A stretch of 28,340 nt of DNA from a virus, in IMG/VR virus record IMGVR_UViG_3300018815_000169, positions 1-28,340 of that record; one strand, given 5' to 3'. Every line of letters starts with the position of its first letter. Position 1 is the stretch's first letter. This document shows positions 1 to 28,340 of the stretch, piece after piece. The notes beneath the pieces were generated by a model. The model was given only the letters and a program-made list of their open reading frames with translations. It was not told the origin of the DNA and made no database searches. The translations under genes were made by a program, and so were the position numbers.

Positions 1-102
1 GGGCTGGTAGCCGTCTTCGGGCCGAGACTGGCGATCCTCACAGCCCGCCAATGCGGACGCGGCCAGCGCTGTCGCGGCCAGAATGAAGATCGAGCGTCTC
101 AT
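1..102 (-). CDS. Small lipoprotein, N-terminal part only (runs off the left edge)
   Basis: The first 34 codons are visible; the rest lies left of the window. The start ATG (100-102 on the plus strand) has an AGGGGA ribosome binding site about 9 bases upstream. The product begins with Arg-Arg, then a hydrophobic stretch of about 17 residues ending in the lipobox ALAGC, so Cys21 would be lipidated and the protein anchored in a membrane. After the cysteine the sequence is charged and polar (EDRQSRPEDGY). No function can be named from this fragment. It lies 76 bases downstream of the racemase-like gene on the same strand and could be co-transcribed with it. This is host, not phage, sequence. Confidence 0.7.
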   Translation of the reverse strand, partial: MRRSIFILAATALAASALAGCEDRQSRPEDGYQP

Positions 103-178
103 GAAAAGCGGTTCCCCTGGGTTGGTTCTGCAACGCCTGCTGCGTGGCTCCGTTCCATAGCGCCGAAAACGTCTTCGG

Positions 179-1267
179 TCATCCGGGTTCGGAGCCCCAG
201 CGCAGAATGGCCGCGTCGAGCGGAAGGGGCGGCGGATTTGCGACCGTAGAGGGCTGGTCGTCGAAGCGGGGCGACGGGGCCGGGGCGCCGTCTTCGAATG
301 TCCCACGCGCTTGATTGTGCGGATGGCCCGGCGCCTCGCCCAGGCTCAGCACGGGGGTGACGCAGGCCTCCGTCCCCGCGAAATGCTCCGCCCAGTCGTC
401 ACGCTTCCGGGCGGCGAACAGGGCGGCGAAGCGAAGATGAAGATCCGGCCATGCGGAGGTGTCGTACTGAGGCGCTTCGGCGGGGTCGATCCCCAGACCC
501 GAGAGCAGGGCGAGATAGAAGCGGGGCTCCAGCGCCGCGACCGCCACATAGCCGCCGTCCCGGCAGATGTAACACCGATAGAAGGGCGCGCCGCCGTCCA
601 GAAGGTTGGAGCCGCGGCGGTCGTTCCACAAGCCCTGGGCGCGCAGGGCGTGGAACAGGCCGCCCAGCAGGGCGGTCCCGTCCGTCATGGCGGCGTCCAC
701 GACGCGTCCGCGCCCGGTGGTTCGGACCTCCAGCAGGGCCGCCAGAACGCCGACGATCAGCATCATCGCGCCGCCGCCGTAGTCGCCGACCAGATTCAAG
801 GGCGGCGTCGGCGGTCGGTCCGGCGACCCCATGGCGTGAAGCAGACCGGTCAGTCCGATGTAGTTCAGATCGTGCCCGACGGTCTGGGCCAAGGGGCCGC
901 TCTGTCCCCAGCCCGTGATCCGCCCGAATACGAGGGCAGGGTTTCGGCCCAGCAGATCGGCCGGGCCATAGCCCAGACGTTCCATGACGCCAGGACGGAA
1001 ACCCTCGATCACGGCGTCGGCGGACTCGACCAGGCTCAGAACGCCGCGCCGGTCCGACGCCGACTTCAGATCGACCGGCACGGCGGCCCGATTGCGGTGA
1101 AGGACGGCGCCGCCCACCTCGGAAAAGACAGCCGGGCCCGCCGCATCCGAGCGGGTGAGGCGCAGCACCTCGGCCCCCATGTCGGCCAGCATCATGCCCG
1201 CGAAGGTGACGGGCCCCAGTCCGTCGAATTCGAGGATGCGAAGTCCGTTCAGCGGTTTCATATGCAT
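179..1267 (-). CDS. CaiB/BaiF family protein, alpha-methylacyl-CoA racemase-like
   Basis: The 362 aa product belongs to the family III CoA-transferase fold. It is closest to alpha-methylacyl-CoA racemases, cytoplasmic enzymes that epimerise the alpha carbon of 2-methyl-branched acyl-CoAs. The N-terminus (KPLNGLRILEF) and the region DMGAEVLRL are typical of the family. His132 in GHDLNY and Asp162 in GDYGGGAM have the 30-residue spacing of the known racemase catalytic pair (His126/Asp156 in the mycobacterial enzyme), which favours racemase over CoA-transferase. The length is normal. An alternative start lies two codons downstream (MKPL). It is a chromosomal gene just outside the attachment site. 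The exact substrate cannot be read from sequence. Confidence 0.85.
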   Translation of the reverse strand: MHMKPLNGLRILEFDGLGPVTFAGMMLADMGAEVLRLTRSDAAGPAVFSEVGGAVLHRNRAAVPVDLKSASDRRGVLSLVESADAVIEGFRPGVMERLGYGPADLLGRNPALVFGRITGWGQSGPLAQTVGHDLNYIGLTGLLHAMGSPDRPPTPPLNLVGDYGGGAMMLIVGVLAALLEVRTTGRGRVVDAAMTDGTALLGGLFHALRAQGLWNDRRGSNLLDGGAPFYRCYICRDGGYVAVAALEPRFYLALLSGLGIDPAEAPQYDTSAWPDLHLRFAALFAARKRDDWAEHFAGTEACVTPVLSLGEAPGHPHNQARGTFEDGAPAPSPRFDDQPSTVANPPPLPLDAAILRWGSEPG

Positions 1268-1356
1268 TGAGTAGCAGACCCGGTCTTGACCGGAAGGGCG
1301 GATTGCAACAGAAGGCGCCCTTCGACGGTTTGGGCCAGGCCCGAACGTCGCGCGGT

Positions 1357-1397
1357 GCGTCCTTAGCTCAGTTGGTTAGAGCATCTGACTTTTAATC
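1357..1397 (+). tRNA. tRNA-Lys(TTT), 5' half only, interrupted by prophage integration
   Basis: The 5' acceptor strand GCGTCCT (1357-1363), TA, D-stem GCTC/GAGC (1366-1369, 1379-1382) with the loop AGTTGGTTA, anticodon stem TCTGA (1384-1388) and loop CTTTTAA (1389-1395, anticodon TTT at 1391-1393) are all present. From 1398 the sequence no longer completes the anticodon stem (TCTGG instead of TCAGA). No T-arm or acceptor complement AGGACGC follows within 100 bases. The gene is therefore cut at the anticodon arm. The missing 3' half, or a phage-restored full copy, is expected at the far prophage end outside the window. Confidence 0.8.
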
Positions 1398-1398
1398 T
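1384..1398. other. Putative attL core in the tRNA-Lys anticodon arm
   Basis: The point where tRNA-Lys identity ends (around 1396-1400) coincides with the change from host genes to phage genes. The anticodon arm is a common crossover site for tyrosine-family integrases. The shared core is probably within TCTGACTTTTAATCT. No second copy of the core is in the window, so the exact ends and the integrase type are unconfirmed. Confidence 0.55.
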
Positions 1399-1447
1399 GG
1401 ACGTGTTGTTGATTTCGTTCGTGTTTTTGCACAAACCGATCTATTTT

Positions 1448-1460
1448 GACTTCTAGTCAA
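1448..1460. repeat. Small inverted repeat (TGACT-TCT-AGTCA) near attL
   Basis: A perfect 5-bp dyad, TGACT/AGTCA, separated by TCT lies about 50 bases inside the prophage. Just right of it, TCAGTTGGTTA (1462-1472) repeats the D-loop sequence of the interrupted tRNA (1368-1378). Either could be an arm-type site for integrase or excisionase, but these are short matches and could be chance. Confidence 0.25.
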
Positions 1461-1511
1461 TTCAGTTGGTTATGGTGGCGGCGCAAACCGAAACTGACAG
1501 CTAGACACAGC

Positions 1512-1539
1512 AAAACGCCCCCGGCCGAAACCGAGGGCG
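1512..1539 (-). terminator. Intrinsic terminator of the putative structured RNA
   Basis: On the minus strand the stem CGCCCTCGG / CCGGGGGCG (9 bp with one G-U pair) closes the loop TTTCGG and is followed by TTTTGC. It points away from the phage genes towards attL and would stop leftward transcription before the tRNA remnant. Confidence 0.6.
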
Positions 1540-1684
1540 CTTACTGGCCGGTCCACACCTCTGGACCACTGACTAAGGGCCGAAGCCCCGTGGCGGACTC
1601 GAACCGCCTCTTTCACCACGATCTCGGCCAACGAGCGGGAGTCGAACCCGCCTGCCTCTTAGCCCTGCCGGGCAAACTAAAGGA
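1512..1684 (-). ncRNA. Candidate structured non-coding RNA with two tRNA T-arm mimics
   Basis: Read on the minus strand, six hairpins follow one another. They are an arm with GCCC/GGGC at its core (1655-1683); a perfect 5-bp/7-nt T-arm, GCGGG-TTCGACT-CCCGC (1651-1635); a second T-arm, GGCGG-TTCGAGT-CCGCC (1608-1592); GGGC-TTCG-GCCC (1588-1577); GGTCCA-GAGGTG-TGGACC (1567-1550); and a 9-bp stem followed by TTTT (1539-1512), an intrinsic terminator. A -10-like CATAAT lies just upstream (about 1691-1686), but no good -35 was found. No complete tRNA cloverleaf could be built: the T-arms are about 43 bases apart and lack matching 5' acceptor strands. No known RNA family was recognised. A plus-strand reading frame crosses the region but looks like a shadow. 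Confidence 0.4.
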
Positions 1685-1696
1685 CATTATGTCTTT
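1680..1696. promoter_or_regulatory. Operator-like dyad AAGGACATTATGTCTTT
   Basis: This 17-bp sequence is symmetric around its central T: GACAT pairs perfectly with ATGTC, and the flanking AA/TT also match. It lies about 50 bases upstream of the small plus-strand gene and overlaps the presumed start of the minus-strand hairpin RNA. A repressor bound here could control both directions. This is inference from symmetry and position only. Confidence 0.35.
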
Positions 1697-1746
1697 CGCA
1701 AACCTATGGCCAGATTGTGTGGCCGGTGTTATGCGGGTGCATGCCC

Positions 1747-1983
1747 ATGACCCTGCACCTCAACCCGCAAGAGATCGCCGTCCTTCGCCGTCCGGTGAAT
1801 GGCCAAGGCGGATTCCAAACGCTGTTTCGCGCGCTTCAAGCGCGGCTTCAGGCGAATGGCGACATCGAACTGACTGATGCTCAGATCGGGCGGATCGTCA
1901 GGCACATCAGCTATCGCCCGGGCGGCTTCGAAACCCGTCTGGACGACATATTTGGCCGGTCCATTCGAGCGATGCTCGTTTAA
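1747..1983 (+). CDS. Small hypothetical phage protein
   Basis: The 78 aa product starts MTLHLNPQEIAVLRRP. It has a helical, mixed-charge sequence and ends with RPGGFETRLDDIFGRSIRAMLV. It resembles small uncharacterised proteins found in many alphaproteobacterial prophages, but no domain or function is known to me. The start at 1747 fits the likely N-terminus best. An ATG at 1741 and a GTG at 1717 are in frame upstream, and none has a strong ribosome binding site. It is followed 88 bases later by a DNA methyltransferase on the same strand, and the two may form a short operon running inward from attL. Confidence 0.6.
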   Translation: MTLHLNPQEIAVLRRPVNGQGGFQTLFRALQARLQANGDIELTDAQIGRIVRHISYRPGGFETRLDDIFGRSIRAMLV

Positions 1984-2071
1984 TCACACCCAAACTAAAT
2001 CTCGGCGGGGGGCTTGTACGACCGCTTCTGGCGCGGCATGGTGATCCAAATGGAGCGCCATGGAGCCCGCG

Positions 2072-2920
2072 ATGTCCCTCGACGCCTTTATTGAATGCCC
2101 CTCGCGACATATCGCGGATGATGAGAACCGCTGTACGGTTCACGATCAGACGGTTGTTCTGGGCGACTGCCTTGAAGGCCTGAAAGCGCTGTCGGACGGC
2201 TCGATTGACGTCGTGGTCACGTCCCCGCCCTACAATATCGGCATCTCATACCGGTCCTACGACGACCGCCGTCCCCGAGATGAATATCTCAAATGGTTGT
2301 CGGACATCGGCGCGCAGATCGCCCGCGTTCTGACGGATGGCGGCTCGTTCTTCCTGAACGTCGGCAGCACTAACGCTGACCCATGGGTTGCGCTGGACGT
2401 AGCGAACGCCTTCCGCGATCAGTTCGTCCTCCAGAATACGATTTCATGGATCAAGTCGGTCAGCATCGGTGACGACACCGTTGGCCACTTCAAGCCGATC
2501 ACCAGCCGCCGCTACATGAACAACAACCATGAGACCGTCTTCCACTTCACGAAGACGGGCGCGGTAGAAATCGACCGCCTCGCGATCGGCGTTCCGTTTA
2601 AGGACAAATCAAACATCGGCAGATGGGGCCACGCGCGTGACAAGCGCTGCGCCGGCAACGTCTGGTTCATCCCCTACAAGACGGTCACGTCAAAGGCCGA
2701 GAAGTTCAACCACCCCGCAGGCTTCCCTGTCGAGCTGGCCGAACGATGCATCAAGCTCCATGGGATCGAAGACGCCGTTGTGCTCGACCCCTTCCTCGGC
2801 GCCGGTTCAACGCTGGTCGCGGCGGCAAAACTAGGCTGCGAAGGCATCGGTTTTGAGATTGATCCGGTCTATGCGGCTGCGGCGGTGTCGCGACTTCGGC
2901 TGGTTGGCATCCAAGCTTAG
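2072..2920 (+). CDS. Beta-class DNA methyltransferase (adenine-N6 or cytosine-N4)
   Basis: The 282 aa enzyme should transfer a methyl group from S-adenosylmethionine to an exocyclic amino group in DNA. The catalytic motif IV TSPPYN (residues 50-55) comes before the SAM-binding motif I DPFLGAGS (239-246), the order that defines the beta class. The SPPY form is most common in N4-cytosine enzymes but also occurs in N6-adenine enzymes, so the base is not settled. The start at 2072 is chosen because GGAG lies 6 bases upstream; 2060 is an in-frame alternative. No restriction partner is adjacent, so it is an orphan enzyme that may protect phage DNA or alter gene expression. It is divergent in strand from the late genes and ends before the terminator at 3082. 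Confidence 0.88.
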   Translation: MSLDAFIECPSRHIADDENRCTVHDQTVVLGDCLEGLKALSDGSIDVVVTSPPYNIGISYRSYDDRRPRDEYLKWLSDIGAQIARVLTDGGSFFLNVGSTNADPWVALDVANAFRDQFVLQNTISWIKSVSIGDDTVGHFKPITSRRYMNNNHETVFHFTKTGAVEIDRLAIGVPFKDKSNIGRWGHARDKRCAGNVWFIPYKTVTSKAEKFNHPAGFPVELAERCIKLHGIEDAVVLDPFLGAGSTLVAAAKLGCEGIGFEIDPVYAAAAVSRLRLVGIQA

Positions 2921-3034
2921 CAATGTCTCACCAAGCAGGAGGGGCTCTCGGTAGCCTACCCGCTGTGCCCGTGTCGCCCGCATCCGGGCTATCCATTTCG
3001 CTGCGTGTCTGCTTTCCACGCCGCTCGCCCCTGA

Positions 3035-3046
3035 ATCAGGCCTGAT
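3035..3046. repeat. 12-bp perfect palindrome ATCAGGCCTGAT
   Basis: A perfect 12-bp palindrome lies in the gap between the methyltransferase and the lysis genes. Its position, downstream of both convergent units, does not suggest an obvious promoter operator. The rest of the interval 2921-3081 holds no open gene that I can support. Confidence 0.35.
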
Positions 3047-3081
3047 CTATGGGGGATTGCAAGGGTCCAGACGTGACGAAA

Positions 3082-3107
3082 CCCCCGCCCTCCGAAGAGA
3101 GCGGGGG
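3082..3107. terminator. Bidirectional intrinsic terminator between convergent units
   Basis: The stem CCCCCGC/GCGGGGG (7 bp) is extended inside by CTC/GAG around a CGAA loop. On the minus strand it is followed by TTTCG, fitting termination of the long leftward late operon 57 bases after the o-spanin stop. It could also stop rightward transcription from the methyltransferase gene. Confidence 0.75.
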
Positions 3108-3163
3108 CTCGAATACGGAGCCGGGGCTCGACGCTAGATGGTTTCGGTCGCCATGTGGCTCTC

Positions 3164-3493
3164 CTATCCCGGCAAGAGGCGGCGCCACCACGGCCGCTCA
3201 ATCTGTCGAATGGCCTGGGCGTCTCGCTTCTCGCAAGCCGTCACGATCTCCACCACGTCCGACGTGCGACCGTTGGCGCGGGCGAGTTGCCCGGTTTGCT
3301 CGATCCCAAATACCTGCCAATCGGCCTCCACGGCGTCGGGCGTCGGCAGGGCGGCGGACGGTACAGGATCAGTCCACCCGGCCGGAATCAGAGAGGAGCA
3401 TCCTACAGTCGGGGCCTGCACTCGGATTGACCCGGCACACGCCCCGGCGAGCGGCGAGATTAGCAGCAGAGCGATCAGGGGCTTGACGGACAT
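3164..3493 (-). CDS. Outer-membrane spanin subunit (o-spanin, Rz1-like lipoprotein)
   Basis: The 109 aa product has a short signal peptide (MSVKPLIALLLISPLAG) ending in a lipobox-like LAGAC, so Cys19 is the likely lipidation site, and then a Pro/Ala-containing periplasmic part. O-spanins sit in the outer membrane and fuse it with the inner membrane, together with the i-spanin, in the last step of lysis. The start lies inside the end of the i-spanin gene in another frame, an overlap of about 125 bases, which is the classic Rz/Rz1 arrangement. It is longer than lambda Rz1 (60 aa). It is the last gene of the late operon before the terminator. Confidence 0.72.
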   Translation of the reverse strand: MSVKPLIALLLISPLAGACAGSIRVQAPTVGCSSLIPAGWTDPVPSAALPTPDAVEADWQVFGIEQTGQLARANGRTSDVVEIVTACEKRDAQAIRQIERPWWRRLLPG

Positions 3494-3746
3494 CGGTCGT
3501 TCCTTTCGTTACGGCTTGGGTGATCTGGTCGTTTCGGGCGTCAGCCCTGTCGCGAATGCCGCTGGCGTCTTGAGCGGCTCCGGTGCGGCCCTCGGCCATC
3601 GTCTGGCCGGCCTCGGCCTTCCGGGCGTCGTCTCGGGCGCTGCACACGTTCAGGACGGCCAGGATCAGGCACAGGGCTATCGCAGCTACAAACAGGGCGA
3701 GGATGGCCCTGGCGGCGCTGTCTGCGCCCTTCAGCCACGCGATCAC
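3369..3746 (-). CDS. Inner-membrane spanin subunit (i-spanin, Rz-like)
   Basis: The 125 aa product has one N-terminal membrane segment (about residues 12-33, ILALFVAAIALCLILAVLNV) followed by a hydrophilic, helical periplasmic part rich in Asp, Arg and Ala. This is the type II membrane layout of Rz-type i-spanins. The GTG start overlaps the endolysin stop (GTGA), showing translational coupling. Its 3' end is shared with the o-spanin start in a different frame. No sequence family was recognised; the assignment rests on topology and genetic arrangement. Confidence 0.7.
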   Translation of the reverse strand: MIAWLKGADSAARAILALFVAAIALCLILAVLNVCSARDDARKAEAGQTMAEGRTGAAQDASGIRDRADARNDQITQAVTKGTTDVRQAPDRSAANLAARRGVCRVNPSAGPDCRMLLSDSGRVD

Positions 3747-4297
3747 GCGGCCATCTCCACTCGCGTTCGAAGCCAACCGTAAACGAAGCTCTCGTTTGCG
3801 GCCCGGCCTTCGGCGAGCGAGATGTAGCGTTCGGCCTGGAGCCCGTTCAGGCCCTTCAGGATCACGGCCTCGCCTTCCTTGCCGCGAATCCGCAGGAAAG
3901 CCCCAAGGGCGCGGATGGTGGCAGGGCCGACATCGCCATCTACCTTCAGGTCGGCATAGTCCTTGCCCTGGCGGTTCAGGGCGTTCAGGCACCGTTGAAG
4001 CATGGTCGAGGCGACCGCAGGCCCCATGTTGATCCCGGTGTCGAAAAGCTCTTCCGCGATGCGTTCGGAAAGTGTGGCGATGCGATCGAAGCCGGGGGCG
4101 GTCCAGTATTGCGCCCGATAGATTTCGATGGCCTGGGCTCGCGTCATCGTCCGCATGGCCCCGGCATAGCCAAAGCGGCGGGCCGTCCCGACGGTGATCC
4201 CCCAAATGGTTTCCCCGCCCCGGTCGTCAGGATGGTTTACGTAGCCGCCTTCACGGCCCAATACGCCCTCGATGAGGCGCGCGAATACGTCGCTCAT
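3743..4297 (-). CDS. Endolysin, glycoside hydrolase family 108
   Basis: The 184 aa enzyme should cleave the glycan strands of host peptidoglycan as an N-acetylmuramidase-type endolysin. The N-terminal motif, REGGYVNHPDDRGGETIWGI at about residues 15-34, is the GH108 signature, with Glu16 as the likely catalytic acid. The C-terminal part (VDGDVGPATIRAL, then LAEGRAANESFVYGWLRTRV) matches the peptidoglycan-binding half of the same family. The start at 4297 gives the normal family length; longer in-frame extensions are arginine-rich and look non-coding. There is no signal peptide, so release depends on a holin. It is coupled by GTGA to the i-spanin. Confidence 0.92.
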   Translation of the reverse strand: MSDVFARLIEGVLGREGGYVNHPDDRGGETIWGITVGTARRFGYAGAMRTMTRAQAIEIYRAQYWTAPGFDRIATLSERIAEELFDTGINMGPAVASTMLQRCLNALNRQGKDYADLKVDGDVGPATIRALGAFLRIRGKEGEAVILKGLNGLQAERYISLAEGRAANESFVYGWLRTRVEMAA

Positions 4298-4343
4298 GGT
4301 CAGTCTCCAGATTGTGTGAAGGGGCGCCCGAAAGCGCAGGCCG

Positions 4344-4655
4344 CTAGTTCGCGGTCGGATCGGATGCGGGCTGCACGGGCGAACTTGCCCCGGCGATTTG
4401 TGCGAGCGCCGCAGTTGATGCTTTGCTGCTTTCCGCCGCCGCTTCGGCCGCCTGTTTGGCGCCGACGTTATTTCCCCAGCGGAACGCGCCATAGGCAACA
4501 GGCAAGCCTAGGATGGCGGTCACAAGGCTGGAGATGATCGGGAGGTGGTCGGTCGGAATGTCGTGAAGCAATAGGAGGCCCGCGCCAAGGCCAGAGACCA
4601 TGATCAGACAGGCCACCACGACAATCGCGTCTAGGGTTTCATAGTTGCGGTGCAT
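4344..4655 (-). CDS. Two-transmembrane protein of the lysis cassette (holin candidate)
   Basis: The 103 aa product has two predicted membrane segments (about residues 9-30 and 38-57), a short linker with IPTDH, and a polar Ala-rich tail. Small size, two membrane segments and a position directly upstream of the endolysin make it a good holin candidate. No named holin family was recognised. The start at 4655 (MHRNYETLDA) is used because upstream codons read as low-complexity Gly-rich sequence. Confidence 0.65.
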   Translation of the reverse strand: MHRNYETLDAIVVVACLIMVSGLGAGLLLLHDIPTDHLPIISSLVTAILGLPVAYGAFRWGNNVGAKQAAEAAAESSKASTAALAQIAGASSPVQPASDPTAN

Positions 4656-4660
4656 CGGTT

Positions 4661-4879
4661 TTATCCCAAACCAAGAAGCTTGGTCAGCTTGGGCAGGACC
4701 ATGGCCCCCACCGCTCCAAAGGCCGCCGCCGCTCCTGTCGCCCATCGCAGGGTCTTCTCATTGGCGACGGTGATTGCTTTCACGTCCTTAAGTTCAGTCT
4801 TCAGATCCCGAATATCTTCAAAGATCGCTTCCACGTCTTTTTCGAGTCCGACGATGCGTTCCCCTGGCGTCTTTGTCAT
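4661..4879 (-). CDS. XhlA-like holin-associated protein (coiled coil plus membrane anchor)
   Basis: The 72 aa product has a heptad-rich helical N-terminus (about residues 8-43, ERIVGLEKDVEAIFEDIRDL onwards) and one C-terminal membrane segment (about 46-62, rich in Ala and Gly), ending KLTKLLGLG. This is the layout of the haemolysin XhlA family, small membrane proteins that help phage holins. It overlaps the upstream gene by 4 bases (ATGA) and lies 5 bases before the next. Confidence 0.68.
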   Translation of the reverse strand: MTKTPGERIVGLEKDVEAIFEDIRDLKTELKDVKAITVANEKTLRWATGAAAAFGAVGAMVLPKLTKLLGLG

Positions 4880-5361
4880 CGAGAGCCCTCATAAGAAGAC
4901 CAGACCCGATCACCAGACATATGACGGACAGCACGAGCCAAAACATGATGAAGACCCGCGCTCCCCACAAAGATCAGTTGTCCGGTGAACGCCACATTCA
5001 GCAGTAGGATATACGTGTAGAGGTTGCCGCCGTTGATGTCAGAGGTTTTCCAGAGGAAAATGAAAGCGGCGTGCATGACGAGTTGAGCGACCAGCAAGGA
5101 CATGACGCCCAGCTTCCAAACCCGCCGGTTCCGCCTCCAGGCCCGCCAGACCATATAGGTGAACACAAGGTCCATTACGGGGAAGGCGCTGACGGCTTCC
5201 GGTAGCCCATAGAAGGCCACCAGAACGTTTGTCAGGCCATAGGAGACGCAGAGAAGCATCGCCACGCCGCTCGCATCAGCATAGCGTGGCTTTGCATCGT
5301 AGGCCGCCCAGGTGTTCAGCGCATAGACCGCCAAACAGGCGATTCCGAAGGCGATCATCAT
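4876..5361 (-). CDS. Multi-pass membrane protein of the lysis cassette
   Basis: The 161 aa product is largely hydrophobic with about four or five membrane segments (roughly residues 2-18, 30-50, 58-74, 85-103 and 113-135), and it has positive charges between segments (RAWRRNRRVWK). I do not recognise its family. Its place among holin-like genes suggests a role in membrane permeabilisation or its timing, but a superinfection-exclusion protein is equally possible. It overlaps the next gene by 4 bases and starts 2 bases after the preceding stop, so it belongs to the late operon. Confidence 0.65.
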   Translation of the reverse strand: MMIAFGIACLAVYALNTWAAYDAKPRYADASGVAMLLCVSYGLTNVLVAFYGLPEAVSAFPVMDLVFTYMVWRAWRRNRRVWKLGVMSLLVAQLVMHAAFIFLWKTSDINGGNLYTYILLLNVAFTGQLIFVGSAGLHHVLARAVRHMSGDRVWSSYEGSR

Positions 5362-5363
5362 GA

Positions 5364-5594
5364 TCAGGGCTTCGGCGGAACGTTCGGATCAGGCTTGTCC
5401 GTGCCGCCGCTGAACAGCACCACATTATCGCCCGTCGATTTGGCGTAGTCGGCCTGGGCCTTGTCCATCAGCTCGTGAAGGCGACGGGTCGATCGCAGCA
5501 CTTTTTGGGCGGCCTTGATCGAGGCTTTGGCCTCCTCTTCAACCTCGATCAATGACGCGCCGATAGCGTCGATATGGTCTTGGGCAGTCGCCAT
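5364..5594 (-). CDS. Small coiled-coil hypothetical protein
   Basis: The 76 aa soluble product is mostly one amphipathic helix (about residues 5-52, with EVEEEAKASIKAAQKVLRST) and a Pro/Asp-rich tail. A strong AAGGAGA ribosome binding site lies 8 bases before the ATG. It is the first gene of the lysis group, and its start is only 82 bases from the divergently transcribed FkbM gene. The function is unknown. Confidence 0.6.
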   Translation of the reverse strand: MATAQDHIDAIGASLIEVEEEAKASIKAAQKVLRSTRRLHELMDKAQADYAKSTGDNVVLFSGGTDKPDPNVPPKP

Positions 5595-5676
5595 GATGGG
5601 TTCTCCTTTTCATGGTGGTTGAAGGTATGCAGAACGCCATCGCCGTATATGATGCGCGCTGATTGAGGAGACAGCG
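5595..5676 (+). promoter_or_regulatory. Divergent intergenic region driving the FkbM moron gene
   Basis: These 82 bases separate the leftward lysis genes from the rightward FkbM gene. A strong ribosome binding site, GAGGAG, lies at 5665-5670, 6 bases from the FkbM start. An AT-richer patch, GTATATGAT (about 5645-5653), could supply a -10 element, but I see no convincing -35. A promoter must be here or the gene is silent, because all flanking phage genes run the other way. Confidence 0.4.
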
Positions 5677-6432
5677 ATGGACGGTTTCATTATGCAGGGC
5701 GTCGAAATCCTGCCGTGCTACGATTTTCAGATCGCCATCCCTCAAGGGGATTGGATGTACGACGACCTTCGATCCACCGGAGAGTATGAGCCCTACGTGA
5801 TCCGTCCGTTCCTGGAGAAGGTCGCGAACCGAAAAGTGCTGGACGTCGGGGCTAACGTCGGCGTCTTTTCGATCGCCGCCTCAAAGACGGCGCGCTCCGT
5901 TCAATGTGTAGAGGCAAGCCCTGAGAACGCGAAGTTTTTGGCTTGCAACGCCACCATGAACGGGGCCGACAACATCACCATTTTTCCCGTCGCGGCTTCA
6001 GACCGAACCGGGATGGCGACGTTCCATCGAAGCCAGCACAGCAACAAGACCCTGCGCGAAATCGCAATCACGCCTGATACGATCAGTCAAATCGATGTGG
6101 TCTTTTCAACGACGCTAGACGCCTTAGTCGAGGAGGCGGACGTCATAAAGATCGACATCGAAGGGCGAGAGTTCGCCGCCCTCAAAGGCGCCAGCCGTTT
6201 GATCAGCCAACGCCCTGTTGTGTTCCTGGAGTTCTCGCCGGTCTTCATGCGCCATGGTTGCGATGTGGACGCAGAGACGTTCTGGACCCTCTTTTCAGAC
6301 TATCAGATCACGATCCTCCACCGGGACATGAGCCAGGAAACGACGACCACTGATCGGTTAATGCAGGTCTGGGCCGACTATATGAGCCGAAACGTCACCC
6401 ATGTGGATCTGATGCTGACGCCGACGGCATAG
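5677..6432 (+). CDS. FkbM family SAM-dependent methyltransferase (phage cargo gene)
   Basis: The 251 aa product has the SAM-binding motif VLDVGANVG (residues 54-62), an acidic second-strand end (CVEASPEN), and the FkbM-typical VIKIDIEG (156-163) followed by EFAALKGA. FkbM-type enzymes methylate hydroxyl groups, often on sugars or small molecules; the substrate here is unknown. It is the only plus-strand gene inside the late block and faces the tail spike gene with 3 bases between stop codons. That fits a moron acquired by the phage, perhaps modifying host surface glycan to block other phages. There is no signal peptide. Confidence 0.85.
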   Translation: MDGFIMQGVEILPCYDFQIAIPQGDWMYDDLRSTGEYEPYVIRPFLEKVANRKVLDVGANVGVFSIAASKTARSVQCVEASPENAKFLACNATMNGADNITIFPVAASDRTGMATFHRSQHSNKTLREIAITPDTISQIDVVFSTTLDALVEEADVIKIDIEGREFAALKGASRLISQRPVVFLEFSPVFMRHGCDVDAETFWTLFSDYQITILHRDMSQETTTTDRLMQVWADYMSRNVTHVDLMLTPTA

Positions 6433-6435
6433 TGA

Positions 6436-8064
6436 TCAGAGATCGCCGCCCCATGCCTGCCAACTGAACTCAAATCCAAGCCCAGGATTGGCGTCCACCA
6501 CAATCTTGAACGTGGTCGAGGTCACGTCGTCAATCCACCATTTGGTCGTCGATCCCCAGCCCGTATGGGGGGTGACGAAAATGTCTTTGTCCTGCGGCGT
6601 GAAGGACAGGCCGTGCGTCACTGTGACAGAAGTCGTGCCGTTGGCGACCGTCGCCTTTCCTCGATTATAGCCGACAAGGCCGGGGCAGTTGATGAACCGA
6701 ACGCCGGACGCGGAGGCGTCGATATAGACCTTCGACACTACGACTTGGCTTCCGATGTCAGTCCCATTGACGACGAGATCACGGGCGTTCGGGCCGGCAT
6801 ACACCTGATATTCAGGCGTCGTGTTCCATCGCATACCCTGACCGTCAATCTGTCCGTTGTTGATACGGACGCGCCCGGCGGTGTTGACGACGACTGACGA
6901 CGCCGAAACCGTCTTGGTGATGCCCCACCCTGACGGAACTGTGCCGTTGTTCCCTAGGAACGCAGGGTCGGAAATGAAGATGTTCTTCCCGGCCTGAAGG
7001 TCAACGGCTTCAAAGACGTTGTTGTGGAATGTCGGGGCGCTGAGATAGATTCCGTCGATATCGCCCGTACCTTCGACCTTGATCCCTTTGTGTCCTGTGG
7101 CGCTCCACTCTTGGGCAAAGAACAGACCTCGGATATAACGAGACGCCTGGTTGTTGATGATGTGAATTCCGGGGCCGCTGTTCGTGCTGTCCCAATAGTT
7201 GGAGACGCAAAGAAGCCACTCAATCGACCGAGCCGACGACGCTTCGATTTTCAAGCCCCCGGAATGAATGAAGTCGTTGCCGATGAAAATGGCGCCCTCA
7301 GTCTGAAGCCAAATTGCTCCATCCGTAGGCGAGACGTAAGAGCCTGAGTACCAAGCGCCGTCCGTGTCGCCAAAGCAGCCGAGAACGCGCGGACCAACAC
7401 CGTCCTCAAGGTGGAGGTGCGCGGTCACATTGTTGCGGGCTCGGCACCGGTCATAGACGTTCATGTAGCCGGACGAAGCGGGCTGATGGATGCCCTTGTC
7501 GAGGAGTTCAAACGCCACGTCCCGGACAGCATTCAAGCTACCGGAGTTGCGAATCCCGACCTGGCCTGAAGTGCGGTTGCCGAAGAAGCGCCCTCCTTGC
7601 CAAACCGCTCCAACGGCTGTCATCGCAATGCCCGCTATAGCGCCGACGACGCCGAACGAGGCTTGGGTGATGATGGTTATGCGCTTGCTGAGCGTGACCG
7701 CGGAGTTGAGAAAAACATCTGCCCCGGCAATGGGAACGAGCTGGAGAACGTCACCATCGCTCGCTGCGTCAAAAGCCGCCTGAAGAGCGGGCGAAACGTT
7801 CGCGCCTCCAGGGAGGTAGATGGCTCGTGCAGCCTGGATCGCGCTCCTGAAGGCGCCGGTATCCGTGATGTTCTCGCCGTCGATGTCGGCCTTGTTGGCG
7901 GTCGCCGCCACGGCCTCGTCTCGTGCCTCGTCAGCGTCTGCACTGGCGGCCTGGGCTAGGATTGCGGCGGTCTGCGCCTCAGCGAGCATGGTCGCGATCG
8001 TTTCGGGACCGGAGAAACGGACGACAGCGCGGCCGTCGACGACCTTCACAATAGCTTGGGCCAT
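6436..8064 (-). CDS. Tail spike or fibre with parallel beta-helix
   Basis: The 542 aa product begins with an Ala/Glu-rich helical stretch (about residues 15-55, likely trimer stalk). The region LPGGANVSPALQAAFDAASD follows, typical of pectate-lyase-type beta-helix spikes, then a long beta-rich body with repeated short Gly/Asn strands (about 75-440), and a C-terminal beta domain with TVTHGLSFTP and a Trp-rich end (SWQAWGG). Such proteins bind and often cut surface polysaccharide. No catalytic residues could be assigned. The start at 8064 overlaps the previous stop by one base (TAATG). A host-range determinant is the best reading. Confidence 0.78.
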   Translation of the reverse strand: MAQAIVKVVDGRAVVRFSGPETIATMLAEAQTAAILAQAASADADEARDEAVAATANKADIDGENITDTGAFRSAIQAARAIYLPGGANVSPALQAAFDAASDGDVLQLVPIAGADVFLNSAVTLSKRITIITQASFGVVGAIAGIAMTAVGAVWQGGRFFGNRTSGQVGIRNSGSLNAVRDVAFELLDKGIHQPASSGYMNVYDRCRARNNVTAHLHLEDGVGPRVLGCFGDTDGAWYSGSYVSPTDGAIWLQTEGAIFIGNDFIHSGGLKIEASSARSIEWLLCVSNYWDSTNSGPGIHIINNQASRYIRGLFFAQEWSATGHKGIKVEGTGDIDGIYLSAPTFHNNVFEAVDLQAGKNIFISDPAFLGNNGTVPSGWGITKTVSASSVVVNTAGRVRINNGQIDGQGMRWNTTPEYQVYAGPNARDLVVNGTDIGSQVVVSKVYIDASASGVRFINCPGLVGYNRGKATVANGTTSVTVTHGLSFTPQDKDIFVTPHTGWGSTTKWWIDDVTSTTFKIVVDANPGLGFEFSWQAWGGDL

Positions 8065-8456
8065 TATTGCGTCGCTCCTGCACGAATGATGAGATCGCCC
8101 TCGACCCATCGCGTCTTGGGAAGGCCGCCGCCCGTGATGTGAAGGTCATAGACAAGGCGAGCGTCATCGCCGGGCTTGCCTGCATTCAGCAGAATGGCCT
8201 CAGCGGTCGTCTCATTGATTCGGATCTGGACGGTCGAGACGGTGACGCCTCCGACTGTCGCAACCGACACAGACAGCCCCTCCGCATTCGACGCAGCGTT
8301 TGAGAGGCTGATCAGCGGCGAGCCGGGCGCGTCACGCCATAGCCGTCCCTGCATCGCCATCGTGGCGCCGGTGAAGTCGAAGCCTTCGAAGTCGATCGGA
8401 TAGACATACGGCGTCCATCGCTGGACCGTGAGGTCCAGGCGTCCTGGTGTGATCAT
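8064..8456 (-). CDS. Baseplate or tail-fibre accessory protein, BppU-N-like
   Basis: The 130 aa product is all-beta in character (alternating hydrophobic residues; LISLSNAASNAEGLSV; LVYDLHITGG; WVEGDLIIRAG). The order of a limiting-value segment, a bounded YDL strand and a final GDL.I..G strand resembles Ig-like N-terminal domains of phage baseplate upper proteins. It lies between the tail tip and the spike, so it may link or assemble the spike. The family is not certain. Confidence 0.55.
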   Translation of the reverse strand: MITPGRLDLTVQRWTPYVYPIDFEGFDFTGATMAMQGRLWRDAPGSPLISLSNAASNAEGLSVSVATVGGVTVSTVQIRINETTAEAILLNAGKPGDDARLVYDLHITGGGLPKTRWVEGDLIIRAGATQ

Positions 8457-8486
8457 GCTGGGATTCCTCGGAAGTGAGGGGCGGCT

Positions 8487-8729
8487 CTAGGCCAGTTCAA
8501 CTCGGGTCAGGACTTCGCCTTCACCGGCTAGTGTGCGCTCGTCGTTCACGCCCGGCTTGCGAGTGGCGACGCCATCGACGACTTCGATCTTGGTCTCGTC
8601 GATCATCAGGGCTGAAGCGCCTGTCATCAGGACTTGCCCAGGTTTGAGATACAGACGGGCCGTGTCCTCGTCGCAGTCCACGCTCATGACGATGCGGCCG
8701 GTCGCGTCTTCGACGATGCGGAAGATCAT
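8487..8729 (-). CDS. Small hypothetical tail-region protein
   Basis: The 80 aa product starts MIFRIVEDATGRIVMSVDCD and is rich in short beta-like segments with many acidic residues. Its first base overlaps the stop of the gpJ-like gene, so it is translationally coupled to it. I do not recognise its family; position suggests a tail-fibre connector or assembly factor. Confidence 0.6.
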   Translation of the reverse strand: MIFRIVEDATGRIVMSVDCDEDTARLYLKPGQVLMTGASALMIDETKIEVVDGVATRKPGVNDERTLAGEGEVLTRVELA

Positions 8730-11050
8730 CAGGTATTCGTCCTCTGCTCAGTGATCGACATGAACCGGCTTCGCGTGTTCTGGGCCGTCATGTTGTCGGC
8801 CGTGGACCACATCTCGACGTAATAGCGGTACGATCCGGCCGATGGAGTGTCCTCAAGATCGATCGGCCATTTCGCTGTGATCCCGTCTGCCGTATCGCCG
8901 GGGGCGGCCATGTTCTCTTGAAGGATCTGGATATCGCCAACGCCGGAAACCGTCTGGCGCCTAACCTCAGTGTAGAGCGTGAATGATCCAGACGGCTCAT
9001 GACGCCAATCGACCAGGGCGTTGAAGCGAAGGACCAGCTTGGACCCGGATGAGGTGTAGATCAGTTCGGCAACGCGGACCCGCGTCGTTCCCGCTCCCTC
9101 GACATTCGCGGCGACATAGGAAGATGCACTGGGAACGACCGTGTTCTTTATGACATGGATACTGCCGTTCACAGAGTCGGGGGTCGGCGGCGTCGTGAGG
9201 TCGCCAGCCGTGACGGGGCTCAAAACCAACGGATCGGAGAAGTTGTTGCCCCGCCGATAGGTGACTGAGACCTCGTACTGCGTTCCTGGGGTGATGGCCC
9301 CGCCGATCTCACGCTTGATCGTGTTGGGGTCGTCTTGACCGACCGGAGTCCATTCGGCTCCCACACCATAGGGCCGATAGGCGAAGACGACGGCCTCGGC
9401 AGTAGGGTTCTCGACCGATCCCGTGACTAAGAGGATCGGAACCTGTGTGCCGCTTTCCGTCAGGGTCGATGCGGCAAGCGTCCAGTCGCCCGGCTGAGGA
9501 GGGGTGACGTAGCGAGGGTCAACCGGCTCCAGCACTTGCGGTTCGGGCGGGGTCGGGTCTTGCCCCAGGGCAAACGGATATTTGGCGTCCGTCTCACTGA
9601 CGAACGATACCCGCACCACGCCTGTCGCCGGATCATAGTCGGTGTTCAGGCACAGGCATTTCAGCCCGTTCAGCACGAAGCCCGGCTCCGTGATGGTGAA
9701 GGCGTCGCCCGGCCGGATGCGTTGCAGATGCGGCTTCAGCGGAATGACGCCTGCGATCCCCTCCCGCGTATGGGCGATCTGAAGGGCCGCCAGTTGCGCC
9801 GCTTGCCGGGCGTCAGAGACATAGGGGTAGTCGATCCCGCGCGACCGAACCGCGCCGTCCTGCTCGCGATAGGTCTCGGCCGTGACCTCACCGTCCAGGG
9901 CCGTCATTTGCCAACGGTGCGCCGGGCTCCAGAACCGGGGACGCAGGGTGTTGATCCGGTTGATCCGGCTGGCGGCCGTGTCGATTTCCAAAGGCCCCGC
10001 TGTGTCGGCGGCGGAAATCGTGACGATGCTAGTCCGGGGCGCGGCGCGTTGGATGCAACTGATCTTGCCCGCGCGCTGCGAATAGATGGCGCCGCCAGCT
10101 TGCAGGAACGTCTCCAGCACCTGGTGCTTGTCGTCGTCCGTGTTCGGATAGGCCGAAACCGTCCAGCCGTTGGCGTCCGCCACATTGGCGGCGGCGACGA
10201 AGGCCGGAACGTCGATCCCCGACAGCTTCGCCCCGATCCCGCCGACCTGATAGTCAACCTGGGGCGCGCCCTTTCCGATCGGGCCTTCCCAGAGACCCAA
10301 GGTCCACTTCAGCGCCCACAGGATCGGGTTGGCGGAGTAGGTCCAGGTCGCGGCGTTGTTCAGCCGATGAGAGCCGGACCCGCCTGGATAGGTGCTGTCC
10401 AGGCGTGGATCATAGACCTTCAAGCCCCGAAAGGTGACCAGCGGCTTGATCTCGCCGGTCGGGAAGGCCGAACCCTTGGAGTTCTCGGCCATGACGATCA
10501 GGCCGGCGGCCTTGCCGGACAGCTTGTGCGCCGAGGTCCAGCCGGGCAGGGTCGCGCCGTTCTTAAGACCGGAGGGCGTGGACAGGGCGACCGGCGCGGG
10601 CTGATGGCCCAGGACCGAACGGAAGAACAGCTCCTGCCGATACGGCTCCGTCGTGGCCCCGCCGTTGGCGTCGAACGCCATCGGATAGTCGTCGGCCTTG
10701 AACGACTCGATCCCGTCGATCGGCCCCGCGCCCGAAAGGACGAACGGGATGCCGTAATACATCAGGTCCGGGCCGAAGGTGTCGCGGTGGATGACCGAAC
10801 CCGCCACCCCGACACGCCCGGCCGCGAACGGAATCGGCCCGTCCGGATCGATGACGAACTCGAAGGTCCGGCCCGACTGGCCGACCTGGGGCTGAAACGC
10901 CGACAGGGCCGCGCTTATCGCCAGATTGGTCAGGGCGTTGAACGCCACAGACTTCAGCGTCGTCATCAACGTCGCCTTGGCGGCCGTCGCGGCGGCGGCC
11001 GGGGCGGCGGCTGAAATGGCGCTGGCGGCGGCGGGCAGGGCGAATGCCAT
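8729..11050 (-). CDS. Tail tip / host specificity protein (gpJ-like)
   Basis: The 773 aa product has an Ala-rich hydrophobic N-terminus (about residues 1-50) followed by a large beta-rich body. The segment around residues 60-110 (FEFVIDPDGPIPFAAGRVGV) and later RPGDAFTITEPGFVLNGLKC are typical of the central tail-hub proteins of siphophages and GTAs. Fibronectin-like beta segments fill the C-terminal third. It would form the tail tip that contacts the host and guides DNA entry. It is shorter than lambda gpJ (1,132 aa). It abuts the peptidase gene, in the conserved order of the tail module. Confidence 0.83.
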   Translation of the reverse strand: MAFALPAAASAISAAAPAAAATAAKATLMTTLKSVAFNALTNLAISAALSAFQPQVGQSGRTFEFVIDPDGPIPFAAGRVGVAGSVIHRDTFGPDLMYYGIPFVLSGAGPIDGIESFKADDYPMAFDANGGATTEPYRQELFFRSVLGHQPAPVALSTPSGLKNGATLPGWTSAHKLSGKAAGLIVMAENSKGSAFPTGEIKPLVTFRGLKVYDPRLDSTYPGGSGSHRLNNAATWTYSANPILWALKWTLGLWEGPIGKGAPQVDYQVGGIGAKLSGIDVPAFVAAANVADANGWTVSAYPNTDDDKHQVLETFLQAGGAIYSQRAGKISCIQRAAPRTSIVTISAADTAGPLEIDTAASRINRINTLRPRFWSPAHRWQMTALDGEVTAETYREQDGAVRSRGIDYPYVSDARQAAQLAALQIAHTREGIAGVIPLKPHLQRIRPGDAFTITEPGFVLNGLKCLCLNTDYDPATGVVRVSFVSETDAKYPFALGQDPTPPEPQVLEPVDPRYVTPPQPGDWTLAASTLTESGTQVPILLVTGSVENPTAEAVVFAYRPYGVGAEWTPVGQDDPNTIKREIGGAITPGTQYEVSVTYRRGNNFSDPLVLSPVTAGDLTTPPTPDSVNGSIHVIKNTVVPSASSYVAANVEGAGTTRVRVAELIYTSSGSKLVLRFNALVDWRHEPSGSFTLYTEVRRQTVSGVGDIQILQENMAAPGDTADGITAKWPIDLEDTPSAGSYRYYVEMWSTADNMTAQNTRSRFMSITEQRTNT

Positions 11051-11476
11051 TCACACCCTCCAGGCGCAGACGAAGAGGTGAGGGATCATCGGCTCGATCA
11101 GGCCAGATGCGCGGTTCAGCGCCAGCACCCGGCCGTTATCCAGGGCGACGGCAAGAGAGCATCCGAACCCGTCGTTTTCTTCGCCGGGCAGGGCGATCAG
11201 ATCGCCGGGCAGGGCGGCGGCCGGCGGAATCCGCTCCAGGCCCATCGCGTCAATCAGATCCACCAGAGATGCGAACCCGGTTCGCTCCAGATAGGCCAGG
11301 GCGCCCTTCCAGCTCTTGTGGCGCGAGGCGTTCAGCAGCTTCGCCGACCGGCCCATCTTGTGCAGGGCGTGGGCCGCCAGCTTGCCGCAGTCGCGCACAC
11401 CGGGTTCGACGGGCTTGTAGGCAAAGCGATCCATACAGGCTTGCGTCGCCGCAGCCCGGTCCAACATGGTTTTCAT
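11051..11476 (-). CDS. NlpC/P60-like tail peptidase (DUF6950-like)
   Basis: The 141 aa product has an N-terminal MDRFAYKPVEPGVRDCGKLA in which Cys30 is the likely catalytic cysteine of a papain-like fold, then AHALHKMG, and a beta-rich C-terminal half (PGDLIALPGEENDGFGCSLAVAL). Tail-associated NlpC/P60-type proteins open peptidoglycan locally during DNA injection. The order hub-peptidase-tip is conserved in GTA-like and HK97-like tails. The start MKTML at 11476 leaves 11 bases from the upstream stop. The catalytic His was not assigned with certainty, so activity is inferred. Confidence 0.7.
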   Translation of the reverse strand: MKTMLDRAAATQACMDRFAYKPVEPGVRDCGKLAAHALHKMGRSAKLLNASRHKSWKGALAYLERTGFASLVDLIDAMGLERIPPAAALPGDLIALPGEENDGFGCSLAVALDNGRVLALNRASGLIEPMIPHLFVCAWRV

Positions 11477-11487
11477 GGATCGGTCCC

Positions 11488-12126
11488 TCAGTCGGGCAGG
11501 AACGGGACGAAGGACTTCAGCAGACGCTTGAACACGCCGGGGTTCTCCGGCCGGCTGCGCCATTCCTTCTTGCGGGTCACGCCGTCGACAAACGACAGGC
11601 CCAACTCTCCAGGCCAGATCAGCTGATGAAAGGCGTTGTTCAGGCGCCAGTCTGCGTTCGGCTCCAGTTGGCGCTCCGCCTGGGTGCCGCACTCCAGCGT
11701 CAGGCTCCAGCCTTCGCCGTCCACCGACAGGCGCGGCTTGTCGATCTCGCCGTCGAATTTCAGTTCCGGCGTCCCGATCAGCAGGCCGGACACGGGATCG
11801 ACCACGCCCTCCCACCATTGGAACCGGCCGCCCTGGACGTTGGGCGATCCCAGAGCCGCAGCAGCAATATCCGAGGCAGGTAATATCTCGACCTCGACGC
11901 GCGGCGTCCCGCTGTCCGCCCCGTCCTTGGCGTTCCCGACCCGGCTCAAAACCCCATAGGTCGGATGACGGCCCAGATAGGTCTCGGTCCCTTCACCTTC
12001 ACCGGCGTCGAACAGAGCGAAGCCGCCATCCGTCAGGCACAGGGCCTCTCCCGGCAGTTCGAACCGAACCAGCGTGCATTTGATCGGCGCGGGCTGCTGA
12101 AAAGCCGCGATGAGGGCGGAGTCCAT
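11488..12126 (-). CDS. Tail protein, GTA/DUF2163-like position
   Basis: The 212 aa product is beta-rich with ALIAAFQQPAPIKCTLVRFE at the N-terminus, RVEVEILPASD centrally and a C-terminal hook KKEWRSRPENPGVFKRLLKS. Its place, between the distal tail protein and the NlpC/P60-like peptidase, is that of the hub proteins that connect tail tube and tip in GTA-type tails. The C-terminal part matches the idea of a short peptide docking on the tip. No exact family was recognised beyond this. Confidence 0.6.
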   Translation of the reverse strand: MDSALIAAFQQPAPIKCTLVRFELPGEALCLTDGGFALFDAGEGEGTETYLGRHPTYGVLSRVGNAKDGADSGTPRVEVEILPASDIAAAALGSPNVQGGRFQWWEGVVDPVSGLLIGTPELKFDGEIDKPRLSVDGEGWSLTLECGTQAERQLEPNADWRLNNAFHQLIWPGELGLSFVDGVTRKKEWRSRPENPGVFKRLLKSFVPFLPD

Positions 12127-12717
12127 TCAGTCCCGCTCCTCGATCGTGAACTGAAGGCCAACGGCCGGCAGCGTCGCCAGAGACGCTGATTGGTTCGCCG
12201 GAACGAGGCCCTCGACCTTGGGCGTGGCGAGTTCAACCGCCGCCCCGTCAATCGTCGGACGCCGCAGAAGCGAGGTCACTTCAATAAGCGCCTCTCCAGA
12301 TCCATCCGCCACGACATCGGCCGCAACCAAATAGAGGTACCGCTGACCGTTCAGGACCAGAGACATCCACTTGCCCTTTTGGATCGGGACCGATGGCGTC
12401 AGGCCCCGAACCGGTACGGCGTTTCCCGCCGCAACTCCGTCACAGACCGGAGCGGCGCCATAGGACTGAGGGGGGGCATAGTCCGGCACCGCCATGACGA
12501 TCGGTTCACGCTTTCCGCGTGTCAGATCCGCGAAAAGACCCATGCCACAGGCCCGCGCATCAAGGGCGGGAATGGTCACGTCCCAGGCCCAATGATCGCC
12601 TTTTCGGGCGAGGGGTTGGTTCGGCCCGCCGAAGGCCGGACGCAGGACATTCCCCGCCGCGACCTCGCGGAATTCATAGGTCGTGGTGCCGGGGAGCGCC
12701 TGAAGCGTGATCGTCAT
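12127..12717 (-). CDS. Distal tail protein candidate
   Basis: The 196 aa all-beta-looking product follows the tape measure gene directly (ATGA overlap at 12714-12717) and abuts the next tail gene. Motifs visible are DHWAWDVTIPALDA and VPIQKGKWMSLVLNG. In siphophages the gene after the tape measure encodes the distal tail protein that caps the tube and starts the tip; this is the basis of the assignment. I did not recognise a named domain. Confidence 0.58.
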   Translation of the reverse strand: MTITLQALPGTTTYEFREVAAGNVLRPAFGGPNQPLARKGDHWAWDVTIPALDARACGMGLFADLTRGKREPIVMAVPDYAPPQSYGAAPVCDGVAAGNAVPVRGLTPSVPIQKGKWMSLVLNGQRYLYLVAADVVADGSGEALIEVTSLLRRPTIDGAAVELATPKVEGLVPANQSASLATLPAVGLQFTIEERD

Positions 12718-15221
12718 TTCAGCCTGTACCGCTTCGCTGCATTGGCCTGGGCTTGATCGGCGCGGGATTGGGCGATGGCCGCCTCTGTTCCACGACGCGC
12801 CGCAGCTTCCGCAATGGCCGCCACGGCTGCGTCTCCGTTGGCGCCCGACACGTCCACGGTGACGGAGAGAACGCCACCGCTGCTACGGACGCTTCCTGTC
12901 TGGAGCCCGCGCATCTGCCCGTTCGTCAGGACAGACCCGCCGACCCCCGGTACGAACCATTCGCTTTGCGGGTTGTTGTGGTTGATCTTGTAGGCTCGGC
13001 CTGCGGTCACGGGGCCGCCAGTCGCACGGGCGCCGCCGCTGAAGAATGACCCGACGCCGGACGCGATGGAGTTGAGGAGGCCGCCGCCCTTCTTGTCCCC
13101 GCCGACGCTCGACAACAGGTCGAAGAGATCGTCGGCCAGATTGTCCAGCATCCGCCGTGTAAAGCGATCCGCCAAGCCGTCGAAGAACCCGCCTACGTCT
13201 CCGTCTATGGCGGCCTTGATGCCGTCGCTGAAAGCAGAGCGGAACTCATCGCGCATCCGCCCAGAACGGCCTGCGGAATCCAGTGCATCGAACTCTTGTC
13301 CGGCCCTGGCGCGGGCCTCTTCCTCAGTGAGAGCCAAGCGGAGAGCCAGCAACTCGTTAGTGCGCTGCTCAATGAACAGTCGCCGTTCGGCGTCACGGAT
13401 TGCGCCTTCTTCGCCACGCAGCCCGGCAAGTTGCGCCTCGATCTGAAGGGCGTTGAGAAGCTGATCGTTCAGCAGCCGTTGGTAGTCGGCCTCGCGTTCG
13501 ATCTGGCGTTGGCGGCCTTCAAGGATCTTATCGACGTCCTCCTCAGCCTTCGCCCGCTCCTCGACCAGAAGCTCCGCCTGGTTCAAGAGCGCGAGATGTT
13601 CAAGCGCCTTTGCGTTGGCGTCTGTATATCCGGCGTCGGCATAATCAGCCGTCAGTTGGGCGAGGGTCTGACGTTCCTCTGCCGCCTTAATAGACGCCTC
13701 ATCTCCGGTCGCCCGAGCCTGGGCTATCGCCAGCTCTAGTGCCAGCGCTTCCCTGCGTTCTGCGAGCCGTTCAGCGGCTGCGGCGGCGGCACGGCCTGAA
13801 CCTGATCCGGTTCCAGCGCCCGGACGCCTTTGGGCTTCCGACAGGCCGAAGTCGCCAAGTTGGGCGACAGCGTCGCGCGCTGCCCTTTCCGCGTCTCTTT
13901 GCGCTTGAGCGGCGGCCTCCGCCGGAGTCCGCTCCCGGCCCAACTCCAAAAGGCCCTGGTTCCGCTTGCGCCGGGATTCTATGCCCTGGAGGTAGGTTTG
14001 TTGGCGCCGGGCCTCGGCCGTATTGCCTTCGTTGGTGAGGCGGGCAATCTCGCCCCGTACACGAGCCTCTTCTCTGAGAGCGTTTGTTACCTGGCTTTGA
14101 AGATCGGTTCGGGGGCGCTGTGTGTCGCCGGAAAGCGCGAGCGTTGATCCAATAGCAACGCCAGCCGCCCCAGTTGCCGCAAGCCCAGCACCTGCCGCGC
14201 CCTTTGCGACCGCCCCGGCCCCGCCACTGGCTGCCACGGCTGCAAGCGCCGCTCTGGCCGTTACTGCCGCATTGATTAACGCGCGGAGGCCCGTGATTGC
14301 CGCGCCAACCGGTCCAGACGCCGCCACGAAGGCGAGAAGGGCCAGGCCCGCCGCCTGTGTGCCTTCCGGGAGCTTGTTGAAGGCGTCGAGCGCGTTGGAG
14401 GCCCACACCAAAACGTCCTTTGCGACAGGGAGGAACTTCCGTCCGAAGTCCTCAGCCGCCTTGGTGAACTCGGCGCGGGTCCGCTTCTGCTGTTCGGCCA
14501 GTTGGTCGCTTTCGCGTGAGACCTGACCATGCATCTCGGCGCTTTGCCGCATGATGATGTTGGCGCGGGCGATGGCCTTAGCGCCTTCAGACGCTTGCTC
14601 GGCATTGCCTTTGAAACCAAGACGCAGAAGTTCGGCCTTCGTCGCGGTTTCATTGACGACGATCCCGAACCGCTTCAGAGGCTCGGTCTCGCCAGTCAGG
14701 CCGGAAATGACGGCGCGGAAAGCCTCTGCATCCTCGACGTTCGCAAACGCGCCAATGTCCAGCGAGCGCCGCTGAAGTTGATCCACAATCTTGAGCGATT
14801 GTTCGGCATCCACCCCCAGGGCGGTCAGGACGCTCCGCATCTGAGTGAAGTTGTCCTTCACGTCAGTTTCGAGGCGACCGAACTCAGAAGCGACTGCGGA
14901 GACCGCATTTTTCGCCTCGTCCGGCATGTCGCGGAAGACTTGCGTGAACGCCCCGTCAACGGCCTCAGCGCGCTTCGCCGCGCTCAAGGAGAAGCCGACG
15001 ATGGCGCCCAGCGCGACGGTGGAAGCGAGTTGGATGGGGCGGTAGAAGTCGTTCGCTACGTCCTGGCCGGCGTCCTTCCAGTCCTTTTTGATGGCGTTGA
15101 GCGTTTTCCGCGTCTCGGCCTGAGAGCCATAGAGCGCGCGGTTCATCTTCTTGATCTGCCGCTCAAACTGTTCCGCGTTCGCTTCGACGCGAACCAGCAG
15201 GCGTTCGATTTCGTCGGCCAT
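12714..15221 (-). CDS. Tail tape measure protein
   Basis: The 835 aa product begins MADEIERLLVRVEANAEQFE with helical heptads, and has a hydrophobic Ala/Gly-rich block (about residues 290-370, probably the membrane-inserting part). Long charged coiled coils follow (about 375-660, with many Glu/Arg/Ala), then a Gly-rich C-terminal part (GGGLLNSIASGVGSFFSGGA). This is the usual tape measure layout. At about 1.5 angstrom per residue it would set a tail of about 125 nm. It is the longest gene in the window and lies in the canonical place after the tail chaperones. Confidence 0.9.
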   Translation of the reverse strand: MADEIERLLVRVEANAEQFERQIKKMNRALYGSQAETRKTLNAIKKDWKDAGQDVANDFYRPIQLASTVALGAIVGFSLSAAKRAEAVDGAFTQVFRDMPDEAKNAVSAVASEFGRLETDVKDNFTQMRSVLTALGVDAEQSLKIVDQLQRRSLDIGAFANVEDAEAFRAVISGLTGETEPLKRFGIVVNETATKAELLRLGFKGNAEQASEGAKAIARANIIMRQSAEMHGQVSRESDQLAEQQKRTRAEFTKAAEDFGRKFLPVAKDVLVWASNALDAFNKLPEGTQAAGLALLAFVAASGPVGAAITGLRALINAAVTARAALAAVAASGGAGAVAKGAAGAGLAATGAAGVAIGSTLALSGDTQRPRTDLQSQVTNALREEARVRGEIARLTNEGNTAEARRQQTYLQGIESRRKRNQGLLELGRERTPAEAAAQAQRDAERAARDAVAQLGDFGLSEAQRRPGAGTGSGSGRAAAAAAERLAERREALALELAIAQARATGDEASIKAAEERQTLAQLTADYADAGYTDANAKALEHLALLNQAELLVEERAKAEEDVDKILEGRQRQIEREADYQRLLNDQLLNALQIEAQLAGLRGEEGAIRDAERRLFIEQRTNELLALRLALTEEEARARAGQEFDALDSAGRSGRMRDEFRSAFSDGIKAAIDGDVGGFFDGLADRFTRRMLDNLADDLFDLLSSVGGDKKGGGLLNSIASGVGSFFSGGARATGGPVTAGRAYKINHNNPQSEWFVPGVGGSVLTNGQMRGLQTGSVRSSGGVLSVTVDVSGANGDAAVAAIAEAAARRGTEAAIAQSRADQAQANAAKRYRLK

Positions 15222-15245
15222 AGACGCCCTTTCAGGCGTCCACGA

Positions 15246-15485
15246 CTACTCCGTCGCGGCTGACGCCTTCTGATTGTTCAGGATTGCCGCTCGGAGCCGC
15301 TCCACGGCGAGCCAGACCATGCCGGAGACAAAAGCCGTCGCGCCGCCCACGAAATACAGCAGCCGTTGCTGCATGAGATCGACATTCGCAATGCCGAACT
15401 CGCCAGGGGCCTGTACGTCCATGCCGCCAGCATAGAGCATCTGCGCGATGCCGCTAATAACCAAAAACCAACCGACAATCTTCAT
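15246..15485 (-). CDS. Small two-transmembrane protein between tail chaperone and tape measure
   Basis: The 79 aa product has membrane segments at about residues 4-20 and 44-63 with the second followed by ERLRAAILNNQK. A good GGGAGGAC-type ribosome binding site lies before the ATG. Genes at this place normally encode tail assembly chaperones, so a membrane protein is unexpected. It may be a moron or an exclusion protein. No family was recognised. Confidence 0.6.
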   Translation of the reverse strand: MKIVGWFLVISGIAQMLYAGGMDVQAPGEFGIANVDLMQQRLLYFVGGATAFVSGMVWLAVERLRAAILNNQKASAATE

Positions 15486-15502
15486 GGCTCGTCCTCCCGA
15501 GC

Positions 15503-15691
15503 CTAAGACCTAGCCGCTTTCACCGCTCTTTCAAACGCCTCGATGCTTGGCGCGCCAGACTTCTCTTCAATGCCTTGAGATTTCCGCCAGCCCCGATGCG
15601 CCTCGCCTAGCTGCCAGAGGCTGCTTTCTTGGACTTGGCGCGGGGAGAGCCCGATTTGGGCGCCGGCGGCGTAGAGCCCTGCGAAGCGGAT
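15503..15691 (-). CDS. Tail assembly chaperone -1 frameshift extension (T-like domain)
   Basis: In the -1 frame relative to the chaperone an open stretch runs to a stop at 15503 and encodes IRFAGLYAAGAQIGLSPRQV, then LWQLGEAHRGWRKS and EAFERAVKAARS. This resembles the small second chaperone of GTA/HK97-like tails. It has no ATG, GTG or TTG start between the upstream in-frame stop (TGA near 15750) and this region, so it needs ribosomal frameshifting. The best slip site is C-GGA-AAA (15697-15691), close to the lambda G slip site G-GGA-AAG. A shift there would give a fusion of 124 + 62 = 186 residues. The exact slip point is not proven. Confidence 0.7.
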   Translation of the reverse strand: MRFAGLYAAGAQIGLSPRQVQESSLWQLGEAHRGWRKSQGIEEKSGAPSIEAFERAVKAARS

Positions 15692-16062
15692 TTTCCGGCG
15701 GGGGAGGGGTCTTTCTCCTCCGCCTTGTGCTCCCCCGATGGAGCGTCCTCATCCGGTGCGCCGACCAGAGATGCGGCGAGGATGCCGAGGACCAGCGGCT
15801 TCAAAGAGGCCAGATAGCCCTCAGCGGCATATCGCGCCTGCATCGCCAGCGCTCGCATCGGGTTCATTCCGCCACGGATCAGACCGATCCGAATAGGCTC
15901 GCGAAGATCGGCGACACGCCAGTTGCCGTTGCTCACCCGATGATAAAGCTCTTCGGGGCCGCAGTCGGTCTTCTCCTGCAACTCCTCAAGCCCGCCGATG
16001 TCGAGGACGAAATCATAGACCCCATCCCCGAACGGCGCCCGGTACTTGGCGCTGCGGCTCAT
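15607..16062 (-). CDS. Tail assembly chaperone (GTA gp10 / Phage_TAC_11-like)
   Basis: The 151 aa product folds as the small tail chaperone of GTA-like tails. It shows YDFVLDIGGLEELQEKTDCG (about residues 15-35), REPIRIGLIRGGM (about 54-66), and PLVLGILAASLVG, matching the known family pattern. The last 50 residues are low-complexity, rich in Lys, Ser, Ala and Pro, and are translated only when the ribosome stays in frame 0. It would coat the tape measure during tail assembly. The start overlaps the major tail protein stop by 1 base. A -1 frameshift product is likely. Confidence 0.82.
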   Translation of the reverse strand: MSRSAKYRAPFGDGVYDFVLDIGGLEELQEKTDCGPEELYHRVSNGNWRVADLREPIRIGLIRGGMNPMRALAMQARYAAEGYLASLKPLVLGILAASLVGAPDEDAPSGEHKAEEKDPSPAGKSASQGSTPPAPKSGSPRAKSKKAASGS

Positions 16063-16496
16063 CAGCTACCGGCCGTGATCGTCGGTTCGTCGGCCTGAAC
16101 CAGAGTGATCGAGGCCGTGGCGTATTCACGGGCGTTACCGGTCAGGCTGAACTCCGTGAGGATGTACGGGCCTTCGACCTGAAAGACGCCGGCCTTGCGC
16201 ACACGGCAGTTGATAGTCTGCCCGACACGGTTCAGCCAGGCCAGGGTCGAGGTCGAGTGAAGCAGGCCCTCGCCCGAAATGGTGGTGTCCGTCGAGTCCA
16301 CCCGGCGCATCGTCTTGGGCGGTTTAGACGGGTCGGTGCAGTTCGGGATCTGTTGATCCGTCGTGGTGGCGGTGCGGTTGAAACCGCGCGAGCCGTTGAT
16401 CATGCAGTCATGGGTGAAGACTTCAGGGTCTGCACCGTCGCCGATCTGGACGAGGATTTCCTCGCCCGAGACGACGCTCACGAAAACGTCCGACAT
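16062..16496 (-). CDS. Major tail (tube) protein, TP901-1 / GTA-like
   Basis: The 144 aa product has a beta-rich tail-tube pattern: DVFVSVVSGEEILVQIGDG, FTHDCMINGSRGFNR, EGLLHSTSTLAWLN, and a C-terminal VEGPYILTEFSLTGNAREYA. GTA-like phages place this gene between the tail terminator and the chaperone, as seen here. It is made in hundreds of copies per tail and polymerises around the tape measure. The length is typical. Confidence 0.83.
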   Translation of the reverse strand: MSDVFVSVVSGEEILVQIGDGADPEVFTHDCMINGSRGFNRTATTTDQQIPNCTDPSKPPKTMRRVDSTDTTISGEGLLHSTSTLAWLNRVGQTINCRVRKAGVFQVEGPYILTEFSLTGNAREYATASITLVQADEPTITAGS

Positions 16497-16532
16497 TCGG
16501 ATGCCTTTCTCTGTCGAAGGAAACCCCAGGAA

Positions 16533-16549
16533 GGGGCGGGATAGCCCGC
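16533..16549. promoter_or_regulatory. Small hairpin in the gap before the major tail protein gene
   Basis: GCGGG-ATAG-CCCGC (16536-16549) is a perfect 5-bp hairpin in the only notable gap of the tail module (16497-16560). There is no T-run. It could slow polymerase or protect the 5' end of the abundant tail protein mRNA. Weak evidence. Confidence 0.3.
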
Positions 16550-16560
16550 TGAGTGCGGGA

Positions 16561-16983
16561 TCAGGCGGCCTTGCGAAGGCCGTAGCGCAGACGAAGGATG
16601 GCCCGGCTGGTGAGCCCGTCCTGTTCGCGCTGATAGGAAAGACGATCGACCCGGTGCGTCACGACTTCGAACCCGGCGACCGTGAGTCGTGTGTTCAGGA
16701 CGGCGGCGGCGCGGGCTCCGATGCGCTTGATCTCGGGATAGCCGACCGCGCGGGACCAGCCGTTGAGGTCGATATAGCAATCCGAAGGCCCGACGCAGGA
16801 CGCGCCTTCATCTGTGGTGTCGGCGGCTCCGAAACTCAGATACGGAAACGGCCCCTGCGGGCTTCCGTCTTGATTGACCGGCACTCGGTCGAAGATGCGG
16901 CCGCTGATCAAGGCGTTCAGTTCAGTGTCGGCCTTCACGGCCGCGACGATGGCCGCCTGGAGCGGAAGTTGCGGGTCGATCAT
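16561..16983 (-). CDS. Tail terminator, DUF3168 family
   Basis: The 140 aa product begins MIDPQLPLQAAIVAAVKADT and has GRIFDRVP (about residues 28-35), PFPYLSFG and IDLNGWSR, the standard DUF3168 landmarks. Members stop tail tube growth at the length set by the tape measure and form the tail interface with the head. It overlaps the upstream gene by 4 bases (ATGA). Confidence 0.88.
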   Translation of the reverse strand: MIDPQLPLQAAIVAAVKADTELNALISGRIFDRVPVNQDGSPQGPFPYLSFGAADTTDEGASCVGPSDCYIDLNGWSRAVGYPEIKRIGARAAAVLNTRLTVAGFEVVTHRVDRLSYQREQDGLTSRAILRLRYGLRKAA

Positions 16984-17399
16984 TTGGCGGCCTCCGCCTT
17001 GATGGCCCGGCGCATGGCGTTGGCGATCCGCCGCTTGACCTTGCGCTGGCTCGCCCGAACGACGGGGTAGAAAGACGGACTGGCTTCTACGTATCGGCCG
17101 TTGACGGCGACGTGGCCCAGCTCGACACGGGACGCTTTCGGGCGGCCTTTGGCGTCCTTGGCGTCGCTGATCACCACATAGGACACGTCGCCCAACCGAC
17201 CTTCCTCGACGTGGATATGGTCGCGGACCTGCTCGCCGTTGTTCGGGTCTTCATCCCGAGGGGCGATCCGGCGCATCTGGGCGGCCATTTCTTCGGCCTG
17301 AAGAAACGCCTCCTGCCCCGCCGCCTTCCTGACGGAGGGCGTCATGGCGGCGAGTTTGCGGGTCAGGCGCTCAACGCCTTCAAGCCCGCCTCTAGCCAT
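16980..17399 (-). CDS. HK97 gp10-like tail completion protein
   Basis: The 139 aa product is a basic protein with GLEGVERLTRKLAAMTPSVR at the N-terminus, RIAPRDEDPNNGEQVRDHIH in the middle and AVNGRYVEASPSFYPVVRAS near the end. This is the standard HK97 gp10 pattern (head-tail completion). The ATG at 17399 is preferred over an upstream TTG. It overlaps the preceding stop by 8 bases. Confidence 0.86.
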   Translation of the reverse strand: MARGGLEGVERLTRKLAAMTPSVRKAAGQEAFLQAEEMAAQMRRIAPRDEDPNNGEQVRDHIHVEEGRLGDVSYVVISDAKDAKGRPKASRVELGHVAVNGRYVEASPSFYPVVRASQRKVKRRIANAMRRAIKAEAAK

Positions 17400-17751
17400 C
17401 AGCAACCCCGCTTGTTGCCTGGATCAGCAGCCATGTCCGGTCGCCGTCCATGTCTCCGATAAATCCGATGTTGAATGTCCGGGTCGGGTCGCGCTCATCC
17501 ACCATCCGGTCGCCGGTCTGGATCGTCCGCGTCCCGCTGTCTGACCTGACCCAGCAATCCCATTGCACCCGGCCGGAAAGACGATCCGACTGGACCGTTT
17601 CAGAGCCCCGCGTCGGTGTCAGGCTCGCGGCCCGGCTGATACCAAGCGCGTCCCAATCCTGAACCGGGTTTCCGTATTCGTCGTCACCTTCAGCCCGACG
17701 CTCGAAATAGACCCTGTGACGAAGGTCGCCCGCGCCTTTAGGTTTCGGCAT
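17392..17751 (-). CDS. Head-tail joining (adaptor) protein, SPP1 gp16 / HK97 gp9-like
   Basis: The 119 aa product has GDLRHRVYFERRAEGDDEYG at the start, SDRLSGRVQWDCWVRSD and DRMVDERDPTRTFNIG, the layout of the phage head-tail joining family. Such proteins plug the connector to keep DNA in the capsid and dock the tail. The start at 17751 (MPKPKGAG) is chosen; upstream in-frame codons are Arg-rich and overlap the previous gene. Some 14 bases overlap the small upstream gene. Confidence 0.83.
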   Translation of the reverse strand: MPKPKGAGDLRHRVYFERRAEGDDEYGNPVQDWDALGISRAASLTPTRGSETVQSDRLSGRVQWDCWVRSDSGTRTIQTGDRMVDERDPTRTFNIGFIGDMDGDRTWLLIQATSGVADG

Positions 17752-17938
17752 TGTCAGCCTTGCGGGACGGCGCCTCGACCTCAACCGCCTTGCCTTGCGC
17801 CACGGCCGCCTCGCCGCATTCACGGCGCACGGTGTAAACCCCGTCCTTTTCCTCGCCTCCAGATGGTGAATAGGCGATGAGGACGCGCGGCTCTTTAGCC
17901 GGGGTGTAGTCGAACGGGGCTGTGAAGCGGACGCGCAT
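17738..17938 (-). CDS. Small hypothetical protein in the connector region
   Basis: The 66 aa product has MRVRFTAPFDYTPAKEPRVL at the start, then a Glu/Lys-rich part. A short beta-rich fold is likely. Its position in the head-tail connector module suggests an accessory or moron protein. It overlaps the following gene by 14 bases and begins 10 bases after the preceding stop. No family was recognised. Confidence 0.6.
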   Translation of the reverse strand: MRVRFTAPFDYTPAKEPRVLIAYSPSGGEEKDGVYTVRRECGEAAVAQGKAVEVEAPSRKADNAET

Positions 17939-17947
17939 GGCGGCCTC

Positions 17948-18268
17948 CTAAATCCTGATCGTGCGGAACGGACGAAGCAGGTTCTCGGCCGTAGGATTCA
18001 CGTCATAGGACTGCCCGGACGTTACAGCCTCTCGGCTGGCGTAGAGGTCGCCCAGGTTCAGCAGCGCCGCCGCCTTGAATGAGGGTTCGGCGCCGAGCGG
18101 CACCAGCTTCAGGTCGCAGTAGGTCAGACACGCCTGAACCGCTGCATCCGTGTAAAGCTGGATCAGATCGTTCTCATCGTCGCTATCGACGCGAAGATGG
18201 TCCTTGGCTTCGTCAAGGCTGAGAAGCGGTCCAGTGGTGAGAACGACGACGTTGAGCGCCACGATCAA
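17948..18268 (-). CDS. Head-tail connector protein, gp6-like
   Basis: The 106 aa product has LSLDEAKDHLRVDSDDENDL (about residues 16-35), then LIQLYTDAAVQACLTYC and LNLGDLYASREAV, the helical pattern of HK97 gp6-type connectors that form a ring beneath the portal. Its length and location between capsid and joining protein fit. It overlaps the upstream gene by 4 bases. Confidence 0.88.
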   Translation of the reverse strand: MIVALNVVVLTTGPLLSLDEAKDHLRVDSDDENDLIQLYTDAAVQACLTYCDLKLVPLGAEPSFKAAALLNLGDLYASREAVTSGQSYDVNPTAENLLRPFRTIRI

Positions 18269-18456
18269 CCCGCCTTGTTCTGGAGCTTGGGCTCCGCCTT
18301 GTTCTTCGGCGCGCCGTCCGCCTTAGACCGGATCGGCTTCAAAACCCCGTTGGCGACGAGATGCGCGACCTCTGAGGCGTTGCCTTCATAGGTATCGCCC
18401 GCGTGGTAGAGGCGGTCGAAAAGCACCTGACGGGTGACTTCGTACTTCTGGATCAT
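18265..18456 (-). CDS. Small hypothetical protein after the capsid gene
   Basis: The 63 aa product has MIQKYEVTRQVLFDRLYHAG followed by EGNASEVAHLVANGVL and a Lys/Ala/Pro-rich tail. The fold resembles short barrel-like proteins often found between capsid and connector genes, but I cannot name a family. It is coupled by ATGA to the gp6-like connector. Confidence 0.6.
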   Translation of the reverse strand: MIQKYEVTRQVLFDRLYHAGDTYEGNASEVAHLVANGVLKPIRSKADGAPKNKAEPKLQNKAG

Positions 18457-18507
18457 GATGGCCTCCTTTCGAGGCGGTCGATGTGGTCGGCCGCCACGGA
18501 AAGAGGC

Positions 18508-18529
18508 CCGGCAGGCGTGAACCCGCCGG
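18508..18529 (-). terminator. Hairpin attenuator downstream of the capsid gene
   Basis: On the minus strand CCGGCGGG-TTCACG-CCTGCCGG forms an 8-bp stem with one G-U pair, followed by GCCTCTTTCC. It starts about 22 bases after the capsid stop. A weak terminator here would give high capsid mRNA relative to the downstream connector genes. The T-tract is poor, so partial termination is the likely effect. Confidence 0.5.
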
Positions 18530-18551
18530 ACTGGTCAGTTCAGGGGTTCGA

Positions 18552-19760
18552 TCAGGTGACGCGGCCGAAGTCGCCGTAGATGAAGGCCTCGGGGCGATAG
18601 ACCGCCAAGGCCAGCCGCTCCTCGGCGAGGATGGTCACGAGGTTCTTCGTGAAGTCGTCGTTGACGTAGCCGGTTTCGACGCGCGCATCCCAGCGGTCGA
18701 AGACCTGGGCGCCCATGCGGAAGGCGCCGGTCAGGAACTTATCGACCGCAATGGCCTGCGTCGCGACCACGGGCAGGCCCCACAGCGTGGGCGAAATCGT
18801 GCCCTGCGGATTGCCGATGATGTAGCGACCTTCGCCGTCCTTCAGGGTCTCGATCCAGGCCCAATCGATCGGGTTCATGACGTGACCCGTCGCCGGGTAC
18901 TCCGCCAGGGCCGCTTGCAGCATGGCGAGGCGCATCAGGTCGATGCTGGTCGGCGAGGACAGGGTGATCGGCGCCGAATAGGCGGTGGCCTGCGGGATGA
19001 TGCCGTGCAGGTTCTGACCCGACCCGCTGCCGTTCAGCAGTTGTTGCTCCTCGACATAGGCCAGGCCGTAAAGCAGGCGCTGGTCGATGGTCGAACGGAG
19101 TTGGGACACATCGCTCAGGATTTGCTTCGACGCCTTCATCCAGTGAGCGATGACCTTGGCGGAGGTCGTCACCAGATCGAACTTCAGGTCCGATTCCGGC
19201 TTGGCGGCGGCTTCAGCAACCGGGGCGGCGCTGTTCGTGAAGCCGGTCTCCTTGACGTACTCCAGAGTGGAGCCGTCCATGCGGCCCTGCGAAAGCAGGT
19301 CACGCACGGTCAGCCGGCGCTGGGGAAGGGGCAGGATGCCGGGGAGGCGGGTGGTCTGAACCGCATCGCCAACGGAACCGGCCGCATCGGTCGTAGCGGA
19401 GGTCAGGGTGGCCTTGATCTGGAGGTCCCCGCCGCGCGCGGACTTGGAAAATCCGGTCGCTTCGAACGCCTTGAAGCCTTCCGACTCCACGAACTGTTCG
19501 CCGATGGATTTCGGACGATCATCGGCGTTTCCACCGCCGCGCGCCATCTTCTGCTCCAGATCGTCCAGACGGGCCTTGGCCTCATTCATGGCGGTCAGGG
19601 CGCCGTCGATGGTCTCCTTCTGCGAAGTCGTGGCGTCGATGCCCTTCTGGGCTTCCGCAACGGCCTTTTCGGCGAGGCCCTTCACCTCATCGAACTTCTT
19701 CTCGAAGTCGCCTTTGATCTCGGCCGCCAGGTCGGCAGCCGACTTCGTTTGATCGGTCAT
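18552..19760 (-). CDS. Major capsid protein, HK97 gp5 fold
   Basis: The 402 aa product begins with a coiled-coil delta domain (about residues 5-72, repeated Ala/Lys/Glu heptads), which acts as a built-in scaffold and is cut off by the prohead protease. The HK97-fold body follows, with features such as LPQRRLTVRDLLSQGRMDGS, VIAHWMKASKQILSDVSQLR, and a C-terminal segment LAVYRPEAFIYGDFGRVT. The length fits the family. The gene lies 64 bases after the protease gene. The exact cleavage point is not assigned. Confidence 0.93.
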   Translation of the reverse strand: MTDQTKSAADLAAEIKGDFEKKFDEVKGLAEKAVAEAQKGIDATTSQKETIDGALTAMNEAKARLDDLEQKMARGGGNADDRPKSIGEQFVESEGFKAFEATGFSKSARGGDLQIKATLTSATTDAAGSVGDAVQTTRLPGILPLPQRRLTVRDLLSQGRMDGSTLEYVKETGFTNSAAPVAEAAAKPESDLKFDLVTTSAKVIAHWMKASKQILSDVSQLRSTIDQRLLYGLAYVEEQQLLNGSGSGQNLHGIIPQATAYSAPITLSSPTSIDLMRLAMLQAALAEYPATGHVMNPIDWAWIETLKDGEGRYIIGNPQGTISPTLWGLPVVATQAIAVDKFLTGAFRMGAQVFDRWDARVETGYVNDDFTKNLVTILAEERLALAVYRPEAFIYGDFGRVT

Positions 19761-19824
19761 GCCGATCTCCTTTCGTGTCAGGTTGTTTGGGAGCCTGCCG
19801 CGCGCAGCGGTCAGGCGAGGGTGG

Positions 19825-20487
19825 TCAACCGCGCAGGGCTTTCAGGAAGGCCAGCGCGTCATCCGCCTTCGCCTCGGGCTCTCCCCGAAGGTGCGGCGCC
19901 GCCTTGCAGGCGATGGCCGCCGCAAGACTCTTCGAGAAGCCTGCCTCACGCAGGAACCCCTCAAACTGTCGGACGTCGGGCAGAGCGCCGCCGTCCAGAA
20001 TGCTTTTCACGTCCGTAACCCGAGCGGCACGACCGAGCGCGCCGAAGGTCACAAGCGAAACCTCGCGAAGGTCCAGCTTGATCAAGCGCAGTACGCCAGC
20101 CCGGTCATCATCAGGCGCGGTCTGCACCGTGCGATACCCGATCGACAGCTCGTCCAAAGCTCCGCCTTTGAGCAGGCCGTAAGCCTCGGCCGCCTGCTTC
20201 GATGCGTCCTTGAGGATGCGGCCTTTGACGTACAGGCCCTTGGCGTCTTCAGCGATGTCTTCCCAGACCCCGATCGGGTGGGACGGGTCATGCTGCCACA
20301 GCATCTTGACGGACCGCCCCTTGCGCCTGCCATCGACCAAGGACGCCGTGAACGCGCCGGGCTCCACCACCTCGTTATAGCTGTCCACAACGCCGAACGC
20401 CGAGGCATACCCCTCGATCACGCCGTCATCGCCTACCGCTTTCACGTCGAGTGGCAGGCCGGCGTCTTTGAACTGCAAGGTCATCAT
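19825..20487 (-). CDS. Prohead protease, peptidase family U35
   Basis: The 220 aa enzyme should cut the capsid delta domain and itself during head maturation. VIEGYASAFGVVDSYNEVVE followed by PGAF is the family N-terminal signature; His66 in LWQHDP and Ser115 in LDELSIGY are the likely catalytic residues. The C-terminal tail is probably self-cleaved. It overlaps the portal stop by 4 bases (ATGA), and the order portal-protease-capsid is the standard HK97 layout. Confidence 0.92.
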   Translation of the reverse strand: MMTLQFKDAGLPLDVKAVGDDGVIEGYASAFGVVDSYNEVVEPGAFTASLVDGRRKGRSVKMLWQHDPSHPIGVWEDIAEDAKGLYVKGRILKDASKQAAEAYGLLKGGALDELSIGYRTVQTAPDDDRAGVLRLIKLDLREVSLVTFGALGRAARVTDVKSILDGGALPDVRQFEGFLREAGFSKSLAAAIACKAAPHLRGEPEAKADDALAFLKALRG

Positions 20488-21752
20488 TCGCCTCCTGCGA
20501 CGAGCGCTGGCGGATTCGCCATGTTGATCGGAATGTTCTGCGACTGCATCCGGGGAACGTCGCCGCCCGGAACCGGCGGCAAGTTTTCGAGGGCGCGAAC
20601 CTCATTGATCGTCATCGCGCCGATCTGGGTCATCTTCTGGTAGAACTCCGACCGGCCCTTGCTGTCGGCGCGAAGCAGGCCCTCAAGGTTGAACTCGACC
20701 ACGATCCCAGCCGCCCGATCCGCCGGGCTCAGAAGCTGCTTCATGATCGCTTGTTCGATCCGCTTCAGGCGGCGACGCAGGGTGAATTTCTGGAAACGCA
20801 GGGTCTGCTCTTCCAGGCCGGTCCCCCAGCTCGTGGATTTCTCCGTGTGCCCGATCATGTGCGGGGGAACTTCGAAGAAGCGGCAAATCTCTTCGACGCT
20901 GAACGACCGGCTTTCCAGCATCTGGGCGTCTTCAGGCGTGAACGAGACCTGATGGGGGACGATGCCGCCCTCTAGAAGCATCGGGCGCCCCGCGTTCATC
21001 GCGCCCGCGTGTTTCTCCTGAAGGGCCTTCTCAAGCGGGACCCGAATGCCTTCGCCCAATGTCTTTTCGGCGGGCGTGGTCAGGATCAGCGATGGGCGAA
21101 CGCCATTGGCAAAGGTGGTCTGTGCAGCGGCGTTGACTGCAAGCGACAGGCCGAAGACCTGACGGCCATAGCTCAGCGTCGAGAGGCCGCCCAAGGGGGA
21201 GCCGCCAAAGCCCCGGACGTGGAAGACGTTTTCCTGCGGCTCATCATAGGCCGTGCCGTTGTCGGTCCAGCGGTAGCGCAGCGACCCGTCAGCCTGCCGC
21301 GTAATCGACGGGCTGTAGATCGGATGAAGGGCGACGACACGGCCGCCGATCCTCTCGATCCGGGCGTGCATGTTGCCGCGAAGCTCAAGCGCAGCCTGTC
21401 CACCCTCCCAGAAATCGAGCGCGGTTTGGTCGTAGTTGGGGCTGTCGTGCAGAACCCTGTAAAGCGGATGATCCCTCGCCGCGACCCGATTCCCCGCCGC
21501 GTCTGTCCGGTAAACCATCAAGGGAAGAGAGGCGATCGTACCGGCCAGGAGGTTCACACAGGCCCAAGCCGCCGAAAGACCCAGGATGCCGACTTCAGTT
21601 ACCGGCACCCCAGCGTTCACAGGGTCAAGCCATCCGTCCGTGTTCGTAAGAGACAGTTGGCGCGAGGGCGGGTCCCAGGACTTCAGGCCCAACGCCGACA
21701 GGGCCTTGGCGATCAAGCCGCGACCCCCAGGCTCGCGAGATATTCCTTCCAT
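20484..21752 (-). CDS. Portal protein, HK97 family
   Basis: The 422 aa product forms the dodecameric ring through which DNA enters and leaves the capsid. [20 protein letters not shown] (about residues 53-72), [22 protein letters not shown], the [15 protein letters not shown] segment and a Pro-rich end are the hallmarks of the HK97 portal family. The start at 21752 (MEGISREP) gives the normal length and overlaps the large terminase stop by 40 bases; a longer in-frame extension is Arg-rich and unlikely to be translated. Confidence 0.93.
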
Positions 21753-23398
21753 CCCGCCCCCTTCGCCATTGGCTTCCGCGACATCAGCATCATTGCGTTG
21801 AACGCCGCCACCAGCGGGTCGATCTTGGCCCGGCCGGCCGATTGTTTCGTGATGATCACGGCGCCGCCGCGAACCTCGACCTTCGCGTTCCCGACGCACC
21901 AGGCCATCATCCGTTGTCCGCCGTGCTTCAAAGACCCGTTCTTGAGCTTGATCTCAGAGCCCCAAGAAGCAGGAGAAAGGGCGAAGCCTTGGCGGATGGC
22001 GACTTGCTGGCCTGGAGCGATCCCACGCGCCTCTAGCTCGTCCACCAGGGCCGCGACGCCGATAGGGTCGATACCGACGCCTTCCGCTTCAGGAAGCAGC
22101 CCGGCCTCTTTGACCCGCTCGATATAGGCGGCGGCTTCCATGATCGGGGCCATCGGATCTTCAGAGATCGTCAGGTCTCCGTCAGTCTCGAAATCCTTCA
22201 AGCGGCTGGCGATGTCCTGGCGCCGCTTCAGCACGTCATCATGAGCCCATGCGTGGGTCCAGAGAAGCCACCGCTGCGTTTCCTTGCATCGACCCAAGAC
22301 GGCGAGGCCGAACAGGTCGTCCAAGCCGCCGCCGTCGATCCCGACCGTGCAGACTTCCGACCGCCTCAAAACCTCGTCGAGGGTCAGGCTCTTGTCCGCC
22401 GCACCTTCCCAGTAGTCGGCACCGGCCCAGCGGTTGTTCGCCAGCTTCAGCCCGATTTCGACGTTCAGATGTTTGGCTAGAAAGACCTGACGGGTTCCGT
22501 CGTTCGCGTCCCGGACCTTTTCAAGCTCCCGCTCCAGATAGGCCACATCGACGGAACGACCGATATTCGGGTTCGTGATGTAGAAGTTCTTCGGATCGAG
22601 GTAAGCCTCGGTCTCCGCCATTTCTTCGGGAAACTCGTAGATGACCGGCAGACTCTCCCGGTCCTTGATCTTCCCGTCTCTGACACCCCGGAAATAGTCG
22701 AGCTTGGCCTTGAACACCCCGGCCGGCTCTTCATCGGATTGGGTGCTGGCCCAGATGACGAAACCCTCGGGCCGCGACACCAGACCGCCCGTCGCCTCGC
22801 GCAACATCGCGTCCGCCTTGGCGCGCTTTCCAAAGACCCAAAGCTCATCGACAAAGATGTAACCGGCCTTCTTGCCGGACACCGTGTCCGAATCCGCCGC
22901 GACCACCTTCAGCGCCGCGCCCGTCCCCCGGTGGGTGATCGTTCGGACGTGGCTTTGGACCTGAAGCAGTTCTCCAAGCTCATCATCCGCCTTGATCATG
23001 TCCCAGGCGGGCTGAAAGGCGTTGTTCGCGACTTCGATCGTCGGCGCCAGGATCAGCAGCTCAGCCGAATGCCGCCAGTTGCGGATCAGCGCCGTGACCA
23101 TGATCCCGGCGGCGATGGTGGATTTCGAATTCTTCTTGCTGATCAGCAGAAAGAACTCTCGGATCAGCTGCCGTCCGGCGTCCCGATCAAAGGCCCCAAA
23201 GATCGCCCGGACGAAGTCAAAGACCCAATCCTCGCAAGCCTCGCCGAACGTCGGCTGGCCCGGCGCATCCACGATCTTCAGCGCCTTGAAGACTTCAAGC
23301 GCTTCCTCGGCTTCGTTGGCGAAGAGCGGGGAGGGGATCAGGCTTCGCCGAGCGACAATCCTTTCTCGCCAGTTCAGACAAGCAGTGGACCACTCCAT
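21713..23398 (-). CDS. Terminase large subunit (YmfN/HK97-like)
   Basis: The 561 aa protein is the packaging ATPase and nuclease. A Walker A-like SKKNSKST (residues 87-94) and Walker B IFVDE (181-185) lie in the N-terminal motor. The C-terminal RNase H-like nuclease has GIDGGGLDD (353-361), supplying the first catalytic acids. The length fits. It starts on the stop base of the small subunit gene. Together with the HNH gene it suggests cohesive-end (cos) packaging. Confidence 0.94.
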
Positions 23399-23979
23399 CA
23401 GTGCCGATTATCCACGATCAACTTCGGAGCCGATGGAGTGGCGAATCGGCTGCTGGTCTTGGCGATATGCTCCCCGGCCGCCTGACGCTGCTTCTTGACC
23501 CCAGGCGCTGCTCCAGATTCCCCGAGCGTCTTCGCCGCCGTCGCCAGGGCCTTCAGAACCTCCGAACGGTTCTTGAGCGATACCGCCGCAAGCGCCGCCT
23601 GCCTCGCCTTGTCGTCGTCGCCCGTGTCGTAGGCGGACTCGATCAGCCCCTCCAACTCGCCGATCCGAGAGGTCGAAGCGTCCAACTCGTCCAGCATCCG
23701 CATGACGAGGTTTCGGCCCCGGCCGATAATCGCTTCGGGCGTCGTGTTCTCTGGCGTCAGGACGGTTCCGACATAGACCTTTGGCGGCTCCGGTTCGCGG
23801 GCCTGTTCGCGCGCACTCTCGGGCTTCTCAGGCCGTTCCCAGCCGTCTCGGCCGGCCCGCTTCCGAATTGCGGCCTCGCTGATCCCGTACCAACGGGCCA
23901 TTTCTCGCACGGACATTGGACTTGAGCGGTAATCGCGCTCGATCTCAGCCCAATCAATCGGCTTCTTTTCGTCGGTCAT
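23398..23979 (-). CDS. Terminase small subunit
   Basis: The 193 aa protein has an N-terminal helix-turn-helix (about residues 20-46, [20 protein letters not shown]) for recognising the packaging site, a Pro-rich linker, and a helical C-terminal part (about 95-165) that probably forms the oligomer and contacts the large subunit. The gene order with the large subunit is conserved. Confidence 0.85.
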
Positions 23980-24105
23980 GGAGCCCTCGTTCGCGGCCGG
24001 TGCGCGCGCCCCAAAAGCGCCCAGGAGGATTTTTTCTGTCCGTGATTTGGCCGCCGGTCTCTAAGCCACGGACTTTTCAGACTTTTTATAGCCCCCCCGG
24101 TCGGC
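23980..24105. other. Candidate cos / packaging region
   Basis: In HK97-type phages the cos site lies between the HNH gene and the small terminase gene, and this 126-base gap is the matching place. It holds an inverted repeat GTCCGTG (24038-24044) / CACGGAC (24067-24073) with T-runs on both outer sides, and a C7 run (24091-24097). No cos sequence was recognised by motif; the assignment rests on position and symmetry. Confidence 0.45.
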
Positions 24106-24486
24106 TCAGCTCCAGTCGCCCCGCTGATGCAGGCTGGCCTGCTCTTCGGCCTGGATCGTGGAGTCGTGCACGGCCTTGCTGACCGTCTCCAAGTTATCGA
24201 TCGACCAGAACAGGCGCTCGTCTCCACGATGGGGGCGCTTGTGGTTCACCACGGGGCTGTCAGGGGCTGGGTGCTTTCCGGCCAGGACTTGGCCTGTCCT
24301 CTGACAGGTGTAGGCGTCCCTGATCAGGACTTGCTCCCGGAGCCGACGCCAACGGGCGGTCTTGTACCACGCCTTCCAGGGGGAGGAGTGCTGGACCGGG
24401 GCCGGGCCTTTGGCTGCGTCAGTGGGGAAGGTTCGACGATCGGGGGCGAAGCTCACCCGAGATGATAGGTGAGATAGTCGGGCCAT
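24106..24486 (-). CDS. HNH endonuclease (HK97 gp74-like)
   Basis: The 126 aa product has a basic N-terminus, WYKTARWRRLREQVLIRDAY (about residues 40-59), and the HNH core VVNHKRPHRGDERLFWSIDN (79-98), with His82, Asn98 and His107 the likely HNH residues. Only one Cys (Cys61) is present, so the usual zinc-binding Cys pairs are missing. HNH proteins of this type work with terminase to cut cos sites. CGGAG lies about 7 bases before the ATG. It would be the first late gene. Confidence 0.85.
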   Translation of the reverse strand: MARLSHLSSRVSFAPDRRTFPTDAAKGPAPVQHSSPWKAWYKTARWRRLREQVLIRDAYTCQRTGQVLAGKHPAPDSPVVNHKRPHRGDERLFWSIDNLETVSKAVHDSTIQAEEQASLHQRGDWS

Positions 24487-24783
24487 ACGGGCTCCGCTGT
24501 ATCAACGCCTTTTAGGGGCGGTCTGATTGTCTGACCAGCTACCGAGTGGGCCGTGGTGGCGGCCCTGGTGTCCAGTTATTCCCCCGGCTGGGGACACTCC
24601 GCGCGACCCTAGGGTTTCTGCCCGTCTCAGGGCTTCGTCAGGCGCTTAATTGCCGGGGCCAGATGCTGCCTGCACAGGCCGCCGTTGGCAGCCCACGCGG
24701 TAGTTGGTCAGGTCTTCCCGCCCTCATCACCCCAGCCAGCCTTATCGCCGTAGCTCATTGCGTGGAGGGGTTTGGAAGCGGAA
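24487..24783. other. Regulatory gap before the late genes
   Basis: No gene could be supported in these bases. The region has an imperfect palindrome GGTCTGATTGTCTGACC (24520-24536), about 34 bases upstream of the HNH start, and an inverted repeat GTGTCC / GGACAC (24568-24573, 24592-24597) with an inner CCCC/GGGG. A late promoter with operator or antiterminator-loading sites is plausible here; a precise -35/-10 pair was not found. A 16-codon frame (24758-24708) was not accepted. Confidence 0.4.
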
Positions 24784-24813
24784 AAGGGCTCCGAGCGGTT
24801 GCCGTGAGCCCTT
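24784..24813 (-). terminator. Intrinsic terminator after the early operon
   Basis: The perfect 8-bp stem AAGGGCTC / GAGCCCTT closes a 14-base loop and, read on the minus strand, ends in CCCTTTTCC. It lies about 55 bases after the DUF6456-like gene stop and would separate early from late transcription. A second hairpin CGCAC-GTCTT-GTGCG (24821-24835) sits just before it in the direction of transcription. Confidence 0.65.
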
Positions 24814-24868
24814 GGTCAGTCGCACGTCTTGTGCGTTACGCTTTCTTTCGTGCGTTTTTCGGAAAACG

Positions 24869-25588
24869 TCAAGCGGCGTTTCTGTCTCCCATTCTCCGGA
24901 AGGCGACAGCGGCCATCTCTAGGGCGACGATCAACTGGCCTTCAAGGACGATGGCCCTGCGATCGTCACAGCCCGCGATGGTTCGAAGGGTCACGCCTTC
25001 ACCACAGACCGCGATCATCAGGTCGAACGGGCCGGAGCCGCCGGAACTGATCACGATATGCTCGCGAAGCCACGCGATCTCGCTCTTGGCCTGCATAGAC
25101 ACTTCGGTCGGGAGGAAGGTGGTGGTTTCTCCAGATCCGTTGTCGTTGTCTGCCTTCGACCGCAGGCCATCCCATGTCGCTCGGTCGTGGAGGGCGCGCA
25201 CCTTCCGGCCCGTGGCGATGTGGTCGGGCGATAGGCGCCGCTTGCTCTCCAGCCACACGAAACCGTCGCGGCTGAAGCTGTTGCCGGCCGGTTCGGTCTT
25301 CACTCCGCGAGAGGCTAGCAGTTCGTTTTGCTCCCCGATGTCGTTGGCGACCTGGGATGCGGCCCGCTCCGCTTCGCGCTGGATCAGCCGTTCATCGACC
25401 CGGTTCAGGATTTCTTCGCAGTCTCGAAGGTTCAGCAGGTGCAACTGGATCGCGGCCTTTTCGACCTGGGCCATCAGGTTGCAGCCGTGATCGACCTCAA
25501 CCCGGCCTCGGATGATCTCCAGGCGCTGGGCGATCTTACGGCGGGCGAGTTCGACCTTTTGGCGATGGGTGGCGGTTAGCTGGCTCAT
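24869..25588 (-). CDS. DUF6456-like protein, possible late regulator
   Basis: The 239 aa product has a helical, charged N-terminus (about residues 8-95, with many Glu/Arg), then RRLSPDHIATGRKVRALHDR (about 115-135) and a C-terminal block FDLMIAVCGEGVTLRTIAGC. The spacing of the LSP..IA....R segment and the final VCG.G block recalls DUF6456 domains of alphaproteobacterial proteins, which is a tentative match. As the last early gene, right before a terminator and the late genes, it is placed like a Q-type antiterminator or late activator. That role is inference. It is coupled by ATGA to the Dcm gene downstream. Confidence 0.5.
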   Translation of the reverse strand: MSQLTATHRQKVELARRKIAQRLEIIRGRVEVDHGCNLMAQVEKAAIQLHLLNLRDCEEILNRVDERLIQREAERAASQVANDIGEQNELLASRGVKTEPAGNSFSRDGFVWLESKRRLSPDHIATGRKVRALHDRATWDGLRSKADNDNGSGETTTFLPTEVSMQAKSEIAWLREHIVISSGGSGPFDLMIAVCGEGVTLRTIAGCDDRRAIVLEGQLIVALEMAAVAFRRMGDRNAA

Positions 25589-26628
25589 GCCGCACTCTCC
25601 TTGGGTTTGGTGTCGTTGGCGGGGGTCATGGTCATTTCGGCGGCGAGGATGGCGCGGCCGAGGATTTCCGGGATCGCCGGGACAACCGCGTTGCCGAGGC
25701 CATGCAGGCGGTCCACTGAGGCGGGAATCCCATAAGCCACTCGACCCACGTGGGGTTCAGCCCGCCACGACGTCCCGAGCTGGCGCCCTCGGCTATCCCG
25801 ACCGAGCGCGGAAGCGACGATTGCTGACGCCCAGGCGCGTTGCTCATCCCGGCCTTGTGGTCCCCGGCGTTCGGGGTCGGCCACATCCGGGGAGCGATAC
25901 CCGACGACGGACCACGAGTCGGCCACATCGAAGCCCATCGGTTCAGCGAGACCGATTTGTTCGTCTCGAAGTTCAGGGCTTCCGACGACGTGCATTCTCG
26001 GACGATATGGTCTGATGCTGTCGGCGTCGGGATCGAGTGCGTAGGCTTCGCCACCATGCCCAGCGCGAACGCCTTGCTCGGCAGCGGCGCGAGAAAGTCC
26101 CTTGGCGATCTCCCGCCGGAGCGCATCGCCGTAGCCTTCGTGTTGCTGGCCTCTGGCGTAGGCAACAATCCAGAGCCGGTCGCGACGGTGAGGGGCGCCA
26201 ACGGCGGAAGCGGGTATGCAATCCCACCACGCATCATACCCGAGCGAGGCCAGGTCTCCGAGAACGTCTCCAAGTCCTCGACCAAGGAGCGCTGCGACGT
26301 TTTCCACGATGACGTAGCGGGGTCGTAGCTCGCGAACCAGTCGTGCATATTCTCTCCAAAGACCGGATCTCTCTCCGGCGAGGCCGGCGCCTTTGCCGGC
26401 AAAGCTGATGTCTTGGCAGGGAAACCCGCCGCAGATCACATCGACATACCCGACCTGTTCAGCGATCAGGGTGGTTACGTCTTCGAAGCAAGGAACACCG
26501 GGCCAATGCGTCGCCAGCAGGTGGCGACAGACGGCGTTGATCTCGCAGAAGGCGACGGTCTCCATCCCGGCGCGCTCAAGTCCAAGGCCGAATCCGCCTA
26601 TGCCGCTGAACAGGTCAAGCACCCGCAT
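25585..26628 (-). CDS. DNA cytosine-C5 methyltransferase (Dcm-like)
   Basis: The 347 aa enzyme has the C5-methyltransferase motifs in order: I DLFSGIGGFGLGLERAG (residues 5-21), IV GGFPCQDIS (68-75; Cys71 is the attacking cysteine), VI ENV (110-112), VIII RRDRLWIVA (148-156), a target-recognition region (about 160-290), and IX-X with DRLHGLGNAVVP near the end. The recognition site is unknown. No restriction enzyme is nearby. Its start overlaps the replication protein stop by one base. From about residue 94 onward the same DNA is open in a second frame that looks like another real protein (25632-26348). Confidence 0.92.
   Translation of the reverse strand: MRVLDLFSGIGGFGLGLERAGMETVAFCEINAVCRHLLATHWPGVPCFEDVTTLIAEQVGYVDVICGGFPCQDISFAGKGAGLAGERSGLWREYARLVRELRPRYVIVENVAALLGRGLGDVLGDLASLGYDAWWDCIPASAVGAPHRRDRLWIVAYARGQQHEGYGDALRREIAKGLSRAAAEQGVRAGHGGEAYALDPDADSIRPYRPRMHVVGSPELRDEQIGLAEPMGFDVADSWSVVGYRSPDVADPERRGPQGRDEQRAWASAIVASALGRDSRGRQLGTSWRAEPHVGRVAYGIPASVDRLHGLGNAVVPAIPEILGRAILAAEMTMTPANDTKPKESAA
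25632..26348 (-). CDS. Nested out-of-frame gene inside the Dcm-like gene
   Basis: On the same strand but in another frame, an ATG at 26348 with GGAGAG just upstream opens 238 codons wholly inside the methyltransferase gene. The product starts MHDWFASYDPATSSWKTSQR and has ETFSETWPRSGMMRGGIAYP with a PLPPLAPLT run. It then has repeats of the type (L/I/W)PTP.A.(D/N) (LLPTPEAS, SIPTPTASDH, MWPTPNAGDH) and ends with GLNPTWVEWLMGFPPQWT. To my knowledge this pattern is shared by many phage proteins annotated as methyltransferase-related or hypothetical. The function is unknown. The same bases give the Dcm motif EPHVGRVAYGIP in one frame and NPTWVEWLMGFP in the other. Confidence 0.7.
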   Translation of the reverse strand: MHDWFASYDPATSSWKTSQRSLVEDLETFSETWPRSGMMRGGIAYPLPPLAPLTVATGSGLLPTPEASNTKATAMRSGGRSPRDFLAPLPSKAFALGMVAKPTHSIPTPTASDHIVRECTSSEALNFETNKSVSLNRWASMWPTRGPSSGIAPRMWPTPNAGDHKAGMSNAPGRQQSSLPRSVGIAEGASSGRRGGLNPTWVEWLMGFPPQWTACMASATRLSRRSRKSSAAPSSPPK

Positions 26629-27641
26629 CACGCCGCTCCTTTCGCAAACAGGTCTGGGTCGTTGGCGTTGGCGGCGCCAAGCCTGACGGTGAACTTCCAC
26701 TTCTCGCAGATCGGGGCGAGGTCACGCCGGAGCTTGCCTTCCGCGAAGGGGTTGGCGGCTAGGAGGGTTCGGCTTCCGGCAGCCCAACGGCTCGGGTCGA
26801 TGTAGCTCTTGGCGAAGGCTTCGCCGTGATTGTTCGCGGCCCAGTCGCGGATCTCGTGCGGGCCGTCGAAGGTCGGGGCGGGCGTGGCGGTGTCGGTATT
26901 GCCGACGCCATCGGGAAGCCAGTGCTCCCACCGGCCATCCGTCAGCCACTTGTGGAACCCAGGTGGGCCGCACTCGCCCTTGTGGGTCGTGTCCTCCGCT
27001 AGGTAGCGACGCAGGGCGGCGAGAAGCCGATCCTCGCCCCCGGCTGATCGGGCGGCGGCGGCCCAAAGCGGTTTCGTCTTGGTCTGAGACTTGGACCGGG
27101 TTCGGCCTATCGCTGGATAGGCTTTCCAGGCTTGCGCGAACGCATCGTTCGGCTCGGGCCGGACAAAAGAAGCTTTAGCTTCTTTCTTGTCTTCTCTTGT
27201 CTTCTCTAGGGCCTCAACCGATTGTTTTTCATCGGTTATGGTGTCGCGAAGTGGCACGTTCTGTCCGACACCCGCCGACTTCTCCTCGACTTCTCCCGAC
27301 TTCTCCCCGACCTGAGCCCGTCCAGACCGCGTTCCGGCACCGCCCTTCACGGCCTTTCTCTCGGCCTCAAAGGCTTCGTCAGACAGGTAGGTTCGGCCTC
27401 CCTCCTCAAAGGTGATCAGGCGTCCGCGCTCCATCAGTCGATTGATGATCGGGTTAAGCTTCTGCACCGCGCATCCGCACCAGTTCGCTATATAGCGGCG
27501 GTCATCCTCAAGCGGGCGCCAGGTCTGGTAGAGCATGTCGATGACGGTGTTGTAGACGCCGCGCTCTTCCAGGGTCAGGCCGATCATGCCGGACAGAGCC
27601 TTGTTCGGGTCGCGGCGATAGAAGTTCTCACGCTTGGCCAT
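26628..27641 (-). CDS. Replication initiation-type protein, DUF1376 N-terminus
   Basis: The 337 aa product has an N-terminal winged-helix-like DUF1376 domain (about residues 5-100: FYRRDPNKALSGMIGLTLEE, RYIANWCGCAVQKLNPIINR), a charged low-complexity linker (about 100-165), and a C-terminal helical part with AFAQAWKAYPAIGRTRSKSQ and WEHWLPDG. Phage proteins of this type are replisome organisers or helicase loaders and lie beside DnaB genes, as here. Its start overlaps the helicase stop by one base. Confidence 0.82.
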   Translation of the reverse strand: MAKRENFYRRDPNKALSGMIGLTLEERGVYNTVIDMLYQTWRPLEDDRRYIANWCGCAVQKLNPIINRLMERGRLITFEEGGRTYLSDEAFEAERKAVKGGAGTRSGRAQVGEKSGEVEEKSAGVGQNVPLRDTITDEKQSVEALEKTREDKKEAKASFVRPEPNDAFAQAWKAYPAIGRTRSKSQTKTKPLWAAAARSAGGEDRLLAALRRYLAEDTTHKGECGPPGFHKWLTDGRWEHWLPDGVGNTDTATPAPTFDGPHEIRDWAANNHGEAFAKSYIDPSRWAAGSRTLLAANPFAEGKLRRDLAPICEKWKFTVRLGAANANDPDLFAKGAA

Positions 27642-28340
27642 CAGTCTTCACCGTAGGGCATACGGGCGGTGTCATAGTCAGAGGCCCGCGCAAGGTTTCC
27701 GAACCGGGTCGTATCGGCGTCGAAGGCGAGCTTCACCGTCCCGATAGGGCCATGCCGCTGCTTCCCGATGATGACCTCAGCCTCATGCTCTTTGACCGCC
27801 ATTTCGGATTGCCAGAGCAGGTGTTCGTTCGTGCCTTCCTTGGGTTCGGCGCGGCTTAGGTAGTAGCTCTCGCGATAGACGAACATGACGCAGTCAGCGT
27901 CTTGCTCGATGGAGCCCGACTCCCGCAGGTCCGACAGCTGGGGCCGCTTGTCTTCCCGGTTCTCGACTTGGCGCGAGAGTTGGGACAGGGCGATGATCGG
28001 CACGTTCAGCTCCTTCGCCAGGGCCTTGAGCGCCCCGGTGATTGCCGAGACCTCTTGGACCCGCCCATTGCCCTTGCCGCCGTCTGTCGTGATCAGTTGG
28101 AGGTAGTCAACGATGATCAAGTCTAGGCCGTGCTGGCGCTTGTGGCGCCGGGCGCGGGCGGCGAGCTTGGCGATGTGAAGCCCGCCCGTGGCGTCGATGT
28201 GAAGCGGGATCGAGGCGATGAGATCGCGGCATTCCTTGATGCGGCGGAACTGCGACTCGGTGATCTTGCCCTTTCGCATGTCGTCCGACGACACGCCGGA
28301 CGCATCGGCTAGGATGCGCTGGGCGAGCTGTTCCTTGGAC
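27641..28340 (-). CDS. DnaB-type replicative helicase, C-terminal part (cut by the right edge)
   Basis: The visible 233 residues are the RecA-like motor of a DnaB family helicase, which unwinds phage DNA at the fork. The segment MSKEQLAQRI-like (SKEQLAQRILADASG) at the edge, LDLIIVDYLQLI (Walker B) and IIALSQLSRQVENREDKRPQ followed by LRESGSIEQDADCVMF are family signatures. The N-terminal domain and Walker A lie beyond 28,340, so an ATG near 28,294 is internal and not the start. It is coupled to the DUF1376-type gene. Confidence 0.9.
   Translation of the reverse strand, partial: SKEQLAQRILADASGVSSDDMRKGKITESQFRRIKECRDLIASIPLHIDATGGLHIAKLAARARRHKRQHGLDLIIVDYLQLITTDGGKGNGRVQEVSAITGALKALAKELNVPIIALSQLSRQVENREDKRPQLSDLRESGSIEQDADCVMFVYRESYYLSRAEPKEGTNEHLLWQSEMAVKEHEAEVIIGKQRHGPIGTVKLAFDADTTRFGNLARASDYDTARMPYGED

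Follow-up and report, generated by a model that had tools for sequence, protein, structure and literature searches.

The stretch of viral DNA analysed in the present work (hereafter the window) comprises positions 1 to 28,340 of the IMG/VR virus record IMGVR_UViG_3300018815_000169, and its minus strand carries, at approximately positions 1680–1512, a putative stand-alone RNA locus, the core of which reads from 1657 to 1546. This locus lies about 100 bases from a fragment of a tRNA-Lys gene at attL and near the lysis genes, at the distal end of the late genes; the interval that separates it from the lysis genes contains a DNA methyltransferase gene in the opposite orientation (PHROG 67; 2060–2920, plus strand). 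The features of the locus, with the observations pertaining to each, are as follows:

1546–1657, minus strand: conserved RNA core of about 112 nt; matched end to end by the family model (107 bits), with compensatory changes
1635–1651, minus strand: T-arm 1, 5 bp, loop UUCGACU; 98–100% paired, with both-side changes at two pairs
1626–1629, minus strand: 5' strand (GGCC) of the closing helix; its partner is 1546–1549
1609–1625, minus strand: linker with a D-loop-like UGGU (1618–1615); 38 of 40 members have the GG, which a widened search pattern did not require
1592–1608, minus strand: T-arm 2, 5 bp, loop UUCGAGU; 95% paired, four of the five pairs changed on both sides
1577–1588, minus strand: P3 hairpin, GGGC-UUCG-GCCC; kept in class A with varying tetraloops, absent from class B
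1550–1567, minus strand: P4 hairpin, whose loop holds GGU (1559–1557); all five pairs changed on both sides in a 17-member alignment
1546–1549, minus strand: 3' strand (GGCC) of the closing helix; covarying partner of 1626–1629
1512–1539, minus strand: terminator, a 9-bp stem then UUUU; read in the sequence, with U-tailed hairpins close behind the core in relatives
1662–1673, minus strand: upstream hairpin (P0), GCCC-GGCA-GGGC; outside the conserved parts and not above chance in relatives
1357–1400, plus strand: 5' half of tRNA-Lys at attL, given for context and outside the RNA; partial Rfam tRNA match at 1366–1400 (20.3 bits)

Read from 1657 to 1546, the core consists of AGGCAG, T-arm 1 (GCGGG UUCGACU CCCGC), UCGUU, GGCC and GAGAUCGUGGUGAAAGA, followed by T-arm 2 (GGCGG UUCGAGU CCGCC), the P3 segment, P4 (GGUCC-A-GAGGUG-U-GGACC) and GGCC, and the 4-bp closing helix encloses T-arm 2, P3 and P4. 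The first-pass annotation of this DNA had described two perfect T-arms within a highly structured region, and both descriptions hold: GCGGG-TTCGACT-CCCGC (1651–1635) and GGCGG-TTCGAGT-CCGCC (1608–1592) are present on the minus strand with their starts and centres 43 bases apart, and the region folds better than dinucleotide shuffles of it (z = −3.45, with 0 of 200 equally good). The six hairpins that it counted can all be read (the others at 1673–1662, 1588–1577, 1567–1550 and 1539–1512), but the 5'-most of these is not conserved. P0 is found in 8 of 18 members vs. 31% of random stretches and, as this is not above chance, the core is taken to consist of five helices plus the terminator. The series does end in a terminator, as had been noted (a 9-bp hairpin then TTTT at 1539–1512), which a consensus terminator scanner misses because it contains too few T; terminators close behind the core are also found in Pseudomonas phage Touem01 (L004), L018, L023, L030, and L044. 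A scan for sigma-70 promoters found none, and a sigma-54-like site at approximately 1712–1696, which is good by eye yet at chance level (6% of random stretches) and not common to relatives, was rejected. No complete tRNA is present, again in agreement with the earlier reading, since within the window ARAGORN reports 0 tRNAs and no Rfam family is matched.

Our analyses have traced this RNA to approximately 40 loci in uncultured phages and prophages, in Pseudomonas phage Touem01, and in the jumbo phages OBP, SXP01, and Klebsiella LPKP23. Exact patterns taken from the window identified two IMG/VR contigs (L002 and L003) and a similarity search identified Touem01; both arms are present in all of them, and in these first members the stems of T-arm 2 differ yet stay paired (viz. 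GGCGG/CCGCC, CAGGG/CCCUG, and GCGCG/CGCGC). Further members were identified by means of widened patterns and then of a covariance model built from 17 sequences, which matches more divergent members with E = 1e-7 to 1e-13, and similarity searches from divergent members led to OBP, SXP01, LPKP23, and relatives of LPKP23. Many members were found through T-arm 1 plus the CTCGTTGG block, and the patterns also fixed the inner GG/CC of T-arm 1; hence, the invariance of these positions is partly imposed. A pattern consisting of the linker only (CGTTGGYCGAGRTCNGGTGA) identified 16 loci, in all of which except L075 T-arm 1 is present. Five contigs were matched by a pattern consisting of the 3' half only (P4 plus closing strand), and three of these (L065, L106, and L108) have the double-arm 5' half about 60 nt upstream; L106 and L108 are new members (E = 5e-15), and the other two contigs are coding matches.

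No member was found in phiKZ, EL, 201phi2-1, Lu11, T4, PAU, or phiR1-37, the match in phiKZ being one short arm. Among 385 genomes drawn from the class of a Sphingopyxis carrier, only the carrier itself has a member, which points to a phage element and not a host element. Other matches were rejected, viz. those of Mycobacterium phages to the window (terminator hairpin only), those of Rhizobium plasmids (T-arm-like stretches inside genes), and the pattern matches L007–L012, L105, and L107 (coding coincidences). At L003 1431–1523, ARAGORN calls a tRNA-Ser(cga) atop a member of the family, a false call of a type that may recur in automated annotation; current annotation misses the family or miscalls a member as tRNA-Ser. 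The phage contig L040, which contains a family member, also carries a type II hammerhead ribozyme (5234–5301, minus strand; Rfam, 53.3 bits, above gathering).

The fold of the RNA is supported by compensatory changes in both T-arms, the closing helix and P4. In an alignment of 17 members, standard pairs are present in 92.6% of the pair cells, 15 of the 23 pairs have changed on both sides, and the covariation score is 0.525, with shuffled controls scoring 0.146 and slid ones no higher than 0.114; for a two-T-arm alignment of 34 members the score is 0.592 vs. 0.127. The closing helix contains 17 doubly changed cells, with 4.0 expected from shuffling, and occurs as GGCC/GGCC, GGUC/GACC, GGCU/AGCC, GGUA/UACC, and GAUC/GAUC; its partner strand was set by the model alignment in class A and picked by eye in divergent members, a choice that favours pairing there. 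The comparison of homologues for covariation that the first-pass annotation had proposed thus revealed compensatory changes, and this covariation among related phages bears out its suggestion of a phage RNA that mimics T-arms. The energy minimum for the window alone is without the two T-arms, with the conserved fold 3.0 kcal/mol above it, and in several members the energy model likewise prefers other folds because T-arms 1 and 2 are complementary to each other; the T-arm fold therefore rests on comparison and not on energy. A coding explanation is ruled out by the core lengths, which range from 84 to 123 nt with indels. The signal at 1512–1684 is real and more than chance and, on the evidence of sequence comparison, the minus strand of the window very probably encodes a member of a conserved family of phage noncoding RNAs with a comparatively supported fold.

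Members of the family differ in layout. Class A (the window, Touem01, and others) consists of T-arm 1, the linker, T-arm 2, a P3 with a short loop, P4, and the closing strand. Class B (L039, L061, L068, L074, L046, L029, and L031) measures about 85–90 nt and has no P3, so that P4 directly follows T-arm 2. Class C includes OBP, SXP01, LPKP23, L038, L042, L065, L106, and others, and its order comprises a longer P3, UAACUC-UGGU-GAG, the closing strand, and an extra 3' domain in which a UUAAAC motif was seen by eye in several members. Five members of jumbo-phage type (L038, L042, L076, L077, and L078) have a common 3' domain after the closing strand, consisting of CCGGCGGCCAGCCGG, UUAAAC, a hairpin with GCGGAAUC, and GAGGGGC. 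Four other members (L020, L033, L034, and L062) contain a loop of GGCAG or GGUGGCA type in place of T-loop 2, often with loss of the GG of P4; this loop perhaps makes a different loop-loop contact, and the second elbow is hence not universal.

In tRNA, two D-loop residues, G18 and G19, touch the T-loop at positions 55 and 56. The present RNA contains a GG in the linker (38 of 40 members) and another in the loop of P4 in most members, and the latter is associated with the sequence of T-loop 2: where this is UUCRA, the GG of P4 is present in 26 of 26 members vs. 8 of 13 otherwise (Fisher p = 0.002, a value that overstates independence because the members are related). In tRNA numbering, OBP combines A at position 56 (for C) with U at 19 (for G) in unit 2, L106 combines G at 55 (for U) with A at 18 (for G) in unit 1, and SXP01 has the latter pair of changes in unit 2; in L025, U56 occurs with G19. 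We suggest that the linker GG docks in T-loop 1 and the P4 GG in T-loop 2, in the same manner as G18-G19 with positions 55 and 56 of tRNA. Since the co-changes are few events spotted after the fact, this model is held with some reserve; nonetheless, one RNA presenting two tRNA elbows is the probable arrangement, and it would represent a natural case of twin T-loop/D-loop packing outside tRNA.

The genomic setting of the family is related to tRNA genes in part. A recognised tRNA gene is found no more than 200 nt away from 11 of 38 members, vs. 3.4 for random positions in the same loci, and in L040, L044, L062, L065, and L067 the RNA starts at, or one base past, the end of a tRNA. Other members are located just upstream of terminase genes (L018, L020, L023, L030 (by sequence), and L036), and L044, like the window, has its RNA near lysis genes. 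The adjacency to attL, which the first-pass annotation had noted, is incidental, the RNAs of relatives being situated upstream of terminase genes, next to lysis genes, or within tRNA arrays.

The tRNA elbow is recognised by most tRNA-handling enzymes and by some tRNA-attacking ones. The anticodon arm is absent from all 39 parsed members, and an RNA with neither an anticodon arm nor a free acceptor end should be incapable of charging and decoding. We propose that the RNA may tie up elbow-recognising proteins or RNAs in trans (enzymes that process, modify, or attack tRNA); as a mimic or decoy co-expressed with phage tRNAs, it would thereby protect or tune the phage tRNA supply. Three reports tie phage tRNAs to escape from tRNA-cutting defences (PMC10264068, PMC11555353, PMC12409363), and this role, together with the co-location of the RNA with phage tRNAs, favours a trans-acting mimic or decoy. 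A trans-acting decoy role specifically is the function that we favour, and we put it forward tentatively. The sponge or tRNA-factor binding considered in the first-pass annotation is likewise a possibility. The account that best explains the observations as a whole, viz. a phage noncoding RNA family with two elbows that acts in trans as a tRNA mimic, is considered likely. The wider proposition, that widespread twin-elbow phage RNAs are uncleavable and unchargeable decoys shielding phage translation from tRNA-targeting immunity or host tRNA enzymes, is speculative and on present evidence rather improbable.

Several other explanations have to be weighed against a trans-acting mimic. The RNA could be a self-assembling or ribosome-associated structural RNA in the manner of GOLLD and ROOL, with its T-arm/D-loop contacts serving as internal architecture and not as mimicry; the setting is the same, phages and prophages often near tRNA islands (PMC12286853), and T-loop/GG contacts serve widely as a structural module in RNA. 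However, members of the family measure about 85–190 nt vs. about 800 nt for many GOLLD RNAs, they have no Rfam match, and their loops retain the tRNA T-arm consensus in full (UUCRANY, with closing GG/CC), which is beyond generic T-loop needs; we regard such a role as conceivable but somewhat unlikely. The tRNA-like arms could also attract RNase P or further enzymes of tRNA maturation, which would cleave phage transcripts, the RNA then being a processing or expression element with no function in trans. RNase P clamps the T-loop and acceptor of tRNA, and the RNA abuts tRNAs in the five loci named above; yet neither T-arm forms an acceptor stem, and the window, Touem01, and four others have their own terminator, most of these without an adjoining tRNA, and a processing element is for us an unlikely reading.

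Two further explanations would trace the RNA to tRNA genes themselves. The succession of a T-arm, CGUUGGYC and a 3' partner strand is that of a circularly permuted tRNA, and Brevundimonas phage vB_BpoS-Gurke has the same T-arm plus CGUUGGC that is closed on a 5' strand by UUCG and followed by a D-arm. That the RNA is a permuted tRNA or a tRNA pseudogene in decay is nevertheless very unlikely, given that it has no anticodon arm, no CCA and a second T-arm, and that compensatory changes are kept in distant phages; descent from a permuted tRNA is possible. The decayed tRNA array suggested in the first-pass annotation is contradicted by the compensatory changes that keep both stems and by the conservation of the linker, closing helix and 3' hairpin across distant phages, and decay as such is refuted by the covariation. 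A chance resemblance between hairpins of terminator type and tRNA remains of an integration beside tRNA-Lys would suit the proximity of the window RNA to the attL fragment, and the single T-arm matches L080 and L081 are indeed true tRNA remnants at att sites. This coincidence has a negligible probability: the full-length model matches reach E = 1e-23, covariation extends to phages lacking a tRNA-Lys integration, and the changes in the closing helix and the matches of the 3'-half pattern refute it as well.

With the two-elbow, trans-acting mimic as the preferred reading, the significance of the family lies in phage tRNA arrays, which have long been a puzzle: an elbow-only RNA in or near these arrays is a concrete candidate for an RNA that acts on tRNA biology, and it suggests a route by which phages may engage the tRNA-handling machinery of the cell. 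Our literature searches, in which subscription journals were thinly covered so that the outcome could change, found no phage tRNA-mimic RNA of the twin-elbow kind. The twin-elbow architecture appears to be new; mimicry of tRNA is a known kind, as are phage RNAs next to tRNA arrays.

None of the members tested matches a family in Rfam 15, the window has no match at gathering, and its RNA strand gives sub-threshold chance-like matches only at E up to 10. The family shares with tRNA (RF00005) the 5-bp T-arm stem, the UUCRANY loop (two here, covarying) and GG-containing D-like loops; unlike tRNA, it has two T-arms and no acceptor stem, anticodon arm or CCA, and it is not called by ARAGORN or Rfam except for the ARAGORN miscall in L003. 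The bacterial Y RNAs (YrlA, RF02553) are also tRNA mimics, with a T-arm and a D-arm in permuted order, and Y RNAs have been described in phages too (PMC12282133). YrlA has no match on the RNA strand at E up to 10, its sole sub-threshold match covering the tRNA-Lys fragment on the opposite strand. TROVE/Ro60 (PF05731) was found in 0 of 21 phage records searched, 19 of which carry the RNA (a control genome was positive), and no Ro60-binding stem joining the 5' and 3' ends occurs within the core, although the transcript may extend further. GOLLD and ROOL are phage or prophage RNAs, often near tRNA islands, for which a ribosome-linked or structural role is suspected (PMC12286853); the present RNA is likewise phage-encoded near tRNA islands (11 of 38 members have a tRNA within 200 nt, against an expected 3.4), but it is far smaller, has another structure, and does not match their Rfam models.

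The tRNA-like domain of tmRNA resembles the family in that it is a T-arm plus a D-loop without a stem, whereas the family RNA has no CCA end, no recognised tag reading frame, and no ARAGORN or Rfam call. A separate element in Caulobacter phage CcrColossus (L096, about 1620–1900) resembles a two-piece permuted tmRNA, with ...CGATTCCCCTCGCCTCCACCA, then GGGGGCGATCAGTTTCGATTGG, and a frame ending in NDNDAPVMEQLLAA-stop, and receives no ARAGORN call. In circularly permuted tRNA genes, as here, the T-arm precedes a helix strand whose partner is 3'; in the family, however, the interior is a second elbow unit and not a short linker, and there is no anticodon arm. The element of phage Gurke (L006 1490–1600; ON529850, about 158100–158190) consists of a T-arm, CGTTGGC-TTCG-GCCGGCG, and a D-arm-like GTAGCTCAGCTGGTAGAGC; it resembles a tRNA or tRNA-like RNA in circularly permuted form, with its acceptor stem closed by a UUCG loop, and is possibly kin to the 5' part of the twin-T-arm family. 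The double T-loop modules of the T-box and of RNase P, which bind the tRNA elbow, resemble the family in having two T-loops per RNA; their two T-loops interdigitate, whereas in the present family each T-loop would have its own GG partner and the tRNA consensus is kept.

Follow-up and report, generated by a model that had tools for sequence, protein, structure and literature searches.

The Dcm-like cytosine methyltransferase gene of the viral record IMGVR_UViG_3300018815_000169 raises the question of whether a second protein is encoded in another frame within the same bases and, if so, what that protein would do. The window analysed here is the whole stretch of 28,340 nucleotides, and the coordinates of the relevant features are collected in Table 1. 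An earlier note on this DNA had described an inner frame of about 238 codons within the Dcm-like gene, with an ATG preceded by GGAGAG, three PTPxAx(D/N) repeats, an SETWPRSG segment and a distinct C-terminal segment. All of these elements were recovered: the frame, hereafter beta, is open and gives 238 aa from its ATG, the GGAGAG is present upstream, and the repeats, the SETWPRSG segment and the C-terminal NPTWVEWLMGFPPQWT were found in the translation. The ATG of the outer gene, hereafter alpha, shares bases with the stop codon of its upstream neighbour (TGATG) and has a GGAG upstream; judging from the TGATG arrangement, its start is coupled to that gene. The sequence directly upstream of the beta ATG is TTTGGAGAGAAT. 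No stop interrupts the +1 frame between 26435 and the TGA, and two candidate starts are available, TTG 26402 (256 aa) and ATG 26348, although the extension upstream of the latter is probably not translated as beta, because it evolves as alpha-only sequence.

Table 1. Position of alpha, beta and their motifs and zones in the window.
Feature	Coordinates	Strand	Remarks
Alpha, C5 cytosine methyltransferase (Dcm-like)	25585..26628	-	ATG 26628, stop 25585; 347 aa
Alpha motif I, DLFSGIGG	26616-26593	-	Located in the translation
Alpha motif IV, GGFPCQ	26430-26413	-	Located in the translation
Alpha motif VI, ENV	26304-26284	-	Located in the translation
Alpha motif VIII	26199-26158	-	Located in the translation
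Alpha motif X, GLGNAVVPAIPEILGRAI	25648..25701	-	GLGNAVVP from 25701 onward; alpha frame
Beta, nested +1-frame gene, 238 aa	25632..26348	-	ATG 26348, GGAGAG upstream; TGA 25632
Open beta frame upstream of ATG 26348	26349..26435	-	Overlaps alpha motif IV; evolves as alpha-only
Dual-constraint zone	26157..26348	-	Shared bases encode alpha motifs VI-VIII and the N-terminal block of beta, SSWKTSQ...SETWPRSGMM
Beta target-recognition region (TRD), putative	25760..26156	-	Two of the three PTPxAx(D/N) repeats; near-neutral and predicted disordered in the alpha frame
PTPxAx(D/N) repeats in beta	26162-26142, 26030-26010, 25880-25860	-	The first straddles the upstream edge of the TRD
SETWPRSGMM in beta	26261-26232	-	From the translation
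Putative motif IX, beta frame, NPTWVEWLMGFPPQWT	25710..25757	-	Conserved C-terminal end of beta

Alpha matched the Pfam family PF00145 (3.8e-40) over residues 1-163 only, and the PHROGs family phrog_363 over residues 1-335. Beta matched phrog_1008 (3.4e-28) and gave no match by sequence in PDB or Pfam. Elsewhere in the window, the opposite end of the record (2060-2920, plus strand) carries a further, unrelated DNA methylase of the amino-methyltransferase type, with the motif TSPPYN, and reading of the translations also revealed a CoA-transferase-like gene at the edge (179-1267, minus strand) and an FkbM-like methyltransferase among phage structural genes (5677-6432, plus strand).

The openness of the inner frame was compared with chance by shuffling synonymous codons of the window's Dcm gene 20,000 times and scoring the whole +1 stretch as open or closed. 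It stayed open in 866 shuffles (4.3%), with a median longest run of 157 codons, so that the window alone is weak, suggestive evidence for the inner frame. Relatives were then compared. In phage and viral-contig loci, recovered with beta or alpha as the query and taken together with the window, beta was found at the same +1 offset in all 166 loci with both matches, including the set seeded with alpha only. Among contigs from bacterial and archaeal genomes, 74 of the 77 loci with both partners had an open, homologous +1 beta, and the remaining three were damaged or interrupted copies; the taxa carrying a +1 beta include Alphaproteobacteria, Actinomycetota, Bacillota, Bacteroidota, Synergistaceae and a Thermoplasmatota archaeon, among others. 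Same-frame fusion was considered for the genome loci L188, L190 and L226 and rejected, as the genes there are frameshifted or interrupted and the other frame is still readable. Across the relatives, stops in the +1 frame fell to 0.23 per 100 codons in the overlap, compared to 2.89 upstream and to 4.4 in the +2 frame, and nearly all bins past GFPCQ+20 had no +1 stop at all.

To locate the selection acting on each frame, 51 independent homologue pairs were aligned and the mismatches were counted at alpha codon positions 1, 2 and 3. Upstream of the overlap the values were 0.177, 0.138 and 0.481, and position 3 exceeded position 1 in 51 of 51 pairs. From about 25-30 codons past GFPCQ, in the dual zone, they became 0.185, 0.093 and 0.261, a third-position drop which indicates constraint on both frames; in the window, the onset of beta-frame constraint coincides exactly with ATG 26348. 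In the TRD, after motif VIII (0.452, 0.264 and 0.228), the free position was alpha position 1 (position 3 in beta), and this beta-frame wobble was seen in 49 of the 51 pairs. Motif IX (0.304, 0.186 and 0.153) also followed the beta frame, and motif X (0.198, 0.116 and 0.424) the alpha frame again. When finer bins were used, the beta-silent position after motif VIII reached 0.50, the same value as that of the alpha silent positions upstream, so alpha is essentially unconstrained there, save for staying open.

A similar pattern was obtained when single differences were classed by their effect in both frames. The per-site rates of changes synonymous in alpha and nonsynonymous in beta, compared to the reverse class, were 0.123 versus 0.011 upstream, 0.033 versus 0.072 in the TRD, 0.008 versus 0.060 in motif IX and 0.099 versus 0.009 in motif X. 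As read from these substitutions, selection acts in order on the alpha frame (motifs I-VIII), on both frames in the dual zone, on the beta frame and again on the alpha frame (motif X), and over alpha residues ~160-290 the inner frame is strongly constrained while the annotated Dcm frame is little more than a passenger. A chance open frame, against which the window alone is weak evidence, was ruled out by the stop counts, the frame-specific rates and the codon-position test. It is the comparison across relatives which decides that the inner frame is a real gene and the dual coding real. The true dual coding put forward in the earlier note is thus upheld by the open +1 frame of the relatives and by frame-specific selection, and the frame-specific synonymous rates that it had proposed as a check revealed constraint in the inner frame. 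Its further claim, that both frames carry conserved motifs over the same bases, was correct for alpha motifs VI-VIII, opposite the beta block SSWKTSQ...SETWPRSG, and for the IX/X junction, but not for most of the overlap (alpha ~160-290), where only beta is strongly constrained.

The best-conserved part of beta is LNPTWVEWLMGFPPQWT, in which M224, G225 and P227 were invariant among 82 sequences. The distance from the beta LMG to the GN of alpha motif X was fixed at 41 nt in 108 of 113 loci, and motif IX of C5-methyltransferases sits just ahead of motif X. A motif IX is present in beta and absent from alpha, and in alpha motif X the residues G312, N313, V316 and P317 were invariant, with a weak alignment to residues 299-318 of HhaI. 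Relatives with other frame layouts, together with the general background on these enzymes, identify LNPTWVEWLMGFPPQWT as the putative motif IX of a C5-methyltransferase. In the Streptomyces phages phiBT1, Lilbooboo and Samy and the Mycobacterium phages Phanphagia and Camperdownii, alpha ends after motif VIII, and an ORF in the beta frame carries LPTP repeats, motif IX (e.g. LSPEFAEWLMGLDPGWVT) and an in-frame motif X (e.g. ERIGNGVVPHQ), so homologues of beta do exist outside the shadow of a Dcm gene. In the Streptomyces phage Darolandstone and the Rhodococcus phage ReT1v-2, the LPTP repeats alone are in +1, motifs IX and X being read in the alpha frame, and all modules are in one frame in the Gordonia phage Jabberwocky and in M. 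abscessus prophages. The codon-position test detected beta-frame coding again in the Streptomyces set; for this test the single-frame Gordonia set was small and uneven. An HMM built from nested +1 betas matched the C-terminal half of the single-frame proteins of Gordonia and M. abscessus phages (E = 2e-11 to 7e-8), which is also covered by phrog_116 and phrog_1008. These split and single-frame relatives argue that the PTPxAxD repeats and motif IX constitute the target-recognition half of a C5-methyltransferase and, together with frame-specific selection, support the earlier suggestion of a methyltransferase partner with a role in target recognition.

Some loci depart from these layouts. In L249, L250 and L247, from Gordonia and M. 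abscessus phages, the N-terminal block of beta, SETxPTSGMTRNG...LPTPRATDGTKGG, is still visible in +1 despite the single-frame layout, and may be a relic or encode a further short product. In L243 and L226, from Synergistaceae contigs, beta stops shortly past motif IX and alpha has a later RVAxGV..RLRALGNAVVP element, and in a few loci the distance from the beta LMG to the alpha GN was 425-527 nt, not 41. In L226 (1143-2643), a long insert near motif IV interrupts alpha and contains a zinc-finger/HNH-like stretch; it is possibly a mobile intron or intein-like element. Finally, the downstream 'DNA methylase' genes of L002 (2702-3289, Lilbooboo gp33) and of L259 and L260 (2071 onward) have a late annotated start, probably by ~50-60 codons, because GFPCQ+30 to +85 is already constrained in frame.

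Structure predictions were obtained for each chain. In the AlphaFold model of alpha, residues 1-185 and ~311-330 (the motif X region) were mostly above 80 pLDDT, whereas residues 190-299 remained at ~30-60, the low confidence expected of a tether. In Foldseek searches, the large domain of alpha gave M.HaeIII and M.HhaI as top matches over 162 columns. Beta modelled alone reached a pLDDT of 58, and this lone model had no Foldseek match among solved structures; prediction of the isolated chain may fail for a DNA-binding half whose folding depends on the partner.

Taking these data together, we consider it highly probable that the locus encodes a single C5 cytosine methyltransferase made of two chains, in which alpha would provide motifs I-VIII and X and beta the TRD and motif IX. 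The basis for this assignment is the selection on each frame, the homology to single-frame and split relatives and the predicted fold of alpha with its disordered middle; from it we infer the independent initiation of beta, the assembly, the catalysis and the protective role. From one mRNA, alpha would be translated through coupled initiation and beta from an internal start at ATG 26348. Alpha would fold an AdoMet-binding catalytic domain with motifs I-VIII, followed by a poorly structured tether and by the motif X helix that would complete the domain, and beta would form a small domain with the TRD and motif IX, translated from its own ATG and ribosome-binding site. Once translated, the two chains should come together as an active enzyme with sequence specificity, which most likely would methylate the phage genome and protect it from restriction.

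Three other explanations were weighed. Programmed frameshifting near motif VIII could join beta to alpha in one chain with motifs I-VIII, TRD and motif IX. This would fit with a beta frame that is open through motif VIII and with beta starts without one conserved position, as a conserved position of the beta start codon was not found across the loci. However, beta constraint begins at ~GFPCQ+25 to +30, about 55 codons ahead of the end of motif VIII, which disfavours a programmed shift; sites with a Shine-Dalgarno sequence plus a start were enriched in the beta frame (66 of 160 loci versus 22 of 160 in the +2 control frame), and the product of a single shift would be devoid of motif X. The text of the GeneTack frameshift survey mentions no DNA methyltransferase of such kind, and we regard this explanation as unlikely.

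Beta could also be an independent protein, for instance an inhibitor or an anti-restriction factor, whose gene merely overlaps that of the enzyme; this would agree with the distinct reading frame of beta, its plausible start of its own and the lack of a match to any solved structure. Against this, Gordonia and M. abscessus phages have these modules joined to the catalytic half within one reading frame, motif IX is found in beta only, 41 nt ahead of motif X, and the region of alpha where its own TRD would be is near-neutral and predicted to be disordered, making a separate partner very improbable and leaving the inhibitor and anti-restriction guesses of the earlier note unsupported. Even less credible is that the inner frame is a shadow of a conserved Dcm gene, kept open by high GC and by the alpha motifs, despite the fraction of shuffles that left the window frame open and a similarity in the SETWPRSG block that lies partly over alpha motifs VI-VIII. 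The substitution pattern of the TRD is set by beta and not by alpha in the 49 of 51 pairs mentioned above, substitutions silent in alpha that change beta are depleted ~6-fold in the TRD compared to changes silent in both frames and ~20-fold in motif IX, without such depletion upstream, and beta survives in relatives with no alpha over that region. The frame-specific rates already refute the shadow explanation.

The two-chain methyltransferase seems likely, though with less assurance than the assignment of this locus, to represent a widespread and largely unrecognised class of C5-methyltransferases, in which the catalytic core and the DNA-reading half are encoded in overlapping frames and coding is handed from alpha to beta and back to alpha in one gene. 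In such a class, the TRD, IX and X modules would have switched frames repeatedly, giving layouts with all modules in a single frame, with the TRD alone nested, with TRD and IX nested, or with TRD, IX and X as a downstream gene, and the C-terminal part of the annotated 'Dcm' would be mostly tether and not a specificity domain. Its spread across many phyla argues that the dual coding is old. The specificity of methyltransferases is predicted from the annotated protein, and since the specificity region of this class would lie in an unannotated or separately annotated frame, such predictions would use the wrong sequence; likewise, cloning a codon-recoded alpha would abolish the enzyme. The overlap described here also offers an exceptionally deep and clean example, in nature, of long same-strand gene overlap, and as the hand-over of selection between frames is measurable and the intermediate arrangements are alive in phages, the origin and upkeep of overlapping genes become testable with it.

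Regarding known systems, the single-chain enzymes M.HhaI and M.HaeIII can be aligned with the large domain of alpha by sequence as well as by fold, and the motif X of alpha aligns weakly with that of HhaI, but in both enzymes one chain also holds the TRD and motif IX. Among the PHROGs 'DNA methyltransferase' families, beta falls with phrog_1008 and alpha with phrog_363, and phrog_116 is matched by the catalytic half of split relatives as well as by their C-terminal IX-X part; there, however, the three are separate families and not one two-frame enzyme. A search that covered mainly the open literature and few subscription papers found no paper describing the overlap family or its frequency. For EcoHK31I, Lee, Kam and Shaw reportedly found in 1995 that the beta gene overlaps alpha in another frame and that both proteins are needed in vitro. 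As described in PMC3404938, the two-polypeptide C5-methyltransferase M.EcoHK31I (YGGCCR) has motifs I-VIII and X and the predicted TRD in its large subunit and motif IX in the small one, whereas M.AquI (CYCGRG), with alpha and beta subunits, is naturally split after motif VIII and has motifs IX and X in the small subunit. Compared by these descriptions, M.AquI resembles the relatives in phiBT1, Lilbooboo and Samy, whose beta carries both motif IX and motif X, an arrangement also found in Phanphagia and Camperdownii but not in the window, where motif X is in alpha and the overlap spans all of beta. By the same descriptions, M.EcoHK31I is the nearest precedent, sharing with the window an alpha with motifs I-VIII and X and a beta with motif IX, but its predicted TRD is in alpha, whereas that of the window is assigned to beta because of the frame-specific selection, the predicted disorder of the near-neutral alpha stretch and the single-frame relatives. 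The kind of system thus has a precedent, and the interest lies in the scale, in the way selection is handed over between frames and in the existence of other frame layouts; in its breadth, in the hand-over between frames and in the location of the TRD in beta, the family described here goes beyond M.EcoHK31I.
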